Below are positions 1 to 64,000 of a stretch of 64,000 nucleotides of DNA, in pieces. The translations under genes were made by a program, and so were the position numbers. Positions within the stretch are counted from its first letter, which is position 1. Every line of letters starts with the position of its first letter. The notes beneath the pieces were generated by a model, which saw only the letters and a list, made by a program, of their open reading frames with translations, made no database searches and was not told the DNA's origin. The stretch is from Aeropyrum camini SY1 = JCM 12091. Its GTDB lineage: Archaea; Thermoproteota; Thermoprotei_A; Sulfolobales; Acidilobaceae. The stretch covers positions 682,001-746,000 of the forward strand of contig NC_022521.1 of assembly GCF_000591035.1 (NCBI RefSeq), written 5' to 3'.

Positions 1-351
1 AGCTACCACAGGCGGGCCAGGAGGGTGCCCGTCTACCTCCAGGACCTCCACCAGCTGGTGAGGGATAGGAGGGGGGAGCCCATCATAGTGATGGAGCCTG
101 AGGGGGAGCACATATCGAGGGTTGCGGACAGGCTGTGGGAGCTATTCCGGGGGTCGAGGAGGGTTAACGTTCTCGTCGGCAGCAGAGAGGGCATACCCCT
201 GGGCGTCTACAGGTACGCGGACCTCGTGGTGGATATAGCCCCGGGGATAACCCTCTCCACGGACTACGCCGCCGCCAGCGCCCTGGTGGCGATAGCCACG
301 GTGCTTTACGAGAGGTCCTCCCAGCTGGAGGAGGGTGGCGGAGGTGGCTAG
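1..351 (+). CDS. SPOUT-type RNA methylase-like protein, 3' part of gene
   Basis: The reading frame is open from base 1, so this is the C-terminal part (about 116 residues) of a gene that begins upstream. The visible part contains NVLVGSREGIPLGVYRYADL followed by a segment ending in TLSTDYAAASALVAIATVLY. This resembles the C-terminal knot region of a small archaeal family first annotated as RecB-family nuclease and later as SPOUT RNA methylase (COG4080 as I recall it). Its stop overlaps the start region of the next gene, suggesting co-transcription. The family assignment is by eye, and substrate is unknown. Confidence 0.45.
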   Translation, partial: SYHRRARRVPVYLQDLHQLVRDRRGEPIIVMEPEGEHISRVADRLWELFRGSRRVNVLVGSREGIPLGVYRYADLVVDIAPGITLSTDYAAASALVAIATVLYERSSQLEEGGGGG

Positions 352-1912
352 GGGGTTCGCGGTCCTCCTCCTATACCCCGGCCCCAGGAGCGTGGCCTAC
401 AGCAGCCTCGCATTCCACCTCATACGGGGCCTCCTCTCCAGCCTGGGGGTGGGGGTTAAAACAGCCTTCCTGGAGGACGGCGTCCTCGAGGCCGGACAAC
501 CCCTCGACCCCCGGGAGACGAGGGCTGTGCTGGTGAGCCTCCCCTACGAGATCATGTACGCCGACATGGTGAGGGCGCTAGAGCAGCTGGGCCTCAACCC
601 CTGGGCCCAGGGCCGGGGTGACGGGGACCCCCTGGTCATCGCGGGGGGGCCTGCGGCGACCGCTAACCCCGCCCCCCTGCTGGACCTGGTTGACGCCGTG
701 CTGGTGGGGGAGCTGGAGCCTGTGGCTGAGGGGCTTGTGGACGCCCTCCAGGAGCCCAGTAGGGGGGCTAGGCTTGAGGCCCTCTCACGCCTCCCCGGGG
801 TCCTTGTCCCCTCTCTGGAGAACTGGCCTGTGAGGAGGGTGTATGTTGAGGACCTCGACGCCGCCTGGTACCCCCTGGACCAGCGTGCCCCCCCGGGTGT
901 GGAGCCGGTTTGGGGCCGTGGCTTCATACTGGAGACTAGCCGGGGGTGCGGGAGGGGCTGCAGGTTCTGCATGGAGGGCACTGTATTCAGGCCCAGGAGG
1001 GATAGGAGCCTCGAGGTCCTCAAGCACCTGCTCCGGGAGGGGGTTAGGGTTAACAGGGTCGGGAGGGCTATATTCTACAGCCTAGTCTTCTTCGACAACA
1101 GGGCCAGCGACGAGATACTTAGGCACGCCGTCGAGGACCTCGGGCTCCAGGCTAGCGTGCCGAGCCTGAGGGCCGAGACCCTAACCGAGGAGAGGGCCAG
1201 GCTCATAGCCCGCGGGGGGCAGAGGACTGTGACCATAGCCCCGGAGACCGGCTCCTGCACCATAGCCAGGGCGATACTCAAGCCGATAGGAGGGGACATA
1301 ACCCTCTGGGCGGTGGAGAACCTTCTATCCCAGGGCATACCGGGGGTGAAGCTCTACCTCATAACAGGCTTCCCCGGGGAGGGTGAGGAGGACCTCGCCC
1401 AGACCCAGGACCTCGCCATAAGGGTTGTTGAGAGGGTCAGGAAGGCGGGGGGTGTTGCGAAGGTCTCGATAAACCCGTTTATGCCCAAGCCCGTCACGGG
1501 TATGCAGTGGGCAGGCCTGGCCCCCAGGAGGCTGCTGGAGGAGAGGATTAACAGGCTCTCCAGGGCTCTACGCAGGGCGGGCGCCCGGGTATCGGGCTAC
1601 GACCCCCGGTGGGCCGAGGTCCAGGTCGCCCTCGCCCGGGGCGGGAGGGAGATGGCCAGGGTTGTTGTTGAGTGGGCCAGGATGCCCCGTCAAACCCCTT
1701 CAAGCTTCAGAGCCGCAGCTAGAAGGGCGGGGGTCAGCCTAGACTGGAGCCTGGGGGAGTGGCCGGCCGACTACACCCCGCCCTGGCACAGGCTGGTGGA
1801 GCACCCTAGGGCGGAGCTGTGGAGGCTTAGGAGGGACTGGATGATCTACAGGAGGGTAGTCGAGTCCCGGGGAGGGGCTTCCAGGCTCAGGATACCCGGG
1901 TGCACAGCCTAG
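335..1912 (+). CDS. Radical SAM protein with N-terminal Rossmann/B12-binding-like region
   Basis: The 525-residue protein has a radical SAM cluster motif CGRGCRFC (C-x3-C-x2-C) near residue 205, preceded by ETSRG as in COG1032-type proteins. The first 170 residues form an alternating alpha/beta region with motifs of the kind seen in B12-binding domains (LLLYPGPRS, VSLPYE, VIAGGPAATANPAP). Family knowledge says the three Cys bind a 4Fe-4S cluster that cleaves SAM. The substrate cannot be read from sequence. The start given is GTG at 335; a GTG at 344 is also possible. It overlaps the end of the preceding gene, so the two are probably one operon. Confidence 0.8.
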   Translation: MAEVARGFAVLLLYPGPRSVAYSSLAFHLIRGLLSSLGVGVKTAFLEDGVLEAGQPLDPRETRAVLVSLPYEIMYADMVRALEQLGLNPWAQGRGDGDPLVIAGGPAATANPAPLLDLVDAVLVGELEPVAEGLVDALQEPSRGARLEALSRLPGVLVPSLENWPVRRVYVEDLDAAWYPLDQRAPPGVEPVWGRGFILETSRGCGRGCRFCMEGTVFRPRRDRSLEVLKHLLREGVRVNRVGRAIFYSLVFFDNRASDEILRHAVEDLGLQASVPSLRAETLTEERARLIARGGQRTVTIAPETGSCTIARAILKPIGGDITLWAVENLLSQGIPGVKLYLITGFPGEGEEDLAQTQDLAIRVVERVRKAGGVAKVSINPFMPKPVTGMQWAGLAPRRLLEERINRLSRALRRAGARVSGYDPRWAEVQVALARGGREMARVVVEWARMPRQTPSSFRAAARRAGVSLDWSLGEWPADYTPPWHRLVEHPRAELWRLRRDWMIYRRVVESRGGASRLRIPGCTA

Positions 1913-2430
1913 ACGCCGCCCCGCCCCGGCGCCCCCGGGCTCCTGAACGCCCTGAGAGCCCCCTTCACAGTCCCCGAGGTCCTCAGGGGCACCACGAGAA
2001 CCCTCCTCCCCCCAGCCATCCTTACCAGCCCCAGGGCGGCTAGGATGTGGTAGCGATAGTCCCAGGCCACAGCAACCACGCCCCTCCCCGACCCCTCCTC
2101 GTAATACACTATCCTGGGCCTCGCGAGGGCGAGGCTCTCGGCCCCAAAGGCCTTGAGGTAAACACTCCTAAGGGCCTCCTCAAACTCCCCCCGCCCCGGG
2201 GGCGGGCCGTCGAGGCTGAGGACCTCGAACGCCACATACCTCCTCCTAGGCCTCCTCCCCGCAAGCCTCCTTAGCCTCACAAGCTCCCTCTGCCTGAGGG
2301 CGGCCCTCGATAGTATGTGGGCCAGCCTCCTTAGCCTCACAACATACAAACCGGAGGCCAGAAGCCCCGCCACACCACCCGCCACCAGGCCTGCCAGAGC
2401 GGCTGCGAGGACCTCGCTGTCGAGCGGCAC
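1909..2430 (-). CDS. rnp2: RNase P protein component 2 (Pop5/Rnp2), with odd N-terminal extension
   Basis: From about residue 62 on, the protein matches the archaeal Pop5 pattern: RRRYVAFEVLS, a helix with YLKAFG, RIVYYEEGSGRGVVAVAWDY, and near the end VLVVPLRTSGTVKGALRAFR. Pop5 is a protein subunit of RNase P, which matures tRNA 5' ends. SBDS lies nearby, and Pop5 and SBDS belong to the conserved archaeal proteasome/exosome superoperon, which supports the call. The longest frame adds about 50 residues containing a hydrophobic segment (residues 7-30), unusual for Pop5. An in-frame GTG at 2280, with an upstream GAGGGAG, would give about 123 residues, the normal length. The true start is unresolved. 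Confidence 0.8.
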   Translation of the reverse strand: MPLDSEVLAAALAGLVAGGVAGLLASGLYVVRLRRLAHILSRAALRQRELVRLRRLAGRRPRRRYVAFEVLSLDGPPPGRGEFEEALRSVYLKAFGAESLALARPRIVYYEEGSGRGVVAVAWDYRYHILAALGLVRMAGGRRVLVVPLRTSGTVKGALRAFRSPGAPGRGGV

Positions 2431-2445
2431 AGCGACACCACCCGG

Positions 2446-2505
2446 TGCTGGTCAGATCGTCGTGAGGTCATCACCCTTCATGCTGGGACGGCATCATCAT
2501 CCCAC
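2446..2505 (-). ncRNA. Candidate C/D box guide sRNA
   Basis: On the minus strand the order is C box ATGATGA (2500-2494), 12 nt, degenerate D' ATGA (2481-2478), 3 nt, C' box GTGATGA (2474-2468), 12 nt, D box CTGA (2455-2452). The 12-nt guide lengths and 3-nt D'-C' gap are exactly the usual archaeal C/D sRNA geometry. It lies in the 125-bp gap between rnp2 and the GTPase gene. Archaeal C/D sRNAs direct fibrillarin to 2'-O-methylate rRNA. The D guide, CCTCACGACGAT, is complementary over CGTCGTGAG to a sequence I recall in archaeal 23S rRNA near the peptidyl transferase region. The weak points are the non-canonical D' box and the poor terminal stem. Confidence 0.6.
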
Positions 2506-2555
2506 TAGCCCATACTGTATACTGGGGGGTATAAGGGGAGGGGTGGCCGCCAGCT

Positions 2556-3809
2556 CTACCTCTTGCCAGCGGCGGCAACTATCTTCACAACATCCCCGTC
2601 CTGGAGCCTGTAGCCCTCCCCCACCCTCTGCTTCGTCTTGGCGTTTATGGCGTGGAGGAAGGTTTTGCCTAGGTCTGTGTGTATCCTGTAGGCCAGGTCC
2701 CTGGGTGTTGAGCCCCTCTTCACCAGTATCACGTCGGGTAGTATCCTCCCCTCCCTGTCTGTGTACCTGTTGGGGTCCTCCACTGGGTAGACGGCTATCA
2801 TGTCTAGCACATCGAACACCGCCGTGTTTATCGCCTGGACCACGCCCGTCCCGCCCCACCTCTCCATAACCCTCTCCCTGACGAGTTCCAGGGCCTTCAA
2901 CGCCTTCTCCCCCAGCCCCGAGGCGTCCTTCAGGGTGAAGCCTGGGTCTCCCGGTATGTACCTAACCCTCCCCTCCCTAGCTAGTCTCCTGAGCATGAGC
3001 TCCGCCAGGGCGCTGGCGGGCACCACGGGGATCCTGGGGAACTCCCTCCTCAGCCTCTCCACATTCTCCTCCGCCCCGGGGACGTCGACCTTGTTGGCCA
3101 CTATCACCGCCGGCTTCCCCCTCTCCAGGACTAGCCTGACGAATAGCCTGAGGTCCTCCTCCCCCCAGCTTGACAGCCTCTTCTCCCCAAGCCCCGTCTC
3201 CTCCAGCACCCCCGCCACGACCCCCCGGGGTATCTCGAAGCCCGAGAGCCTCTGGCTGAGGGCGGTGACGAGGTCTATGTTGCCGGCGGTGTCAACCCTC
3301 CTGGCGAACCTCTCCCAGTCCCTGGCCAGGTTCTGGAGCATCCACTCGTATATCTCCCCCAGCATCAGCCCAACCTCCTCCACCGGGTCGTAACTTCCAG
3401 GCTTTACCGGGACCCCCTCGGGGTCTGTGGAGCCGCTTGCGTCAACCACGAGGAGGAGGGCGTCGGCCTTTCTAACGTCGTCAAGGAACCTGTTGCCCAG
3501 CCCCCTCCCCCTGTGGGCGCCCGGCACGAGGCCGGCGACGTCGAGGAGTTTGACGGGTATGAACCTCCACCCCTCGATGCAGAGGCTGTTGACAGGGTCG
3601 CACCGGGGGAGGCCTAGCTCTACGTGGGCGCACCTCTTCCTCGCATACCCAACCCCCACGTTAGGCTCTATAGTGACGAAGGGCCTGTTCTCAATCTTCA
3701 CCGGCACCTCAGTGGCGGCGGCGAAGAACGTGGACTTCCCCACGTTAGTCTTCCCCACAAGCCCCAGAACAACGTTACCCGCCTCCACTGCACCACACCC
3801 ACACACCAC
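2556..3809 (-). CDS. Obg/YchF-like GTPase with TGS domain
   Basis: The 417-residue protein has a P-loop GKTNVGKS at residues 19-26, a switch region with RPFVTIEPNVGVGYA, G3 DVAGLVPGAHRGRGLG, G4 NKVD, and a C-terminal TGS domain (LVKRGSTPRDLAYRIHTDLG onward). This is the archaeal YchF/Obg-like family, which binds GTP or ATP and is linked to ribosomes or RNA. An insertion with Cys residues (CAHVELGLPRCDP...) follows the switch region, as in other archaeal members. The start used is the 5'-most; an in-frame GTG a few codons downstream (before EAGNVV) is possible. It probably lies in one operon with rnp2 and SBDS. Confidence 0.88.
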   Translation of the reverse strand: MVCGCGAVEAGNVVLGLVGKTNVGKSTFFAAATEVPVKIENRPFVTIEPNVGVGYARKRCAHVELGLPRCDPVNSLCIEGWRFIPVKLLDVAGLVPGAHRGRGLGNRFLDDVRKADALLLVVDASGSTDPEGVPVKPGSYDPVEEVGLMLGEIYEWMLQNLARDWERFARRVDTAGNIDLVTALSQRLSGFEIPRGVVAGVLEETGLGEKRLSSWGEEDLRLFVRLVLERGKPAVIVANKVDVPGAEENVERLRREFPRIPVVPASALAELMLRRLAREGRVRYIPGDPGFTLKDASGLGEKALKALELVRERVMERWGGTGVVQAINTAVFDVLDMIAVYPVEDPNRYTDREGRILPDVILVKRGSTPRDLAYRIHTDLGKTFLHAINAKTKQRVGEGYRLQDGDVVKIVAAAGKR

Positions 3810-3871
3810 AATCCACAGTCTCGGCGGTCCAACCTTAGGCCTAGGCTCTGAGGACCTAAGCCAGGGGGCGG

Positions 3872-4573
3872 TTAGGCCACCTTCTTCACCTTAACCTCCG
3901 CCGCCCCGCGGGCCAGGGCTTGTATCCTGCTCGTGATCTCCACCTGGGCCCCCGCGGGTATCTCGAGCTCCGCCTTTAGGCTGCCGTCGGGGAGCCAGTC
4001 GGTCTTCTTCACCTCCCCCATCCTCATGAGGGCTTGGTATGCTCTGCCGGAGTGTGGGGGCGGTATCTTCACCTCTAGGAGGGCTTTGGCGAGCCTTATC
4101 GGCATTACCCTGGCTATTAGCCTTACCGCCTCCACCGCCTGGCTCTCGGCGTCTCTCCACAGGTTTATGGGGAACCTCACCTCCTCGAGGGCGGCCTCTA
4201 TCCTGGCCTCGGGTATGGGCCTGCCTGTGGTGGGGTCTATGGCGTTCCTGGCTATATAGCTTATTATCTGCCTCCTCTTAGCCTCCAGCAGCTTCCTCCT
4301 CTGCTCCTCGGTTAGCTGTATCTCCCCCTCCTTGAGTATCCTCTCAGCCACCCTCCTGGGGTCGCTTGTGCCGAAAGCCTTCTTAACCTCCTCGGGGCTC
4401 GCCTTGAGCCCCTTCCTCACGTCCCTGTATATCGTGTCGGTCCACAGCACGTCCTCCAGGTCCACGTCACCCTTCTCCTTATACCTGAAGGCCAGCTCGG
4501 GCCTCACCAGAATCTCGAACCTCTTCCCCCTAACCTCCATCCACGCCACGAGATAGTCCTGCCTCTTCGACAA
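3872..4573 (-). CDS. SBDS-family ribosome maturation protein
   Basis: The 233 residues have all three SBDS domains: an N-terminal fold with YLVAWMEVRGKRFEILVRPE and DVLWTDTIYRDVRKG, a central helical domain (LTEEQRRKLLEAKRRQIISY, DPTTGRPIPEARIEAALEE), and a C-terminal ferredoxin-like domain ending in alternating charged residues. SBDS/Sdo1 acts in release of an anti-association factor from the large ribosomal subunit. Length fits the family. The start is TTG at 4573. The gene is upstream of the GTPase and rnp2 on the same strand, consistent with an RNA-maintenance operon. Confidence 0.92.
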   Translation of the reverse strand: MSKRQDYLVAWMEVRGKRFEILVRPELAFRYKEKGDVDLEDVLWTDTIYRDVRKGLKASPEEVKKAFGTSDPRRVAERILKEGEIQLTEEQRRKLLEAKRRQIISYIARNAIDPTTGRPIPEARIEAALEEVRFPINLWRDAESQAVEAVRLIARVMPIRLAKALLEVKIPPPHSGRAYQALMRMGEVKKTDWLPDGSLKAELEIPAGAQVEITSRIQALARGAAEVKVKKVA

Positions 4574-4632
4574 CCCTCTCTACACCCCCGGCGATCATAG
4601 TTGGCTGGGAGTCCTCTAAACCCTTGGCCGGG

Positions 4633-5388
4633 CTAGACGCCGGGCGGCCTCGAGGGGGTTCTTGCCTCTAGTAGCATAGTCTTGAGGGCTATCATGTAGG
4701 GCTCGGGCACCCCCATCTCCTCCAGCCTTCTCACAACCCTTTCCACCGGGTACTCCACCCGGCCCAGCTCCACCCTCCCCGACTCTAGGTCGAGCAGGGC
4801 GTAGCCCGCCCTGGGGTCGCCGTCCCGGGGCTGGCCCACGCTACCAGGGTTAACCACCCTCCTCCCATCGAGGGTGAGGTGGAACTGCAGGTGAGTGTGC
4901 CCCACCATGACCGTGGCCTCCTCCACCACCGCCCCCTGCCTCCCCAGCCTCACACCAGGCCTCCTAAGCCCGTCCAGCAGCCACTCCCTGCCCATCCACG
5001 GATAGAGGTAACAGTAGAGGGGGTTGCGGGGGCAGCCGTGGACCGCCAGCACACCGTCGAGCCTCAGCTCCAGAGGGAGCTCTGCCAGGAACCGCTTATC
5101 ACCCTCCCCCAGCAGCCTCAGCGTAACGTTCTCCCTGAATCACACGCTCAGCCAGTGAGTCTCCTTCCCACACCTACAGTCCACACCATATCCCACGGCG
5201 TGGTCGTGGTTTCCCCTGACAAACCTAGCCCCGAGGCCTTGGAGCACGTCTAAGACCTCCCCCGGCCAGGGGCCGTAGTCCACCAGATCCCCCAGCACGA
5301 GGACCTCATCAAACCTCCCGGCGGCCTCTAGAACAGCCTCCAGGGCGGGGAGGTTGCCGTGGACGTCGGAGACGATTAGAACCCGCAA
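4633..5388 (-). pseudogene. Metallophosphoesterase interrupted by in-frame TGA
   Basis: Reading from TTG at 5388 gives RVLIVSDVHGNLPALEAVLE, then LGDLVDYGPWPGEV and FVRGNHDHAVGYG, the metal-binding motifs of an MJ0936/YfcE-type phosphoesterase. The frame hits TGA at 5142-5140 after THWLSV, then continues in the same frame with FRENVTLRLL, a run to VLAVHGCP, VMVGHTHLQFHL and NPGSVGQPRDGDPRAGYALL. Without the TGA the product is 251 residues, normal for the family. Relatives often have Trp here, so a TGG to TGA change is plausible. A GGGGG precedes the TTG by about 6 nt. It could be a true nonsense mutation, readthrough or a base error. Confidence 0.8.
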
Positions 5389-5562
5389 TACGAGCCCCCC
5401 AGGGAATTCGTGGGTTTGGAAGGGATAATCAGCCGTGTGAATATAGGCTATATACAACCCCCCATGGAGGACGTGCCCCACCATGTGTTCGGTGGGGTTC
5501 GCCTTCCTTATATCCCCCCATTTTTATTATGCCGCGGGAGGGATAGTGGAGGGTGCTTGCTC

Positions 5563-6027
5563 TTGAGGATTCCCGGCGGTTTTGGTGTGCTTTGGAGTGT
5601 TGACACTGCTCTGGCTGCGGGCGTTTTGGCGGCTATTCTACTTCTCGCCGTGTCTGGCGTTAGGTTTAACCTTGTAGTCACTGGTAGTATGGAGCCCACG
5701 ATTCCCCGAGGGAGTATTGCCGTTGTGGAGCCTATGCCAGCCTCCCTTCTGAGGGTTGGTGATGTGGCTGCTGTGGAGGATAGGGCTAGGGGGGTGCTCC
5801 TCGTCCACAGGGTGGTGTATATAGACAGGTCGGGGGGCTTCGTCTTCATGAAGGGGGACGCCTCGGAGGCTGTTGAAGGGTTCCCGGGGGAGCAGGTTGT
5901 GGGTAGGGTTGTCTTCCACATACCCTACGCCGGCCTCCCCCTCCTCTACCCCCGGCTCCACATAGCGCTGGTAACGGTGTTGGGGATCCTGGTAACAGTG
6001 CTCCTGTACAGGGAGCTCAGGGGGTGA
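5563..6027 (+). CDS. Signal peptidase I, archaeal/ER type
   Basis: The 154-residue protein from TTG 5563 has an N-terminal membrane segment (residues 15-33), then TGSMEPTIPRG with the catalytic Ser42, HRVV with His82, and KGDAS with Asp99. This Ser-His-Asp set is that of the archaeal/eukaryotic (SipW-like) branch. A second hydrophobic segment near the C-terminus (LHIALVTVLGILVTVLLY) ends the protein. TTG 5563 is chosen because GGAGGG at 5548 sits 9 nt upstream; the open frame extends further upstream but looks non-coding. It overlaps the following surface protein gene, and a small secreted protein lies downstream, suggesting a dedicated export cluster. Confidence 0.88.
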   Translation: MRIPGGFGVLWSVDTALAAGVLAAILLLAVSGVRFNLVVTGSMEPTIPRGSIAVVEPMPASLLRVGDVAAVEDRARGVLLVHRVVYIDRSGGFVFMKGDASEAVEGFPGEQVVGRVVFHIPYAGLPLLYPRLHIALVTVLGILVTVLLYRELRG

Positions 6028-6032
6028 CCACC

Positions 6033-7362
6033 ATGGCTCCAGCGGCTGCAGCGCGGCGATACACCATTATAACCCTGCTCGCCCTCCTCGCGCTCGCGCC
6101 AGCCCTCCACGCAGCCCCCGCCCACTCTTCGCCATCTCCACCGCTCATAGTCAACAACTACAGCTTCCAGATCGTCGTGAGTATTGGTGGTGAGAAGCTT
6201 GTTCTCGGCCCTGGCATGGCTGTGGAGGCCGAGCCTGGGGTTGAAGTTTGTGTGGAGTCCCCCCGCCTCCTATACACGTCGAGCGGTGTGAGGCTTGTGC
6301 TGGCCGGGCTTCTGGTGGACGGCAGGCTGGCCGAGGCACCCTGCACACTCCTCTCCGGCTCCACCCTAGAGCCCCTGTACACCCGCGAGGCCCGTGTAAC
6401 CATACTATCCACACCCCCGGGCGTCTACACCGCCGAAGTCTGGGGGCCCCTGGGGGGGTGTTGTTGAGGTTGAGGTACCCAGCGTAGTGGAGGAGAGTGG
6501 GGGGTATGTTAGGCATGTTCTCCAGGGTGTCCGGCTAGACGGAGGGGCCTACTATAGGGGCGGCAGGCTAGTGGTGAGCCTAGAGGGCCCCAGGACATTG
6601 GAGGCCGTCTATACAACCCAATACCTCCTCGTCGTCGAGGGCAGGGGGTACTGGCACACGGGCAGCCTCGCCATACCTCTGGAGGACCTCGCCTGGGAGA
6701 GCGGGGACGCCAGGATGGTGCCCCAGACCCTAATACTACCCTCCGGCGCCTCCCTGGAGCCTGCGAACGGCCTCTTCATAGTCTCGGGGCCTGAGGCTGG
6801 CGAGGCCCGTGTCGTCTACAAGACCCTCTACAAGGTAGTTGTGGAGAGGCCCGGGGGGGCTGAGGTCCTGTGGATGGAGGACGGGTCAAAGCTATCCCTC
6901 GAGTTCGACCCGGAGATAGAGCTCACGCCCCAGGCTAAGCTCGTCCTCAGCCATGTGGAGGCCGGGGGCGAGAGGATCTCCAGCCCGAGGGTGGAGATGA
7001 CTGTTACGGGGCCGTTGGAGGTTAGGGCTGTCTACGACACCTACTACGCCCTGGAGACCGAGAGCATCCTGGGGAGGAGCTTGCAGTGGGTGGAGGCCGG
7101 GGACACCGCAACCCTCTACTTCCCCCCGGAGATGCCGGGAGGTGTGTTTACGAGGCTGAGGCTTAGCCATGTGGTGGTGAACGGCGAGGAGGCGCCACTT
7201 GGCGGTGGCAGGGTGGTTGTGGAGGTTGACTCGCCCAAGAGGGTGGTGGCAGTCTATACGGTGGAGCCTGTGGCCTGGAGGATAGCTTTGGCGACGATAC
7301 CCCTAGCCATACTCTCGACAGCGGCCGCCGCATACCTATATAGGCTCGCCCGCGGCCTCTAG
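6033..7362 (+). pseudogene. Frameshifted secreted, C-terminally anchored surface protein
   Basis: The first frame (start ATG 6033, or GTG 6024 overlapping the signal peptidase stop) has a signal peptide-like N-terminus (YTIITLLALLALAPALHAAP) and ends at TGA after a run of seven G at 6452-6458. The second frame continues without a gap as VVEVEVPSVVEESGG and runs to 7362, ending in a membrane helix (WRIALATIPLAILSTAAAAY) and RLARGL. Removing one G restores one protein of about 440 residues. The middle has repeated modules each opening with a V-Y-x-T-x-Y pattern (VYTTQYLLVV, VYKTLYKVVV, VYDTYYALET), as in archaeal beta-sandwich surface repeats. Function unknown. Confidence 0.75.
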
Positions 7363-7545
7363 CCCCCCACCGCCACATGCTAATAATGGGGAATACCCGG
7401 GTACTACGGCTTACTCCCAGAACGTTTTATACCATGCCTTGGGATGCGGGTGTCACCAATCCATATTCCTTATAAACACTCACCCTTACAAATCAGAGAG
7501 GCTATAAACCCGGTAAATCCCCCTGGCGCTGGAGGTGTGGCTTGC

Positions 7546-8067
7546 TTGGCTAGGGCTGGGAGGCCTAGGAGGCTCGCCCTTCTCCTCGTAGCCCTCACAC
7601 TCTACATAACAATGACGCTGAGCGCGGCCTACGCCCTCACATCGAAAGACCTTGGCAACAACATCTCGGTGACCGTAGCCGGCTCCAGCCAGGTGCCGGT
7701 CTTCCCCGCAGACAACAGCGGCAACCCACTGGCTTACGCCCAGGGCAGCCTCAACCTATCTAGTAACACCAACATACTCCTCCCCGACAGCGCTACCGTG
7801 GACCTAAACACCACCCGCGGGGGCCTCGTCCTAAGCCTAGACGTGGATCTCACATTCCCCCAGGCAACCTCCAGCAGCGACTCCTGGCAGGTGGTAGTGC
7901 TGCTGAGGGATAGCAGCGGCAGTGTAATAGCGAACACGGGAGACGAGGTGACGGCCACAGGAAACGGCACCACAACAATAACAATAAGCAACATCGACAT
8001 AATATCCAAGGTACACATATCCAAGGTTAAAAGCGTCGAGATAATAGTGGTGCCACTACTACCCTAA
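7546..8067 (+). CDS. Small secreted beta-rich protein, possible pilin/fibre subunit
   Basis: The start is TTG 7546, with GGAGGT at 7531 nine nt upstream. The 173-residue product begins with Arg/Lys then a hydrophobic segment (LALLLVALTLYITMTLSAAYA), a plausible signal peptide with cleavage near AYA-LTS. The mature part is about 145 residues, rich in Ser, Thr, Asn and Val, with alternating beta patterns (NISVTVAGS, GLVLSLDVDLTF, WQVVVLLRDS, TITISNIDI, VEIIVVPLLP) and no Cys. Its position after a SipW-type signal peptidase and its size recall TasA/AbpA-type fibre subunits. That is inference; I see no diagnostic motif. Confidence 0.65.
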   Translation: MARAGRPRRLALLLVALTLYITMTLSAAYALTSKDLGNNISVTVAGSSQVPVFPADNSGNPLAYAQGSLNLSSNTNILLPDSATVDLNTTRGGLVLSLDVDLTFPQATSSSDSWQVVVLLRDSSGSVIANTGDEVTATGNGTTTITISNIDIISKVHISKVKSVEIIVVPLLP

Positions 8068-8081
8068 ACATCAGCCACACC

Positions 8082-8345
8082 TCACCCACCATCCTCTTCC
8101 TCCCCACCCTCCCGGGACAGTAGTGTGGAGGCGAGCTCCAGCACCACCGCCGCCACCAGGCTGTAGTAGGCGTACTCCGCCAGCCTGTTCGCCAGGTCCT
8201 CACTACCTCGCGCCAGCGCCACCGCCGCCATTAGGAGGAGGGCCATGAAGGCTAGGGCGAAGGGGCCACCAGGGTTCTCCCCCGCCCACCTAACCACCCT
8301 CGACAACAACACCCTGAGCCTCCGCACCCCCACCACTAAGCCCAA
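8082..8345 (-). CDS. Small two-helix membrane protein
   Basis: The 87-residue protein has a basic N-terminus (RRLRVLLSRVVRWA), two hydrophobic segments (FALAFMALLLMAAVAL and YYSLVAAVVLELASTLL) and an acidic tail (EGGEEEDGG). I do not recognise a family. It lies 9 bp downstream of the 380-residue membrane-anchored protein on the same strand, so the two are likely co-transcribed and may act together at the membrane, perhaps in the same surface-structure pathway as the neighbouring secreted protein. Confidence 0.6.
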   Translation of the reverse strand: MGLVVGVRRLRVLLSRVVRWAGENPGGPFALAFMALLLMAAVALARGSEDLANRLAEYAYYSLVAAVVLELASTLLSREGGEEEDGG

Positions 8346-8354
8346 GCCCCATGT

Positions 8355-9497
8355 TCACCCCCCGCCACTAGGGGCGAGGTCCTGGAGGAGGGCCTCCCTC
8401 AAACCCACAGTCTCCCCCCCACCACCCACCTCAACAATCCTCACCTTAGTATAGCCCGGCAGCCCAGCCTCCAACAGGACCCCCGCCAGCACCCCCAAGG
8501 GGTCCCCGCCACCCACAGGCTTGGCCCGGGGCAGCCTGAGAGTGGCCTTACCGTCCTCGACGGTTATGGATAGCCCGGTGGGGGGCTGGGGCTCCATCCT
8601 CTCCAGGTATAGCTGGAGCAGCCTGGCCAGGCCAGCCTCCTCCCCCGCCAGCCTCCCCGGGTCCAGCAGCCTCGCGAGCGCCCGGGCAACTGTGGGGGCG
8701 TCGCCCTCGAGGCTCCCCGTGAGGCTGGTCCAGCAGCCTCCAGGGTCCATCTCAACCCGGGCCTTCAGCCTCTCCACAGGCAGAGCCTCGCCGCTGTAGA
8801 CCTCGGGGGGTATGGTGAACACCATCCTACCCCTCACACCACCCCCACTATCCTGGGGGAGCCTCTCCAGGGTGAAGCCCTCCAGCCTCAGATAGCCCGC
8901 AGCCTCCCTAGCCAGCCCCTCTATCCTGTAGAAGGCATACTCCTCGTAAGCCTCCCCGCCACCACTACCCACAATCCTAAACACAGCCTCAACCCTCACC
9001 CCTCCAGGTGTGGGGGTGGCCCTAACAGTCTCGACAACACCCTTCATCGCACCACCAGCATCAAACACCCCCCCACCCAGCAGCACAGCACCCTCCCTCT
9101 GCAAGTCCAAACCCCCGCTCACATTATAAGGACTCTCAGCCAGACAGAGCGAAACACCAGCTTCACCCTCCAAAGCCTCCCTGTCCAGACTAGCCTCCAG
9201 CATAGCCTGGGAAACAGGCAAACCCACCCTCTCCAGCGCCACCGAGGCCTCTACACTACCATCATCGTAAACCAGGGCCTCAACACCCAACCCATAATAA
9301 CCCCCAGCCACCAAACCCCCCAGCAAACCCCAAACCACGGGCCACAAGGCAACAGCAACAACACCAACAGCACCCAAGATCACAACCGCTCCCACAACTT
9401 CCCTACGGCTAAGCTTTTCCAATTTGTTATTTAGAAGGCCAGCCCATCCAGCCCGCAAGCCCCCCATACCCCTACAGACCACCGTGCCCTCCGGCAC
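8355..9497 (-). CDS. Membrane-anchored extracytoplasmic protein of unknown function
   Basis: The 380-residue frame has one long N-terminal hydrophobic stretch (about residues 34-70, VVGAVVILGAVGVVAVALWP and following Gly-rich part), then a large soluble part with beta-strand-like alternation (VEALVYDDGSVEASVALERV, GRMVFTIPPEVY, GLSITVEDGKATLRL). The topology suggests an external domain. Possible starts are ATG 9497 or the Met at residue 11. No family recognised. It converges on the secreted-protein gene and is divergent from the flippase gene, sharing the 64-bp spacer with a TATA element. Confidence 0.65.
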   Translation of the reverse strand: MPEGTVVCRGMGGLRAGWAGLLNNKLEKLSRREVVGAVVILGAVGVVAVALWPVVWGLLGGLVAGGYYGLGVEALVYDDGSVEASVALERVGLPVSQAMLEASLDREALEGEAGVSLCLAESPYNVSGGLDLQREGAVLLGGGVFDAGGAMKGVVETVRATPTPGGVRVEAVFRIVGSGGGEAYEEYAFYRIEGLAREAAGYLRLEGFTLERLPQDSGGGVRGRMVFTIPPEVYSGEALPVERLKARVEMDPGGCWTSLTGSLEGDAPTVARALARLLDPGRLAGEEAGLARLLQLYLERMEPQPPTGLSITVEDGKATLRLPRAKPVGGGDPLGVLAGVLLEAGLPGYTKVRIVEVGGGGETVGLREALLQDLAPSGGG

Positions 9498-9498
9498 A

Positions 9499-9510
9499 CC
9501 CTATAAATAC
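9499..9510 (+). promoter_or_regulatory. TATA element in divergent spacer
   Basis: CCTATAAATAC lies between the divergent gene ending at 9497 and the flippase gene starting at 9562. Initiation about 25 bp downstream would leave a leader of roughly 30 nt for the flippase. The reverse complement, GTATTTATAGG, is also TATA-like, but it is too close to the minus-strand start to serve that gene in the usual geometry. Confidence 0.5.
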
Positions 9511-9561
9511 CCGGCGGACCGCTCCAAATAAGGGTAACACATCTAGAGACATCAGGCAGCG

Positions 9562-10974
9562 TTGGAGAGGGATAGGAGCGTCTTGGACAAGAACCTGGAG
9601 ATGACTATAAGGGGAGCCACTTGGATATACCTCGCAAGCCTTACCGTCACTGTCACAGGCTTCGTGTTCTGGCTAGCCATAGCCAGGCTAGCTGGTCCAG
9701 AGGCAGTGGGAACAGCCTCCTTAGTTGTATCGTCCGCAGGTCTCGCCACAAGCCTGCTCGCAGCAGGACTACAGCTCGCCGTCTCCAGGGAGACCGCGGC
9801 AAGGGGTGGAAAAGCAGCGGTGGCAGCCGTATCCCTAGCCCTCGCTGTGGGGCTTGTGGCAGCCCTGGTGGGATATATATTAGCGGAGGGAGCGGATCTC
9901 GGGAGCTACAGCATCTACACAGGGGTTTTCACTCTTCTTGCGACGCTTCAGCTGGCTCTCCTCGGCGTTCTTATGGGCCTCCTCATGTTCCGCCTCTACT
10001 TCCTGACCGTCCTCACTGCAAACCTGGGTAAGATGGCTGTGGGAGTAGCCCTTGCCCTACTAGGCTATGGCGCCCTCTCAGCAGTCCTCGGCGTCATAAC
10101 AGCCCCACTCCTGGTCGCTGTAGTATCTCTCTCAGTTCTCGCTGCCAAGGCCCTCCGCCGCGGCATACCGTGGCCGGACACGGCCTCCATGAGGAGCCTA
10201 GCCGTCCTCGCCGCCTCAAACTACCCTCTCATGTTCTCCATACAACTACTAGTCTTCCTGAGCATATACGGTTACAGACTCCTAGGGGGAAGCCTAGACT
10301 CCACAGGAGGCTTATACATATCCTTCATGATACTCCTCGCCCTTACAAGCCTCCCCACATCACTCCAGCTGGCATCACTCCCAGTGGGCACGAGATTCGG
10401 AGGCAGACCCCAGGAGGCCTCTCTAAGATTAGGCCTAGTCCTCTCCACACCCCTTGCCGTAGCTCTTATAGTTCTGGCACCCCAGGTCCTCGCACTCATA
10501 AACCCTGAGCTAGCCCAAGGCTCAAACACACTCCGCCTCCTACTCCTAGCCACTGCTCCCCTAACAGCGCTAATGGCAACAGCAAGCCTTCTCAACAAGG
10601 AAGGCCAGCCTAAGAGCCTCGCCATATTAGGCCTCACAACCCTCTCCACCCTGACTCTACTCCTCCCTCCTCTCACCAAATCCCTGAACAGCAGTGGAGC
10701 CGCTGCCGCATTCCTAGCAGCAACAACCCTCAACGCACTCCTCCAAACTCACATACTCAAACTACCCACTAAACCACTCCTCACCGCTCAGACCGCCCAA
10801 GCGACGGCCCTCCCCCTGGCCCTATACATGCCACCACTGGCCGCTCTCCCCCTAGCCCTAGTAGCCTCAGCCACCATACTCCTCGCATCGAGGACAGCAG
10901 AGCTAAGGGAGATACACACTCTCGTTAAAACCGCCGTATCAACCATTGGAGGAAGAGAGACCTCTGGAGATTAG
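9562..10974 (+). CDS. Polysaccharide flippase (MOP/Wzx-like)
   Basis: The 470-residue protein has about 12-14 hydrophobic segments spread evenly from residue 17 to 455. It begins with the typical flippase pattern RGATWIYLASLTVTVTGFVF followed by WLAIARLAGPEAVGTASLV. MOP-superfamily members of this type move lipid-linked glycans across the membrane. The start is TTG 9562 (ERDRSVLDKN). It stands next to secreted and surface proteins and about 6 kb from the glycan island, so a role in exporting a lipid-linked sugar for surface glycans is likely. The second half is visibly A/C-rich in the sense strand compared with the first. Confidence 0.82.
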   Translation: MERDRSVLDKNLEMTIRGATWIYLASLTVTVTGFVFWLAIARLAGPEAVGTASLVVSSAGLATSLLAAGLQLAVSRETAARGGKAAVAAVSLALAVGLVAALVGYILAEGADLGSYSIYTGVFTLLATLQLALLGVLMGLLMFRLYFLTVLTANLGKMAVGVALALLGYGALSAVLGVITAPLLVAVVSLSVLAAKALRRGIPWPDTASMRSLAVLAASNYPLMFSIQLLVFLSIYGYRLLGGSLDSTGGLYISFMILLALTSLPTSLQLASLPVGTRFGGRPQEASLRLGLVLSTPLAVALIVLAPQVLALINPELAQGSNTLRLLLLATAPLTALMATASLLNKEGQPKSLAILGLTTLSTLTLLLPPLTKSLNSSGAAAAFLAATTLNALLQTHILKLPTKPLLTAQTAQATALPLALYMPPLAALPLALVASATILLASRTAELREIHTLVKTAVSTIGGRETSGD

Positions 10975-11009
10975 GGATGGGGAGTAATACAGAAACGTTA
11001 CATTACGCG

Positions 11010-11411
11010 TCAAGCCCTTCCACTCTCTCTTTCCTCGCTCTTCACTGCCTTCTCAGGCTTCTCTCCACTCTGCTTCCCCTCAACCTCCTTACCCTCACCT
11101 TCGAGCTCCCTCTCAAGCCTTTTCAACTCCTCCTCAATCTCCTTCTCGATCTCCTCAATAGGCTTGGGCGGCGGAGTAGTTGCAAGCACATAGCCCACCC
11201 AGGCAAGCAGGCCGAAAAACCCAGCAACAGCCATCAGCCCAGTAAGCTTTATAACCAACTCCCACCAGCCTGTGAAGAAAACTAGGTAAGCGTAAACGAT
11301 TATGACCGCTAGAGAGCCTATTAGCAGGCCAAACCCAACTAGCCTATCCCTATCCAAACAAGGCACCCCCTTTAGCTGGCCTACCCTTATCATCTTGAGA
11401 CATGTAGACAT
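11010..11411 (-). CDS. Conserved two-helix membrane protein with acidic/charged tail
   Basis: The 133-residue protein has two hydrophobic segments (LVGFGLLIGSLAVIIVYAYLVFF and LTGLMAVAGFFGLLAWVGYV) joined by a short Trp-rich loop (TGWWELVI), then ATTPPPKPIEEIEKEIEEE and a long charged tail likely to be helical. I recall similar small proteins in many Crenarchaeota, sometimes labelled transcriptional regulator without evidence. Function unknown. Its actual start may be downstream of 11411, close to DRDRLVGFG. Confidence 0.7.
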   Translation of the reverse strand: MSTCLKMIRVGQLKGVPCLDRDRLVGFGLLIGSLAVIIVYAYLVFFTGWWELVIKLTGLMAVAGFFGLLAWVGYVLATTPPPKPIEEIEKEIEEELKRLERELEGEGKEVEGKQSGEKPEKAVKSEERESGRA

Positions 11412-11484
11412 CTAATAAATAGCTTCTCATCTCATTGTTGTAGCTTGCCTATATAAGTGAGACAACACTCGTCTACGATGTAAG

Positions 11485-12063
11485 TTAAACGTGCTGGGTT
11501 TCTAGTGTACTCTTCACCAGCCTATAAAGCTTTGCAACATTGTCCTCCACAGGATTAGATTCGGTGTCTAACACTAGCTCCGGCTTCTCCGGTGGCTCGT
11601 AGGGATCTGTGACTCCTGTGAAGTTCTTTATCTCGCCTTTGAGGGCCTTTCTGTATAGGCCCTTTGGATCCCTCCTTATAACCTCCTCCAGGCTAGCCTT
11701 AACATATATCTCGAGGAATGGTATTCCCTCCTCCTCAACTATACCCCTTACCATACTTCGGGCCTCCCTATAGGGTGATACGAAGCTGCAGAGGACTATG
11801 ACACCGTTTCTCGCTAGAAGGCGTGCTATCCACGCTATCCTCCTGAGGTGTCTTATCCTCTCCTCCCTCGTAAAACCAGCTCCCTCGCTTACAGTCCTCC
11901 GCGCCCAGTCACCATCTAAAACCTCAACCCTAAACCCCTCCATCCTAAGCATCTCTGCAAGGCGTGATGCTATAGTGGTCTTACCGCTACCCGGTAGGCC
12001 AGTCAGCCAGACAACAACACCTCTGTCTAGACACCTGTGGTATGACACAGCCCCAGCCCCCAT
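11485..12063 (-). CDS. cysC: Adenylylsulfate kinase
   Basis: The 192-residue protein has the P-loop GLPGSGKT at residues 22-29, VLDGDWARR, GFTREERIRHLRRIAWIA, and LCSFVSPYREARSMVR, with the lid-region motif DPKGLYRKALKGEIKNFTGV and TDPYEPP. These are hallmark APS kinase motifs. The enzyme phosphorylates adenosine 5'-phosphosulfate to PAPS. ATP sulfurylase lies 1.3 kb away on the other strand, making a sulfate-activation locus. The length fits a single-domain APS kinase. Divergent from the RHH gene across a 190-bp A+T-rich spacer. Confidence 0.93.
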   Translation of the reverse strand: MGAGAVSYHRCLDRGVVVWLTGLPGSGKTTIASRLAEMLRMEGFRVEVLDGDWARRTVSEGAGFTREERIRHLRRIAWIARLLARNGVIVLCSFVSPYREARSMVRGIVEEEGIPFLEIYVKASLEEVIRRDPKGLYRKALKGEIKNFTGVTDPYEPPEKPELVLDTESNPVEDNVAKLYRLVKSTLETQHV

Positions 12064-12248
12064 TCGGGCCGATATTAACTCTAGCGTATTAAACTAGTTC
12101 TACAGGAATTATTCCTTAGTGATTATTCCTAGTAAGGCTCCTATCTTACAAACTGTTGTATAGGGTTTCGTTATGCCTTGAAAACTGGTGGAAACTATTT
12201 AACTATCCCTCGGGGAAACATATGCGTGTTGGATAGAGCAGGGGGCTG

Positions 12249-12464
12249 GTGCTGATGGGGGATAAGGTTTCTGTAGAGATCTCTAAGGAACTCTATGAGA
12301 AGGCTAAGAAGTTTATAGAGGAGAATGGGGGCTTCAAGGACGTCTCCGAGCTTGTAGAGTTCCTCCTTAGCGAGGCCATATCCGACGAGGCGGAGACGGT
12401 AGGTATGACTCCTGAGGAGGAGGAGGAGGTTAAAGAGAGGCTCAGAAGCCTGGGCTATATCTAG
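12249..12464 (+). CDS. Ribbon-helix-helix (CopG-like) small protein
   Basis: The 71-residue frame (GTG 12249, or more likely ATG 12255 with GGGGG 9-10 nt upstream) reads KVSVEISKELYEKAKKFIEE followed by GFKDVSELVEFLLSEAI and an acidic C-terminus ending RLRSLGYI. This is the short RHH pattern of crenarchaeal CopG-like proteins: one strand, two helices. It sits just upstream of the permease and sat genes, so it may regulate sulfate activation. That is inferred from position only. Confidence 0.75.
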   Translation: MLMGDKVSVEISKELYEKAKKFIEENGGFKDVSELVEFLLSEAISDEAETVGMTPEEEEEVKERLRSLGYI

Positions 12465-12490
12465 ACTGCCCGTAAGGGTGCCTAGCCTCC

Positions 12491-13354
12491 TTGGAACCAG
12501 CGGAGGTCCTGCGGCTAACGGGAGTTTTTGTAGCAGGCTTGACAGCATCTGCACTTGACTATGGCCTAGGACTCGGCTTTGGCCTCATCGCAACTCCCAT
12601 GCTAGTTATTCTAGACTTAGACCCGAGGCAGGCTATAGCAGTCACACTCAGTGCCCAAGTGTTTTCATCCCTCTCAGCACTATACGCTTGGCGTTCAACG
12701 GGAACAGAGGGCCCTCCAAAACAGATTATAATTGTGTTGGCCATATCCGCCTTGGCTGGAGTCGTATGGGGCTCGCTACTAATGAGTCTCCTGGAGGAAG
12801 AGGAGGCTCTGGCCTTATATACCGCCGCCCTAGTGGTTGTTACAGCATTCTTTATAGTACCAATGTTGGACAAAAGTCGCGAAGGAGCTGGAGGACCTAG
12901 CAGGCCTTATGTTCTAGTTCTTGGTGGCTTTGTTGGAGGACTCTCTAAAGCCCTCTCCGGGGGAGGCTTCAGCCCTATCGTTGTAGCCGCTCAGAGAGCC
13001 TCTGGGATCGACTATAGAGCTTCTCTAGTAGCCATTCCTATCATAAAACCGCTCGCCTTCATAACCGCCGCAGCCGTCTACTCTTGGGCAGGCCATATGA
13101 ACCTTACTACTGCAGCCGTCCTAACAGCCGGGAGCATACTAGGCTCCCTCCTGGCTCCAAAGCTACCAGGTATCATGCCCATCCGCTGGGCCCAGGTCCT
13201 CGTTGTCCTCGCCCTCCTGGCTCCAAAGCTACCAGGTATCATGCCCATCCGCTGGGCCCAGGTCCTCGTTGTCCTCGCCCTCGCGGCTGCCGCCTTAAAA
13301 GCCGTTTACAGGTTATCGAGTGAGTATGGGGTGTTTAGCTGGCTTGGTCTCTAG
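12491..13354 (+). CDS. TauE/SafE-family permease with internal duplication
   Basis: The 287-residue membrane protein has 8 or more hydrophobic segments and the two half-repeat pattern of TauE/SafE carriers (GLGFGLIATPMLVILDLDPR... and GGLSKALSGGGFSPIVVAAQ). TauE/SafE proteins move sulfur oxyanions or sulfonates; here, between an RHH gene and ATP sulfurylase, a sulfate or sulfite role is likely. Near the C-terminus the 22-residue segment APKLPGIMPIRWAQ plus VLVVLALL occurs twice in a row, from a 66-bp tandem duplication that keeps the frame. The start is TTG 12491; the 3' end overlaps the possible sat start. Confidence 0.82.
   Translation: MEPAEVLRLTGVFVAGLTASALDYGLGLGFGLIATPMLVILDLDPRQAIAVTLSAQVFSSLSALYAWRSTGTEGPPKQIIIVLAISALAGVVWGSLLMSLLEEEEALALYTAALVVVTAFFIVPMLDKSREGAGGPSRPYVLVLGGFVGGLSKALSGGGFSPIVVAAQRASGIDYRASLVAIPIIKPLAFITAAAVYSWAGHMNLTTAAVLTAGSILGSLLAPKLPGIMPIRWAQVLVVLALLAPKLPGIMPIRWAQVLVVLALAAAALKAVYRLSSEYGVFSWLGL
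13146..13282 (+). repeat. 66-bp perfect tandem duplication inside permease gene
   Basis: The unit beginning CTGGCTCCAAAGCTACCAGG at 13151 recurs at 13217, with period 66 bp and no mismatch visible over both copies; five extra bases match on the left. The unit encodes 22 residues including most of one membrane helix. Perfect identity at all codon positions indicates a very recent event. Confidence 0.92.
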
Positions 13355-14498
13355 GCCCCATGGCGGTAGACTAGTTAGGAGGGTTTTGACGGGTAGGAGG
13401 AGAGAGATTTTTGAGGCGCAGTCGGGTGAGATGCCCAGGCTTGAAGTGCCTCTGGAGAGGGCTATAGATGCTGAGGACCTGGCTCGAGGCGTCTTCAGCC
13501 CCCTTGAGGGGTTTATGGTTGAGGACGACTATCTGAGCGTTCTGAACCGCATGAGACTCTCCAACGATCTCCCATGGACCATACCCATAGTGTTGGACGC
13601 AACCCGTGAGTGGCTGGAGAGTCAGGGGTTGTCGCCTGGCGACGACATAGTACTTTTATACAATGAACTCCCTATAGCAGTTCTCACACTGGAGGACGTC
13701 TACACCTGGGATAAGAGGCTTCACGCTGAAAAGGTTTTCAAAACCCGAGACCCCGGCCATCCTGGGGTTGAGGCGGTATACAAGAGGGGCGACATACTTC
13801 TGGGCGGGAGGCTAGAGCTTATACAAGGCCCGCCCAACCCGCTGGAAAGATATACGCTCTGGCCCCTCGAGACTAGGGTTCTATTCAAGGAGAAGGGTTG
13901 GAGGACAATAGCGGCGTTTCAGACCAGAAACGTGCCCCACCTGGGCCACGAGTATGTGCAGAAGGCGGCCCTCACCTTCGTCGACGGCCTCCTAGTCCAC
14001 CCCCTCTCAGGCTGGAAAAAGAAGGGTGATTATAGGGACGAGGTTATTATAAGAGCGTACGAGGCCCTCACTAGCCACTACTACCCACGTGGTGTGGTGG
14101 TCCTCTCAGTACTTAGGATGAACATGAACTATGCGGGCCCTCGAGAGGCTGTACACCACGCCATAGTGCGGAAGAACTTCGGCGCCACACACTTCATCGT
14201 AGGCCGCGACCACGCGGGCGTCGGCAGCTACTACGGGCCCTACGAGGCGTGGGAGATCTTCCGCGAGTTCCCAGACCTAGGCATAACACCACTCTTCGTA
14301 CGGGAGGCCTACTACTGCACGAGGTGTGGGGGGATGGTTAACGAGAAGGTCTGCCCCCACGGGGAAGAGTATAGGGTTAGGATAAGCGGCACCAGGCTGA
14401 GGGAGATTCTGAGGAGGGGTGAGAGGCCTCCGGAGTATATGATGAGGCCTGAAGTGGCTGAAGCAATAATATCTCATCCAAACCCCTTTATAGAATAA
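13320..14498 (+). CDS. sat: ATP sulfurylase (sulfate adenylyltransferase)
   Basis: The 392-residue protein contains FSPLEGFM, AFQTRNVPHLGHE (QTRN and the HxGH nucleotide motif, from residue 199), VHPLSGWKKKGD, and GRDHAGVGSYYGPY, all diagnostic of ATP sulfurylase. A zinc-type C-x2-C-x8-C-x1-H site (CTRCGGMVNEKVCPH) lies near residue 340, as in prokaryotic Sat. It makes APS from ATP and sulfate, feeding the nearby APS kinase. Start choices are GTG 13320, ATG 13326 or TTG 13344; the last best matches family N-termini (SRPHGGRLV) and has GGGGTG about 10 nt upstream. It overlaps the permease gene. Confidence 0.95.
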   Translation: MSMGCLAGLVSRPHGGRLVRRVLTGRRREIFEAQSGEMPRLEVPLERAIDAEDLARGVFSPLEGFMVEDDYLSVLNRMRLSNDLPWTIPIVLDATREWLESQGLSPGDDIVLLYNELPIAVLTLEDVYTWDKRLHAEKVFKTRDPGHPGVEAVYKRGDILLGGRLELIQGPPNPLERYTLWPLETRVLFKEKGWRTIAAFQTRNVPHLGHEYVQKAALTFVDGLLVHPLSGWKKKGDYRDEVIIRAYEALTSHYYPRGVVVLSVLRMNMNYAGPREAVHHAIVRKNFGATHFIVGRDHAGVGSYYGPYEAWEIFREFPDLGITPLFVREAYYCTRCGGMVNEKVCPHGEEYRVRISGTRLREILRRGERPPEYMMRPEVAEAIISHPNPFIE

Positions 14499-14544
14499 AG
14501 ATATATGATGCGGGGGCGGGGTTTTGAGGGAAGCCTTAGCCGAC

Positions 14545-15921
14545 TTATCTATCCACGTCCTCCTCAGGCTCTAACCCGTAATGGGCTAGTATGATACTCT
14601 TAACCTTCTGAATCGGCACCAGCCCTCCACCCTTTACGAAGTCCTTCAACACCTCTGCATTCCCTCCTATGATGCCTAGCCAGTCGTGCACAGCGTCATC
14701 CGGTCCCCTATCATTCTCCTCTAGGTATATGCTGGGCCAGCCTATGGTGCCCGCAGGTCTCCAGCTCAGGTTGTCAAGGTACACCATGAGGTCGGGGGCG
14801 TCGCCCCGGACCTCTGGGTAGAGCTCAGTTGGATGGTAGGCCTTGTTATTCCACTTCTCCCCGTCGGGCCCGCGAATTTTCTCGATATCCCTCTTAAGCT
14901 GCTCCACCACGCTCCAGTACTCCTCCCGCCCAACAATCCCCTGAGGCTCACGGCCCTTCAGGTTTATATACACCCTTGAATAGTAGCCGCCCCAAGCCCA
15001 CGCTACAGTCCTGCTCCAGTCTATCATACTCCACTCTAGATCCACCCCTGGCTTCCGCGGCTGCTCACGCAGCTTCAGATAACCCTGCTCCACCAGCCAC
15101 TGGTTTATGGCGAAAGCACCCTTCATAGCCTTAGCCCCATGGTCGGAAACCACTATAACCTCAGTATCCCTGGGTAGCTCCTCAAGCAGTTCCCCTACCA
15201 GCCTGTCCACAAGCGCGTAATACTCGGGTATCACATCCTCATACGGGTTGCCCTCACCCGGATACCTTGGATGCTCCGGATCCCAGTACTTCCAGAAAGC
15301 ATGATGCACCCTATCAGTCCCGATGTGCATATACATGGCGAAATCCCAAGGCTTACTCCGGAGAAGGTGCCTTACAACCCTGAACTGGGTCTCAGCAAGT
15401 CTCCACAAACCCCTCCTAACACCTTCCTTATCACCGGATCTATACTTAACATCAAAAACATAATCCCCACCGCCAGCAGCCAAAACCTCTCCCCTAATAC
15501 CCGGAGGCCACGCAAAAGCCCTATCAACACCAGGAGTCAGAAAACAAGAGACAAACCACCCCCTAACACGCCGGGCCGGATAGCCAGGAGGAACACCAAC
15601 AACAAGACTCCTCAACCCAAGCCTCCCACCAAGAACATCCCAAACCCAACCCCCAGGGATACTACGGCTACTCACAACATAACTAACACCAACATCACCA
15701 GGCCGCCGATGACGAAAACCATAAACACCAAGCTCACCAGCACTACGTCCAGTAAGCATAACACCCCACATAGGAACAGTAATAGGAGGGTAATTAGATA
15801 GAAGTATGCCTTTAATATCTAGGAAAAGCTGAAGATTGGATGTTAGATCGCGAAGATCCTCGTAAAGCAATTGAGGAGGGACACTGTCAAGCCCTAAAAC
15901 CAGCAATCTTTTGCGTGTCAC
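14545..15921 (-). CDS. Type I phosphodiesterase/nucleotide pyrophosphatase-like enzyme
   Basis: The 458-residue protein belongs to the alkaline phosphatase superfamily: LLVLGLDSVPPQ (metal Asp near residue 12), NYPPITVPMWGVMLTGRSAGE with the nucleophile Thr position, MYMHIGTDRVHHAFW, and EVIVVSDHGAKAMKGAF. It converges on sat, a neighbourhood I associate with crenarchaeal sulfate activation loci, so hydrolysis of a nucleotide such as a PAPS by-product is one possibility. The substrate cannot be deduced. The 5' third of the sense strand is very G/T-rich, and the gene borders the A+T-rich glycan island, pointing away from it. Confidence 0.85.
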   Translation of the reverse strand: MTRKRLLVLGLDSVPPQLLYEDLRDLTSNLQLFLDIKGILLSNYPPITVPMWGVMLTGRSAGELGVYGFRHRRPGDVGVSYVVSSRSIPGGWVWDVLGGRLGLRSLVVGVPPGYPARRVRGWFVSCFLTPGVDRAFAWPPGIRGEVLAAGGGDYVFDVKYRSGDKEGVRRGLWRLAETQFRVVRHLLRSKPWDFAMYMHIGTDRVHHAFWKYWDPEHPRYPGEGNPYEDVIPEYYALVDRLVGELLEELPRDTEVIVVSDHGAKAMKGAFAINQWLVEQGYLKLREQPRKPGVDLEWSMIDWSRTVAWAWGGYYSRVYINLKGREPQGIVGREEYWSVVEQLKRDIEKIRGPDGEKWNNKAYHPTELYPEVRGDAPDLMVYLDNLSWRPAGTIGWPSIYLEENDRGPDDAVHDWLGIIGGNAEVLKDFVKGGGLVPIQKVKSIILAHYGLEPEEDVDR

Positions 15922-16978
15922 GCAAACAACACCTCTTTACGTGTTATCGAGTATTTATCCTAATTTATCCTCTTCAAAGTTTTAAGCATAATACATAAAT
16001 ACCGCGTATTCCCATCTCTCATCATTCTCAGTCTTCTCAATAATAATGTCAAAGTGTGGAAACAACCCGAGATAATTATAGAATGGTAATATGGCATATG
16101 ATGGAAAAAAGGTTTCTCTCATTCTTTCTATATTGCTCCCTGCACGTAGTTAGGATATCAGAGCTTCTAGTCTATGACTAACCTCAGGTTTTATACATTA
16201 ATTCTACCAATATCTCATATAAGTTTGTAGTTAATTTGTAAAGAAGTCAGGTAAGTTTATGTATGTATCGACCAGCTTTCAACCTGTATAAAGTCTTGGA
16301 TTAGTCATAGACTTGAAGCTATCGTTAGCTCTAGAGCTTCCTCTAAATACCTATACCTAATCTACGTTATACTCTATACACCTACAGCAGAAGACACTCG
16401 AAGCCACCTGAAACCACCTGCTAACGTTAACTAGACTTACTACCTACTATCGTTGGTTGCAAGATATACATAAAGGAGTTCTCATACAATAATACATTAA
16501 TACTGCGAGGTCTGATCCTCTCATCACCTATGAATATTCGTTATAAACCACGTTATAAGCAACTTTTCTATTATATTTGTAATGGAAACTTGAGACACTG
16601 AAACTATTATTAGTAGCTTGAATTAATAATGTGTTTCTAATATGTACTAGAGTAAGATACAAATATAGCGTATAAAACAAAAATCACTATTAAGAATAAA
16701 CAATTACGTATTCGTGACAGCCGAGAACAGAACCCTATGTAAAATGTTCAAAGAATCCAGTAAGCGAAGCAATAAGGGAAAAACAAGTAGCAGTACGAAT
16801 AGGTCATAAAGAGGTCATAAAGACCTAAATGATAAAGGAGGTATTTAGTGGAATAGATGCGCTTAAACCACAACACAGTACAAGAAATAGGGACAAGAAA
16901 TAGGGAAAAGTACATCTGGATGAGGCTGGCGAAGTTAGTTATCGGGGGGTAAATGAGAGGTAAAATTGTTTAATGAGG
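15922..16978. other. Gene-free A+T-rich stretch bordering the glycan island
   Basis: No convincing gene in about 1.06 kb. It holds an imperfect 20-bp inverted repeat (16163-16182 and 16300-16319) and a short interrupted reading frame at about 16710-16960 that looks like decayed coding sequence (NPVSEAIREKQVAVRIGHKE then stops). Base composition changes abruptly from the G+C-rich flank. Confidence 0.7.
16163..16319. repeat. Imperfect 20-bp inverted repeat, MITE-like
   Basis: The left arm GCTTCTAGTCTATGACTAAC (16163-16182) matches the reverse complement of the right arm at 16300-16319 (GCTTCAAGTCTATGACTAAT) at 18 of 20 positions, with 117 bp between. No clear target-site duplication is visible. 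It could be a small non-autonomous element or a recombination site at the edge of the island. Confidence 0.6.
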
Positions 16979-17791
16979 TTATGAATGTATAATGGGTGTA
17001 CAAAAAACTATATTATTTAATACGGTAAATTTATATTTTAATTCTTTACTTTTAATAAAGTAATATATGTCTTTGAATTGTACTATTCCATGCTCAATTG
17101 CTATTATAAGTTTGGGATGTTCTGCTTTTAAAAGGTTCTGTGCTCCATGAAGCACTAGAAGTTCTGCACCTTCAACATCAATCTTTATTAGATCAACATG
17201 GTCAATAATTGATTTCCTCTTGAGATTCTTATAAATTGTATCTAATTTATAATAAGGGACATTAAGGTATTTACTGGATCTTTTTAATACAATAGAATGT
17301 GTACCTGATCCACCCTTGTTATCTAAATAAAGCTTTGTTTTTCCATCTTTAGTACCTATGGCAATATTTAAAGGAAGCACTTTTGAAGTTAAATTATTAA
17401 GTATTACGTTGTTTAGTAACAATTCAAAATTTGAGGGCTCGGGTTCAATTGCTATAACTTTTTCTACTTTGGGAGCAACATTAAGGGTATAGATACCTAT
17501 ATTAGCTCCAATATCGAATACTATGCTAGAATTTGTTATCTCAAAATAATCATATATTTTTTTCTTAAATATTTCATAAATAAGCAATGTCTCACCTTTA
17601 TGTGGTCTTACATATGCTCTTAATCCATTTGGTAGTTCAACTAAGACAGTATTAATAAAACCAGACTTTCCTAGAAATCTTAACCACAAGTTCCTTAAGC
17701 GATAAGATCGCAAGATTAATGGGAAATTTTCTATAATGAACCATAATGACAAATTCGGATGAAATTGAAATATATCCGTAATTGTTGTCAT
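16979..17791 (-). CDS. FkbM-family methyltransferase
   Basis: The 270-residue protein contains the SAM-binding motif VFDIGANIGIYTLN, VIAIEPEPSNFELLLNN, and IKIDVEGAELLVLHGA, the typical FkbM order. Such enzymes O-methylate sugars or related acceptors. The start ATG 17791 (MTTITDIF) has GGTGAG five nt upstream; the frame could begin at 17812. It is the last gene of the A+T-rich glycan operon and overlaps or abuts the preceding gene, so methylation of the operon's glycan is likely. Codon use is A/T-ending, unlike flanking genes. Confidence 0.88.
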   Translation of the reverse strand: MTTITDIFQFHPNLSLWFIIENFPLILRSYRLRNLWLRFLGKSGFINTVLVELPNGLRAYVRPHKGETLLIYEIFKKKIYDYFEITNSSIVFDIGANIGIYTLNVAPKVEKVIAIEPEPSNFELLLNNVILNNLTSKVLPLNIAIGTKDGKTKLYLDNKGGSGTHSIVLKRSSKYLNVPYYKLDTIYKNLKRKSIIDHVDLIKIDVEGAELLVLHGAQNLLKAEHPKLIIAIEHGIVQFKDIYYFIKSKELKYKFTVLNNIVFCTPIIHS

Positions 17792-17798
17792 TCTGGCC

Positions 17799-18707
17799 TC
17801 ACCTTGTAGCATGTACTACGAACCATGGAACTATCCTAAGTTCGGGTAATTCTATATTTGGATGAAAGAGAAGTCCATATTCCCCAAATAGTTCTCCATG
17901 ATCAGATGTAATAACTATCGTAATTTTCTTGGGATATAGACGATATACTTCATGTATAAACTCTGCTATATATTTCAACGAATAATTCAGACTGGCTATG
18001 TAACTTGTTCTTAAAATATCTAATACATGTTTGTTTTTTCGGTGAAGCGAATATACTGTTGTGATATTATATGGTGCCCCAAGTCTCCACAGTTCATCGA
18101 AAACATGTGGCCAATAAATGTAAGGAGCATGAGGCTGTAATAGATGAATTACTAGTTTTAATCGACCTGCCTCTAAGTCCTTTGAGTATAATCTCAACAT
18201 AATCTTACTAAAGTTTAGTATACTCTTTGTACTTACAGTCATCTTCTCTTTATTCCAAAACATTTTCCATGTATCAACGACCTTGTGAACGCATTTACTT
18301 ATGTTAGGATCCTCTTTTCTTATGAATGGATTTGCTGATATATAATACACACGGCTCTTATGTTTGGAATTACACCAAGTACTAATAAACCAATCAAGCG
18401 TTATGGAGCCGTTAGACACAACGGGCAATAAGTCACCATTGAAAAATTTGAACACTGACTCTTTAAAGACATCATATCTACAGGCATCAAGAATTATTAA
18501 TATATCCCATTTCTCTTTATCTATAAGACTTTGTTGATACACTAACTTGGTTGTACTGGACATAAACCTTTTCATAAACCTTTTTGATATTATTTTAAAT
18601 AATATTGATTTTTTCAAATAAATTACTCTAGCTATGTATTCGTCTAAAGAAATGGGTTTTGTAAACGTTAGTGTAACTAGCTCTTTAGTTCTCTCTATGC
18701 TTGTCAT
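17799..18707 (-). CDS. Sulfatase/phosphoglycerol transferase-like enzyme
   Basis: The 302-residue protein shows alkaline phosphatase-superfamily motifs: WDILIILDACRYDVF, HLLQPHAPYIYWP, and IVITSDHGELFGEYGLLFHP followed by ELPELRIVPWFV. This short form is common in archaeal surface-glycan clusters, where it may transfer or remove a phosphate- or sulfate-linked group. Start ATG 18707 (MTSIERTK) has GGAGGAG just upstream and overlaps the previous stop as ATGA, so it is translationally coupled. Family solid, reaction unknown. Confidence 0.8.
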   Translation of the reverse strand: MTSIERTKELVTLTFTKPISLDEYIARVIYLKKSILFKIISKRFMKRFMSSTTKLVYQQSLIDKEKWDILIILDACRYDVFKESVFKFFNGDLLPVVSNGSITLDWFISTWCNSKHKSRVYYISANPFIRKEDPNISKCVHKVVDTWKMFWNKEKMTVSTKSILNFSKIMLRLYSKDLEAGRLKLVIHLLQPHAPYIYWPHVFDELWRLGAPYNITTVYSLHRKNKHVLDILRTSYIASLNYSLKYIAEFIHEVYRLYPKKITIVITSDHGELFGEYGLLFHPNIELPELRIVPWFVVHATR

Positions 18708-19867
18708 CGATTTCTCCTCCTTATGTAGGACACTATTTGTTTCCATTTTTTAACTTCCTCGGAAAAGGTTATGACATCAAACAGTTTGGGAATGCTTGTC
18801 ATATTTTCTCCTCCCCTATTTTTTTCCCAAAGCTTTTCAATAGCGTCTGCTAAAGCTTTAGGACTCTTAGGTTTAACTGTTAGTCCTGCGTTAATATTTG
18901 TTTGTAGCCTGTACTTTAGTGCACCAACGCGGGATGCAATTACACAGCGTTTTAGTGCGTTAAATTCGCTTAAAGCTATAGAATACGCCTCAACAGGATC
19001 TGATAGACTTGGAATGACGCCACAATGGATCTTAGCAATTATAGAGTACTTTGTATACTCATCAACTTCACCCAGTAATTTAATACTATTTTTGATAGAT
19101 ACAAATCCGTGTGGATTTTTCTTAGCGAAATAATATAAAGTTCTTAATGCTACTGATCTGGGACCTACTATCCATAGTTCGACAGGGATCTTTTTCTCAA
19201 CTAAAATTGTCATAGCATTAAGCAACACATATGCTCCTTTGTCTTTCGTAAATCTTCCTAGAAACATTAATCTTAGTTTATCATGCTCAATAAATTTATA
19301 ATCACATTTTATTTCTAGCTGGTCCAGGTGTATGCCATGTGGTATATGTATAACCTTGGCTTTTAGTAAGGGCAATTTTTTAATCAATAATACGTCGCGG
19401 AATAATGGTGTATGTACTATATCAGACAGATATGCTATCAATACTTTAAATAAAATTATAAAAGGCGATATAACACGTACTAACGGATTATGATGAAATA
19501 CATACGATATAAATGCTAAGTGAGAACTAATCACAATTTTACCTAAAGCTTTAGATTGTAGTGCTACTATTAACTGAAACAAGGTTTCCGAAAAAAGTAA
19601 GTGTACTATATCGGACGTTTTTACAAGACGTACGACGAGTTTAAACGTATCTATTGGAGGAACTAAGGCAATGCCGCCTACTCTATATGATGGTACGCTT
19701 AACAAGATAAATTTACTATTTATTTTTGATACATATAATTTCCCACAACTGCTGATAAGAATGACTTCGAGGCCTTGCATATGATAGGCTGTAGCTATAT
19801 TTAATACAGCCCTTTGAGCTCCACCTATTCCATTAATGCATCCATGATATAAAAGTATAACACGCAT
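18704..19867 (-). CDS. Glycosyltransferase, GT4-like (GT-B fold)
   Basis: The 387-residue protein opens with VILLYHGCINGIGGAQRAVL, a typical Gly-rich GT4 donor loop, and has LRLMFLGRFTKDKGAYVLL with VELWIVGPRS, then VIPSLSDPVEAYSIALSEFN, the E-x7-E-type donor site. The start ATG 19867 (MRVILLYHG) is preferred over the longer frame because it begins at the conserved first strand. It adds a sugar to an unknown acceptor. Third gene from the end of the seven-gene operon; its stop overlaps the next start. Confidence 0.87.
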   Translation of the reverse strand: MRVILLYHGCINGIGGAQRAVLNIATAYHMQGLEVILISSCGKLYVSKINSKFILLSVPSYRVGGIALVPPIDTFKLVVRLVKTSDIVHLLFSETLFQLIVALQSKALGKIVISSHLAFISYVFHHNPLVRVISPFIILFKVLIAYLSDIVHTPLFRDVLLIKKLPLLKAKVIHIPHGIHLDQLEIKCDYKFIEHDKLRLMFLGRFTKDKGAYVLLNAMTILVEKKIPVELWIVGPRSVALRTLYYFAKKNPHGFVSIKNSIKLLGEVDEYTKYSIIAKIHCGVIPSLSDPVEAYSIALSEFNALKRCVIASRVGALKYRLQTNINAGLTVKPKSPKALADAIEKLWEKNRGGENMTSIPKLFDVITFSEEVKKWKQIVSYIRRRNR

Positions 19868-19878
19868 AAGGTAAACAC

Positions 19879-20736
19879 CTATTTCCTGAATTTTATCTGA
19901 CGCAAAATTATTATATATGCCCCCAAAGTTAATAACATTGCAAATAGGAAGCAAGAAATGCAGTATCTGCGATTTCTTACTAGATAAAGAAGAAAATTGT
20001 GTAAGCGTCTCAGCCAGAATCCGATGGATTTATATTTTGTAGAACTTATATAATGTCGGACGATAAAATTTTTTAATCTTATTGCTATAAGACCATTATT
20101 TAAAATTCTATTTATTAAATCGGGCTCGGACCATTCAGCCTCCTTTTTGAAGCCTTCATAAAATAATCCTGAAGCTTGAATAGACTCCTTCGTTAAGACT
20201 AGTGTTGCAACAGGTATTAAGTATGGTAAACCATTGAATCCGTGGATGTTTAAAAATATATTATGAAGCAAGCTGATTAATCTTGTTGACGAATTTCTAG
20301 TTAATTCGGTGTTGAGATACTGCAATGGTCTTTCTATATAGTCAACAGGCTTTAGTTCTTGGTAACCAAATATTATCCCAATTCTTCTATTCTTCTCTTT
20401 AGTATACTTTAAATAATACACCTTAATTATATTTATAATGTTCTTATTAAGCACAAGAGTGTCGTCTTCGAAAAGCCATATTAGGTCTGCACCATGATTA
20501 ATTGCAGCTACTATACCTTTGTTCCTAGCTTCTACAAGACCTCTTTGTTGAGTTAAAATTATAAACTTAACATCGACATTATCTAGTTTTTGTATGACGT
20601 TGTTTAACTTCCTAATAAATTTATCGGGAACTATTAATACTACTATATCAGGCGGCGGCTTTAAGGAGATAACATGATTCAAAATTAGCCTTAACTGATA
20701 AAATCTAACAGATGGTATTATCATGGCTAATTTCAT
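19879..20736 (-). CDS. Glycosyltransferase family 2-like protein with C-terminal helix
   Basis: The 285-residue protein begins KLAMIIPSVRFYQLRLILNH and has ADLIWLFEDDTLVLNKNI, a DxD-like EDD metal site in a GT-A setting, with VEARNKGIVAAINHG before it. A hydrophobic segment near the C-terminus (CFLFAMLLTLGAYIIIL) probably anchors it. Start ATG 20736 has GGGGGA 7-8 nt upstream and lies just inside the previous stop. Likely adds one sugar in the pathway of its operon. Confidence 0.8.
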   Translation of the reverse strand: MKLAMIIPSVRFYQLRLILNHVISLKPPPDIVVLIVPDKFIRKLNNVIQKLDNVDVKFIILTQQRGLVEARNKGIVAAINHGADLIWLFEDDTLVLNKNIINIIKVYYLKYTKEKNRRIGIIFGYQELKPVDYIERPLQYLNTELTRNSSTRLISLLHNIFLNIHGFNGLPYLIPVATLVLTKESIQASGLFYEGFKKEAEWSEPDLINRILNNGLIAIRLKNFIVRHYISSTKYKSIGFWLRRLHNFLLYLVRNRRYCISCFLFAMLLTLGAYIIILRQIKFRK

Positions 20737-20750
20737 GGCTCTTTCCCCCA

Positions 20751-22490
20751 TCAGCTGCTATGATTAGAATAATAACATATGATTAAGCTAGAATTCATGA
20801 AATTTTCTTGTTCAGTTGTTACTAAACAAGGATGATTGAGGCTATTCAACATGTCTAAATCGTTTCCTTGATATAGAGGTTTAATTATCACTATAGGTAC
20901 ACCTTTAGTTGAATTGAGTATTCCAAGTACTTCGCTGTTAGTTTCTTTAAGGTTAACTATTACATCATGATAATCTTTGTAAACTTTTTCACTAAATGTT
21001 CGATAACTTAGTGAGTTAATATTTTTCAAAAGGTCAGATACCTGACCATAATATACCAGAGCTTTGCAGTCTGTTAGAGCATACAACCAATTTCTATAAA
21101 GCCATGCAACAGCGAATTCCCAATAGTTATATTTAGGTATATAGATTACATAAACTATATAATTATTTCTTAAACATATTTTTTCGTTTATAGTCGTGAT
21201 ATAGTCTAAGACTCGAGTATCTATGTATGGCTTAGTCCAACGAGGGATAAATTCCTTATACGAATATGCAGCGTTAAATACCATAGGTACTAATATCATT
21301 GCTACTAATAGAAATGTGCCAATTTTAGTTATTTGATATCGGCGTGAAAGAAATAGATAATAACCAAAACATAAATATAGTAAAGGCCACGGTAAAAACA
21401 TAAGGGTTCGTGTTTGGAAGACCCAGGGTAATCCAGGCGTGAACGATATAATAGTTACTAGAAATACTAAAGTACCTAATGGTAATATAACCTTATTAGT
21501 GATTCTCGTTCTTTTCACTTGAATATCTAAGATAAAAAGAATTGATGTCGCAATTAAAATAAACATGTTGATAAATAAACCGTACTTACCTCCTAGGATG
21601 TCTGTTCCAAGACGGTGTTCTGATGTCAAAATCAAATTGATTAAAGATTCCTGCCTAGATGAATAATACATAAAACCTTTTATAGAAGATGATACTATAC
21701 CCACTACTTGTTCTATACCTAATAACATTGATAGAACAATAATTAGCACAGAAGAAACTATAAATGCTACAATAGACATAATATATTGTTCACTTAATTC
21801 CATAAGATATCTTGACTTTGTAATTCTGAAGATTACAGCAAGTAAGGTCATATACATTAAGGTAAAAATTGCACTCTCAATTTGATTAAATACCATTACT
21901 AATATCAATACAAAGAGATATAATTTTCCATACTTTCTCGGTTGTTGTGAGGTTCTAAGTTCTGAAATTACTAATATTAGCAAAATATTAAATAATATAA
22001 TATTGAAAAATTGTCTAAATAAATGTGTGACTAGGTAAGCAGTACTTATACTGTACATGGCTAAAATAGAGCTTACCAAAGCTAATAAAACAAATATCAA
22101 TCTCGTTCGAAAATTAGATACGGATGAATATAAAGTTTCTAATAACATAAATACAATAATAAATAGTGTAAAGCCATATAGGGGCACTAAAATGATAACC
22201 GAAAAAGCTGTTATAGCATTTACATAATTAATACTTAAAACTTGACTTAGGAAGTAAGCAAGGAAGGTATATAAATATATGTAATTAAATTTTATGGTTA
22301 ATTCTTCTTTAACACTCTCTGGTATTAAAAGCATTAATCCATAATTTTTAAGTATTCGTATTTGATAAAGATATTTAGGAGTGTCATATCCAAAGATATT
22401 TATACCATAAATAGAGTAAGAGAGTAAACTCAATAGTATAAGAAGACCGGTACTAACTATATTTATAAATAAAAATTTAGTTAATTTCAT
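20751..22490 (-). CDS. Large multi-pass membrane protein, GT-C-like or polymerase-like
   Basis: The 579-residue protein has about 11-13 hydrophobic segments in the first 420 residues and a soluble C-terminal part of about 140. The first loop carries YDTPKYLYQIRILKNYG, an Asp-containing external loop of the kind seen in GT-C glycosyltransferases. No oligosaccharyltransferase WWDYG motif is present. Start ATG 22490 overlaps the previous stop as ATGA. Role suggested: transfer or polymerisation of lipid-linked sugars on the outer face; not certain. Confidence 0.65.
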   Translation of the reverse strand: MKLTKFLFINIVSTGLLILLSLLSYSIYGINIFGYDTPKYLYQIRILKNYGLMLLIPESVKEELTIKFNYIYLYTFLAYFLSQVLSINYVNAITAFSVIILVPLYGFTLFIIVFMLLETLYSSVSNFRTRLIFVLLALVSSILAMYSISTAYLVTHLFRQFFNIILFNILLILVISELRTSQQPRKYGKLYLFVLILVMVFNQIESAIFTLMYMTLLAVIFRITKSRYLMELSEQYIMSIVAFIVSSVLIIVLSMLLGIEQVVGIVSSSIKGFMYYSSRQESLINLILTSEHRLGTDILGGKYGLFINMFILIATSILFILDIQVKRTRITNKVILPLGTLVFLVTIISFTPGLPWVFQTRTLMFLPWPLLYLCFGYYLFLSRRYQITKIGTFLLVAMILVPMVFNAAYSYKEFIPRWTKPYIDTRVLDYITTINEKICLRNNYIVYVIYIPKYNYWEFAVAWLYRNWLYALTDCKALVYYGQVSDLLKNINSLSYRTFSEKVYKDYHDVIVNLKETNSEVLGILNSTKGVPIVIIKPLYQGNDLDMLNSLNHPCLVTTEQENFMNSSLIICYYSNHSS

Positions 22491-23761
22491 TTTGTATTCA
22501 CCCACATTTTATCAAAGTTTATACTCTTTTTAGATCTAATTAGTAATTTAGCTATATCAAAGTAGCTTACTATTCCGCCAAGTATCAACGCTAGAATAAA
22601 CTTAGTTATACTTGCTAAGAATTCAGCTTTGCGAGATGTATAGATGTAATATGTAACTAGGCTTAATGATACTAATGCCATAATAAATAACGTTATATTT
22701 ATATTAGTTTCTTTTGAGAAAATAAAAATTTGTGGTATTAATATAACAATATTATATATCAGAATACCAAATGTTGATAAGAATAGAAGTAATAAAGGTG
22801 ATAATAGTAGCAAACTTACCATATAGGATGAATAGATATATGCACAGACGAGGCCTCTTTTACTAAATATGTCTTTTATCGATTTTTGATATTCAATGAA
22901 AGTTCCAGTAATAGTTCTCCTTGTTCTACTTAGTATTCCTCTCATTGTCTTAGGATAATTTTCATGTACTTTTTTCACAATAATTTTTACTCTAAAGCCT
23001 TCAGTTATAGCTCTGAGACAAAGTTGAAGATCTTCTGCTAGGGAATCTTCATGGAGATACGAAATAATATCTCTTTTAAAGGCCAATAAATCACCATATA
23101 TTGTTGCGGGTGCACAAACTTTCTCTTCAATAGAATGTATTTTTCTTTTAAGCTTATAAAATATGTTTGCAGCAGAATTGTATTCTGGAGCTACAGAAAC
23201 AACACCCAGTAATTCATCTCCGCTGAGAATGTTAATTATCTCTTTAATAACTGCTGAGTTAAAGAATAGGTCATCATCGCTAACGATGACTGTGTATTTT
23301 TTATTTTTTTCAAACTTATTATCAATTAGTCTTAGGGCCATATTGATAGCATTAGCTTTACCTCTTCTAGTATCTTCGAGTAATATTATATATTTTTCTT
23401 GATAGTTTTTACTAATAATATAAACTAGATTTTTTAGTATTTCATCATTTGGCTTTGAATAAACTATAATAATCTTATTTATTATTTTATAAAATTCATT
23501 GTCCTTTTTAAATAAGATATTTAAATGTTTAATTTTCTCAATAAGAATCTTTCTATTTCCGAAGGTAGGTATAATTATATATGCACTGCTACTTTTTTTA
23601 GAAAATCTGTCGACAGTATTATAGTCAATTTTATTGTTTTTTTCAGAAAACTTTGATTTTATTGAAGAATAGATTAATAAATTTAAGGGATGGAAAGTCC
23701 AATAATATAATAGTGCTACTAAAGTTAATAACGTAAGTACTAACCCAATAGTAATAGTCAT
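22487..23761 (-). CDS. Membrane glycosyltransferase family 2
   Basis: The 424-residue protein has an N-terminal helix, then AYIIIPTFGNRKILIEKIKH, LLEDTRRGKANAINMALRL, and VIVSDDDLFFNSAVIK (DDD metal site), then ATIYGDLLAFKRDI and LAEDLQLCLRA, and ends with about four hydrophobic segments. The layout is that of processive or cellulose synthase-like GT2 enzymes, though the QxxRW motif is not obvious; RRTITGT occupies that place. It starts with an ATGA overlap of the preceding gene. Confidence 0.83.
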   Translation of the reverse strand: MTITIGLVLTLLTLVALLYYWTFHPLNLLIYSSIKSKFSEKNNKIDYNTVDRFSKKSSSAYIIIPTFGNRKILIEKIKHLNILFKKDNEFYKIINKIIIVYSKPNDEILKNLVYIISKNYQEKYIILLEDTRRGKANAINMALRLIDNKFEKNKKYTVIVSDDDLFFNSAVIKEIINILSGDELLGVVSVAPEYNSAANIFYKLKRKIHSIEEKVCAPATIYGDLLAFKRDIISYLHEDSLAEDLQLCLRAITEGFRVKIIVKKVHENYPKTMRGILSRTRRTITGTFIEYQKSIKDIFSKRGLVCAYIYSSYMVSLLLLSPLLLLFLSTFGILIYNIVILIPQIFIFSKETNINITLFIMALVSLSLVTYYIYTSRKAEFLASITKFILALILGGIVSYFDIAKLLIRSKKSINFDKMWVNTK

Positions 23762-24645
23762 TGTGCTAACCTCCTCATCATCCGGTACTCAAAACTTTTT
23801 ATATATAGTGATAAGAGTGCTAATAGTAATGATTGAAAACCTAAAAGAATAATCATAACTCCCATTAATATCTTAACATAGTATTCTACATCGTATAAAA
23901 TAATCAGATTAATATATATTATAAGTGCTAATATAAACATTGAACTAGCTAGAATTAATATCAAAAATGTGGGATTATATCGCCATGCCAGTCTAATCAT
24001 TTCTTTAAAAATGTAAAAACCATGTCTTACTCCCAATTTTTTCCTGCCTTGTCTTTGTCGATATCTGATGGGTATCTCAGCTACTTTTTTGGTAGTGCTA
24101 ACTACATGGGCTACAATCTCTGATTCTATACCAAAATTTCTTGTTTCAAACATAAGCTCCTTCAAAATCTCCGTCTTTACTATATACATTCCGCTTAAAA
24201 CATCGCTAAGATTTACTCCAAATAGCATGTTAAAGAATTTGGTTAAGATCTTATTACCTAATCTATATATAAAGGGCTGCGTATTTTCACTGTATTGCCT
24301 TGCTCCTATTACTAAATCGTAACCTTGCTTTATTTTTTCGTAAAGCTCAGGAATGTGTTCTGCAGGATATGTGTAGTCACCATCCATAAGTATTACGTAG
24401 GGTGCTCTCACATATTTCGTAACTGTTCTAATAGCGTCTGCCTTACCTTTACCCTCTTGTATTATTAATTTAATTCCTTTAGATTTCACTATTTCTATGG
24501 TACCATCTGTGCTACCACCATCTACAACTATTATATTCTCTCTAGGTATACCTTTACTCAGTATCTCCTCGAGAACTTTACCTATTGCTTCTGCTTCATT
24601 GAGTGTCGGTATAACTATAGTCAAATCGTTGAACTTACCACTCAT
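23758..24645 (-). CDS. Dolichyl-phosphate sugar synthase-like glycosyltransferase (GT2)
   Basis: The 295-residue protein has TIVIPTLNEAEAIGKVLEE, NIIVVDGGSTDGT, IIQEGKGKADAIRT, and VILMDGDYTYPAEHIPELY (DxD), followed by a type-conserved YDLVIGARQY and LSDVLSGMYIVKTE, as in polyprenyl-phosphate mannose/glucose synthases. Two hydrophobic segments follow (residues about 225-285). It likely charges a lipid carrier with a sugar from a nucleotide donor. It is the first gene of the seven-gene operon; A+T-rich sequence with TATA-like elements lies upstream. Confidence 0.9.
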   Translation of the reverse strand: MSGKFNDLTIVIPTLNEAEAIGKVLEEILSKGIPRENIIVVDGGSTDGTIEIVKSKGIKLIIQEGKGKADAIRTVTKYVRAPYVILMDGDYTYPAEHIPELYEKIKQGYDLVIGARQYSENTQPFIYRLGNKILTKFFNMLFGVNLSDVLSGMYIVKTEILKELMFETRNFGIESEIVAHVVSTTKKVAEIPIRYRQRQGRKKLGVRHGFYIFKEMIRLAWRYNPTFLILILASSMFILALIIYINLIILYDVEYYVKILMGVMIILLGFQSLLLALLSLYIKSFEYRMMRRLAQ

Positions 24646-25345
24646 ACTGCTTCTCCCTTATTGTAACTTTACCGCCTAACTTAAAACTTAGGGTTTAATG
24701 CCAGATAAGCTTCACTTTGGTTTTTCAAATATAGCTATTTTGCATTCTATTATAATATTCTATTATAATACAATATAATGGTATACGATTTAATTTTTGA
24801 CAATATCGCTTTATCGTAACGTTTGCCAATTACAAGTATAATATATGATATTCTGCTATCTTGCTAATCTCGTCTAATATTAGGTACTTCAAGATAACGA
24901 TAATTAGGAAATATTGATATGTTGGAAAAAATTCCAAGCTTTGCTTACGATTTTTGAAGTATCTAGCGATCATCTAATGTGGGAGCCATTTAGAGTTTCA
25001 TTATTACGATAATGTCGCTCAGCGAGGTGTCTACCAGATAGATAGTGTTATTCTGGTGGTATCTGTCTGATGTAATTATCTAAAGTCTTCGCAGACGAAC
25101 ATGACTATTATTCCTTTTTCTTAAAGCCTGAGAGAAACATGTTTTCGTGTTGCGGGATAGCTCATAAACACTTCCTGTGAGTATCCTTGTGTAGTTGGTT
25201 GTGAGTGTTGTCCGAGCTACCATAATCTACTATCACCTCTAAGCATCTTATTTAGACTGAACATTATGCCTCAACATTTTCGGTTTATAGGCCTAGTCGC
25301 CTAGGTGGTTTCACTTATAAATTAAGTATCTCACATTTAGTTCAA
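24646..25345. other. A+T-rich spacer upstream of the glycan operon
   Basis: About 700 bp without a credible gene. It contains a tandem 13-bp repeat, ATTCTATTATAAT, at about 24744 and 24757, in the region where the promoter of the minus-strand operon is expected, and ends on the right with the TATA box of the GlmU-like gene. Confidence 0.65.
25314..25323 (+). promoter_or_regulatory. TATA box giving an apparently leaderless transcript
   Basis: CTTATAAATTA centred at 25318 lies about 28 bp upstream of the GTG start at 25346, so initiation at the usual distance would fall on or next to the start codon. No Shine-Dalgarno sequence precedes the GTG. Confidence 0.6.
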
Positions 25346-26614
25346 GTGTATCGGGTGAACGCTTCTTTGTCTAGGACTGTTTTTGTTGTTCTTGCTGGTG
25401 GTAGGGGGGAGAGGCTTAGGCCCCTTACTGAGACTAGGGCTAAGCCTCTTGTTCCTGTTTTGGGGGAGCCTCTTGTTTGTAGGCATTTGAGGCTTGGCTT
25501 GTCTGCTGGTGTTTTTGATGAGGCTGTTGTTCTTGTGGGCTATCGTGGTGGTGAGGTTGTTGAGCGTGTTAGGTCTTGTGGGTTTGGGGGTGTTAGGTTT
25601 GTTTCTCAGGGTGGGGTTTGGGGGACTGGGCATGCTGTGAGGCGTGTTTTGGAGGAGGTTGGTGGTGGGGAGTATACTTTTGTCTACGGGGATGTTTATC
25701 TGGACTCTAGGTTTTACGGTGCTCTTGCATCGGCGGAGGCGCCCTCTGTTTTGGCTGGGTGGGCTGAGGATGCTCGGTGGTATGGGTTGTTGGAGGTTGA
25801 GGCGGGTTTTGTCCGGGGGGTTGTTGAGAAGCCTGGGGGCGGTGGGGGCGGGTGGGTTTTCATCGGGGGCTTCAAGGTTGACAGCGGTTTCCTGGGTGTT
25901 CTGAGGGGGCTTAGGCCTAGCCCCCGGGGGGAGCTTGAGGTTACCGATGCACTGGCTGTTCTCGCCCGGGAGGGTGTTCTCCGGGCTGTTGTGGGTGGTG
26001 AGGGGTGGGGTTGGGTTGATGTGGGGAGGCCGTGGGATGTTTTGAGGGCTAACCGGATGGCGTTCCACGACCCGGAGTATAGGGGTGTTGTTGAGGGGGA
26101 GGTCCACTCTACTGCCGTTCTCGAGGGGGATGTGGAGAGGGTCTATATAGCACGGGGTGCTAGGGTGGGTGCTCATAGCGTGGTGGAGGGGCCTGCCTAC
26201 ATTGGCCCGGGGGCTCGCGTGGGGCCTGGGGCCCATGTTAGGGGGTATAGCGTTCTCCTCGGGGATGCTTATGTCGGGTTTGCCAGCGAGGTTAAGGCCT
26301 CGGTCTTGATGGAGGGTGCCAGGGCGCCCCACCTCAACTATGTTGGGGACAGTGTTGTGGGGGAGCATGTGAACCTGGGGGCGGGAACTGTGACGGCCAA
26401 CCTCAGGTTCGACGGGAGGAGTGTGAGGATGACGGTGAAGGGGGAGAGAGTTGACACGGGCTTGAGGAAGCTCGGTGCAGTCATAGGCGGCTACGCCCAG
26501 ACAGGCATAAACGTCTCGCTCATGCCCGGTGTGAAAGTGGGGGCGAGGGCTCTGGTGTACCCGGGGTGTGTTGTGAACAGGGATGTGGGTAGTGGGGAGG
26601 TTTTCAAGTGCTAG
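25346..26614 (+). CDS. Bifunctional sugar-1-phosphate nucleotidyltransferase/acetyltransferase (GlmU-like)
   Basis: The 422-residue protein has an N-terminal nucleotidyltransferase domain (VLAGGRGERLRPLTETRAKP, TFVYGDVYLDSR with the metal-binding Asp, and VVEKPGGGGG) and a C-terminal left-handed beta-helix (hexapeptide runs from about residue 255: ARVGAHSVVEGPAYIGPG, MEGARAPHLNYVGDSVVGEH, LGAGTVTANLRFDG). This is the architecture of archaeal ST0452/GlmU-like enzymes making UDP-GlcNAc. GlmS follows 120 bp downstream, strongly supporting amino-sugar nucleotide synthesis. The sense strand is extremely G/T-rich over its first 600 bases. Confidence 0.9.
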   Translation: MYRVNASLSRTVFVVLAGGRGERLRPLTETRAKPLVPVLGEPLVCRHLRLGLSAGVFDEAVVLVGYRGGEVVERVRSCGFGGVRFVSQGGVWGTGHAVRRVLEEVGGGEYTFVYGDVYLDSRFYGALASAEAPSVLAGWAEDARWYGLLEVEAGFVRGVVEKPGGGGGGWVFIGGFKVDSGFLGVLRGLRPSPRGELEVTDALAVLAREGVLRAVVGGEGWGWVDVGRPWDVLRANRMAFHDPEYRGVVEGEVHSTAVLEGDVERVYIARGARVGAHSVVEGPAYIGPGARVGPGAHVRGYSVLLGDAYVGFASEVKASVLMEGARAPHLNYVGDSVVGEHVNLGAGTVTANLRFDGRSVRMTVKGERVDTGLRKLGAVIGGYAQTGINVSLMPGVKVGARALVYPGCVVNRDVGSGEVFKC

Positions 26615-26736
26615 TCCAACATGGTTTCCACCGGATTGTTTATGGTATACCCGCTTATACCGGCTTAACCGTTATATAGCGGCTTACCCAAACCTTCCCA
26701 AACGTGCATACGGCAGTCGGCGAGTGGTGTCAAAAA

Positions 26737-28590
26737 TTGTGCGGCATCATAGGCCTGGCCTTCGCCGAGGGAAGTGGGGTTGCTAGCGCGCTAGTGAGGG
26801 GGCTGAAGAGGCTCGAGTATAGGGGCTACGACAGCATGGGTGTCGCCGTGATAGAGGGCCCAGGGAGGCTCGTGGTAAGGAAGGCCGCTGGCAAGATTGA
26901 GGAGGTTGCCAGGAGGACGGGGGTCCTGGGCCTAAGGGGGAGGGTTGGGATAGGCCACACCAGGTGGGCCACCCACGGCCCCCCCAACGACGTGAACGCC
27001 CACCCCCACACGGACTGTGGCGGAAGGGTTGCCGTGGTCCACAACGGTGTTATACGGAACTACGCTTCCCTCAGGAGGGAGCTGGAGAGCCGGGGGCATA
27101 GGCTGGTGAGCGAGACCGACACCGAGCTTGTGGCCCACCTGGTTGAGGACTACCTCTCCCGGGGGTACAGCTTCCTGGAGGCCCTGGCCTTCCTGGGGAG
27201 GGTGCTTAGGGGTAGCTATGCCCTCGCCCTCCTCCACTCTGGCGAGCCCGAGAGGGTATATTTCGTAAGGTACAAGAGCCCCCTGGTTGTGGGCCTGGGG
27301 GATGGGGTGAATGCTGTGGCGAGCGACATTACCGCGGTGCTGGATGTCGCCAGGGATGTGGTGGTGCTGGAGGATGGCGAGTTCGGCTGGATAGCCCCGG
27401 GGGAGGTGGCAATATACAGGCCTCGTGGGGACGGGGGGTTCGAGCCCCTCCCCCCAGGGGAGCTGAGGAGGAGGGTCAAGAGGGTTGAGTGGACTCCCGA
27501 GTCGGCCTCGAAGGCGGGATACCCACACTACATGCTGAAGGAGATCTACGAGCAGCCCCAGGCCCTCTCGGAGACTCTCGAGGGGATAATAGAGGATCCA
27601 AGGCTCGAGAGGGCTGCTGAGCTGGTAGCAGGCTCCAAGGGGCTATTCATAGTGGGCGCGGGGACCAGCTACCACGCCGGGCTGGCCGGCCAGTACTATC
27701 TCTCCAGGCTAGCCGGGGTTGTAGGGCATGTTGTGGTGGCATCCGAGCACAAGGTCTACACCCCCGGGGTTGGCGAGGATTCTGTTGTTGTGGCCGTAAG
27801 CCAGAGCGGCGAGACCTTCGACACCCTTGAGGCGGTGAGGGAGTGGAGGAGGCGTGGAGCAAGGATAGTGGGGGTTACCAACGTGGTCGGCAGCGCCCTG
27901 GATAGGGAGTCGGACGTCACACTATACCTCAGAGCCGGCCCGGAGATAGGGGTTGCAGCGACCAAGACCTTCCTAGCCCAGACAATACTCCTCCAAACCC
28001 TAGCGGTAGCAGCGGCAAGGATGACCGGGAGGCTCTCCGGCGGGGAGGCCCGGGGGCTGCTGGCGGTGTTGGAGGGGGCCTCTGAGACTGTGAGGAAGGC
28101 TATACTAGCCTCGGAGGGCGTGGCGAGGGAGGAGGCCGGGCGCCTCAAGGCGGCCAACAGCATGTACATTATTGGGAGGGGGATTGGGGCTAGGCTGGCC
28201 ATGGAGGCAGCACTCAAGGTCAAGGAAGTCTCCTACATACACGCCGAGGCCTACCCGGCGGGGGAGAGCAAGCACGGCCCCATAGCACTGGTGGAGCCCG
28301 AGTTCAAGGTCTACGTCCTGGCCTCCAGCGACTCCCCAGAGATCGTGGGCAACGCCCTCGAGATGAAGGCTAGGGGTGGGAGCGTGACGGTGGTGTCGCC
28401 CAGCGACCTGGACCTCGACATACCGGAGGGTATCGAGGTCCTCAGAATGCCCCCCACAGGCGGTGAGATCCTCCTGGACGCCTACTCCCTAACACCCTAC
28501 TTCCAGCTCTTAGCCTACCACCTGGCGGTGGCGAGGGGCTACGACCCCGACAAGCCCAGGAACCTGGCTAAAACCGTGACCGTAGAGTAA
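26737..28590 (+). CDS. glmS: Glucosamine-fructose-6-phosphate aminotransferase (isomerising)
   Basis: Start TTG 26737 places Cys at position 2 (CGIIGLAFAE), the N-terminal nucleophile of class II glutaminases; a longer upstream frame would bury this Cys. The glutaminase domain has GIGHTRWATHG and HNGVIRNY; two SIS domains follow with GAGTSYHAGLAGQYY, VAVSQSGETFDT, IGRGIGARLAMEAALKVKE and SKHGPIALV. About 617 residues, normal length. The enzyme makes glucosamine-6-phosphate from fructose-6-phosphate and glutamine, and feeds the GlmU-like enzymes on either side. Confidence 0.96.
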   Translation: MCGIIGLAFAEGSGVASALVRGLKRLEYRGYDSMGVAVIEGPGRLVVRKAAGKIEEVARRTGVLGLRGRVGIGHTRWATHGPPNDVNAHPHTDCGGRVAVVHNGVIRNYASLRRELESRGHRLVSETDTELVAHLVEDYLSRGYSFLEALAFLGRVLRGSYALALLHSGEPERVYFVRYKSPLVVGLGDGVNAVASDITAVLDVARDVVVLEDGEFGWIAPGEVAIYRPRGDGGFEPLPPGELRRRVKRVEWTPESASKAGYPHYMLKEIYEQPQALSETLEGIIEDPRLERAAELVAGSKGLFIVGAGTSYHAGLAGQYYLSRLAGVVGHVVVASEHKVYTPGVGEDSVVVAVSQSGETFDTLEAVREWRRRGARIVGVTNVVGSALDRESDVTLYLRAGPEIGVAATKTFLAQTILLQTLAVAAARMTGRLSGGEARGLLAVLEGASETVRKAILASEGVAREEAGRLKAANSMYIIGRGIGARLAMEAALKVKEVSYIHAEAYPAGESKHGPIALVEPEFKVYVLASSDSPEIVGNALEMKARGGSVTVVSPSDLDLDIPEGIEVLRMPPTGGEILLDAYSLTPYFQLLAYHLAVARGYDPDKPRNLAKTVTVE

Positions 28591-28630
28591 AGGCCCCTCC
28601 ACGGGACAGGGATAAAGGGGGGGCTGGTAT

Positions 28631-29722
28631 TTGGAGGCCATAGTACTGGCGGGCGGCGTGGGCAAGAGGCTCCTACCACTCACCCAGTGGAGGCCCAAGC
28701 CCTACCTCCCCCTGGCGGGCAAGCCCCTCTACATGTACGCTGTGGAGCAGATAGCCATGGTCAGGGGGCTGCTTGACAGGGCTGTCATGGTAGCCCCCCC
28801 AGGCCACCCCACCCCCCCGGGGCCAGTGCCGGGCTGGCTGGCCGTTGTGGAGCAGAGGGGCGAGGGGGTGGAGGCGGGTCTCTCCACAGCCCTGGAGAGG
28901 CTCTCGGGAGGTGAGGAGATTGTCGTCTCGTTCGTCGGCTACCTTGCAAGGCCCAACACTCTCGTGAGGCACGTGCTGGACTACTACAGCGTAACCCGGT
29001 ACAAGCTCGTGCTGGCCCTCGCCCCCGTCACCCGGGGTGGAGAGAGCTTCGGCTTCGTAGACGTAGACCCCTCCACCGGGAGGGTGCTGGGCTTCTCGGG
29101 CGACAGGGAGGAGTGGATGGCCGGGAGGGGCAGGGTCTTCGCAGGCGTCCTAGCAGGGGATACCGAGGCGCTTGAGGTCCTCGCAGGGGAGGGGTTTGTG
29201 GAGGGCATAAACAGCCTCGCGAGAAGGGGGCTGGTGGGGAGTGTGGTCTGGCCTGGGGAGTGGCTGGAGATAGGCTACCCCTGCGACCTGCTCGAGGCTC
29301 CCGGCCTCGTCATCGGGGCTGGCGCGGCGGTGATATCCTCCGGGGCCAGGGTCGCGAGGACCTCCGTCATCCAAGGAGGGGTTGTGGTTGAGGAGGATGC
29401 CGAGGTGGGGGAGGGAGCTGTCATCCTGGGCCCCGTCTACATAGGCCGCGGGGCTGTCGTGGGTAGAAACAGCGTCGTAGGCCCCGGTGTAGTAATGGAG
29501 GAGGACGCGGTTGTAGGCGACCTGGTTTCTATAGAGGGGGCGGTCCTGCTCGAGAGGGCTGAGGCCCTGGGGCCGGCTAGACTACGGAGCGTCATAGTGG
29601 GGGATGATGGGGCTATACCCCCCCTGTCGGTAGCTGGGGGGCGTGGAGGCTGCAGCGTCGTAGCCCCAAAGGCAAGACTTGGGCCTAGGGCCACGCTGGA
29701 ACCGGGTGAAACCTACTCCTGA
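28631..29722 (+). CDS. Second GlmU-like nucleotidyltransferase paralog, catalytic Asp motif degenerate
   Basis: The 363-residue protein has the N-terminal motif VLAGGVGKRLLPLTQWRPKP and a C-terminal hexapeptide beta-helix (VVEEDAEVGEGAVILGPVYI, VVGRNSVVGPGVVMEEDAVV). Where family members carry a Gly-Asp metal-binding motif, this one reads VVSFVGYLARPN, with Tyr in place of Asp. It may be a non-catalytic or regulatory partner of the intact paralog at 25.3-26.6 kb, or have a different activity. Start TTG 28631. Same strand and 40 bp after glmS, so likely co-transcribed. Confidence 0.8.
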   Translation: MEAIVLAGGVGKRLLPLTQWRPKPYLPLAGKPLYMYAVEQIAMVRGLLDRAVMVAPPGHPTPPGPVPGWLAVVEQRGEGVEAGLSTALERLSGGEEIVVSFVGYLARPNTLVRHVLDYYSVTRYKLVLALAPVTRGGESFGFVDVDPSTGRVLGFSGDREEWMAGRGRVFAGVLAGDTEALEVLAGEGFVEGINSLARRGLVGSVVWPGEWLEIGYPCDLLEAPGLVIGAGAAVISSGARVARTSVIQGGVVVEEDAEVGEGAVILGPVYIGRGAVVGRNSVVGPGVVMEEDAVVGDLVSIEGAVLLERAEALGPARLRSVIVGDDGAIPPLSVAGGRGGCSVVAPKARLGPRATLEPGETYS

Positions 29723-29797
29723 GTAGGGTCGGCCGGGGTCCTCTCCCAACCCCTTATCAGGGGCCTCCTGGCAATATCTAGGGGGAGGCGGCCTGCA

Positions 29798-30586
29798 GTG
29801 GCTGACACGCCCTTCCTCTACAAGATCCTCCTCTACCCCATTAAGAGCCTGCCTCCTGTGGAGGTTTTGGAGGCGCGTGTCTCCCGGTTTGGCGGTTTGG
29901 AGTGGGATAGGAGGCTCGCCCTCGTCGCGGGGGATGGTGGGTTTGTTAATGGGAAGAGGGAGAGGAGGCTGCACCTGGTTAGGGCTAGGTTCAGCCTGGA
30001 GAGGGGGCTGGTCTACCTCTCGGCCTGCTGCGGGGGTGAGGAGGTTTACAGCCTGGAGGACCTTGAGGGCATGTCGGGGTGGTTCTCCCGGTTCCTAGGC
30101 TATCCCGTGAGGGTTGTGGAGGACCCTGCCGGGTTTCCTGATGACGTGGAGAACCCGGGGCCAACGGTGGTCTCCACCGCCACCCTAGCCGAGCTGGCGG
30201 GGTGGTTCGGCTGGGACCTTATGCAGGCTAGGCTCAGGATAAGGGCGAACCTGGAGGTGTGGAGCCGGGAGCCCTTCTGGGAGGACCGCCTCTACCCCGG
30301 CTCCCGGGGGAGGGTTGTTTTCAGGGTGGGCGAGGTCCTCATGGAGGGCCGGGGGGTGTCGGCTAGGTGTGTGGTGCCGTCCCGAGACCCCTTCACAGGT
30401 GCCGTGGAGCGGGGGTTCCAGAAGAGGGTGGCGGAGATGAGAAAGCCCATGCTCCGGGGCAAGTATCCCGAGGGGGACCACGGCTATAGGCTGGCGGTGA
30501 ACACGAGGATACTCCCTGGGCAGGAGGGGAAGACCATACGGGTTGGAGACCCCGTCGAGGTAGTCGAGGAGGTCCTGAGAGGATAG
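29798..30586 (+). CDS. MOSC-domain protein
   Basis: The 262-residue protein starts with the MOSC N-terminal beta-barrel pattern (YKILLYPIKSLPPVEVLEAR, GLEWDRRLALV) and has the MOSC core (RLRIRANLEVW, YPGSRGRVVFRVGEV, SARCVVPSRDPFTG with the conserved Cys, and NTRILPGQEGKTIRVGD). MOSC proteins relate to molybdenum cofactor sulfuration or Moco-dependent reductases; the Cys in ARCVVPSRDP fits. Start GTG 29798. No Moco genes are seen nearby. Confidence 0.85.
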   Translation: MADTPFLYKILLYPIKSLPPVEVLEARVSRFGGLEWDRRLALVAGDGGFVNGKRERRLHLVRARFSLERGLVYLSACCGGEEVYSLEDLEGMSGWFSRFLGYPVRVVEDPAGFPDDVENPGPTVVSTATLAELAGWFGWDLMQARLRIRANLEVWSREPFWEDRLYPGSRGRVVFRVGEVLMEGRGVSARCVVPSRDPFTGAVERGFQKRVAEMRKPMLRGKYPEGDHGYRLAVNTRILPGQEGKTIRVGDPVEVVEEVLRG

Positions 30587-30717
30587 GGGGCTGGACCTTT
30601 CAAAAATCCCGATGGTTAGGGTGTCTTAAGCTTCCCGCCTGCTTTCCATCTAGCGGGCTTACGGGGATCGCGTATTAATACCTGGCTCCTGGGCGTTTTG
30701 GTGTTGGGTGGCTTGCT

Positions 30718-31905
30718 GTGGGGCAGTTGCTGGAGCATCTTGTTCTTGATGTTGATCCCCCTTTCCTGGGGGAGGAGCATAGGCTTCTCAGGAAGAGTGT
30801 AAGGGAGTTTGCCGAGAGGTTTGTCGCGCCTAGGGCGAGGGAGATTGATGTTCGCAACGAGTATCCCCGGGATATTCTGGGGTTGCTGGCGGGGCAGGGT
30901 ATCCTGGGTATGAGGGTTCCCGTGGAGTACGGGGGCTCGGGTCTCGACTCGGTGTCTGTGGCGGTGGTTATGGAGGAGCTGGCGAGGGCTAGCGGGAGCG
31001 TCGCCCTAATAGCGGCTATACAGGGGGGCATGGCTGTGGCGCCCATACTGCTGGCGGGTAGTGAGGAGCAGAAGAGGAGGTACCTGCCCCGGCTTGTGGG
31101 GGGCGAGCAGGTGGGGGCCTTCGCTCTGACCGAGCCGTGCTGCGGGAGCGACGCCGCGGGCCTGGAGATGAGGGCGGAGAGAGCGGGGGATGGCTATGTG
31201 CTCAACGGGAGGAAAACCTACATAACCCAGGGGCTCCAGGCCGACGTCGTCGTGACGTTCGCCCGGACAGGAGGGAGGGAGGACCGCCACCGGGGGATAA
31301 CGGCGTTCATTGTTGAGAACGACGGCTGCATAGAGGCCACCCCCCTGGAGACCATGGGCTTCCGGGGTACGGGGACGGCGGAGCTTAGGTATGAGAACTG
31401 CCATGTCTCCCCGGGTAACAGGCTCGGCGGGGAGGGGGAGGGCTTCAGGATAGCCATGTACACGCTCGACGACGGGAGGATAGGGGCGGCCGCCGTCGCC
31501 CTGGGGCTGGCGAGGGCGGCGCTGGAGGAGGCCTACCAGTGGAGCCTCGGCAGGACGGCGTTCGGCAGGCCCATACACCAGTTCCAGGCAGTCCGCTTCC
31601 AGATAGTAGATATGGCGGTGAAGCTGCAGACAATGAAGACGCTCACCTACACCGCAGCCCGCCTAAGAGACACTGGAGACCCCAGGTACGTGTGGATGGC
31701 CTCCGCCGCCAAGCTCCACACAGCCATAGCGGCGAACGAAATAGCAGCCACTGCCGTGAGAATCCTAGGCGGCCTAGGCTACGTGAAGGAAAGCGTCTCC
31801 GAGAGGGTCTACAGGGACGCCAAGCTCCTGGAGATAGGCGAGGGGACGAACGAGATCCAGAGGTGGATAATGGGGAAGATGCTGTACGGGGAACTCTCCA
31901 TCTAA
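30718..31905 (+). CDS. Acyl-CoA dehydrogenase
   Basis: The 395-residue protein shows FAERFVAPRAREIDVRNEYP, GMRVPVEYGGSGLDSVSVAV, GAFALTEPCCGSDAAGLEMR, YVLNGRKTYITQG, FGRPIHQFQAVRFQIVDMAV, and RILGGLGYVKESVSERVYRD followed by EIGEGTNEIQRWIMGK, the last carrying the family's catalytic Glu. It is an FAD flavoprotein that oxidises acyl-CoA in fatty-acid breakdown. Length is typical. GTG 30718 is used as the start. It stands alone; a TATA-like GTATTAATA lies at about 30674. Confidence 0.93.
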   Translation: MGQLLEHLVLDVDPPFLGEEHRLLRKSVREFAERFVAPRAREIDVRNEYPRDILGLLAGQGILGMRVPVEYGGSGLDSVSVAVVMEELARASGSVALIAAIQGGMAVAPILLAGSEEQKRRYLPRLVGGEQVGAFALTEPCCGSDAAGLEMRAERAGDGYVLNGRKTYITQGLQADVVVTFARTGGREDRHRGITAFIVENDGCIEATPLETMGFRGTGTAELRYENCHVSPGNRLGGEGEGFRIAMYTLDDGRIGAAAVALGLARAALEEAYQWSLGRTAFGRPIHQFQAVRFQIVDMAVKLQTMKTLTYTAARLRDTGDPRYVWMASAAKLHTAIAANEIAATAVRILGGLGYVKESVSERVYRDAKLLEIGEGTNEIQRWIMGKMLYGELSI

Positions 31906-32026
31906 TCCTTAGGGGGGCGGGCTAGGGTTGTTTGGTAGAATCCGGTTTAGCGGCTGGGATCTCTCACTACTGCTGAAGCCGCCAGGATAGGCTCTGGGCC
32001 CTGCCTGGGGAGACGCTTCCGCTCTG

Positions 32027-32464
32027 CTAGGGCACCTTGTAGTCTCTGATGTGCTTCGCTATACCCAGGCTCCCGGCCTTCTTTAGAAGTTTTTCGTCTG
32101 CAGTGTAGAGGGTAGCCTTTTCAACGAGGGCTAGGCCTATGTAGGAGGCGTCGTAGATAGTTAGGCCACTCCGCATAGCAACCTCGATAGTAGTGGCAGC
32201 ATAGTTTCCCTCGAGGCTATACAGGCGTATCTGGAGGGACTCGAGGGCACTGGCTATCTCTTTCAGCTCGTCCTCTCCAAAGGCCGCGGAGTACTTGAGG
32301 GCGTTGAGGACCTCGTAGGGTAGGAGGCACGGGGCAATCAGCTCTACCAGACCCTCTAGGTAGGATTCCCTTAACAATAGAGCCTCTCGTGTATATTCCT
32401 CCTCGACGAACCACTTGACGGCTACTGAGGCGTCTACCACTACCTTCCTCTCCCCTCTCTCCAA
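32027..32464 (-). CDS. vapC: VapC-type PIN-domain toxin
   Basis: The 145-residue protein has the PIN acidic residues in order: VVVDASVAVKWF (Asp11), LLPYEVLNALKY (Glu), TIYDASYIGLAL (Asp) and LYTADEKLLKKA (Asp). VapC toxins are RNases controlled by the cognate VapB. The gene overlaps the end of the VapB gene by 25 bp on the same strand, the standard VapBC arrangement. Start TTG 32464. Confidence 0.9.
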   Translation of the reverse strand: MERGERKVVVDASVAVKWFVEEEYTREALLLRESYLEGLVELIAPCLLPYEVLNALKYSAAFGEDELKEIASALESLQIRLYSLEGNYAATTIEVAMRSGLTIYDASYIGLALVEKATLYTADEKLLKKAGSLGIAKHIRDYKVP

Positions 32465-32703
32465 CGCCTAATCTCCTCCACACTACTCCAACCCTCAACC
32501 CTCCGCCTCAGCTCATCCATCTTGAGAGAGGCCCAGGCTATCCTGGCCCTATCCTTCTCGCGTAGTTTAGCCTCCTCCCTCCTCACAACCTCCTCTATAG
32601 CCCTCCTCACAACCTCACTCCAGTTGATGTGCTTGAGCTTCTCCATCCTCTCCTTAAGCCTCTTATCGATTCTGAAACTAACTACAACACTCAAAAATGT
32701 CAC
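32440..32703 (-). CDS. vapB: VapB-type antitoxin
   Basis: The 87-residue protein begins with a strand (SVVVSFRIDKRLKERMEKL) and a helix (NWSEVVRRAIEEVVRREE) typical of ribbon-helix-helix DNA binding, then a charged C-terminal tail (RRRVEGWSSVEEIRRWREGR) that usually wraps the toxin. It precedes and overlaps the VapC gene. VapB binds its own promoter and neutralises VapC. GTG 32703 or the TTG four codons later may be the start. Confidence 0.88.
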   Translation of the reverse strand: MTFLSVVVSFRIDKRLKERMEKLKHINWSEVVRRAIEEVVRREEAKLREKDRARIAWASLKMDELRRRVEGWSSVEEIRRWREGRGR

Positions 32704-32787
32704 CGTATTACACGTATAGCCACTGCATACTAATATGTATTACAGGACTATGAAGACGTATGCCAGGCCTTATCCTTTTGTCGAACA

Positions 32788-32797
32788 CTTTATATGC
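32788..32797 (+). promoter_or_regulatory. TATA box of the subtilase gene
   Basis: CTTTATATGC lies about 42 bp before the TTG start at 32835, placing transcription start near 32820. Confidence 0.5.
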
Positions 32798-32834
32798 TGC
32801 TTAGACTGGGATACTCTTAAGCGGGTTTCCGGGC

Positions 32835-35800
32835 TTGCGGCTTCCAACACTCAAACTCACTGTTCTCCTCCTCCTAGTTCTCCAGGTATTTTCGGCGGCT
32901 TTGGTTCCTGGCGTTGCCCAGTCGGGTGGCGAGGACCTCGGGGGCTATAGTGGCTATCCTGGGCCGCTGGCCATGCTTGTGGATTCTCTCGAGGAGGAGG
33001 GTCTTGGGCTGGGCGAGCTGGAGGCTATGGATGCTGCGGTGCCTGTTGTGGTCTACCTCGACAGCCGGGCGGAGGCTGAGAGGCTTCTGCGGGAGTATGA
33101 GGGGCTGGTCTGGCTCTATAGGGGGCCCCTGGTCTCGCTGGCTGGCGGCTCCCTGGGTGTTGAGGACCTCAGGCGCCTCGCCGGGGAGAGGGGTGTCTCA
33201 CTCATCATGCCTCTGGGGCCTCTCAAGCCTGTTTCCACGGCGGAGGCCCAGCCCCCGGTGGGTGTTAGGGGGGTGCTGGAGGCCCGGTCTCAAGCCGCTG
33301 TGGTGGGAGGCTCGCTCGTCTACGACAGGCCGCTTAGGCTGACTGGTGCTCTGGAGGCGTGGGGGATGGGGTACCGGGGGGAGGGTGTTGTCATAGGGGT
33401 TATTGACACTGGCGTGGACTTCTCTGGCCCTGGGCTTGGCGAGGATAAGGTGGCGCTCTCACCCCAGGGGCTGCCGCTTGTAGTGGACTATGGCATGGTA
33501 TTCCTCGCCGCCCCCCTCCAGGTTGAGGTGGACCCCGATGCTAGGGTGGGTGTTGTGGATTTCCAGGGGCTCTACACTGTCGAGGTTGGCTCCGCAGGCC
33601 TGGGGATTGTTGTTAGGAGGACCTCGGGCTTCGCCTCCATTGTGTACGTGGACCCTGAGGGCCAGGCGGGGTTCGGCTACGAGACCTACAGCCTGGAGCC
33701 CCCAGGGCTTCCGGGTGAGGTTGTGGAGGCCGCCCTCCAGGGCGGTTCGCCCCCCAGGTATGGGCTCCTTGTGTCGGAGAACATAGCCCAGACTGCCGAC
33801 GGCGGCCTGTTCTGGTATAGGATGACGGTGCCCGGGCTCGTCGCCGACCTCGACGCTGACGGGCTCTACGACACGGTCTACCTAGACACGACAACAGCCC
33901 TCCACTACCTAGCCTCAGCGGCCAGGCAGGCGGGCCTAACCCTCTTCCCCGCCCCCGCCGCGGCTGACTACAGCTTCGAGGGGGAGAAGCCCGTTACCCT
34001 CCAATCCCCCCTGGCGGGCTACGACGCTAGGGGTGACGGGGACATAGACTTCCCCATCGGAACCCTCGCCGGGTATACTGCTGACATAGCCGGGGCGGCC
34101 TTGGGTATGGCGACGGGATTGCTGGACGAGCTGGCCTCCGGCCTGCCGGAGGGTGGTGTTGCAAGGATACCCACGAACGGCATGCCAACAGGCTACCTGC
34201 TACCCGGCCTCGACTTCTGGCGGGGGAGATACGCGGTCTTCCATACTGACCCCGATGGACACGGGACCATGGCTGCCTCCACCGCCGCTGGCAGGGAGTA
34301 CGTGTTCAACGTGGAGACGGGGCTTGGGGTGGAGGTGGATATGGTTGTCTCCGGCACCGCCCCTGAGGCGATGCTGGCGGCGAGCTCCATGTACATCTAC
34401 GAGCACGCCATGCTCACGTTCTCAGGCTACATGATGGTCGACTCTGAGACAGGGGAGCCGCTTTGGACGTCGCCGTGGGAGGGGGGCTCCGACCCCTGGG
34501 ACAGCCTAGACCCCAGGCTCCGCGGCACACCGGTCAAGGCGGAGTGGGTATGGACCGGGAGCCCCCTGGTTGACATGACTACCAACAGCTGGGGGATACC
34601 TTCTCTCCAGTACTATGTCGACAAGCCTCTGGGCATGGATGAGGTGAGCCTCTTCATAGACTCCATAACCCTGGAGACGGGGGTGCCACACTTCGTGGCG
34701 GCCAGCAACGGGGGCCCCGGGCTAGGGACGGTCACCGCCCCCGCCACAGCCAGGCTGGCGGTGGCTGTTGCGGCGGTGACTGACATGGCCTACCTCTCAC
34801 TACAGCCCCCCAGCTACCTGCCCACCCCGGCCGGCCTGGGCGGCCACGGGGACCCCGCCTACTTCTCTTCCCGCGGTCCAAGCCACACAGGGTTCCCCAA
34901 GCCCAACCTGGCCGCTGTGGGCGCCTCCGCCTACACAACCGGGAGGAGCCTAGACCATATTGTCGGGGGGAGGCTGGAGCCCAGGGCCTTCCCCCTGCTG
35001 TTCGGAGGCACGAGCATGGCTACTCCGATGGCCGCGGGGGCCGCGGCCTTGGCGGTGCAGGCGGGGAAGGAGGTGCTGGGCGCCGAGCATCTAGGCCTCG
35101 CCGGGTGGCTGAGGGTCTACACAGCCCTGGCCATGACGGCGGGGTGGAGTGGAAGGCCCTGGACGGACCTGGGTGCTGGGGTTGTGAACGCGGCGGGTGC
35201 GATAAGCCTGCTGAAGAGCCTGGAGCTCGGCCTCTTCATCTACTCCACAGACACCCTCCAGGACCTGGCCGGCGGCGCCCCGCTGGATACCCAGGGCCTG
35301 GGCCTCCCCATGATCCACCTCTGGGCTGGGGCTGGTGCGAGGACCTCGGTTGAAATAGTGGTCGAGGGGGATGGTGTGGTGGGCCTGAGGGCCGTGGAGC
35401 CCAGGCTGGAAACCGTGCTGAGCTACAGGTCCCAGCTAGACCTCTCCACCCCCGCCTCCACGAGCGGAGCCTACTCGGTGTTCGACGTCGCCACGATCGA
35501 CCCCGAGACCCTCCCCCATGGCCCATTGGAGGTCAGCCTCACCCTGCCGTACGAGGTCTTCGACAGGCTTGGGCGGGAGAGGTCCTCGACTGCCTGGGAG
35601 GGCTACCAATACGGCGTGATGGCTCTCCTCTACTGGGCAGACCTGGACGGCGACGGCCTGGGGGACGGCGGGGAGTACTACGTCCTCTCGGTTGACGAGA
35701 GGGCCGCTAACGCGTTCAGAATCCAGCTCTCAAACTTGGGCGAGGACCTCGCCGAGGCGAGGGCTGCCCTGGGTGTCGCAGGGGAGGTGGAGGAGGCTCT

Positions 35801-36935
35801 CCTGGTTAGGCTTGCCCTAGCAGGCCTCTCACCACCCCAGAACCCGGTGGTCGAGGCCTCGGTAGAGGTGTTGGGGCTCTCGTGGAGGGAGAGCGGGGCC
35901 CTCATGCTCCCCGAGGACCTGACTGTTGATGGCCGGGCCGTGGTCACCGCCACGGTATCGCCCCCCTCCCCGGGTGTCTACACCGGCTATATAGTAGCCT
36001 CCGCCGGGGGGAGGGAGTATAGGATGCCCTACACCATACTAAGCCCCTACAAGCCCGGCCACACAGGGGTGCACGTCCCCCAGGGGCTCGGGCCCGACGA
36101 GTACTATGAGGAGGCGTGGGTGAGGGGCGCCTTCAACTACTGGTGGTGGTATGAGGATGGTGACTGGAGGATAATCCCTATAGAGCTCCCAGGCCCTGGG
36201 CTCACGGTGGCGAGGCTCTCCTGGAGCGTCGAGGAGGGGAGGGAGGCGTACGCCACCAACATAGACGCCTACCTCTACCTCAACAGGCCCTCCATCACCG
36301 CGGTTGAGGGAGGGGAGGTCCTGGTTGGTGTGGAGGAGCTCGCCCTAGCCTCGAGGGAGGCCTCCACGGCGAACACATTCTTCGACCCCCTGCTAACCGG
36401 CTTCTGGGACCAGCCGGGGAAGGGGCCGGGTGAAACGGTGCTGGCAGCCTACAACCACGCCCCCGGCAGGGCTCTCCTAGTATACAGGGCGGTCCAGTAC
36501 AGCGGCGAGACTGCCTGGCAGCCGGTGGCTATAACCATATACCACACCCCCATCCACACCCAGGGCACCGCAGCCCCCGGGGAGGCCGCGCAGGCCGCGG
36601 TGTCGATGGCCACGCTCTACAGGCTCGGAGACCTCGTAGACCAGCCGCTCGAAGCCAGGGTGGAGGCCTATGGGGATGCTGGCGGGTGGACCCTGCCCCC
36701 GCCCGGGGCGTCGGCGGATGTAGCAGGCTACACAGAGCCCCTGGGGGGGCACGTGGCGTCAATAGTGGTCTCCATAACCCTCCCGAGCGATCCATCCGCC
36801 GAGGATATACTGGCCAGGATAGACCTCGGCCTCGCGCTGCCTAGGATGAGCAGCGGTCTCACCACTACAGGGGAGGCCGAGAGAATCGCCAGCGAAACCA
36901 TATACACGGTGGTACCTGTCGCTCAGGCCGGGTGA
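32835..36935 (+). CDS. Giant secreted subtilisin-like serine protease (S8)
   Basis: The 1366-residue protein has a signal peptide (LTVLLLLVLQVFSAALVPGV-AQS), a propeptide-like region, and a subtilase domain with IGVIDTGVDF (Asp191), DPDGHGTMAAST (His476), ASNGGPG (Asn625) and GGTSMATPMAAGAAAL (Ser727). The gap of 285 residues between Asp and His is unusually large and contains an inserted region with DADGLYDTVYLDTT-type metal-site repeats. About 640 residues of beta-rich sequence follow, with no C-terminal membrane helix. It lies directly upstream of a coiled-coil membrane-stalk gene, which could hold it at the cell surface. Start TTG 32835. Confidence 0.92.
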   Translation: MRLPTLKLTVLLLLVLQVFSAALVPGVAQSGGEDLGGYSGYPGPLAMLVDSLEEEGLGLGELEAMDAAVPVVVYLDSRAEAERLLREYEGLVWLYRGPLVSLAGGSLGVEDLRRLAGERGVSLIMPLGPLKPVSTAEAQPPVGVRGVLEARSQAAVVGGSLVYDRPLRLTGALEAWGMGYRGEGVVIGVIDTGVDFSGPGLGEDKVALSPQGLPLVVDYGMVFLAAPLQVEVDPDARVGVVDFQGLYTVEVGSAGLGIVVRRTSGFASIVYVDPEGQAGFGYETYSLEPPGLPGEVVEAALQGGSPPRYGLLVSENIAQTADGGLFWYRMTVPGLVADLDADGLYDTVYLDTTTALHYLASAARQAGLTLFPAPAAADYSFEGEKPVTLQSPLAGYDARGDGDIDFPIGTLAGYTADIAGAALGMATGLLDELASGLPEGGVARIPTNGMPTGYLLPGLDFWRGRYAVFHTDPDGHGTMAASTAAGREYVFNVETGLGVEVDMVVSGTAPEAMLAASSMYIYEHAMLTFSGYMMVDSETGEPLWTSPWEGGSDPWDSLDPRLRGTPVKAEWVWTGSPLVDMTTNSWGIPSLQYYVDKPLGMDEVSLFIDSITLETGVPHFVAASNGGPGLGTVTAPATARLAVAVAAVTDMAYLSLQPPSYLPTPAGLGGHGDPAYFSSRGPSHTGFPKPNLAAVGASAYTTGRSLDHIVGGRLEPRAFPLLFGGTSMATPMAAGAAALAVQAGKEVLGAEHLGLAGWLRVYTALAMTAGWSGRPWTDLGAGVVNAAGAISLLKSLELGLFIYSTDTLQDLAGGAPLDTQGLGLPMIHLWAGAGARTSVEIVVEGDGVVGLRAVEPRLETVLSYRSQLDLSTPASTSGAYSVFDVATIDPETLPHGPLEVSLTLPYEVFDRLGRERSSTAWEGYQYGVMALLYWADLDGDGLGDGGEYYVLSVDERAANAFRIQLSNLGEDLAEARAALGVAGEVEEALLVRLALAGLSPPQNPVVEASVEVLGLSWRESGALMLPEDLTVDGRAVVTATVSPPSPGVYTGYIVASAGGREYRMPYTILSPYKPGHTGVHVPQGLGPDEYYEEAWVRGAFNYWWWYEDGDWRIIPIELPGPGLTVARLSWSVEEGREAYATNIDAYLYLNRPSITAVEGGEVLVGVEELALASREASTANTFFDPLLTGFWDQPGKGPGETVLAAYNHAPGRALLVYRAVQYSGETAWQPVAITIYHTPIHTQGTAAPGEAAQAAVSMATLYRLGDLVDQPLEARVEAYGDAGGWTLPPPGASADVAGYTEPLGGHVASIVVSITLPSDPSAEDILARIDLGLALPRMSSGLTTTGEAERIASETIYTVVPVAQAG

Positions 36936-36989
36936 TAAGGGGCCTGGCTACACGTGTTTTTCCCCGGGGGGTGACTATAGTATGGACCT

Positions 36990-38606
36990 TTGATGCTTGG
37001 GGTGGTGCATGTGGTTTCCGGGCGTCTCCCGCTTCTCGCGGCTATCCTCATAGCCTCAGCCCTCCTCACCCCCCTCTCCACCGGGGTTGCGGGGGCCCAG
37101 CCTGCTGTGATGGTCGTAGGCCCCACACCCTCCCCGCCCGTGGACATACTAGTCTGGCTGGGGGGCTTCGAGCCCTACGATATAGTGGAGGTGTGGCTCT
37201 CCACAGGGGCATCCAAGACCCTGCTTGCAACCCTCTACCTAGGCTCCACGGGGGAGGGTATTGAGATGGTGGGCCTACCGAGGGACCTGGGGCCGGGGCT
37301 ATACACCCTGGAGTTCCAGGCCCTCTCAGGCCTCTCCACCACAGCCACTGTGGAGGTGGTGGAGCCCAGCCTCACCCTGGATAAGAGTCAGGCCGCCGTG
37401 GGGGAGCTGGTTACTGCTGAGGCCGAGGGCCTGGGGGGCGGCGGGGTGTCCTACGCCTACCAGCTCCGGGTAGCGGGCGTAACGGTGGCGGTGCTCTTCC
37501 CAGGAGAGGATGGGAGGGCCTCAGCCAGCTTCCCGCTACCCCCTCTGCCCAGCGGTGTATACACTGTGGAGCTCGTCTACACACCCCCAGTCTGGGTGAG
37601 GTTCCAGAGCGTCTACGGTGGGGAGGCGGTGCTTGCCACGGCGGAGATAGAGGTTGTTGAGGGTGTTGCAACCCTGGGGGAGGCTAGGGCGATAGCCGAG
37701 GAGGTGGCCTCGGCCTACGTCGCCCCCCTGGAGGAGAGGCTCGGCCTGGTTGAGCAGGCTGTGGAGGACCTCGGCCTAGCCCTCGACAGCCTTGGGCAGA
37801 GGGTGGAGGACCTGGAGCTCGCGGTTGAGGACCTCACCCTGCAGCTGTCCAGCCTAGACTCTAGGGTCGGGGCGCTGGAGGATAGCGTGGAGGATATACA
37901 GTTGAGGCTTGAGGCTGTGGAGTCCTCCCTCGAGGACCTCTCGGGGGTTGTGGAGGCTATGGGCCAGCAGCTCGAGGCCCTGTCAAAGGACCTGGAGAGC
38001 CTGAGCGGCAGGGTCGAGGACCTCGAGGCCAGGGTGGGCGTGAGCGAGGAGAGGCTCTCCCAGGCCGAGGAGGATATAGACAGCCTCGCCGCCAGCCTAG
38101 ACAACCTAAGGGTAGAGCTCGACAGAGTCTCCAGCCAGCTGGCGGAGGCCCAGGCGGGCCTCGAGGACCTCAGGCAGAGGCTAGACACTGTAGGCTCAAC
38201 ACTGGAGCAGCTCCAGCAGAGGCTCGCCACCCATGAAGACAGCCTGCAAGCCCTCGCCGGAGACCTAGCAGGCCTCCAGACGAGGGTTGAGACCCTGAGG
38301 CAGTCCCTAGACGAGATAGACGGGAGGCTGAGCATGCTCCAGGCCACGATAGACGAGGCGAGGCTAGAGATAGAGGACCTCGGACAGCGTCTAGCCAGGG
38401 CGGAGGAGAGGAACCAGGCGCAAGACACAAGCATCGAGGACCTCCAGACCCAGCTCCAGGAGCTGAAGACCCAGCTAGAGGAGAAGTCCAGGGAGGCCCA
38501 GCAGACCGCCAGCTCGGCCAACCGCTGGAGCATGGCGGCGGCTGGAGCCTCACTAGTAGCCCTAGCAGCAGCCGCAGCGGCGATAGCAAGAGTGCTTAGA
38601 GGCTAG
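36990..38606 (+). CDS. Coiled-coil surface stalk protein with C-terminal membrane anchor
   Basis: The 538-residue protein has a signal peptide (LPLLAAILIASALLTPLSTG...AGA-QP), two beta domains (about residues 35-230), then about 265 residues of near-unbroken heptad repeats (VEDLELAVEDLTLQLSSLDS and similar), and a C-terminal helix (WSMAAAGASLVALAAAAAAI) followed by ARVLRG. This is the plan of archaeal S-layer stalk proteins of the SlaB or tetrabrachion kind. Being next to a huge subtilase recalls the tetrabrachion-bound protease of Staphylothermus. Starts TTG 36990, ATG 36993 or a downstream GTG are possible. Confidence 0.85.
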   Translation: MMLGVVHVVSGRLPLLAAILIASALLTPLSTGVAGAQPAVMVVGPTPSPPVDILVWLGGFEPYDIVEVWLSTGASKTLLATLYLGSTGEGIEMVGLPRDLGPGLYTLEFQALSGLSTTATVEVVEPSLTLDKSQAAVGELVTAEAEGLGGGGVSYAYQLRVAGVTVAVLFPGEDGRASASFPLPPLPSGVYTVELVYTPPVWVRFQSVYGGEAVLATAEIEVVEGVATLGEARAIAEEVASAYVAPLEERLGLVEQAVEDLGLALDSLGQRVEDLELAVEDLTLQLSSLDSRVGALEDSVEDIQLRLEAVESSLEDLSGVVEAMGQQLEALSKDLESLSGRVEDLEARVGVSEERLSQAEEDIDSLAASLDNLRVELDRVSSQLAEAQAGLEDLRQRLDTVGSTLEQLQQRLATHEDSLQALAGDLAGLQTRVETLRQSLDEIDGRLSMLQATIDEARLEIEDLGQRLARAEERNQAQDTSIEDLQTQLQELKTQLEEKSREAQQTASSANRWSMAAAGASLVALAAAAAAIARVLRG

Positions 38607-38783
38607 GAGGCGTAGCAGAGGCCTGGTAACCCCTGACGCCAGCCCTCCAGCCTCCTGTATGCTATCGAATTTTCGTTTTGTCTCACTGCTTGGGAGCCCT
38701 CCCGGGTCTCGGGGTGGAAGCATGTATGCTGTACCAGCTATATTCAAAGTGTTTACGCTAAATGTATACATGGTGTGTAGACG

Positions 38784-39011
38784 ATGGCTAGCGCTGTAAT
38801 CAGTGTGAGAGTTCCCAGAAAGCTTAAGGAGGAGCTTGAGATTCTTGGGATAAACTACTCCAGGGCTGTGAGGGAGTTTCTCGAGGAGCTGGTCAGGAGG
38901 GAGAAGGCCAGGAGGCTTAGGGAGAGGATGGAGGGGTTCAAGAGGAGCGTAGGGAGGATTGAGGGCGAGCTGGCATCGGGATTCGTGAGGGAGGATAGAG
39001 GTGCAGGCTAG
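38784..39011 (+). CDS. vapB: VapB-type antitoxin, partner of a broken VapC
   Basis: The 75-residue protein (ATG 38784) has a ribbon-helix-helix start (AVISVRVPRKLKEELEILGI, NYSRAVREFLEELVRREK) and a charged tail. The following VapC frame is destroyed, so this antitoxin has no functional neighbour toxin. It may remain as a repressor or as an antidote to other VapCs. Confidence 0.82.
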   Translation: MASAVISVRVPRKLKEELEILGINYSRAVREFLEELVRREKARRLRERMEGFKRSVGRIEGELASGFVREDRGAG

Positions 39012-39251
39012 ACGGGTGGTTGCTGACGCTGGCGTAGAGCTGCTCGCCGCTCCCCAGAGCTCAGCTCCGAACTCGGTGTCACCGTCTACGATGCGGCGTA
39101 TATAGCGGTGGCCATGAGGCTGTCAGCCTCCTTCTATACAAGCGGCGAAAAACTTTTATCCAACAGCAGGGTTAGGGGGCTAGGCATTGTACACCATATA
39201 CGCGACTATAAGAGCCTAGAGCCTAGATCTTGGGGGGGCAGAACCCGGTGA
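39001..39251 (+). pseudogene. VapC remnant with internal deletion and frame change
   Basis: From GTG 39001 the frame reads QARRVVADAGVELLAAP, a PIN N-terminus with its first Asp. A different frame then gives ELGVTVYDAAYIAVAMRLSA and SFYTSGEKLLSNSRVRG with GLGIVHHIRDYKSLE, the C-terminal half of a VapC. About 60-70 middle codons, including the second acidic residue, are missing. Together with the overlapping vapB this was a VapBC pair. Confidence 0.85.
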
Positions 39252-40364
39252 GGACCTCGATCCCACCACGCCCTCGGGCCTGAACTGAACAGCGGCCGCG
39301 GCAAGGGCCGCCAAGACGATCATGTATGATATCTCTGGAGCCACGGCTCTGACAACGGCTCCTGCCGAGAGTAGGGCTGGGGGGATGGGCTGGTAGTTCT
39401 TCGACAGCTTGACCCTGGCTACCTGGGGTAGGAGGAGGGGGGCGTGGAGGATTATATGGACGCCTATGAAACCGATGTAGAGGAGGTGAATCCTCGCCAG
39501 CACAGTGGCCTGGGGGTGGAGGGAGAGAAGCATAGGGGGTATTGTGAGGAGGTGGGACACCACCATATACCTGACCGCATCCCCCGCGGGCCCCGGGAGG
39601 CTGGAGGCCCTCCTCAAAAGCTCGGGAGCCCGGTGAAGACCCAGGGCGGGGTAGTAAGCTAGGAGGCCTGCCAGAGCGAGCGTGGCGTGGAGCCCCTGAC
39701 CAGGAGCGGCGAGGCCTAGGGCCAGGGCGTTGGGCGCCAAAACTGCGGCCATGAGAGGGGTGGTGGGCCTCCGGCCGTAGTTCCTGGCGACTGTGTATAG
39801 GCTTACGACGAGTATCATGGGAGCGTCGAGGTAGAGGCCTATCCTCAGCATCCACTCCACAACACCCAACCCCTCCGGGGGGAGGGCGAGGGATATGGCG
39901 CCCGCGATAGGGGGGTATAGCAGGGGCCACCGGGGCTCCCGCCTACCCCAGCCCACCAGCTGGAGTAGGGTGTGGAGGCCCAGGAATGCCAGGGCAGAGG
40001 CGGCCAGAGGCCTCCAAGGCAACCCGGCGGGGTATAGGAGGAGGCTTAGGATAGCGCCGGAGACCGCCAACACCGGGGCCAGAGCCTCGAGCCCCCTACG
40101 GGGGGCGCCGCTCTTGAGGCTGCCCGTGAAGACAACATACATGGACAGGGGGAAAACCAGGCCCAAACCCAGCCCCACAAGACCCATATGAAGACCCGGC
40201 GCAAGGGGGGCTAGGACAATCCCAAAGAGCCCCCCGCCCAGCCCCACCGCTATACCCGGCAGGGCGACTGTGGAGAGCTTCACCTGGAAAGCCTTTCCCT
40301 GCCACACCCTAAATCCCCCGTGCCCAGCCTGGGCAGCCACTAGTTTTAGAGAGCTGTGACACAA
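39216..40364 (-). CDS. Multi-pass membrane protein with histidines in helices
   Basis: The 382-residue protein has about 10-11 hydrophobic segments. Conserved-looking His residues lie in or near helices (GLHMGLVGLGLGLVFPLSMY, LGLHTLLQL, VVSHLLTIPPMLLSLHP, ARIHLLYIGFIGVHIILHAP). This spacing is reminiscent of haem- or metal-binding membrane proteins of the NnrS type, but I cannot confirm a family. The 3' end overlaps the vapC remnant on the opposite strand by 36 bp. Confidence 0.65.
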   Translation of the reverse strand: MCHSSLKLVAAQAGHGGFRVWQGKAFQVKLSTVALPGIAVGLGGGLFGIVLAPLAPGLHMGLVGLGLGLVFPLSMYVVFTGSLKSGAPRRGLEALAPVLAVSGAILSLLLYPAGLPWRPLAASALAFLGLHTLLQLVGWGRREPRWPLLYPPIAGAISLALPPEGLGVVEWMLRIGLYLDAPMILVVSLYTVARNYGRRPTTPLMAAVLAPNALALGLAAPGQGLHATLALAGLLAYYPALGLHRAPELLRRASSLPGPAGDAVRYMVVSHLLTIPPMLLSLHPQATVLARIHLLYIGFIGVHIILHAPLLLPQVARVKLSKNYQPIPPALLSAGAVVRAVAPEISYMIVLAALAAAAVQFRPEGVVGSRSSPGSAPPRSRL

Positions 40365-40553
40365 ATATCACGGGCTAAACAACATAATCTATCTTCTCAT
40401 AGGGGCTCTCCAGCAGTAATGCTATATAAGATCGGGGGAAGGTCCTAGCCACTCATTATCAACAATGTGATGAATCATTGTAGTAACATCCACCATTATT
40501 GGTATCGTCACATTCCACGTTTAATCACTCCCCGTGGAACTGGGGGATTAGTA

Positions 40554-41402
40554 GTGAGCATCTACCATCTTACCGAGGATTTTGATAGGAGGCCTGTTGC
40601 AGCCTACGCCGCGAGGGAGTCCCTAGGCTACTGCTTCCTAGGCTCGCTCATACTAGTTGCCTTCTCCTTCTCTGCAACTTTCCTCAGAAACTTCCTCCTA
40701 GGGGAGAATCCTGAGCCGACCCTGGCCCGAGGGGTCTTTAACCCGGTCGCCTTCATCGTCGCTGGCGTGAGAGAGCGGCTGTACGAGGCTGGGTCTGGGC
40801 CGAGTGGTTTCATCCTCTTGTTTATAACGGTGCTTCTCGCCGTGATAATGTTCTTCCTCCTTGCCGCTCTAATGTATCTGAGCGTTGTCCAGTCTACTTT
40901 GCTCGTGAGGGTCTCCAGCGTTCTAGGCTGGGGTCTCGACGGGTTTATGGCGAGGCTCGCAGGCCTGGGCGGGGTGGTTTTCGCCTTTTCCACTTTGGCT
41001 TTCATACTCTACATTCTGGGACTAGCCCTCCCCCTACCAGGCCTCTACACCCTCTACCAGCGGTACCCCGAGTATGAGATCTACTTTACCGCCATAGCCA
41101 CAATCTACCTGGCAACAGTAGCTTTAACCCTGCTCTGGAGCCTACTACACGCTCCACCCACCACTGCGAGGACAGCCGCGGCAGCCCTGCTGGCATTGGT
41201 GTCTCTAATCTTAACGTGGCTATCCCTTGCACACCCCGAGGTCACGATAGGCCCGACGGGCCCCCTAGGGATGACGGCTGGCCTGGCAATACTCTACGTC
41301 GAGATGGAGAAGAGGATTAGGGAGAGGTACGGGGAGGAGGCTCTAGAGGAGGCTAGAACCTTGCTCGACATCCTTGGGGGCGGAGGACATGAAGACGAGT
41401 AG
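40554..41402 (+). CDS. Multi-pass membrane protein of unknown function
   Basis: The 282-residue protein (GTG 40554, GGGGGAT about 8 nt upstream) has seven or so hydrophobic segments, with a cytoplasmic-looking start (SIYHLTEDFDRRPVAAYAAR) and a charged C-terminal helix (YVEMEKRIRERYGEEALEEA). No family recognised. The frame is open to 40467, but that part reads like non-coding sequence. A hairpin and the TATA box of the next gene follow. Confidence 0.65.
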   Translation: MSIYHLTEDFDRRPVAAYAARESLGYCFLGSLILVAFSFSATFLRNFLLGENPEPTLARGVFNPVAFIVAGVRERLYEAGSGPSGFILLFITVLLAVIMFFLLAALMYLSVVQSTLLVRVSSVLGWGLDGFMARLAGLGGVVFAFSTLAFILYILGLALPLPGLYTLYQRYPEYEIYFTAIATIYLATVALTLLWSLLHAPPTTARTAAAALLALVSLILTWLSLAHPEVTIGPTGPLGMTAGLAILYVEMEKRIRERYGEEALEEARTLLDILGGGGHEDE

Positions 41403-41412
41403 CCAGGCCGGA

Positions 41413-41428
41413 CCGCTGATACCAGCGG
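41413..41428. terminator. Short hairpin between genes, possible terminator or operator
   Basis: CCGCTG-ATAC-CAGCGG forms a 6-bp perfect stem with a 4-nt loop directly after the membrane protein stop and 12 bp before the TATA box of the next gene. No T-run follows, so an operator role is equally possible. Confidence 0.35.
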
Positions 41429-41439
41429 GAGGGGCAACA

Positions 41440-41448
41440 CTATAAATC
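41440..41448 (+). promoter_or_regulatory. TATA box giving an apparently leaderless transcript
   Basis: CTATAAATC is centred about 27 bp before ATG 41470, so the transcript probably begins at or next to the start codon; this supports the ATG at 41470 over the later ATG at 41524. Confidence 0.55.
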
Positions 41449-41469
41449 TTAGGAGAACTATGTATATCC

Positions 41470-42498
41470 ATGGAGCCTACACTTCACCATATCAACCGGC
41501 CTGCGATACCGGTGTGTACCGAGATGTCGAGCCTTTCGAAAAGGGAGATCGAGAGGATACTGAGGACGCTGGAGCGAGATAGGGAGTTCCGCTACGCCCT
41601 CATGGGCTTACTGGGCTTCAAAGAGCTGCTTGAGAGGTTTGAGAAGCTTGAGGAGAGGCAGCTCCGCCTAGAGGAGCGGTTCAGCCATCTGGAGGAGCGT
41701 CAAATCAAGCTTGAAGAGCGGTTCCAGCTACTGGAAAAACGTTTTCAGCGGCTTGAGGAGAGGCATTTACGCCTGGAACGGCGGTTCCAAAAGCTTGAGG
41801 AGCGGTTCCAAAGGCTCGAGCAACGGCAGCTCAGGCTGGAAGAGAGGTTCCAGAAGCTTGAGCAGAGGTTCCAGAAGCTCGAGGAGCGGTTCCGGCTTCT
41901 GGAGGAGCGTTTCCAGAAGCTCGAGCAGCGGCAGCTACACCTAGAGGAGCGTTTCCAGCGGCTTGAGGAGCGGCAGCTCAAGCTGGAGCGGAGGTTGCAA
42001 AAGCTCGAAGAGCGCCATCTCAAGCTGGAACAGCGTTTCCAGCGGCTTGAGGAGGAGTTTAGGAGGCTCTCCGAGCGGGTTCTACGCGTAGAGCAGGCCC
42101 TGGTCAACATGATGAGGATGATGAACACAATAGCCCACAGGTTCGGGATACTAACTGAGGAGGCTTTTAGGAGTGCGATGAAGCACGTGGTTGAAGAGGT
42201 CCTGGGTGCAGGCGTGGTCGGCCGCTGGATCCACCATGATAAGGAGGGCATAGTATACGGCCACCCCTCCATCGTTGAGGTCGACGTGGTAGTCAAGGAC
42301 GGGCAGCACGTGCTCGTCGAGATCAAGTCACAGGTGACTCAGGCGGACGTGGCTGAGATGCATAGGATCGGCCTGCTATATGAGAGGGCGGAGGGCGTGA
42401 AGCCGAGGCTCGTAATAGTCGGAGGCTTCGTGGATGAGAGGGCCCGGGCCCTCGCGGAGAGGTTGGGCGTCGAGATCGCCCCGATAACCCCCCAGTAA
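41470..42498 (+). CDS. Long coiled-coil protein with C-terminal PD-(D/E)XK nuclease-like domain
   Basis: The 342-residue protein has a short N-terminal helical part, then about 170 residues of nearly perfect heptads built from LEERFQKLEERQLRLE-type units (residues about 55-220), and a C-terminal domain with SIVEVDVVVKDGQHVLVEIK, the D-x(n)-E-x-K signature of PD-(D/E)XK nucleases, then GLLYERAEGVKPRLVIVGG. This matches the DUF3782 type common in thermophiles. Role unknown; a DNA-acting function or an inactive nuclease fold is possible. The heptad coding repeats are also visible in DNA as 21- and 42-base units. Confidence 0.82.
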   Translation: MEPTLHHINRPAIPVCTEMSSLSKREIERILRTLERDREFRYALMGLLGFKELLERFEKLEERQLRLEERFSHLEERQIKLEERFQLLEKRFQRLEERHLRLERRFQKLEERFQRLEQRQLRLEERFQKLEQRFQKLEERFRLLEERFQKLEQRQLHLEERFQRLEERQLKLERRLQKLEERHLKLEQRFQRLEEEFRRLSERVLRVEQALVNMMRMMNTIAHRFGILTEEAFRSAMKHVVEEVLGAGVVGRWIHHDKEGIVYGHPSIVEVDVVVKDGQHVLVEIKSQVTQADVAEMHRIGLLYERAEGVKPRLVIVGGFVDERARALAERLGVEIAPITPQ

Positions 42499-42635
42499 AC
42501 AGCCTCTCCCTCCCCCACGAGAAAATCCCCAAAACCCGGGTAAAGGGTTTATCTCTACCACCCGTTTTCGACTCTATAAAAACACTTGTCCCACCACATC
42601 ATCCCTCCCACGGTAGTATAGATTTTCTATGGAGG

Positions 42636-43817
42636 ATGGTGGGCCAAGTGCGGAAGGGTCTTGGATCCGGTGTTTACGGGAGTATCCTGGACCTTGTAGG
42701 CGGCACCCCCCTCCTTAGGCTGGGGAGAGTGGAGCGTTTCTTCCGGCTAGAGGGTGTGGAGCTCTACGGCAAGCTGGAGATGTTCAACCCTGGGGGTAGC
42801 GTGAAGGACAGGATAGGGCTTTACATGCTGATGGATGCTAGGAGCAGGGGGCTTGTCGAGGAGGGCGCGGTTATAATCGAGCCCACAGCCGGCAACACCG
42901 GGGTAGGCCTGGCGCTCGGCGCCATACACTACGGCTTCAGGCTTGTAGCTGTTATGCCGTCGAAGATGAGCCTAGAGAAGGAGCTAATACTCAGGGCTTA
43001 CGGCGCCTACGTCATCAGAACCCCCACAGCAGTCCCCCCGGAGAGCCCCCTCTCCTACTACAGGGTGGCAGAGGCGGTGAGGAACCTGCTATGGATGATA
43101 GGCGGCAGGCCCGGTGAGGGGGAGGTGAGGAAGGTTGTGGAGAAGGTGCAGACGCTGGTCAGGGAGGAGAGGGTTGAGGACCTCAGGTCTGTATTAGAGT
43201 CCAGCGTCGAGCCCACCCCCTACGCCTACATACCAAACCAGTACAGCAACCCGGCAAACCCACGGGCCCACGAGGAGACGACGGGGAGGGAGATATGGAT
43301 GCAGACTGGCGGCAGGGTTGACGTGGTCTACGCTGGCATGGGGACCGGGGGAACTATAACCGGGGTAGCCCGCTATCTGAAGAGGGCCAAGCCTTCCGTG
43401 AGGATTGTTGGTGTGGACCCGGAGGGGAGCATATACAGCCTCGTCAAGAAGGGCATGAGCCCCCGGGAGGCTGCTAGGCACGCCAGACCCTACAAGGTGG
43501 AGGGGATTGGGGAGGACTTCATACCCTCAACCATAGACCTGAGCCTCGTGGACGAGGTGGTTGTGGTCACGGACCAGCAGGCCTTCTCCATGGCCAGGAT
43601 GCTGGCCCGGCTTGAGGGTGTGCTGGCGGGGGGCTCCTCGGGCGCCGCCCTCTACGCGGCCGTGAAGCACATAAAGACTGGGGGGGTCAGGGGTGTTGCC
43701 GTGGTTATACTCCCCGACACGGGTAGGAACTACATCAACAAGCTCTATAACGACAGGTGGATGAGGGAGAACGGGTTCTCAACGAGGGACGAGGAGGTGC
43801 TGGGGGAGCTGCTGTGA
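42636..43817 (+). CDS. Cystathionine beta-synthase/cysteine synthase family PLP enzyme
   Basis: The 393-residue protein has LVGGTPLLRLGR, YGKLEMFNPGGSVKDRIGLY with the PLP Lys57, IEPTAGNTGVGLALGA, GMGTGGTITGVARYLK, and AGGSSGAALYAAV. About 50 residues are inserted before YIPNQYSNPANPRAH. The next gene is a cystathionine gamma-lyase/synthase, overlapping by GTGA, so the pair probably runs transsulfuration (homocysteine plus serine to cysteine, or the reverse). Start ATG 42636 sits too close to GGAGG; GTG 42639 or 42648 are alternatives. A TATA element, CTATAAAAAC, is at 42574. Confidence 0.9.
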   Translation: MVGQVRKGLGSGVYGSILDLVGGTPLLRLGRVERFFRLEGVELYGKLEMFNPGGSVKDRIGLYMLMDARSRGLVEEGAVIIEPTAGNTGVGLALGAIHYGFRLVAVMPSKMSLEKELILRAYGAYVIRTPTAVPPESPLSYYRVAEAVRNLLWMIGGRPGEGEVRKVVEKVQTLVREERVEDLRSVLESSVEPTPYAYIPNQYSNPANPRAHEETTGREIWMQTGGRVDVVYAGMGTGGTITGVARYLKRAKPSVRIVGVDPEGSIYSLVKKGMSPREAARHARPYKVEGIGEDFIPSTIDLSLVDEVVVVTDQQAFSMARMLARLEGVLAGGSSGAALYAAVKHIKTGGVRGVAVVILPDTGRNYINKLYNDRWMRENGFSTRDEEVLGELL

Positions 43818-44968
43818 GGGGCTTCACCACCAAGGCCGTCCACGCGGGGGAGGACCCCCGGGAGACCCTCCACGGCGATGTGGTGCACCCTATACACCTC
43901 TCCGTCACGTATTGGAAGAGGAGTGTGGCTGAGGCCGAGGAGGGTTACGTGTACTCGAGGACCTCCAACCCCACTAGGGACGCCCTTGAGAAGAAGCTGG
44001 CAGCCCTCGAGAACGCCAGGTACGCCCTGGCCTTCTCCTCTGGCTTGGCGGCAGAGGCAACCGTCATACTCGCCCTGCTGAGGGAGGGAGACCATATAGT
44101 GGCGTTCGACGACCTCTACGGCGGCACCAAGAGGCTCTTCCAGAGGGTGATGGCCCGGTTCGGTGTTAAGGTCACCTACGTGGACGCCCGCGACCCCAGT
44201 AACATCGAGAGGGCCCTGACGCCCGCTACCAGGATGATATGGCTCGAGACCCCCACCAACCCGTTGCTGAAGCTGGCCGACATCAGGGCCGTGGCGGAGA
44301 TAGCGTCCCAGGCGGGTGCTTACCTGGTGGTTGACAACACCTTCGCCACCCCATACTTCCAGAAGCCCCTGGAGTTGGGGGCGGATATAGTGGTGCACAG
44401 CGCCACCAAATACCTCTCAGGCCACTCAGACATCCTCGCGGGGGCCGTGATGGTCAACAGCGGCGAGGTCTACGAGAAGCTCAAGTACCACCAGAACGCC
44501 GTCGGCGCCGTCCTACCACCCCTGGACTCCTACCTCCTCATGAGATCCCTCAAAACCCTAGCCCTCAGGATGGAGAGGCACCAGTACAACGCTATGAAGA
44601 TAGCCGAACACCTAGAGAGCCACCCGAAGGTGGACAGGGTAATCTACCCCGGCCTCCCAACACACCCCCAGCACAGCCTGGCTAAGAGGCAGATGACAGG
44701 CTACAGCGGCATGCTCTCCTTCGAGCTCAAGGGAGGCGCCGGGGCGGCGGTCAGATTCGTAGAGAGCCTCAGGATCATAGCCCTCGCCGAGAGCCTCGGA
44801 GGAGTAGAATCCCTAGTGGAGATACCCTCACTCATGACACACGCCTCAATACCCAGGGAGGAGAGGCTCAAGACAGGGATAACAGACGGCCTAGTAAGAC
44901 TCTCAGTAGGCATAGAGGACCTCGAAGACCTCATAGAGGACATAGAACAAGCCCTCAAGAAAACCTAG
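43814..44968 (+). CDS. Cystathionine gamma-lyase/gamma-synthase (Cys/Met PLP family)
   Basis: The 384-residue protein (GTG 43814, GGGGGAG upstream, start overlapping the previous stop as GTGA) has [87 protein letters not shown], and [12 protein letters not shown] with the PLP Lys199. It acts on cystathionine or O-acyl-homoserine. Lyase versus synthase cannot be told by eye. Partner of the upstream cystathionine beta-synthase-like enzyme. The 3' end is A/C-rich compared with the 5' end. Confidence 0.93.
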
Positions 44969-45037
44969 AGAAAACGGGAACGAGGGAAACTACTTCCAAG
45001 TTTCGAACTAATTATTACTCTCTATCTAAACGCCTAG

Positions 45038-45787
45038 TTAAAGGCTTCCTACCATCTGCATAATGCTGCCAGGCTTTACCGCGCCAAAACCTATACCCCT
45101 GCTCTTGCCAACGTGGAGAACCTGGGCCGCTTCCATGACCAGCTGCAACAGCTCTACATACCTAGCAGTGGCGGCATAGGTCGCCCTCCCATAGAAAGCC
45201 CTCACCTTTCGGTCCCTGCCTATACTGTACAAGCCGACACGCCCGTTCCATCCAAGCAGCTCCACGTTGCTAGCTAGAGTGTTCGCATATCCTTTGAGGC
45301 TGAGGCCTGTGTGCCTCGCGAGGGCCGAGAAAACGCTGTAGACCAGCCTCTGGGGGCTTGGGTAGAGTATGGGACGGCTTCTAAACGCGTAGATAGTGGG
45401 CCAATATTCAACGGTAAACTCTATAGCGTCTCTACTGGTGGTCACACGGCGCGGCAGACGCGGCACCCATCTCTCGACCTCGAAGGAGATAACTCTAAAT
45501 CCCCAACGATCCAAACAACCAGGCAGCGAGCTTCTCAGCCTATAGAACCCGGTGGTGTTGAGTGTTGCTCCTAGGAGGATATTAGGTTCTTCAATCGTGG
45601 ATGGCTTGTTAGGAGAGGCATTGAGGGGCTGGCCCTCCTTCTGTAGGGGCTCGACACTTACCAGGCCCTCCCGGCCTCCGATACACTCTTTCACTATTCT
45701 CGCGGCCACAACACCGCTCCAAGAGAGAAGTGGGAGGGGCCTGGTCGATTCGAGAATAAGGCTTACCTTATATAGTCCAATAACCAT
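45038..45787 (-). CDS. cas6: Cas6 endoribonuclease
   Basis: The 249-residue protein starts at ATG 45787, overlapping the cas8a2 stop, and ends with the Gly-rich Cas6 motif HVGKSRGIGFGAVKPG. The upstream part has the two ferredoxin-like halves expected for Cas6. It cleaves pre-crRNA within the repeat, probably leaving the 5' handle AUAGAAAG seen at each repeat end. Last gene of the interference operon. Confidence 0.88.
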   Translation of the reverse strand: MVIGLYKVSLILESTRPLPLLSWSGVVAARIVKECIGGREGLVSVEPLQKEGQPLNASPNKPSTIEEPNILLGATLNTTGFYRLRSSLPGCLDRWGFRVISFEVERWVPRLPRRVTTSRDAIEFTVEYWPTIYAFRSRPILYPSPQRLVYSVFSALARHTGLSLKGYANTLASNVELLGWNGRVGLYSIGRDRKVRAFYGRATYAATARYVELLQLVMEAAQVLHVGKSRGIGFGAVKPGSIMQMVGSL

Positions 45788-46932
45788 CAGATTATCAGCC
45801 CCCAGCTCTCCCATATCATGGCGAGCCCTTCAGCGAGCCTATCCAGCTGTTTGGCGAGATACCTGGCCTCCTGCGAGTTATTATCGTTCAGTAGGCTTAG
45901 TATTTCCCTTAGTATACCGTATAGAGCATACTCGTTTCCAACCTCGAAGGATAAGGTTAGGGCAATTCTATGTAGAAGGCCGGGGTCTCTTCTTGCTATA
46001 AAATCAATAAGCCTCGGCCAGGACGCCATGTGATACTTTATTATCGCTATGCTAGTTAGGAGAACGCCAGGCAGGCGACCCACATCTACAACTCTAAACC
46101 TGTTGTTATCGACGCTGAACTCTCCGTACAGCACTTCGAAATGGGAGCTATTGCTTAAAAGAGTCTCGCCCAAAGAGAGTACGTAGAGTGATAATCCGGG
46201 CCCGGTAAGATTGTTCCTATAACGCAATATAGCGGGCATCCATATGGAAGCTGCTTCGAATGACTGAGAGAGGGCCAGGACATCCTCCAGGCTGGCGTGA
46301 TGCGGGGATAATGTCACTACTTTGCTTTCACCATCCTTCTGATACGTATACGAACCGTAGTGGAAGCCTAGTACACTCAAAAAATAGCAGTATGGGCATA
46401 CTTTATACTGCTTTTCATCCTTTCTTTCTAACTTACGTGGCTTTGAACTCCACGTGTGGGAGTACTTACCGTACACGGGTCCTAAAGGTAGTGCGAGGGT
46501 AGCGAGGCTCTTGCTATTCTTACGAAACTCCCCTTGAAGCTTCTTGTGCCCCGGGCTAGTGTATTTCTCAAGTATATTGGCGTCATTGGATAGAATTTTA
46601 GCCGCAACTCTAACTCTGAGATTGTTTAAAATACTTTCTCCAATATTAGATCCACGTGCTAGCCTATAAAGATCTGAATAGAAAGTGCCTTCATCGCCAA
46701 GAAATACTTGTTGCTGTTCTTCCTGTAGAAGCCTGAGGGCAAGCTGAATGCTCTCTGGTAGTTGACTCGCGAGATGGCAGTTATCTGCATTTACTTTTAA
46801 CACGTATCTTTCGCCAACCCTCTCTACCTCGCCACTTACTTTACCCGACCAAGCCAGTAGCCTTGCAATACCATAGAGTATGAGGGTGTCTGTGTAGAGG
46901 TTGTGGCCAGGAGTGTAGAGTATACAAACCAT
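45787..46932 (-). CDS. cas8a2: Cas8a2 (Csa4), type I-A large subunit
   Basis: The 381-residue protein lies between cas3'' and cas6, the position of csa4 in crenarchaeal type I-A loci. It begins VCILYTPGHNLYTDTLILYG, has CPYCYFLSVLGFHYG with a CxxC pair mid-protein, and a helical C-terminus (DRLAEGLAMIWESWGL). In Cascade, Cas8a is involved in PAM recognition and Cas3 recruitment. Sequence is divergent; the call rests on motifs plus gene order. Confidence 0.85.
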   Translation of the reverse strand: MVCILYTPGHNLYTDTLILYGIARLLAWSGKVSGEVERVGERYVLKVNADNCHLASQLPESIQLALRLLQEEQQQVFLGDEGTFYSDLYRLARGSNIGESILNNLRVRVAAKILSNDANILEKYTSPGHKKLQGEFRKNSKSLATLALPLGPVYGKYSHTWSSKPRKLERKDEKQYKVCPYCYFLSVLGFHYGSYTYQKDGESKVVTLSPHHASLEDVLALSQSFEAASIWMPAILRYRNNLTGPGLSLYVLSLGETLLSNSSHFEVLYGEFSVDNNRFRVVDVGRLPGVLLTSIAIIKYHMASWPRLIDFIARRDPGLLHRIALTLSFEVGNEYALYGILREILSLLNDNNSQEARYLAKQLDRLAEGLAMIWESWGLII

Positions 46933-46948
46933 AATTACACCCCAACTA

Positions 46949-47794
46949 TTAGAGACATGGCTCAGCTGGCGCCTGGCCGTCTCTTCCTAAAGCCCTCTTG
47001 ACTATCCACGTCCCCCCATCTCCATTACACCTCTTCCTACCTTCGTTTGCCGCTATGCTGTCAGCCACGACTAGTGGGTGTAGAATCCCTGCTACCCTAG
47101 CGCGGGCGGAGAGTCTAGATAACGTGTCGCCTGAGAGAGAGTATGCCTTTAGCCGACCTAACGCATTAATGACCTCTTTACGGGACGGCGGGCTCCCTGA
47201 GAGGATTTTAAGGACGTCAACTACTTCATCCCCAACAACATTCATATTCTTTACAGTCCTGGCTAGCCTCTCAAGCCCCCACAGCTCTCCATCATAATAA
47301 TCCTCTAGCATGAGGCTGGCCACTGAAAGCGTCACGAACCTTTCACCCAACTCCCCTGCAAGGACGCCCATGGAAATCGATTCATGATGCATCATAACGG
47401 CGAGGGGGACCTCGAAAACGTAAAGTCCTCTCTCATTCTCGCCTATGCCCGCCATATCCGCCGCCTTTTCTAAAGCTATTAGGGATAGAGCCCCGCTCAC
47501 TAGCTCGTGCCTATACTGAACCCGTCCGCGCATTATACGCTTCTCCTGATAAGCTGGAACGGTCTTCCCGATATCATGTAATACAATGGCGACCGCCACA
47601 GGATCTCCCAAAACACTGGCGAGGGTTTGTGATCCCTGGCTATAGATGATCCTATTAACAGCGCTAGAATAACATTTCTTCAGCCTCCCCAACCACACTT
47701 CCAACGACCGCTGAACATGTTCCTCCAGCGTCTCACAGCACTCATGCCCACCAGTAGCTTTCCGAATTATATAAGCACAAGCCCCCCTACTCAT
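46949..47794 (-). CDS. cas3'': Cas3'' HD nuclease
   Basis: The 281-residue protein has ETLEEHVQRSLEVW (first metal His), VAIVLHDIGKTVPAY with His73-Asp74, YRHELVSGALSLIAL, and AVMMHHESISMG, the Cas3 HD metal-site order. It is separate from the helicase subunit, as in type I-A. It nicks and degrades target DNA after Cascade binding. Start overlaps the cas3' stop as ATGA. Confidence 0.92.
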   Translation of the reverse strand: MSRGACAYIIRKATGGHECCETLEEHVQRSLEVWLGRLKKCYSSAVNRIIYSQGSQTLASVLGDPVAVAIVLHDIGKTVPAYQEKRIMRGRVQYRHELVSGALSLIALEKAADMAGIGENERGLYVFEVPLAVMMHHESISMGVLAGELGERFVTLSVASLMLEDYYDGELWGLERLARTVKNMNVVGDEVVDVLKILSGSPPSRKEVINALGRLKAYSLSGDTLSRLSARARVAGILHPLVVADSIAANEGRKRCNGDGGTWIVKRALGRDGQAPAEPCL

Positions 47795-49509
47795 GATTTA
47801 ACCCCCACTCTAAACCTCCTCCCCGACAGCGACGATACTAGAAGTCCCTCTTCATCATTGTATATATATTCTGGATTCTCAAGGCAGGCTACAAGCGTGG
47901 AACCAGGCTTTGGTCCTTGCGAAGCTTGAGCTTGAATTAGCCTCCGGCCACCAGGCCCGCTCCGTACCTCGTAAACTTTCTCCGCCTCACTCAATAATCT
48001 AGTAAGCCTCTCCCAACCCGAGGTCTTCTCGTTTGCAGAGAGAGTTATTGATAGTCTAACCAGGTGTTCTTCCCATTCGGGCTTCCACTCTCTACTCTCT
48101 TCCACGATGTCGCAGGGGAGTATTGCTATGTCTATGAAAGCTGAGGGGCGGAAGTACAAGTCGTCGTTTGGCGGGTATGAGAGGGGTGCGAGGCTCTCAA
48201 GGTATGTCAGGGCTCGGAGCATTAGCGTGTCTCCAAGCCTTGCTAGGGAGTCTACTATATCTCTTTTATATACTGAATTAACTAGATCCGAGGAGGTCCT
48301 AATACTTGGTGTGTAGGTTCCAGCCAGCTGATCCAGTATCTCCTTACTTTTTAAGTACAGCTCTTCGGGATATGGATGGTGGCTTTCGGCGTCGTAAATG
48401 ACTGCATATCCACGGCCACGCCTCCTACCTATCCTGCCAAGCCTCTGTATGACAGAATCTATGGGAGCCGTCTCAGTATAGAGCGCTTCGAAATCGAGGT
48501 CTACCCCAGCTTCTAGGACTTGAGTGGCTACGGCTATAACCCCACTATCTTGCTCTTTAAGTAGCTTTTGTAGTAACTCTATCTTTCTGTTCTTGTCTCC
48601 ACGTTTGAAAAGCGAATGCAACAGGAGTATCTTCGAGTTGCTGCATCTTGTCTTCAGTGATTTGTAGACGCTTATTGACTTTCGGACAGTGTTTACTAGG
48701 ACAAGCCCCTTAACGTTGCAGTCTACATCATCTGGCTTCAGACTATTATTCTTCACTTCTACATCTATCTTGGGAGATGATACAGAATGATCTAGCTTAA
48801 CCTCTTCAACCCGCCAATCACCAAGCTTCTCCCTGATAGTCATCTTATAATAACTTGGTAGTGTGGCGGAAGAGACAACGATTAATCCACCTGCTCTGGC
48901 TAGTGCAGCTACAACGAGTGAAAGAAGCCTGGGGCTAAGGAACACCTCGTCCTGCACAAGGTGGGCCTCGTCAAAAACAGTATAACTAGTAGCCTGCAGA
49001 CCCACGGGCATCGAGAACCTGCCCGTCTCAACGCCTTCACGCGTTAAGATCCTGTAGACTCTGGAGGCGGCGAAACCGTAGAAGTACGTGTCCGGCGTGG
49101 TCACGGTAATGGGAGCAGTATATAGGAAAGTAGGCTGTACTGTCTCACCATGATCTTCAGAAACTCCCAAAATCTTTATAGAGGCCTTAAGCCTATCAAC
49201 CATGGCTTCTAGTATGGAGTGCATAGGCTCAACAAGGAACCCCCGGGCCGCAATAGGCCTTTTACTGGCAAAGCTAGCCAGTAAGGATGCCATGAACACT
49301 TCTGTTTTCCCGGCCCCAGTAGGGGCCTCAAGAAAGACAACTCCTCCTGGACTTTCATATGCTACCCTACAAATCTCTTCGGTGGCCCTCGCCTGGCTGT
49401 TTAGGAGAGCTTCGTCAACAGCCTTCTGAGCACCTTCCGCATGGATCCGTCTCATCACCATCTCAAAGATTGTCCTTTTGAGGACGTTAGGCTGGCATCC
49501 ATATTCCAT
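47791..49509 (-). CDS. cas3': Cas3' helicase
   Basis: The 572-residue protein has the DExH helicase motifs: FLEAPTGAGKTEVFMASLLA (Walker A at about 62-70), TVFDEAHLVQDEVFL, IVVSSATLPSY, VIAVATQVLEAGVDLDFE, and VIQRLGRIGRRRGRGYAVI. It unwinds DNA for the HD nuclease encoded downstream. It overlaps the cas5a end by 23 bp and cas3'' by 4 bp, so it is translationally coupled. Confidence 0.95.
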   Translation of the reverse strand: MEYGCQPNVLKRTIFEMVMRRIHAEGAQKAVDEALLNSQARATEEICRVAYESPGGVVFLEAPTGAGKTEVFMASLLASFASKRPIAARGFLVEPMHSILEAMVDRLKASIKILGVSEDHGETVQPTFLYTAPITVTTPDTYFYGFAASRVYRILTREGVETGRFSMPVGLQATSYTVFDEAHLVQDEVFLSPRLLSLVVAALARAGGLIVVSSATLPSYYKMTIREKLGDWRVEEVKLDHSVSSPKIDVEVKNNSLKPDDVDCNVKGLVLVNTVRKSISVYKSLKTRCSNSKILLLHSLFKRGDKNRKIELLQKLLKEQDSGVIAVATQVLEAGVDLDFEALYTETAPIDSVIQRLGRIGRRRGRGYAVIYDAESHHPYPEELYLKSKEILDQLAGTYTPSIRTSSDLVNSVYKRDIVDSLARLGDTLMLRALTYLESLAPLSYPPNDDLYFRPSAFIDIAILPCDIVEESREWKPEWEEHLVRLSITLSANEKTSGWERLTRLLSEAEKVYEVRSGPGGRRLIQAQASQGPKPGSTLVACLENPEYIYNDEEGLLVSSLSGRRFRVGVKS

Positions 49510-50410
49510 AGCCGGACACCTCGTGGAAGCTCTCGTGCACAGCTACATTAATCCTCCCCTCGATCCCCTCAACGCTGCATCCGTATACTGAGCCTTCAAC
49601 TTCTATCTCAGAATAGACTATAACGTAGCCGCGTTCTACGGCCTCTCTTTTCACTGGCATTGCTATAGCAATGGCCTCGATTCTCCGAGTTCCGCCAGTA
49701 CCGTCTGCACGAGCTGGGGCATACACGACGGTGAAGCTTCCTCCAACAGCACTGTCTAAAGCTACGGGAGTATTTACTGACCTAGACCTAACCTCGGCCA
49801 GCTGACATCTCCCAACGGGGCGCGCGGATACTAGTGATTCGCTGTCTCCTAGACGATCTATGTACCATATGGCCTTCTCGATTTTGTTAATATCGTCTCT
49901 GTTTCGAGCGACAAATACAGCATATACTGGATTATAAGGCGTTATATAGCCTCGTAATAAGGCATCACTCATTTCGCGTAACTCGTCTAAAGCTCTATTA
50001 CTCCTTTTACCCGCATTCTTCTTTTTCGAGCACTTTTCTGAATCCGGTTCTAAAACTTTCCGGAGCCTCCGGAGCACAACTTCCCACTCTACCCCCAGTA
50101 TTTGGCCTGGCTTTGATAGTGGTGCAGCCGCCTTGACCATCATGCCAGTCTTCTCTATACACGACTGGCTAGCAATACCGCCGGTGCATGAGTCCAGTAG
50201 TGATACACCCCTCATGAGACCCCCTAGAAGTGTTGAAGGCAGCGGAAGGGGTAGGGGTGATGCCACCTGATAAGCTTCAGGATTTTTTACAGAAAACGCT
50301 GGAGTGGCTAGCTCGGCCACTACCACCCAGTCTCCAGGCCTCACGGTGTCCGATGAGGATCCGTTCTCTTCAGCTATCGGCATCCTAGCTCTACGCTTCT
50401 TTCCCACCAT
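49487..50410 (-). CDS. cas5a: Cas5a
   Basis: The 307-residue protein has the RAMP-like start VVVAELATPAFSVKNPEAYQ and LPLPLPSTLLGGLMRGVSLL, the typical Cas5a N-terminal fold, and lies between cas7 and cas3', the usual place. Cas5 caps the 5' handle of crRNA in Cascade. The first 25 or so residues (basic and Ser-rich) look like an extension, so an internal start is possible. It overlaps cas7 by 20 bp. Confidence 0.88.
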   Translation of the reverse strand: MVGKKRRARMPIAEENGSSSDTVRPGDWVVVAELATPAFSVKNPEAYQVASPLPLPLPSTLLGGLMRGVSLLDSCTGGIASQSCIEKTGMMVKAAAPLSKPGQILGVEWEVVLRRLRKVLEPDSEKCSKKKNAGKRSNRALDELREMSDALLRGYITPYNPVYAVFVARNRDDINKIEKAIWYIDRLGDSESLVSARPVGRCQLAEVRSRSVNTPVALDSAVGGSFTVVYAPARADGTGGTRRIEAIAIAMPVKREAVERGYVIVYSEIEVEGSVYGCSVEGIEGRINVAVHESFHEVSGYGIWMPA

Positions 50411-51431
50411 AACCTCCCACCAGCTCGGAGGCGTGATCTGCAGCCTCTTTGAGTAGGGTTCCCAGGTCCCTATACTCCTTAATCTTCAGCTTGTCGGACC
50501 CATATCCACCACAGATGCCCTCGGGATAGCAGTGTAGAATGCAGCTAGCACCGTCTCCGAGAGACTCGGTTACACCCTTGAGTAGACTAGCTGTCTTCTC
50601 AACATAGTTCTCATACGAACCGTGGACAGCGTTGGGAACCGGTTTGTTACACACAGCCACAACAAGCTCTTCAACCATAGCTATGGGAAGGGCTCTGGCT
50701 TGTTTGCTAGCCGCTCCTCCCAGGAGGTAGGCGAGGGCTAATAAAGAGGCTCTCGCTCTCCTCATCTTCTCCTCTTCATCGCAAGCACTTCTACCATTGG
50801 ATTCGTAGAGTGGCCTGCACAGGTATTCAAGGTCGAAGGAGGCTGCAATGCCGTAGAGTCCGGAAGAGTACTCTTGTTTGAATACCATCATTTCTGTCGT
50901 GCTATTCTCCTGACTACTTGACTTCCCCTTTCCCTCGGCTCCGCGGCGCTGCAACGGGTCTACCCTGTTATGGGTTACCGAGAACTTCTCTACGTCCTCC
51001 AATATCTCGGTGTTAAGAACTGGTATTGCGAAGCTAAACCTGGCGAGACTATCCCTTTTCAACTGACTTTCTGGTATAAGGAAGCCATGCAGGTCGTTAC
51101 AGAAGTCCTTTATAGCCTCGCACTCACTTGTAGCTTTTTCCCTGGTACCTTCTAACTTTGCATCAACATTGTAACCCCGTAGTCCTATACCTCTCTTGCA
51201 CAGCTCGTTCAACATCGATCCTCCTAGAGCCTGGTATACCTGAGCTGCATAGTACGCGTGCCAGTGCTTCAGGGAGTTCCCTGTTAGGACAGGGACTTCG
51301 TAAACTTTTGAAGAATCGCCACAGCAGTAGACTCTAGCTCGGGCGTGCATACTGTAGTTCCCAGCCGTCCCGTGTCCTGTGAGGACCGTCACGTTGACTC
51401 TGACCCTGCCCGCAACCCTAACATACGTCAT
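50391..51431 (-). CDS. cas7: Cas7 (Csa2) Cascade backbone
   Basis: The 346-residue protein opens RVRVNVTVLTGHGTAGNYSM, has VLTGNSLKHWHAYYAAQVYQ, RFSFAIPVLNTEILEDVEKF and SVTHNRVDP with a downstream MMVFKQEYSSGLYG, which are Csa2/DevR-type features. Multiple copies form the crRNA-binding backbone. Follows csa5 with 7 bp spacing. Confidence 0.92.
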   Translation of the reverse strand: MTYVRVAGRVRVNVTVLTGHGTAGNYSMHARARVYCCGDSSKVYEVPVLTGNSLKHWHAYYAAQVYQALGGSMLNELCKRGIGLRGYNVDAKLEGTREKATSECEAIKDFCNDLHGFLIPESQLKRDSLARFSFAIPVLNTEILEDVEKFSVTHNRVDPLQRRGAEGKGKSSSQENSTTEMMVFKQEYSSGLYGIAASFDLEYLCRPLYESNGRSACDEEEKMRRARASLLALAYLLGGAASKQARALPIAMVEELVVAVCNKPVPNAVHGSYENYVEKTASLLKGVTESLGDGASCILHCYPEGICGGYGSDKLKIKEYRDLGTLLKEAADHASELVGGYGGKEA

Positions 51432-51438
51432 GCTTATG

Positions 51439-51888
51439 TCACCCCCATAGGATCTCCCTAATGCTGAGGGCGTGATGGTCAGGAGCTAGTGATAAGGCTG
51501 CAAGCCGCCTGACTTCCCGGTTCAGTAGCTTCTCGCCTCCTTCCGCCTCAACACACCTAAGATATCGGAATAACTTCTCGAGGTTAGCTGCCATGTACCT
51601 TAGTCTTTTTAACGCCTCTTCCACTCTTTCCCCTTCTCCCTTGTTGTAGAGAGACTCGAGATCCTTGTAGACCTTGACAGCAAGTCTAGCTAACAACGCT
51701 AGCTGTTCCTCGTAGGAAGAGGGCCTAGACGCTAGAGTGTCGGTTATATCGTATGCCTCCTCCGCTAAGATAACTATCCTAGCAGTCCTCGCAAGATCTT
51801 CTACAGGATCCCGCTGTCCATCCGCCCTCTCCATACATTTTTCTAGAACCCCAATGCTGCTTACGCTCTGATAGCTGGGGGAAGCCAA
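51439..51888 (-). CDS. csa5: Csa5 (Cas11a) small subunit
   Basis: The chosen start, TTG 51888 (ASPSYQSVSSIGVL), has GGAGG 10 nt upstream and gives 149 residues, the usual Csa5 size; the open frame to 51990 adds improbable sequence containing the promoter. The protein is mainly alpha-helical (VEDLARTARIVILAEEAYDI, VEEALKRLRYMAANLEKLFR). Position upstream of cas7 fits Csa5. It supports R-loop formation by Cascade. Confidence 0.85.
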   Translation of the reverse strand: MASPSYQSVSSIGVLEKCMERADGQRDPVEDLARTARIVILAEEAYDITDTLASRPSSYEEQLALLARLAVKVYKDLESLYNKGEGERVEEALKRLRYMAANLEKLFRYLRCVEAEGGEKLLNREVRRLAALSLAPDHHALSIREILWG

Positions 51889-51926
51889 AACATGCCAGCC
51901 TCCAGTATAAATAATGCTGATTAATA

Positions 51927-51950
51927 CCATATAAACCCTTAATGTGTCAC
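51927..51950 (-). promoter_or_regulatory. Promoter of the interference operon with 12-bp upstream motif
   Basis: On the minus strand, GTGACACATTAA (51950-51939) directly precedes GGGTTTATATGG (TATA, 51938-51927). Initiation about 25 bp on would leave a short leader with GGAGG before TTG 51888. The same 12-mer with a TTTATA beside it occurs at 55421-55444, next to csa1 and the CRISPR leader. Confidence 0.65.
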
Positions 51951-52001
51951 TAATACTATTCCATGTTTTATGGGAAAAAGAATTTTTCACTTGCTTTAGT
52001 G

Positions 52002-52724
52002 TTATATGCCTACTAACATGTAGCCTAAATCGGTGAGACTATAGAGCTTCCCTCTCCCCCTCACTTCTGAAGATATTAACTTCTTCGACTCAAGCTTTCG
52101 GAGAAGCCTGTCAGCAAGAGTTCTAGAGACCTGTAAGGATCTTGCAATAGACTTTACTCTAGCCCTCCCTAGGCCTACCAAGGTTTCCACTACCAAGAGT
52201 TCCTTATAATCTATTGTAGCGAGGGGCGGCACGCTCTCGAGTTGTAAGGGCTGCAGCATCTCAGGACGTATGTTAAGGTCTATACCCTCGGCCTCGGACT
52301 CTAAATCAACTCTTAGCATCTCCACTTTGATTCCGCGGAACACACCCACTGTTTGGAGCGCCATTGCTGTTAGAAGGGCAGAGACTACTAGCCATCTTAA
52401 CCCTCCAGAGGCTAGAATGTATGCTCTGGCAGGCGCAGCCTCCTCGACAACCCTCCTCATCTTGGCAACTCCTCTGGGTATACCATTAGAGGGGTCTAGC
52501 CATACGTCTCTCGTTTCCACATGAAGATCTCCATAAGCGTCTATAATCATGTTCTTAAGCTTCTCTACGGCGTCAGCTGCCTCCCTTGTTCTGGGCTCGC
52601 TGTTAACTATTATTACGAGGCTCCCAGGCTCCAGGCCGATAGATGCTACTGCACGCCAGGGCCTGGAGTAGTTAAACCCCATTGTTGTCAGTATAACCTT
52701 TCTGAGCCTCTCCCTGCTACCCAA
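52002..52724 (-). CDS. csa3: Csa3, CARF-wHTH transcription regulator
   Basis: The 240-residue protein has a Rossmann-like CARF half (KVILTTMGFNYSRPWRAVAS, VIIVNSEPRTREAADAV, ARAYILASGGLRWLVVSALL) and a C-terminal winged helix (KSIARSLQVSRTLADRLLRK followed by LESKKLISSEVRGRGKLYSL). Csa3 proteins regulate adaptation and interference operons in Sulfolobus-type type I-A systems and may sense cyclic oligoadenylates. TTG 52724 is chosen for GGAGGG upstream. It overlaps the cas4 end. Confidence 0.9.
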   Translation of the reverse strand: MGSRERLRKVILTTMGFNYSRPWRAVASIGLEPGSLVIIVNSEPRTREAADAVEKLKNMIIDAYGDLHVETRDVWLDPSNGIPRGVAKMRRVVEEAAPARAYILASGGLRWLVVSALLTAMALQTVGVFRGIKVEMLRVDLESEAEGIDLNIRPEMLQPLQLESVPPLATIDYKELLVVETLVGLGRARVKSIARSLQVSRTLADRLLRKLESKKLISSEVRGRGKLYSLTDLGYMLVGI

Positions 52725-53308
52725 GGCTGGCACACCCTCCTGAACCTGCATGCCACACACTTTCTACCTGGCTTGGGAGGAGGTTCTAGACCATCGTCCA
52801 GGATTTTGTTCATATCGTCAGCTAGCCTGATCACATCACGTCTCAGGCTAGGGGACATTCTAACAACGTAAGTTTTAGAATCCTCCAGCGAAACGATAGC
52901 TAGGTAGTCAACAGAATATCCTCTGGTCTCTTCGAGGGCTAGCGCATAGGCAGCGGCCTGAAAGATAACATGACGGTCCCTAGTGTGAAGCCATCTATTA
53001 GACCTTACACTTAGCTTAGCCTCGACGACTACAATGCCCAGCCTCCCTTCGACAACTACCCCGTCTGCAACACCCTGTAGCCCTAGACGCTTGCTTCTCA
53101 AGGGTACAGCCCATTCTTCCTTCACAATTCTGAAGCCAGAGGTTCTTAGGATCTCCCTAACATGGTCCACGCTATAAATCTCGCGAGAGAGATTCATAGG
53201 CTCTGTGGGCCTATATGAAGGCCTAAGAACCTCCATATAGTAGGCGACACGCGGACAGTACGCGTACTCCTTCAGCATAGACACCGGCCTCAAACTACAC
53301 CACCACAA
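52688..53308 (-). CDS. cas4: Cas4 nuclease
   Basis: The 206-residue protein has LKEYAYCPRVAYYMEVLR (first Cys), LQGVADGVVVEGRLGIVVVE with AKLS (D-ExK nuclease site), IFQAAAYALALEE (QxxxY) and KCVACRFRRVCQPW (three C-terminal Cys), the complete Cas4 4Fe-4S nuclease pattern. It trims prespacers and defines PAM end during adaptation. Start may be 53308 or slightly inside. It overlaps cas2 by 14 bp. Confidence 0.93.
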   Translation of the reverse strand: MWWCSLRPVSMLKEYAYCPRVAYYMEVLRPSYRPTEPMNLSREIYSVDHVREILRTSGFRIVKEEWAVPLRSKRLGLQGVADGVVVEGRLGIVVVEAKLSVRSNRWLHTRDRHVIFQAAAYALALEETRGYSVDYLAIVSLEDSKTYVVRMSPSLRRDVIRLADDMNKILDDGLEPPPKPGRKCVACRFRRVCQPWVAGRGSERLY

Positions 53309-53573
53309 CTCTCTTCACATCCTCAAGACTACCCCCAAGACCGTAGGCATCCCTAACACTGTCGCCTGGAATAACCATCACCATGATCTTGTCTTTCCTA
53401 CTGTCCGCTAGCCTCTGGAGAGCTCGGTACGCCTCCTTGGCAAGGCTCCGTCCTCCCTTCGCGATGTACACGCTCTTCTGTACCCTAGCGAATCCCATCT
53501 GCAGAAGTTTCTGTGAGGCCTTGAGGCGTTTAGAATCATTGCTTATATCGTAGGCTATTAAAACGTACACCAA
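53295..53573 (-). CDS. cas2: Cas2
   Basis: The 92-residue protein starts VYVLIAYDISNDSKRLKASQ (Asp9 in YDISND), with LLQMGFARVQKSVYIAKGG and a C-terminal MVMVIPGDSVRDAYGL strand, typical Cas2. It forms the integrase complex with Cas1. Start TTG 53573 or GTG 53570; it begins 4 bp after the cas1 stop. Confidence 0.95.
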   Translation of the reverse strand: MVYVLIAYDISNDSKRLKASQKLLQMGFARVQKSVYIAKGGRSLAKEAYRALQRLADSRKDKIMVMVIPGDSVRDAYGLGGSLEDVKRVVVV

Positions 53574-53576
53574 GGA

Positions 53577-54557
53577 TCACAGCCCCACCCTGACAGCTGA
53601 GAACCCTCCGGAGCCTCGGAAAGCCTCTGCAAGCCGTCGCGCTTGAATCATTATGGCGTCTTCGAGCCTAATTCTTCTACCTAACCCTCTGACAGCAGCT
53701 TTCATGGAAAGCGAGCTGGCAACCGCCTTAGCAACCTCTTTTCTGGACTTATAGTCTAGCCTTCCAGCTTCTAGCTTGAGATATATTCTCCCAGCCTTCA
53801 GAGCAAGAATCCTGTCGACAATGGGTGCTCGGAAGGGTTCTATAGCGTCCAGAGTTAGGCTAGGCTTCCCACTCTTCTCGGTGTGGAAGACGCCAAGGTA
53901 TGGATCGAGGCCGACGAGAAGGAGGCTCTTCTCGACAATGCTATAGAGTATGCCGTAGCCGTAGTTGAGGGCGGCGTTGAAGGGGTCAAGGGCTCCTCGG
54001 TCACGGCCGCTGAACCCGAGTCTTTCAGGAAGTATCTCTGCTATGCACTGCCAGTATCTCCTCGACGTTCTCGCCTCAATTGATAGGAGCCTATCCCTAA
54101 ACCCGGGCCCATCCTCGTCTGCTATGCGCAATGGCTCTCCAGATAGTAGCTCAACCTCGTATCCGGCCTCTCTCAGTCTCTCATCTGCTCTCTGTCTTGC
54201 AATATACTTTAGGGTCTGGCCCTGGTTGTAGATCTTCGCCGATACCAGCTCTGCTGCTATGAGTCTTCTAAGCCTCTCGCTGGCTGAAAACTGTCCAATC
54301 CTAGTTGCCACGGTCTTATTAATAATGGGTGGGTAGAGCCTCGCCACGGGGCTGCCATCCCAGTCTAGAAAGACGAGGTCTATACCCATTTTTGCAGCCG
54401 CTCGTACGGCCGCGCTAGAGATAGAGACTCTGCTACTGGATATTATTACACGTTCCACGCTACTCTCTACTACAACCTTTTTTCCTGTTTTAGTCTCCAC
54501 AACCAAAGCACCTCTAGCAACCCTTATCCTTGAACCGGGCTCTGCAACCACCATCAT
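53577..54557 (-). CDS. cas1: Cas1 integrase
   Basis: The 326-residue protein (ATG 54557, overlapping the csa1 stop) has the N-terminal beta domain (VERVIISSSRVSISSAAVRA, MGIDLVFLDWDGSPVARL) and the helical catalytic domain: NYGYGILYSIVEKSLLLVGL (Glu), LGVFHTEKSGKPSLTLDAIE (His and acidic residues) and PFRAPIVDRILAL. It integrates new spacers at the leader end. Normal length. Confidence 0.96.
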   Translation of the reverse strand: MMVVAEPGSRIRVARGALVVETKTGKKVVVESSVERVIISSSRVSISSAAVRAAAKMGIDLVFLDWDGSPVARLYPPIINKTVATRIGQFSASERLRRLIAAELVSAKIYNQGQTLKYIARQRADERLREAGYEVELLSGEPLRIADEDGPGFRDRLLSIEARTSRRYWQCIAEILPERLGFSGRDRGALDPFNAALNYGYGILYSIVEKSLLLVGLDPYLGVFHTEKSGKPSLTLDAIEPFRAPIVDRILALKAGRIYLKLEAGRLDYKSRKEVAKAVASSLSMKAAVRGLGRRIRLEDAIMIQARRLAEAFRGSGGFSAVRVGL

Positions 54558-55375
54558 CAAACTCCGCACACCTCCCGGAAGGCACATCCTGCAGGGCATG
54601 CCTCGGGCAATCCCGGATAGCTCCTATACTCTATAATTCTCGCTACTGCATCACGCCTCTCAAGGAACCTTGTCCTGAGGTGATCGTCGACCCTCACTAG
54701 CCTCCAAACAATCTTCAACTCATCGTTAACCCTAAGGCCGGCAACAACTCCGTAGTCAACGGGGTTTCCAGTCCATGCCTCGACAGCAAGAGCATATCCA
54801 GCTATAGCTAGCTCCTTCCTTGCAATCCACCTATCACCATGTCCAGCGAGCACTAGGTCGACCGGCATGATGCCAACAAGTAGATCCGGCCTGACATAGT
54901 CGCTGAGCCCCACAGGGCCTCCTGGCACGTTAGGCTCGACAGCAACAGGAATTCCGTCAACCCTTGCAGCCGCCGAAAACTCCACGGCCTTCTCAAAAAC
55001 AGCATTCATAACGCGGATCTCGTTGCCTCGTGCTCCAACCCTTTTCAACAAGTAATTAAACATCCTGTAAGCATCGCCTACTCTGTGAGCCTTGAAGGGG
55101 AGCAGGAAAGCCTCGTGTACTAGAGCCCCCAGCCTGAGAAGCCCCCCATTAACCCTCGTATTTAGGACTCTCCTCAGATAAGTATCCCTACCAACGGGGC
55201 AAACCCCTGTAACATCGCTGAGTGTAGGCCTAGCCGCGTACCTAGGACCTACGACATCCCATTTCCATCCCCTTAACTCGGCGTATACTCCATCGCCAGC
55301 AGAGGATCTTATCAAGTCCCACAAGCCTCGGGGGAACAAACACAACACCACTAAGTTATTAAACAAGCGGTACAT
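54557..55375 (-). CDS. csa1: Csa1 (Cas4-like adaptation protein)
   Basis: The 272-residue protein has CPVGRDTYLRRVLNTRVNGG (first Cys), LGALVHEAFLLPFKAHRV, a nuclease-like core with DYVRPDLLVGIMPVDLVLAG, ELAIAGYALAVEAWTGNPVD, and a C-terminal ACPAGCAFREVCGV Cys cluster. This is Csa1, a Cas4 relative of type I-A adaptation operons, first in the operon csa1-cas1-cas2-cas4. It starts 337 bp from the array, divergent across the leader. Confidence 0.9.
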   Translation of the reverse strand: MYRLFNNLVVLCLFPRGLWDLIRSSAGDGVYAELRGWKWDVVGPRYAARPTLSDVTGVCPVGRDTYLRRVLNTRVNGGLLRLGALVHEAFLLPFKAHRVGDAYRMFNYLLKRVGARGNEIRVMNAVFEKAVEFSAAARVDGIPVAVEPNVPGGPVGLSDYVRPDLLVGIMPVDLVLAGHGDRWIARKELAIAGYALAVEAWTGNPVDYGVVAGLRVNDELKIVWRLVRVDDHLRTRFLERRDAVARIIEYRSYPGLPEACPAGCAFREVCGV

Positions 55376-55713
55376 CTATTTATCAGAACAATGTATCTAT
55401 TGTTACATAAGATGTGAAAAGTGACACATTAACCATTTATAAGCTAAAATACGAATAGCAAGACCTTGATAATAAACTCAAAACTATCAATCTAAACAGA
55501 TAGAAAATGTACCCATCTAAAATAGTCCATCAAAAATAAGGACACGCATAATAACGTTTAATGCGAGCAAACTACAAATAAATATAAATGACCGGAAGCC
55601 TCTCTGAAGAAGAACAAAGCCAAATTGTGGGTGAAATATTCTGAATTATGAGAAAAGAAAAGCTTATATAAGAATACAACACTAAATAAACTGAACAATG
55701 AAAAGATTAAACG
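55376..55713. promoter_or_regulatory. CRISPR leader and divergent cas adaptation promoter
   Basis: An A+T-rich spacer of 338 bp between csa1 (minus) and the first repeat (plus). CTTATATAAG at 55663-55672 lies about 45 bp before the first repeat and would start the pre-crRNA near 55697. GTGACACATTAA at 55421-55432 is followed by CCATTTATAAGC at 55433-55444; this TATA can read toward the leader or, as GCTTATAAATGG, toward csa1. A palindrome AACAAT-N6-ATTGTT is at 55387-55404, within the csa1 leader. Confidence 0.7.
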
Positions 55714-57902
55714 GCATATCCCTAAAGGGAATAGAAAGTTCAGGGATAGGCTTGGCAAGAAGCTTTTCCTAGTGCAACAGCGCATATCCCTAAAGGGAAT
55801 AGAAAGAATGAGAAGATGAGTTGGGCACATGCCAAAGACGCCTACGGCATATCCCTAAAGGGAATAGAAAGCTAGCCAGGGTGGCCAGGGAAACGCTTGA
55901 GGAGAAGGTTGCATATCCCTAAAGGGAATAGAAAGATAGCCCCGATGAACCGGGGTAAAACCTCCTGGATGGAGGCCGCATATCCCTAAAGGGAATAGAA
56001 AGAACACTCTTTTCCTTAATAATGAATTCTTGATCTTGGCCCGCATATCCCTAAAGGGAATAGAAAGCAGTCTAAGGGTGGGTACACCTGTGTACAGAAC
56101 GAGAGGGCATATCCCTAAAGGGAATAGAAAGCTAACTCTCTTTCCAGCCGTCGGTTCAGGCGGATCTTGACAATACCTAAAGGGAATAGAAAGCTAACTC
56201 TCTATTACTGATAAGAAACGGTAAGACGCTGCATATCCCTAAAGGGAATAGAAAGTTAAACTCTCAAGCCTGTTATATTTATCAGCAATACTAGCTGAGC
56301 ATATCCCTAAAGGGAATAGAAAGTACGTGAGGCAGTATCTGGATGGTGACTGGGGGTGGCTGGCATATCCCTAAAGGGAATAGAAAGCTCAGCCTCCCCA
56401 GCAGCTCCATCGCCACATGCCTCGCCGCATATCCCTAAAGGGAATAGAAAGTACGCCATGAGCCCGAGGTACAGCGAGCTGGTGGGCAGGCGCATATCCC
56501 TAAAGGGAATAGAAAGCGCCTTGTCGTCGGGGAACCCCATGTACTTCAGCTCCGCGTGCATATCCCTAAAGGGAATAGAAAGCCTCCCAGCCCGGACTTT
56601 ACAGAGTCTTCTATAAACTTCTCGAGCATATCCCTAAAGGGAATAGAAAGTTACGTTTATTTTTGTTGCACCCACGGGCCTCGACTGATACGTAGGCATA
56701 TCCCTAAAGGGAATAGAAAGAGGAACCTGGCTACCAGGCTTGCTAGTCTCCTGGCGTCCGCATATCCCTAAAGGGAATAGAAAGTGCTTCGAGGCTGGGA
56801 AGATGGCGTGCTAGGTGAGTTAGCACGCATATCCCTAAAGGGAATAGAAAGAGCCCCCTGGCTCCATGGAAGCGTATAGCAAGAATAGTACCGGGCATAT
56901 CCCTAAAGGGAATAGAAAGAGCCCCTACCTCGCCGCGGGCGAACCCGACCCCAGATGGCATATCCCTAAAGGGAATAGAAAGATGGTGATGTAGGCCTCC
57001 AGGACGGCCATACTGTGTAGTGGCATATCCCTAAAGGGAATAGAAAGAGGCAGGCGGGGGCTGAGGGTGTGGGTGAGAGGATAGGCAGGGCGCATATCCC
57101 TAAAGGGAATAGAAAGGCAACCTCGTCAGGCTTCCACACGTTGCTAGCCACGGCCGCATATCCCTAAAGGGAATAGAAAGTCGCAACCTCCTATCTGGCC
57201 GTTGTCACCGTTGCGGGCATATCCCTAAAGGGAATAGAAAGGGCAAATACTGTGTAAGGTCTACGGATGCCGTCTGCGCGGTTGTGCATATCCCTAAAGG
57301 GAATAGAAAGCTGCATGAGCCCGTGTGTGCTGCTGGGCGGTATGCCCAGCGGCATATCCCTAAAGGGAATAGAAAGGGCCTGGGACCGCGGCTCTCGCCT
57401 GGCTAGCCCTCTACAGGAGCATATCCCTAAAGGGAATAGAAAGGCTATAGTAGCGTAGGTGCCAGAGTTGTTGAGATCATATTGGCATATCCCTAAAGGG
57501 AATAGAAAGATGATACTCGAGGAGTATGGGGGGTGATGGGTTGTGGAGCGCATATCCCTAAAGGGAATAGAAAGTTCATAACAGCGTTTAGCCAGGTCAC
57601 TCACACCTATCCACCCCAGCATATCCCTAAAGGGAATAGAAAGATGCCACAGCTCAGCCTCTATCTCACTGCTAGCCAAGCTGCATATCCCTAAAGGGAA
57701 TAGAAAGGGCGGGCGTGGACTACAGGCTCCAGCCGTACCTGCCAAGCATATCCCTAAAGGGAATAGAAAGAGGCGGTGGTAGCGGGGGCTCGGGCGGCAG
57801 CGGCGGTGGCTGCATATCCCTAAAGGGAATAGAAAGCAGGTTGCGTTGACCGGTCTTCACGAGTTCACCCACTATCTGCGTATCCCTAAAGGGAATAGAA
57901 GG
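55714..57902 (+). CRISPR. CRISPR array, 34 repeats and 33 spacers
   Basis: The 25-bp repeat begins GCATATCCCTAAAGGG and ends AATAGAAAG. I count 34 copies; first 55714-55738, last 57878-57902. Spacers range from 36 to 45 bp. The core TCCC-TAAA-GGGA is palindromic, and the repeat end ATAGAAAG matches the crenarchaeal 5' handle type, so transcription is on the plus strand from the leader at left. The last repeat carries two changes (GCG at its start, AGG at its end), as expected for the trailer end. Repeat 8 (56169-56193) is strongly degenerate at its first seven bases. The array adjoins the type I-A cas genes. Confidence 0.98.
56169..56193 (+). repeat. Degenerate internal CRISPR repeat
   Basis: The eighth repeat reads GACAATACCTAAAGGG before a normal AATAGAAAG end, so four of the first seven bases differ. 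The spacers before and after it start with the same ten bases, CTAACTCTCT. A repeat altered only at its 5' part in mid-array suggests recombination rather than trailer decay. Confidence 0.85.
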
Positions 57903-58446
57903 TTTGGACATTTCGTCTATAGGTCTCTTTTACATAAGCATCGTTGAAGATGCTGGGATAAGTTTGAACTATAGGGCAGGCATACCTGGCATGTAGAGGT
58001 GGAGCATATCTTAAAGCAGCGTCCTCCGCTTATTCGGAAAGAGAAAAGATAGAGCAAAAGTCAGTAGATGATAATGACATATATCGTTATGCCAATGTTA
58101 GTGTCGAGCGGGAAAAGAGTTCCAATGTGCCCAGTAACTTGGAGGTCATGTTACACTATCGCCGTTAAAATCATAATTCATGAAGGCCGTCTCTCTGAAC
58201 CTTTCAATCGCTAGATATTAGATAGTTCCGAACAGCGTTTTCCCAAGATATAGCAGATTAATTAGTTTTATCCAGCGTTAACCTGTTCCTGGATATACTT
58301 GGTTTTTGTTTGAAGACAGTCTTCATCTATCCTGCTGGGGGTGCATGGAGGTTTATTTACTCGATATACATGCCGAGGAGCCACATATGCCATAATTATG
58401 TAGTTAGTATATTAATTTCCTCACGGGGTTAAAGAGGTGTTTTGGT
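57903..58446. other. Trailer-side spacer of the CRISPR array
   Basis: About 540 bp without a gene. A possible decayed repeat fragment, GCATATCTTAAAG, is at 58004, two repeat-spacer units after the last clear repeat. Nothing else recognised. Confidence 0.55.
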
Positions 58447-60246
58447 TTATCGTTTTATTGCTATTACGGCGATTGCAAGTAGCAATATTGCTATTGCTGC
58501 GAGTATTTCTAGGGGGATGCCTTGTATGTATTGTCTTATCCCGTCTCCCTCGTCTTCAGAGTTGTCTACTCCTGTTTCTGTCGGGCTTTCCTGCCCTTCG
58601 GTGACTACTACTGTTGTCTGGCTTGCTGTTTGTTGGCTGGTGGTTGCTGATGTTTCATTTTGGGACTCTGTGGTTGTGCCTATCGTTGTCGATTCCTCTT
58701 GGAGGGATGCCTTGAGGGTGGTTATGTAGAGGGAGTGGTCCTTCATGTTTGAATAGCCTGTTCTAAGTGCGTCTGTCGCGTCTACTATGTTTAGGCCTCC
58801 AGTAAGGTCTGACGCCGGTTTTAAGGGTGATGTAGTCTTAGATCTGGGTATGTCTATAACTGTTATATCCTCTCCGTCGAATGTGTTGCTGGTAGCTGTT
58901 GTGTTCTGTAGCCCTGCGTCAAGCGCTCCGGGTATCCACTCGGCTGCCACCATAATATCATCCCCTCTAGCCGCCATATCCTTGAACATTATGGCCCCTT
59001 CGAAGCCTAGGGTGTACGCTGCTCCCAGAGCTCCGGTGTCCGTTAGGTGTGCTGTTATGAACCCTTTTGACGCGTCTGGGCTCGTATAGTTACCCTGGAA
59101 TATGGATCCTGCTGTCAGAACCATCCCATCTTTTATCATAACGCCTTCAGCAACTCCACTCCCCGCTTCGCCTTGGAACTCTACTGTCGACGCCCATACA
59201 GGCTGCATGGTGGCCGGGTTTAGTGTTATGGTGGCCAGCTTACCCATGTTATCCATGCCCGTGTAGAAGCCTGAGATGGCTACTACACCGTTTCCCGCAT
59301 CAACCCGAGCATTATGCAGGCTCATATCTTCAGTGCCAGGTATTATGAGTATCCTGGAGTCTACTATACCCAGAGTCTCGGCCGATATCTTGAGGGCCAG
59401 CATCTTGTAGGGGGCTCCCTGGACTCCACTCTTGTACACGCCCGCCGCATATATGTAGCCGCCGCTGTATACGGCGTCCCCGACGTAGGCTCTGCTGTCG
59501 GGGGATGAGCCTATCCTGAACATGCTGGGTTGGCTCAGGCCGCATTTGCCGTCGAACCTCGCTATTATCACAGGGTTCTCTGCGTAATAGCTATCGAGGT
59601 TGTTTATAGAGGCGATTAAATAAGCATTTCTCCCGTCATGGACGATAGCCTCTCCACCGCTCTGGAAACCACCCGTTGAGGGTCCCTCCTTCAGTTTCTC
59701 TAGGGTAAAGCCGTTTTGACAGATCACCTCCCCTTTGCTATCGAAGCCCACCACACTAAACGCGGTGTTGAAGCTGTACCGCCAGACTGTGGATACATGG
59801 AGAAGCCAAACCTCCGTAGACGGGGGAGCGGCGATATCCCCGATCCCGCCTGACTCGCCTTTCCGGGTGACTACCACTACATCCCTGGAATGCTCATTAG
59901 TGTACTGTTGGTTGGAGTAGGTAGAGTATATCAGTTTGAGCTTTGAGGAGGAGGTGCTGGGAAATAGTGCGAGGAACCCATAGGTTTTTTCCTCGTCTTC
60001 CATCTGTTGGAGTGCATACCCGCTTACAACACTCAAACCACTACCAGACGATACTGCCAGCGGGTTCACTTCGAGAAACCTGTTGGTATCGAAGCCCGAG
60101 AAAACACCTATAATAGAAGGATCTTGAACGGTTGTAATAACTATGCTTTGAGAGGACCCTACAGCTAGTGGAAGCGACCCGGCAAGCATTATCGCCAATA
60201 GAATCAGAGCGGGTGCAAGTCTCAATACCACACGAGTACCAGTCAC
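58447..60246 (-). CDS. Large secreted, C-terminally anchored surface protein
   Basis: The 599-residue protein has a signal peptide (LRLAPALILLAIMLAGSLPLA-VGS), about 460 residues with repeated propeller-like strands (YVGDAVYSGGYIYAAGVYKS, ARVDAGNGVVAISGFYTG, GVMIKDGMVLTAGSIFQGN, MAARGDDIMVAAEWIPG), a Thr/Ser/Glu-rich stalk (about residues 510-565) and a C-terminal helix (IPLEILAAIAILLLAIAVIA) plus IKR. The body may be a beta-propeller. The stalk is a likely O-glycosylation zone. Function unknown; it lies between the CRISPR array and csx1 without obvious link. Confidence 0.82.
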   Translation of the reverse strand: MTGTRVVLRLAPALILLAIMLAGSLPLAVGSSQSIVITTVQDPSIIGVFSGFDTNRFLEVNPLAVSSGSGLSVVSGYALQQMEDEEKTYGFLALFPSTSSSKLKLIYSTYSNQQYTNEHSRDVVVVTRKGESGGIGDIAAPPSTEVWLLHVSTVWRYSFNTAFSVVGFDSKGEVICQNGFTLEKLKEGPSTGGFQSGGEAIVHDGRNAYLIASINNLDSYYAENPVIIARFDGKCGLSQPSMFRIGSSPDSRAYVGDAVYSGGYIYAAGVYKSGVQGAPYKMLALKISAETLGIVDSRILIIPGTEDMSLHNARVDAGNGVVAISGFYTGMDNMGKLATITLNPATMQPVWASTVEFQGEAGSGVAEGVMIKDGMVLTAGSIFQGNYTSPDASKGFITAHLTDTGALGAAYTLGFEGAIMFKDMAARGDDIMVAAEWIPGALDAGLQNTTATSNTFDGEDITVIDIPRSKTTSPLKPASDLTGGLNIVDATDALRTGYSNMKDHSLYITTLKASLQEESTTIGTTTESQNETSATTSQQTASQTTVVVTEGQESPTETGVDNSEDEGDGIRQYIQGIPLEILAAIAILLLAIAVIAIKR

Positions 60247-60633
60247 AACACATACTCCGGTGCCAACACCTGTTAATTCAATAGTTGGTATGATTCCCTG
60301 ACATATTATTTATAAATATATAATTTCAGCCATATTCAGCCATATAGTGAGGGCCTTCACGACTCAGTCCTACGGGCTGTCGAGAACATAAAGTATGCCT
60401 ACGGTTTGGCATGATTCAAGGTTTTGCGCCAGGATATCCATGAATATCTCTTTTGTTAGCTAATGATAAGAATACGGGGAGAACTGCAATGATAAGAAAT
60501 GCGTTTCCCACGATATTGTCAGCCTGCGTGGTTTATCCGTACCACGAGGCTTATGCAATATTATAAATGTTTACCGTTTGTTTCTCGATTAACTACTCTT
60601 TAGATAGTTGCTTCATGATTCGTTATTTGGTTA
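60247..60633. other. Divergent spacer between surface protein and csx1
   Basis: About 390 bp with TATA elements facing each gene (60309-60324 minus; ATTATAAATG at 60560 plus) and two copies of AATGATAAGAA at about 60463 and 60491. No gene seen. Confidence 0.5.
60309..60324 (-). promoter_or_regulatory. TATA-rich promoter of the surface protein gene
   Basis: The plus strand reads TTTATAAATATATAAT, giving ATTATATATTTATAAA on the minus strand about 65-75 bp before the start at 60246. Confidence 0.45.
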
Positions 60634-62082
60634 TTGTCCTTGGCGCGTTCACTAGTTGTGGCTCCTTGGGGGGATTTTAGGGAGTGGAGTGAAGTAGAGT
60701 ATAGACTAGACGATGTATCGACCAAGTCTAGGAGCACCCTTCGGGCAGTGCTAAAGTATGAGAGGGGTTCGGGTGAGGCTTATCCTGTAGTGCTTATACC
60801 CGAAACTCTGGTTTCCGGAGATGTTCTAGGTAGGTGTAGGGATCCCGAGTGTTATAGAAAGGAGGTCTACGATGCTGTTGGGAAGGATGCGAGCATGTTT
60901 CTCGAGGAAATGGGTGTTGGGGAGAGTAGAGTTTGCGTAATGCCTAATATAGGAGACTATAGCATGGCCAGGTGGGAGATCCGTGGCGTCGACTTGAACA
61001 TAGTCTCGTACTACTCCTCAATGGCCATGCTCTGTATGCTGGGGGTGGGTTTGGAGAAGAGTGTTGACAGGGTCGTGGTGGACCTAAGCCATGGCATAAA
61101 CTTTATGGTGAAGGCAGCCTACCGTGCCGCCATGACGTCCTCCAGGCTTTTGAGCGCTATAATGGGTAGGGAGGTGGAGATAGTGGTGTATAACAGTGAG
61201 CCCTATAGGAGGGGGGTTGAGACGCTGGAGATACATAAAGTAGATGATGAGGTTGTGACGCCAGGAAGAGCCGCCTCAAGGCTAGTTTACTCGTATTATC
61301 AGGGGGTGCACAGGCTGAATTCTAGTGTTGATGTGGTTAAGGCTGTGAGGATAGACAGAAGCCATAGTATGGGGCGTGAGGCTAAGAAGAGGCTGAACAG
61401 CGACAGTCACATTAAGGCGGTAAACAAGTTGTTGAAGATCCACGGTATGCAGGCGGCGGCGAGCGTGTATTTCAGCCTGCCACTAGCCGCCCTCCAGGTT
61501 GGAGCCAACGCTCTGAGGGACGTGGGAAGCGTTGAAGAGGCGGTTAGCCAGCTTAGAGGCACCATAACTGCGCTGCAGGAGGCGATGCCCCTCGTGGATA
61601 TCTCGCACGGGAGGGTTGTTAGGCACTATGGGGGTGTTGATTACGATATTGTTAAGAGCGCCCTGGCGGGGACTGCTTTGACGGTTTACACCATGAGACT
61701 CTATAGGGACTTCGAAGGTAACGGTGTATACTTTAGCGGCGGAGTGGTGGAGGCGGAGCTAGATACCCTAGAGAAGGTTGTAGAGAGGCTGCCCGGCCCC
61801 CTACAGTTTGTTAGTATGAATGAGATACACAGGGAGAAGTCTACAGAGCGCGAAGAAAGCGGCGAGGGCCCGGCTAAATACCTATCTGAATCTTGTATTG
61901 GGCATAACGTTCAGGATAGGAACTTCATAGCCCACGCTGGGCTAGAGAGGAACCTAGCATGCAGGAGAGGAAGCAGGGTTAGGTATCATGAAAGCGCCGC
62001 AAACGGGGGAGAACTCTACAGGGTGTTGGAGGAAAGTCTCAGAAAGACGATGAGGTTTCTATTCGGAGGAGACCAGGGCTAG
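60634..62082 (+). CDS. csx1: Csx1-type CARF-HEPN ribonuclease
   Basis: The 482-residue protein begins with a Rossmann-like CARF domain (SLVVAPWGDFREWSEVEYRL, RVCVMPNIGDYSM, DRVVVDLSHGINFMVKAAYR) and ends with a HEPN domain carrying DRNFIAHAGLE, the R-x4-H catalytic motif at Arg429-His434. Csx1 proteins are RNases switched on by cyclic oligoadenylates made by type III Cas10. No Cas10 or other type III gene is in the window, so activation must come from elsewhere or by another route. Start TTG 60634 is uncertain (TTG 60640 possible). A TATA element lies near 60560. Confidence 0.9.
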   Translation: MSLARSLVVAPWGDFREWSEVEYRLDDVSTKSRSTLRAVLKYERGSGEAYPVVLIPETLVSGDVLGRCRDPECYRKEVYDAVGKDASMFLEEMGVGESRVCVMPNIGDYSMARWEIRGVDLNIVSYYSSMAMLCMLGVGLEKSVDRVVVDLSHGINFMVKAAYRAAMTSSRLLSAIMGREVEIVVYNSEPYRRGVETLEIHKVDDEVVTPGRAASRLVYSYYQGVHRLNSSVDVVKAVRIDRSHSMGREAKKRLNSDSHIKAVNKLLKIHGMQAAASVYFSLPLAALQVGANALRDVGSVEEAVSQLRGTITALQEAMPLVDISHGRVVRHYGGVDYDIVKSALAGTALTVYTMRLYRDFEGNGVYFSGGVVEAELDTLEKVVERLPGPLQFVSMNEIHREKSTEREESGEGPAKYLSESCIGHNVQDRNFIAHAGLERNLACRRGSRVRYHESAANGGELYRVLEESLRKTMRFLFGGDQG

Positions 62083-62149
62083 GTCACCCACTCAAACCAA
62101 CGCGGCTGCGGGCAGAAACATTTAAAATGAAAAATTGTGAATTTTTATG

Positions 62150-62500
62150 GCAGAGCGAGTTGGATGTTTGATGTACTACTGCCACTTAGAGAGGCTTGTA
62201 GGAGGCTTGGGATTAGTTGTCGTACGAAGAGGTGGATTTACTCTGACAAGATAAGGCGGTTAGAACACCAATAGGCTGGTGGATCTGGGCGAATCCTCAT
62301 CAGATGGGAGTCCTGTGCCGTTGGCCTCGACAGCCACCCATGACCCCATAACCCTTTCCTGAGGGTTATGGGCGATGTGGAGTAGGAAGTCCCTAGAGGT
62401 GACATTAAACAACAGTAAAATGCATGGAATGACCCTCTAGGGACAAACGGAAGAGTAAAACACACCAGGGGCTCTAGGCCCCTGGGGGCTGTGTTTACAT
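62150..62500 (+). mobile_element. Decayed or internally deleted IS607-like element
   Basis: The tnpA fragment is followed by three hairpins: CCCATAACCCT with AGGGTTATGGG (62345-62372, 6-nt loop), GTCCCTAGAGG with CCTCTAGGGAC (62389-62444) and CCAGGGGC with GCCCCTGG (62465-62485). Structured 3' sequences of this kind occur at the right ends of TnpB-carrying elements. No tnpB frame survives. Boundaries are estimates. Confidence 0.5.
62164..62274 (+). pseudogene. IS607-type serine recombinase (TnpA) N-terminal fragment
   Basis: A 36-codon frame from ATG 62164 reads FDVLLPLREACRRLGISC then RTKRWIYSDKIRRLEHQ. This matches the MerR-like DNA-binding start of IS607 transposases (REAxxxLGIS...KRWIxxGKIR), apparently with one codon lost after RT. 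The catalytic serine domain is absent. The remnant is followed by hairpin-rich sequence that may be the element's other end. Confidence 0.65.
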
Positions 62501-62516
62501 AGTTTTCTATCGTTGT

Positions 62517-62756
62517 TTATGGTGGGCTACCGTATATGGGGTCTAAGTCTCCGTCGTAATCTAGCTCATTGTTGCATAAGCCTTTTTCTCCCTCGGCCGT
62601 AACGTTTAGGTGCTGGAGGTTGTGTTCTTCAAGGATTGGCATTAGCTGTAGGATGATTTGTGGTAGGCGGTAGGGGTTTGTCCTTATAGTGAAGTCTATC
62701 TTAATCGTCATTTCCCACTCTCTCATCTCCCCTAGGCTCTTCTGGGCCTCGGGCAT
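62517..62756 (-). CDS. Small protein of unknown function
   Basis: The 79-residue frame (ATG 62756, with GGGGAG about 10 nt upstream) contains MTIKIDFTIRTNPYRLPQII and LQLMPILEEHNLQHLNVTAE, a strand-helix-strand pattern, and an acidic C-terminus (LDYDGDLDPIYG). No family recognised. It stands immediately beside the decayed IS607-like element. The short alpha/beta pattern and good ribosome site suggest a real gene, but only weakly. Confidence 0.5.
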   Translation of the reverse strand: MPEAQKSLGEMREWEMTIKIDFTIRTNPYRLPQIILQLMPILEEHNLQHLNVTAEGEKGLCNNELDYDGDLDPIYGSPP

Positions 62757-62833
62757 CTTGCCCTGCTCCCCAGCCCCACAGCCAGGGCGGGGCTGGCGTG
62801 TCTTACTATATCGCCTGTCCTACCTTAAATTGT

Positions 62834-64000
62834 TTACGCCTCCCCCTCTCCCCGGGTTGCCCTTCTCTTCGCCGCTATGGCTGCGGCGAGTATGAGTATG
62901 TAGGCCGCCTCCACCGGTATTATCGTGGCGGGTATTGGTTGGAGGGCGTTCTCGCTGACAAGGCCGAGGACGAGCCTCATTAGTATGTAGGGTGGGAGGG
63001 ATAGGGCGAGGTAGAGGGCGGCAGAGGCTATCGAGGCCCACCTGCTGTTTGAGAGTAGATATGCAGCCGCCAGTAGGGGTGTGAGGGCTGCTGATAGCGT
63101 CATGAGCTCCAACGTTGGCAGGCCTAGGGTGAGGGAGGGCGTCACCCCAAACCTCTCCATCAGGCTGAGCATGCCCAGGCTGAACCTGCCTGGCCAGTGC
63201 CAGTAGGCTATTGTGTAGGCGGCTGCCGTGGCGTAGGCCGCCGCCGCGGCCGCTGGCCAGCGTGGTAGCCGTTGTCTCGAGGCGTAGAAGCCGGCGAGCA
63301 CCGTGGCGGCGAGGAGGAGGACCGCAGGGGCTATCCTGGGGGGGCTCCAGGGTAGGCTGGTTGCGAGGACCTCGCCGGAGGCTCTGGCCACCGCTTCACC
63401 GCCGAGTATGAGGGGTATGATGGGTATGCCCGGGAGGAAGGCTAGGCCGTCGCTGGAGGGCCTCCACTCCACGCCCCCCGTAAGGAGGGTTGTCCACCCC
63501 GCCTCGGCCCGAGAGCCCTCTCGGAGGAGGGCTGATGCAGCCTCCACTCCGCCCTCTCTGAACTCCTCCAGCACCCTGAGGGCCGAGTCCATCCAGCCGG
63601 GGGCGGGCTGGTAGTGGTTGTTGTTGCCGCTGAAGGCGACTGCGACAGTGGCCCCGGCCTGCCTCAATGCCTCAACGGTGGCGGCTAGACCCTCTGTGGG
63701 GAAGTACTCGTCGTGGCCGGAGAAGAGTATGTAGAACGCCTTACCCTCTAGGAGGCCCTTGCTGGCTGCAAGCTTTATGTAGGAGAGGGGGTCTGAGGAT
63801 GAGAGCTTCTCAACCGTCTCCCCGTCGACCGGGGCGTCGGAGGGGCCTACGAGGTTCGCCAGCCCGCCCGACTGGATCATGCAGGATAGGCAGCCCGAGG
63901 CCACTATCGGTATGGCTAGCGTGACGCTGGGGTGTAGGGAGGCTACAGTGTAGCTGGTGAGGCCGCCCATGGAGACGCCCATAACCGCTATTCTACCTGG
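62834..64000 (-). CDS. Alpha/beta hydrolase fused to a membrane domain, 5' end outside window
   Basis: The frame is open to the window end, so the N-terminus is missing. Visible are AVMGVSMGGLTSYTVASLHP (nucleophile Ser in GVSMG), FYILFSGHDEYFPTEGLAA (Asp) and AFSGNNNHYQPAPGW (His), a complete triad of a dienelactone hydrolase/acyl-peptidase-like esterase. The last 190 residues hold about six hydrophobic segments, so the esterase domain is tethered to the membrane. The substrate is unknown; the fusion is unusual. Confidence 0.82.
   Translation of the reverse strand, partial: PGRIAVMGVSMGGLTSYTVASLHPSVTLAIPIVASGCLSCMIQSGGLANLVGPSDAPVDGETVEKLSSSDPLSYIKLAASKGLLEGKAFYILFSGHDEYFPTEGLAATVEALRQAGATVAVAFSGNNNHYQPAPGWMDSALRVLEEFREGGVEAASALLREGSRAEAGWTTLLTGGVEWRPSSDGLAFLPGIPIIPLILGGEAVARASGEVLATSLPWSPPRIAPAVLLLAATVLAGFYASRQRLPRWPAAAAAAYATAAAYTIAYWHWPGRFSLGMLSLMERFGVTPSLTLGLPTLELMTLSAALTPLLAAAYLLSNSRWASIASAALYLALSLPPYILMRLVLGLVSENALQPIPATIIPVEAAYILILAAAIAAKRRATRGEGEA

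Follow-up and report, generated by a model that had tools for sequence, protein, structure and literature searches.

We consider it fairly probable that two adjacent genes in the 64,000-nucleotide stretch of the Aeropyrum camini SY1 genome analyzed here (the window) encode a two-subunit, membrane-tethered extracellular protease, in which a coiled-coil stalk would bind the enzyme and serve as a membrane mast of roughly 38 nm. The stalk is probably a mast that keeps the enzyme of this heat-loving archaeon at a fixed distance from the cell membrane, because related microbes make the same stalk type fused to such enzymes. According to a 2017 review (PMC5744192), no archaeal S-layer component other than the S-layer of Staphylothermus marinus had, as far as the reviewers knew, been reported to be enzymatically active. 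If the reading of the window pair is true, stalk-mounted subtilases would be common in Thermoproteota, in both split and fused forms.

The protease and stalk genes

All features are given in window coordinates and lie on the forward strand. The giant subtilase reported in the earlier note was confirmed as a real open reading frame at 32835-36935, with a TTG start and 1366 amino acids, and its product is predicted to be secreted without a membrane anchor. A signal peptide of about residues 1-29 (32835-32921) was indicated by a hydrophobic segment at residues 1-19, and a home-made transmembrane scan gave no hydrophobic anchor segment at the C-terminus. Residues 472-748 matched Peptidase_S8 (PF00082; E 9e-22) with 78.1 bits against a curated cut-off of 21.8. 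The complete triad was present as Asp191 (33405-33407; D in 61/62 aligned relatives, the remaining one being truncated), His476 (34260-34262; 62/62) and Ser727 in GGTSMATP (35013-35015; 62/62), together with the oxyanion Asn625 (34707-34709; 62/62). With a profile score above the cut-off and a D-H-S triad, the protein is a predicted S8 subtilase, and its large Asp-His insert, acidic loops and length within about 1300-1400 amino acids place it, as judged from sequence, among the pyrolysin/STABLE-like giant subtilases.

The insert between Asp191 and His476 had been described as unusual and as carrying metal-site-like repeats. It spans 284 residues (192-475; 33408-34259) and does contain acidic loops; however, it is not unusual, as 200-301 residues (median 262) lie between the two catalytic positions in each of the 61 relatives where both could be aligned. 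The novelty of the insert was rejected on the basis of this alignment, which makes it a hallmark of the whole protease family. The acidic loops are usually also found in the relatives: the Ca-type loop 1, DLDADGLYD (residues 338-346; 33846-33872), keeps its first D and a D/E/N at the ninth place in 56/61, and loop 2, DARGDGDID (397-405; 34023-34049), keeps the D...D...D pattern in 56/58. Loop 3, D936...E947 (35640-35675), was conserved in all 56 relatives with the loop aligned. AlphaFold gave a pLDDT of 33.6 for the protease from the single sequence. From 11 sequences, the pLDDT was 52.5 and the pTM 0.65, and the subtilisin fold was recovered with 147 matches at E <= 0.001; the insert, with a pLDDT below 50 at model residues 75-185, is without a reliable structure in this model.

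The downstream gene at 36990-38606 is likewise real, with a TTG start and 538 amino acids, and the signal peptide, coiled coil and C-terminal membrane helix attributed to it were recovered, in each case by home-made scripts rather than standard predictors. The start may instead be the GTG at 37011 (531 amino acids), because this codon is aligned with the G005 start behind a common GGTGGTG. As in the protease, the N-terminus carries a hydrophobic segment. It is followed by a head at residues 37-238 (37098-37703), which has homologues in other genomes, gave no Pfam match at E 0.01 and is suspected to have Ig-like beta structure. The heptad coiled coil at residues 253-511 (259 residues; 37746-38522) showed a period of 3.505 with a power of 44.0, compared to at most 8.4 in 200 shuffles. 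Its a and d positions were occupied by LIVM in 92% and 76% of cases, respectively, and other positions in 5%; the coil would measure about 38.6 nm if it forms one straight helix bundle. A membrane helix at residues 515-533 (38532-38588) and a short basic tail complete the predicted protein.

Stalk-type heads fused to proteases

Evidence for a protease-bearing role came from related genomes. G030 and G028 each encode a single chain (1368 and 1374 amino acids) whose C-terminal portion comprises a head 37-38% identical to that of the window stalk, a heptad coil and a transmembrane segment; Peptidase_S8 was detected by Pfam in the G030 chain and by a BLAST match to residues 585-743 of the window protease in the G028 chain. 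A more distant head (29%) was fused to an M6 peptidase in G539. The 20 head-profile places opened for inspection were chosen from the match list and are not a random sample. We define here a head-coil-TM protease-stalk module as a head homologous to a protease-fused one, a heptad coil and a C-terminal transmembrane segment, and on its predicted features the window stalk belongs to this module.

Each of the six genomes in genus g1 has a coiled-coil-stalked S8 protease, in split form in G000 and G005 and as a single chain in G006, G007, G008 and G009; G000 and G005 each have three S8 genes and no single-chain form. Like the window pair, the single-chain proteins (L148, L149, L279-L282 and L069) combine a signal peptide, S8 domain, coiled coil and C-terminal transmembrane segment, and L148 and L149 also share the head of the window stalk. 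They differ from the pair in being one chain rather than two and in belonging to another S8 subfamily without the large insert. The fused subtilases were not hit when the catalytic domain of the window protease was searched at E 0.01. Because these come from another S8 subfamily, the contact between head and protease may not be homologous. A clean complement between proteases with their own transmembrane segment and those with a stalk partner was not found, as f14 (Nitrosopumilaceae-like) proteases have both.

Conservation and genomic context

Both genes have orthologues in G005, with 71.4% and 73.8% identity and a dN/dS of 0.27 for each, in the same order and on the same strand with an 85-nt gap; in the window, 54 nt separate the protease gene from the TTG start of the stalk gene. 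Gene order shared by two species this close carries little weight as evidence. A TTTATAT motif at 32789-32795 is likely to be the unit's archaeal TATA box. The G005 protease gene is preceded by the same sequence at the aligned position, and in this alignment no conserved TATA-like box was found in the protease-stalk gap. The earlier note had taken a lack of co-conservation as evidence against the pair. Here the narrow claim stands, as the pair is kept in both Aeropyrum-like genomes (G000 and G005), but the wide claim fails in the wider order, as only 2/9 members of the careful-tree clade have this stalk beside the protease. Any coiled-coil neighbour at all was found in G000, G005 and G385, and G385 was not among the genomes matching the stalk-head profile.

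In the neighbourhoods of 58 protease relatives, genes with a signal peptide, coiled coil and C-terminal transmembrane segment made up 16/76 same-strand adjacent genes compared to 1/582 other genes (Fisher exact test, p 3e-15; the loci are not independent, and 4 truncated loci were left out). That subtilase genes adjoin coiled-coil transmembrane genes in several lineages would also fit a maturation machine, in which the substrates of the tethered subtilase are precursors of surface-layer proteins or pilins and not food protein. A cluster of a 1770-amino-acid secreted protein, a 320-amino-acid coiled-coil protein and a subtilase points the same way, as does the cleavage of the tetrabrachion precursor proposed for STABLE (PMC5744192). 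We hold this role to be highly improbable for the window pair, however, which has no S-layer-sized gene alongside. Furthermore, no window-type protease was found in G006, G008 or G009 by searches that were a loose first pass and can miss genes, several genomes being incomplete and two of these three only 76-82% complete.

A stalk homologue is present in G009, where no window-type protease was found, and G007 has a window-type protease and two unlinked stalk homologues, one of which adjoins a molybdopterin-oxidoreductase operon. These cases would suit a stalk that is an S-layer anchor or spacer of SlaB-like build, with the protease released or bound elsewhere and the two genes mere neighbours. 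SlaB of Sulfolobales consists of beta domains, a coiled coil and a transmembrane segment, and the stalk resembles this layout of secreted beta domains, coiled coil and C-terminal membrane helix. Its coil also matched both 8qox_B, which we take to be the SlaB of S. acidocaldarius, and the NCBIfam SlaB model. However, both matches cover the coil only, the latter at 41.2 bits against a cut-off of 700, and a profile of the stalk head gave no match to 8qox; SlaB membership was rejected on these grounds. Since stalk-type heads are fused to S8 proteases in related genomes, and the genome's own S-layer candidate has its own coil and transmembrane segment, we regard the anchor role as rather unlikely.

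Comparison with tetrabrachion and pyrolysin

The pair had been likened to tetrabrachion and its bound protease in a simpler two-gene form. A unit of subtilase and coiled-coil stalk is the best reading, given the single-chain fusions and the conservation in G005, but the pair is not the counterpart of tetrabrachion and STABLE. The two systems share a coiled-coil membrane stalk and a giant pyrolysin-like subtilase without its own anchor, and a STABLE-like subtilase (L105) has an Asp-His insert of 246 residues and acidic loops. In contrast, tetrabrachion has 1527 amino acids compared to 538 in the stalk, whose head of about 200 residues, all that precedes the coil, offers none of the long, beta-rich, canopy-forming arms. 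The periodicity scan of the stalk found no right-handed hendecad coil, which in tetrameric form is defining for tetrabrachion: its period was 3.505 (power at 3.667 only 1.1), whereas the tetrabrachion positive control gave 3.665. The tetrabrachion of the comparison genome was identified by sequence (1fe6/1ybk), and there its gene is not linked to that of the STABLE-like subtilase, the distance being about 391 kb. The system taken as the model is therefore not itself encoded as a pair of neighbours, unlike the linked genes of the window.

A closer counterpart lies about 290 kb from the window pair, where a 1621-amino-acid coiled-coil protein and a 1331-amino-acid subtilase are nearer to tetrabrachion and STABLE in architecture, and the protease also in phylogeny. 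The window pair as the genome's S-layer was rejected in favour of this 1621-amino-acid protein at L039, and a recent duplication of the STABLE-like pair was rejected as the proteases fall in different clades (support 100/100). The window protease could nevertheless dock on this big tetrabrachion-like protein encoded elsewhere, with the small stalk serving another partner. Linkage is not needed for docking, because the tetrabrachion/STABLE-like partners are so widely separated, and 6/9 of the closest protease relatives have no coiled-coil neighbour. This arrangement appears quite unlikely, as a subtilase of its own is encoded next to the big protein and the window protease belongs to a separate, strongly diverged clade in the careful tree, on a long branch (2.21 changes per site) that gives no reason to expect a common docking site.

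Pyrolysin of Pyrococcus furiosus is, like the window protease, a giant S8 enzyme with inserts in the catalytic domain and a long C-terminal extension. To our knowledge, it has no stalk partner; the two were compared only through a relative from a Thermococcus MAG (L231).

Proposed arrangement of the pair

In the tethered-protease reading, both proteins would be exported via their predicted signal peptides, and the stalk would be rooted in the membrane by its C-terminal helix, with the heptad coils bundled into a rod whose computed length is about 38 nm. The anchorless giant subtilase would be bound either by the head, at the tip of the stalk, or by the rod itself. With triad and loops intact, the subtilase is putatively an active, calcium-stabilised endopeptidase, and it would be held between the membrane and the S-layer. 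There it could supply peptides to this heterotroph or process surface proteins. The window pair would be the split counterpart of the single-chain subtilase-coiled coil-TM proteins of the sister genomes. If so, the culturable A. pernix offers a two-gene unit for testing the space beneath the S-layer as a digestive compartment, and for testing whether coil length sets the position of the enzyme.

More tentatively, coiled-coil masts may be interchangeable in hyperthermophilic archaea, separate or fused, and may set the height of proteases or other surface enzymes within the membrane-to-S-layer space, with coil length rather than sequence conserved and Aeropyrum as the separate-gene case. Tetrabrachion, whose stalk has a measured length of 70 nm, carries its proteases 32 nm beneath the branch point (PMC5744192), which puts them about 38 nm from the membrane. 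The window stalk is predicted to reach a similar height. This agreement speaks for the tethered-protease reading but assumes that the enzyme sits at the stalk tip. The computed coil lengths were 69.9 nm for tetrabrachion (469 residues), 38.6 nm for the window stalk and 55.3 nm for the genome's large coiled-coil protein.

Features of the protease and stalk genes

Within the A. camini genome (G000; 1,595,994 bases; window G000:C1:682001-746000), both reported open reading frames were found exactly, at window positions 32835-36935 (+) for the 1366-residue protease and 36990-38606 (+) for the 538-residue stalk protein. The protease is an S8 subtilase by its sequence features, with the triad and oxyanion Asn intact. 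Its N-terminus is signal-peptide-like and its C-terminus has no hydrophobic segment, in agreement with the earlier description of a secreted subtilase without a membrane anchor. The insert between the catalytic Asp and His had been called unusual. Through an alignment of 62 sequences, comprising the window protease and relatives from whole-genome searches, it was determined that an insert lies in the same place throughout, with an Asp-to-His spacing of 200-301 residues (median 262, n = 61; 284 in the window protease) and with the key residues of three acidic loops kept in 56/61, 56/58 and 56/56 aligned sequences. The large insert is therefore a family hallmark and not a peculiarity of the window protease, in which loop 2 deviates somewhat (DARGDGDID versus DFTGDGVND in many relatives). 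A careful tree of 35 rows placed the window protease and the orthologue from a second Aeropyrum genome, G005, together with a protein of G007 of the same genus (98/96); six g27/g31 genomes joined this group next (100/100). The whole clade lay apart from the STABLE-like paralogue, its stem measuring 2.21 changes per column, and a quick tree of 58 rows agreed (SH-aLRT 91 for the join with G007). The window protease is ordinary within its enzyme family; what is unusual is its gene arrangement.

The stalk protein possesses a hydrophobic N-terminus, a head of ~200 residues, a coiled coil (residues 253-511) and a C-terminal TM segment, so that the claimed signal peptide, coiled coil and membrane anchor were all recovered as sequence features. 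The coil is very regular (period 3.505, power 44.0; best of 200 shuffles 8.4), with 92% and 76% LIVM at its core positions and 5% at the remaining ones. The true start may be GTG at 37011 instead of TTG at 36990. It was also noted that an antisense ORF of 272 aa (window 37715-38533, -; G005 equivalent L041 11078-11920) spans the coiled coil, most likely as a codon-bias by-product of the repeat.

The same pair occurs in the same order in G005 (1,669,696 bases), which we take to be A. pernix, at L041 6158-10282 and 10368-11969. Identity to G000 was 71.4% for the protease and 73.8% for the stalk, with a dN/dS of 0.27 for each gene. A TTTATAT box 5' of the protease aligned between the two genomes, and no box of this type was common to both in the protease-stalk gap of the two-species alignment, which suggests that the two genes form one transcript.

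Comparison with tetrabrachion and STABLE

The earlier note had likened the pair to tetrabrachion, the S-layer coiled-coil stalk of Staphylothermus marinus, and its bound protease (STABLE), in a simpler two-gene form. A closer pair was found elsewhere in G000, consisting of a 1621-aa protein (L039 9631-14496) with a signal peptide, beta-type region, coiled coil and TM segment, followed by a 1331-aa subtilase (L039 5389-9384); it is also present in G005. This subtilase clusters with that of G090 (100/99 for a nine-row group in the careful tree), and the second pair, rather than the window pair, is the genome's real counterpart of tetrabrachion/STABLE.

Genome G199 (1,570,485 bases), presumably S. 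marinus, holds two S8 genes. STABLE comprises 1345 residues, and from this length we infer that the STABLE-length gene of the two (L105 8831-12880) encodes it. Tetrabrachion itself (L278 4757-9340, identified via PDB entries 1fe6 and 1ybk) lies ~391 kb from that gene; the classical complex is therefore not a gene pair. The coils differ as well. Tetrabrachion gave a period of 3.665, as expected of a hendecad coil, and the stalk's 3.505 is therefore a valid negative for a hendecad. The 1621-aa protein also showed no clean hendecad (3.525), and its likeness to tetrabrachion is mostly confined to the coil.

In G090 and g35 genomes (L106 11919-14534, L107), the gene 5' of the subtilase encodes only 862-871 aa and is preceded by a separate secreted gene of 649-650 aa, as if heavy and light chains had separate genes. 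Between G000 and G005, dS was 0.61-0.79 in the window pair, 0.73-1.10 in the second pair and 0.12-0.29 in three genes just downstream; the high values of the surface genes look as if surface loci held exchanged or old alleles.

Stalk-type genes around the protease family

We compared the neighborhoods of 58 protease-family loci for genes encoding a signal peptide, coiled coil and C-terminal TM segment. These were found just upstream on the same strand in 13/34 cases and just downstream in 3/42, compared to 0/29 adjacent on the opposite strand and 1/553 farther off (Fisher exact test, same-strand adjacent genes versus the rest; p 3e-15, overstated because the loci are related). The three downstream hits come from the window, from G005 and from G385 (968 aa), the last of which was absent among the head-profile matches. 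The upstream cases cover f1, Staphylothermus-like, g35, f5 and f14 genomes, and the f14 arrangement was also encountered in named Nitrosopumilus and marine thaumarchaeote records (L218, L219, L221).

In these records and in Nitrosopumilaceae-like loci (L118 6610-11821, L119, L120, L127), a ~320-aa coiled-coil membrane protein lies directly 5' of a pyrolysin-like subtilase that carries its own C-terminal TM segment. The two genes overlap by 17 nt in L118, and a secreted S-layer-sized protein (1718-1770 aa) precedes the ~320-aa gene in L118 and L221.

Split and single-chain forms

A one-sequence search with the stalk head matched 17/214 genomes of the order (E <= 0.01), and a profile search matched 71/214 (E <= 0.001), mostly weakly and partially. 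Strong stand-alone stalk homologues were found in G009 and, twice, in G007, where a contig end truncates one of the two. Strong head homologues also make up the C-terminal part of a single chain each in G030 (1368 aa; Peptidase_S8 by Pfam, E 2e-37) and G028 (1374 aa; sequence match to window protease residues 585-743, E 3e-4), and a more distant head (29%) is carried by an M6 peptidase in G539. Among 20 further head-like places chosen by hand, 19 had a coiled coil and eight had S8 motifs; Pfam, run on 14 of the 20, detected S8 in four and, in a further two, beta-helix or BNR domains.

Also common in the order are single-chain subtilases, ~1660-1750 aa long, that combine carboxypeptidase-regulatory-like repeats with a coiled coil and an Ig-like domain (L153, L160, L070, L197, L205). 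One G007 stalk homologue ends a molybdopterin-oxidoreductase operon (L150 6906-16314), hinting that such masts may carry non-protease enzymes too.

All six genomes of the genus (g1) encode an S8 with a coiled-coil stalk, in split form in G000 and G005 and as a single chain in G006 (1021 aa), G007 (1057), G008 (996) and G009 (1066), all four Pfam-confirmed. No single-chain coiled-coil S8 was found among the three S8 genes each of G000 and G005, and G007 additionally encodes a window-type protease that is not next to a stalk gene. This complementarity, drawn from only six genomes, suggests that protease and stalk act together, and it is the best comparative argument for it.

Possible arrangement at the cell surface

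Searches of open PMC papers, PMC5744192, PMC2678158, PMC3386259 and PMC12838322 among them, turned up no description of the pair. The window pair offers a concrete, testable partner for each of the two genes. Protease-stalk binding, oligomeric state, activity and substrates are presumed, reaching beyond the sequence features. The computed coil length was 38.6 nm for the window stalk, 55.3 nm for the 1621-aa protein and, by the same rule, 69.9 nm for the 469-residue coil of tetrabrachion, whose stalk was measured at 70 nm (PMC5744192). The same review describes the S-layer of A. pernix as p4, with a periplasmic space that is relatively large, and locates the protease of S. marinus 32 nm beneath the branch point, therefore ~38 nm above the membrane. 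Seated at its mast tip, the window protease would stand at this same ~38 nm, beneath a likely canopy, a match in height that is suggestive under that assumption.

Follow-up and report, generated by a model that had tools for sequence, protein, structure and literature searches.

A short promoter word, GTGACACATTAA, lies beside a TATA box at both ends of the adaptation operon of this type I-A CRISPR locus, and we hold with roughly even confidence that it is the operator of the locus-encoded Csa3, through which this protein would autoregulate the adaptation operon and control the Cascade operon. The initial annotation had described a 12-nt motif followed by a TATA box on both strands of the 64,000-nt stretch analysed (hereafter the window), and both copies were found as described, on the minus strand at 51950-51927 (copy 1, in full GTGACACATTAAGGGTTTATATGG) and on the plus strand at 55421-55444 (copy 2, in full GTGACACATTAACCATTTATAAGC). 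The arrangement is the same at the two sites, with GTGACACATTAA, three bases and then the TATA box; exact identity covers 13 nt (AGTGACACATTAA), after which come three differing bases and TTTATA. The archaeal BRE has the consensus RNWAAW, and ATTAA, the 3' part of the word, occupies the position expected for this element. Thus, only AGTGACAC requires a special binder, and it is probably the regulator-specific part of the word. The inverted repeat around copy 2 (Table 1) is a possible dimer site, weak alone with its 5+5 bp, and there is no one symmetrical operator that fits both sites, copy 1 reading TTAGTG-ACA-CATTAA and copy 2 ATGTG-N8-CACAT.

Table 1. Features of the CRISPR locus discussed in the text, in window coordinates.
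Feature	Position	Strand	Description
csa5/cas11a	51439..51888	-	First Cascade gene; PADLOC Cas11a E 6.9e-47
Copy 1, GTGACACATTAA-GGG-TTTATATGG	51927..51950	-	Motif and TATA box of csa5/cas11a (Cascade) operon
TCCATGTTTTATGGGA	51960..51975		Upstream of copy 1; one mismatch from CAPPa (TCCCN8GGGA)
csa3	52002..52760	-	CARF-wHTH, candidate binder; TIGR01884 E 1.1e-69, Csa3_N E 5e-8
csa1 (cas4-like)	54557..55351	-	First gene of adaptation operon; Pfam Csa1 E 6e-82
GATAAATAG	55376..55384	-	27-29 bp before csa1 GTG start, poor BRE; kept in sister genome
Inverted repeat ATGTG-N8-CACAT	55412..55429		Holds core of copy 2; kept in sister genome
Copy 2, GTGACACATTAA-CCA-TTTATAAGC	55421..55444	+	Motif and TATA-like box between csa1 and CRISPR leader
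GAAAAGCTTATATAAG	55657..55672	+	Leader-proximal BRE/TATA; TATA (55663-55672) kept in sister genome
CRISPR array	55714..57836	+	25-nt repeat GCATATCCCTAAAGGGAATAGAAAG; only array of that repeat in genome

Both operons are on the minus strand, in tandem. The genes csa1, cas1, cas2, cas4 and csa3 overlap or nearly touch, so that an operon read from the csa1 promoter almost certainly ends with csa3, and it is this operon that the two copies of the word bracket. The Cascade operon (csa5/cas11a, cas7, cas5, cas3, cas3'', cas8a, cas6), which begins 114 bp beyond the stop codon of csa3, has its own promoter, with a TATA at 51935-51928, a predicted start near 51907, GGAGG at 51903-51899 and a TTG start at 51888; its first gene was missed by the Pfam and NCBIfam profiles. 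On the other side, csa1 probably starts at GTG 55348 or 55351 and not at ATG 55375; its homologues align from residue 12-13, and the sister genome retains only the GTG at 55348. GATAAATAG is the likely TATA of csa1, with a leaderless GTG start, and copy 2 with its surrounding inverted repeat (55412-55429) lies at about -64 to -81 of this gene.

Copy 2 is also about 290 bp upstream of the first repeat, and its TATA-like box is followed by 270 bp of leader. That it drives the array, as had been suggested, is possible but not the simplest reading, since a conserved BRE/TATA belonging to the leader itself is present at 55657-55672. This element lies 42 bp ahead of the first repeat (55714), has a predicted start near 55694, and is likely the main array promoter, stronger than the box of copy 2. 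Given the conserved TATA that the array possesses at 55663-55672, copy 2 is not its obvious main promoter; it may instead serve csa1 from upstream, be a leader-distal site or act as a secondary promoter of the leader. A gene lying downstream of it was rejected, since stops are numerous in all three frames. Firing of copy 2 toward csa1 through a reverse-read TATA is disfavoured, in that there is no A-rich BRE and GATAAATAG suits the leaderless GTG start.

The initial annotation had noted no third copy in the window, and none appeared there with one mismatch allowed. The genome-wide motif search that it proposed, performed as a pattern search of the single 1,595,994-base contig, found two exact copies, both in the CRISPR locus, where composition (GC of 56.7% assumed) predicts about 0.1 exact 12-mer copies per genome. 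Two genomic matches with one mismatch, one in a radical-SAM-like coding sequence and the other in a stretch with no ORF of at least 70 aa, were dropped, as neither has a TATA at the motif spacing. When the composite TGACACATTAA-N4-TTATA was searched with up to 3 mismatches, two exact matches were found in this genome and two in the sister genome, the next best matches having 3 and 2 mismatches, respectively.

About half of the shared bases are themselves expected core-promoter elements, with ATTAA as BRE and TTTATA as TATA, and the two sites could owe their agreement in AGTGACAC to chance; in a narrower test, where the two intergenic regions alone were shuffled, a shared word of at least 13 nt arose in 14 of 4000 cases (and a 24-mer with at least 20 identities in 4 of 2000). 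We nevertheless judge such a coincidence improbable. Among 109 TTTATA/CTTATA sites of the window, the array left out, this is the sole pair sharing 9- to 12-mers at equal TATA offset, no other pair having even a 9-mer in common at such spacing; dinucleotide shuffles yielded no 11-mer pair and no 12-mer pair at equal offset (0/150 each), and the genome holds no further copies. As the pair was spotted before testing, these chance statistics are good, not overwhelming, evidence.

Conservation was followed in the sister genome (G001; 1,669,696 bases), where the csa5 promoter carries GTGACACATTAA, all of copy 1 with its TATA box being identical, and the csa1/leader site reads ATGACACATTAA, within a copy 2 stretch that is ATGACACATTAACCACTTATAAGC. 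The spacing between the two sites is 3482 bp in both genomes, and the comparison leaves TGACACATTAACCA fixed and the first G variable. Between the genomes, the 113-base csa3-csa5 spacer has one difference and the leader region differs at 14%, four-fold sites of csa5 and csa3 differ at only 3-6% (cas7 was left out owing to an alignment artefact), and the cas genes around the sites are 95-98% identical. The expectation that the motif would be conserved in other Aeropyrum I-A loci is thus borne out at both sites in the sister species, but neutral divergence from this one near-identical relative is low, which makes the conservation a low-power footprint and no strong proof. The orthologous locus is absent from the other genomes of the genus, G002 and G003 holding a distant csa1 only and G004 and G005 none, and no relatives were found when genome contigs were searched with Csa3 and viral contigs with Csa1.

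In a further relative (G007), whose Csa1 is 52-53% and whose Csa3 is 35-36% identical, CTAATTGTGAAGACACAATAACCAT stands in both leaders at their distal ends, one of these leaders being far from csa1. It matches GACACATTAACCAT at 13 of 14 bases, contains a related word (GACACAATAACC) inside a perfect 6+6 inverted repeat, and is among the longest blocks common to the two leaders. With p of about 0.1 when the entire region is considered and 0.009 when only the 40 bp at the motif are, the match is only suggestive of a relationship between the leader word of G007 and that of the present locus. The word is absent from the csa5 promoter of G007 and, beyond G007 and the sister species, from the other relatives examined.

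Several observations were made on other loci. The genome carries, near 316-320 kb, a second type I-A locus (L112; 310000-328000) that has an array family of its own. It encodes two Csa3 proteins, which neighbour csa1 and csa5, respectively, as is the case in Sulfolobus. GGTAWTACC-like words stand near the csa1 start in many families of the order (L018, L020, L021, L023, L025, L026, L028, L032, L042 and others), GGTAATAC and GGTATTAC each occurring in 9 of about 29 csa1 upstream regions, with fewer than 0.5 expected for each by a rough estimate. Such words are absent from the present locus and are possibly a more general csa1 operator. The leaders of G007 and its relatives (L050, L051, L052, L053, L113) have a tandem element, two to four spaced CATYAGAACA with TTCAAYTCTT between them, and the L049 leader has instead a repeated ATCCGGACA.

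The initial annotation had proposed one regulator, plausibly Csa3, for interference, adaptation and array transcription. That a dedicated regulator links the two places is well supported, given the uniqueness of the word in the genome and its identical geometry, but array transcription is the weakest part of the proposal. A word that is found only twice in the genome, in one locus and with equal geometry, speaks for a dedicated local regulator. The best candidate for this role is Csa3, being encoded between the two sites; together with the precedents of Csa3a and Csa3b in Sulfolobus, this location led us to adopt Csa3 as the presumed binder. The protein scores 233.9 bits against TIGR01884 (cut-off 60.2), placing it in the family, and no solved structure matched it in a phmmer search.

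The word could also serve another regulator, either one of the two Csa3 proteins encoded at the second locus or a general wHTH factor akin to Lrs14/Sta1. Two more Csa3-family proteins are indeed encoded at 317.3-318.0 and 319.3-320.0 kb, but the array and promoters that the second locus has of its own nowhere contain the word with fewer than two mismatches, and more than two sites would be expected for a general factor; we thus regard another regulator as unlikely. A true Csa3 site at csa5 other than the word could be the CAPPa-like dyad at 51960-51975; one-mismatch CAPPa sites number 35 per 64 kb, which amounts to about a 6% chance of one in 113 bp. The csa1/leader region has no CAPPa within one mismatch, and its word does not belong to that motif class.

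The locus-encoded Csa3 would not be the first of its family to act in this manner. In Sulfolobus islandicus, Csa3b has similar sites on the csa5 and csa1 promoters (He et al. 2017; PMC7480081), which parallels the single Csa3-family regulator envisaged here for the first Cascade gene and csa1. There, a separate Csa3b acts as a repressor far upstream of csa1 (-168 to -128), and on the interference genes together with Cascade, whereas here there is one Csa3 and its putative site abuts the BRE/TATA. At the csa1 promoter of S. islandicus, the region from -81 to -42 is protected by Csa3a (PMC4333418), close to the position of copy 2. The CAPPa motif of Sulfolobales (TCCCN8GGGA) adjoins the BRE/TATA and is common to the acquisition promoter and the leaders (PMC8699464); the present word resembles it and Csa3a sites in lying by the BRE/TATA of an adaptation promoter and a CRISPR leader and in being nearly confined to CRISPR promoters (PMC8699464, PMC4333418), but CAPPa differs from GTGACAC and is not found at csa5. 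Csa3a of S. solfataricus showed little specificity in vitro toward its CAPPa sites (PMC8699464, PMC8844856). Csa3-family control of such promoters is already known, and what is new is the operator word, the lineage and the layout with one Csa3.

By its position at the distal leader end, the putative regulator site of copy 2 also recalls the leader-distal Csa3a motif (PMC9456107), which lies at -143 to -94 from the first repeat, whereas copy 2 is at -293 to -282. S. islandicus Csa3a binds both Cas1 and this motif, mutation of which lowers adaptation (PMC9456107). By analogy, copy 2 could be a leader-distal dock for Csa3-Cas1 in spacer integration, or act on csa1 only, with the adjoining TATA-like box silent, while copy 1 would serve the same protein separately, in transcription. 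The proximal TATA of the array would fit such a division, as would the related word of G007, leader-distal at two arrays of which one is far from csa1. Copy 2, however, retains the exact geometry of the csa5 promoter relative to a conserved TATA-like box facing the leader, and a role restricted to integration or csa1 seems to us rather improbable.

If the preferred reading is correct, AGTGACAC(ATTAA) would be a Csa3 operator abutting or overlapping the BRE at two promoters. As a product of the csa1-cas1-cas2-cas4-csa3 operon, Csa3 would bind just upstream of the csa5 TATA and set expression of the Cascade operon; it would also bind between csa1 and the leader, some 65-80 bp upstream of the csa1 start, to autoregulate the adaptation operon. 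There, at the leader-distal end, copy 2 would stand upstream of a TATA-like box that could yield a leader-spanning RNA. With regard to the sign of regulation, activation is slightly favoured, since the site is upstream of the TATA box and not over it.

Csa3 takes its name from Aeropyrum pernix ('CRISPR Apern 3'; PMC8844856). In sequence and alignment, the present protein has both motifs of the cA4 pocket, T-h-G-F-(N/D) as TMGFN and small-small-G-h-R as SGGLR, with Tyr in place of Glu in motif 1. Profiles for Cas10 (PF22335, TIGR02578, TIGR02577) and RAMP (PF03787) had no match in either Aeropyrum genome (G000, G001), and they matched in control genomes. A gene for a CARF-HEPN Csx1 ribonuclease lies near the far end of the array (window 60634-62082, plus strand). 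A cA4-type effector, Csx1, thus occurs alongside a Csa3 whose ligand motifs are intact, although the genome apparently has no maker of cA4. We tentatively suggest, as an unlikely scheme, that one operator word lets a single Csa3, its cA4 pocket intact, set interference, adaptation and its own synthesis in a genome with no detectable Cas10 or type III RAMP, its ligand not stemming from a type III complex in the same cell, or not being needed.

Binding sites of Csa3 have so far been worked out only in Sulfolobales, where specificity in vitro is disputed. With one Csa3 and a unique, short and testable word at two of its promoters, a locus of this kind would be a clean system for establishing what Csa3 recognises and, given the apparent absence of a type III Cas10, would also show whether Csa3 needs cA4.
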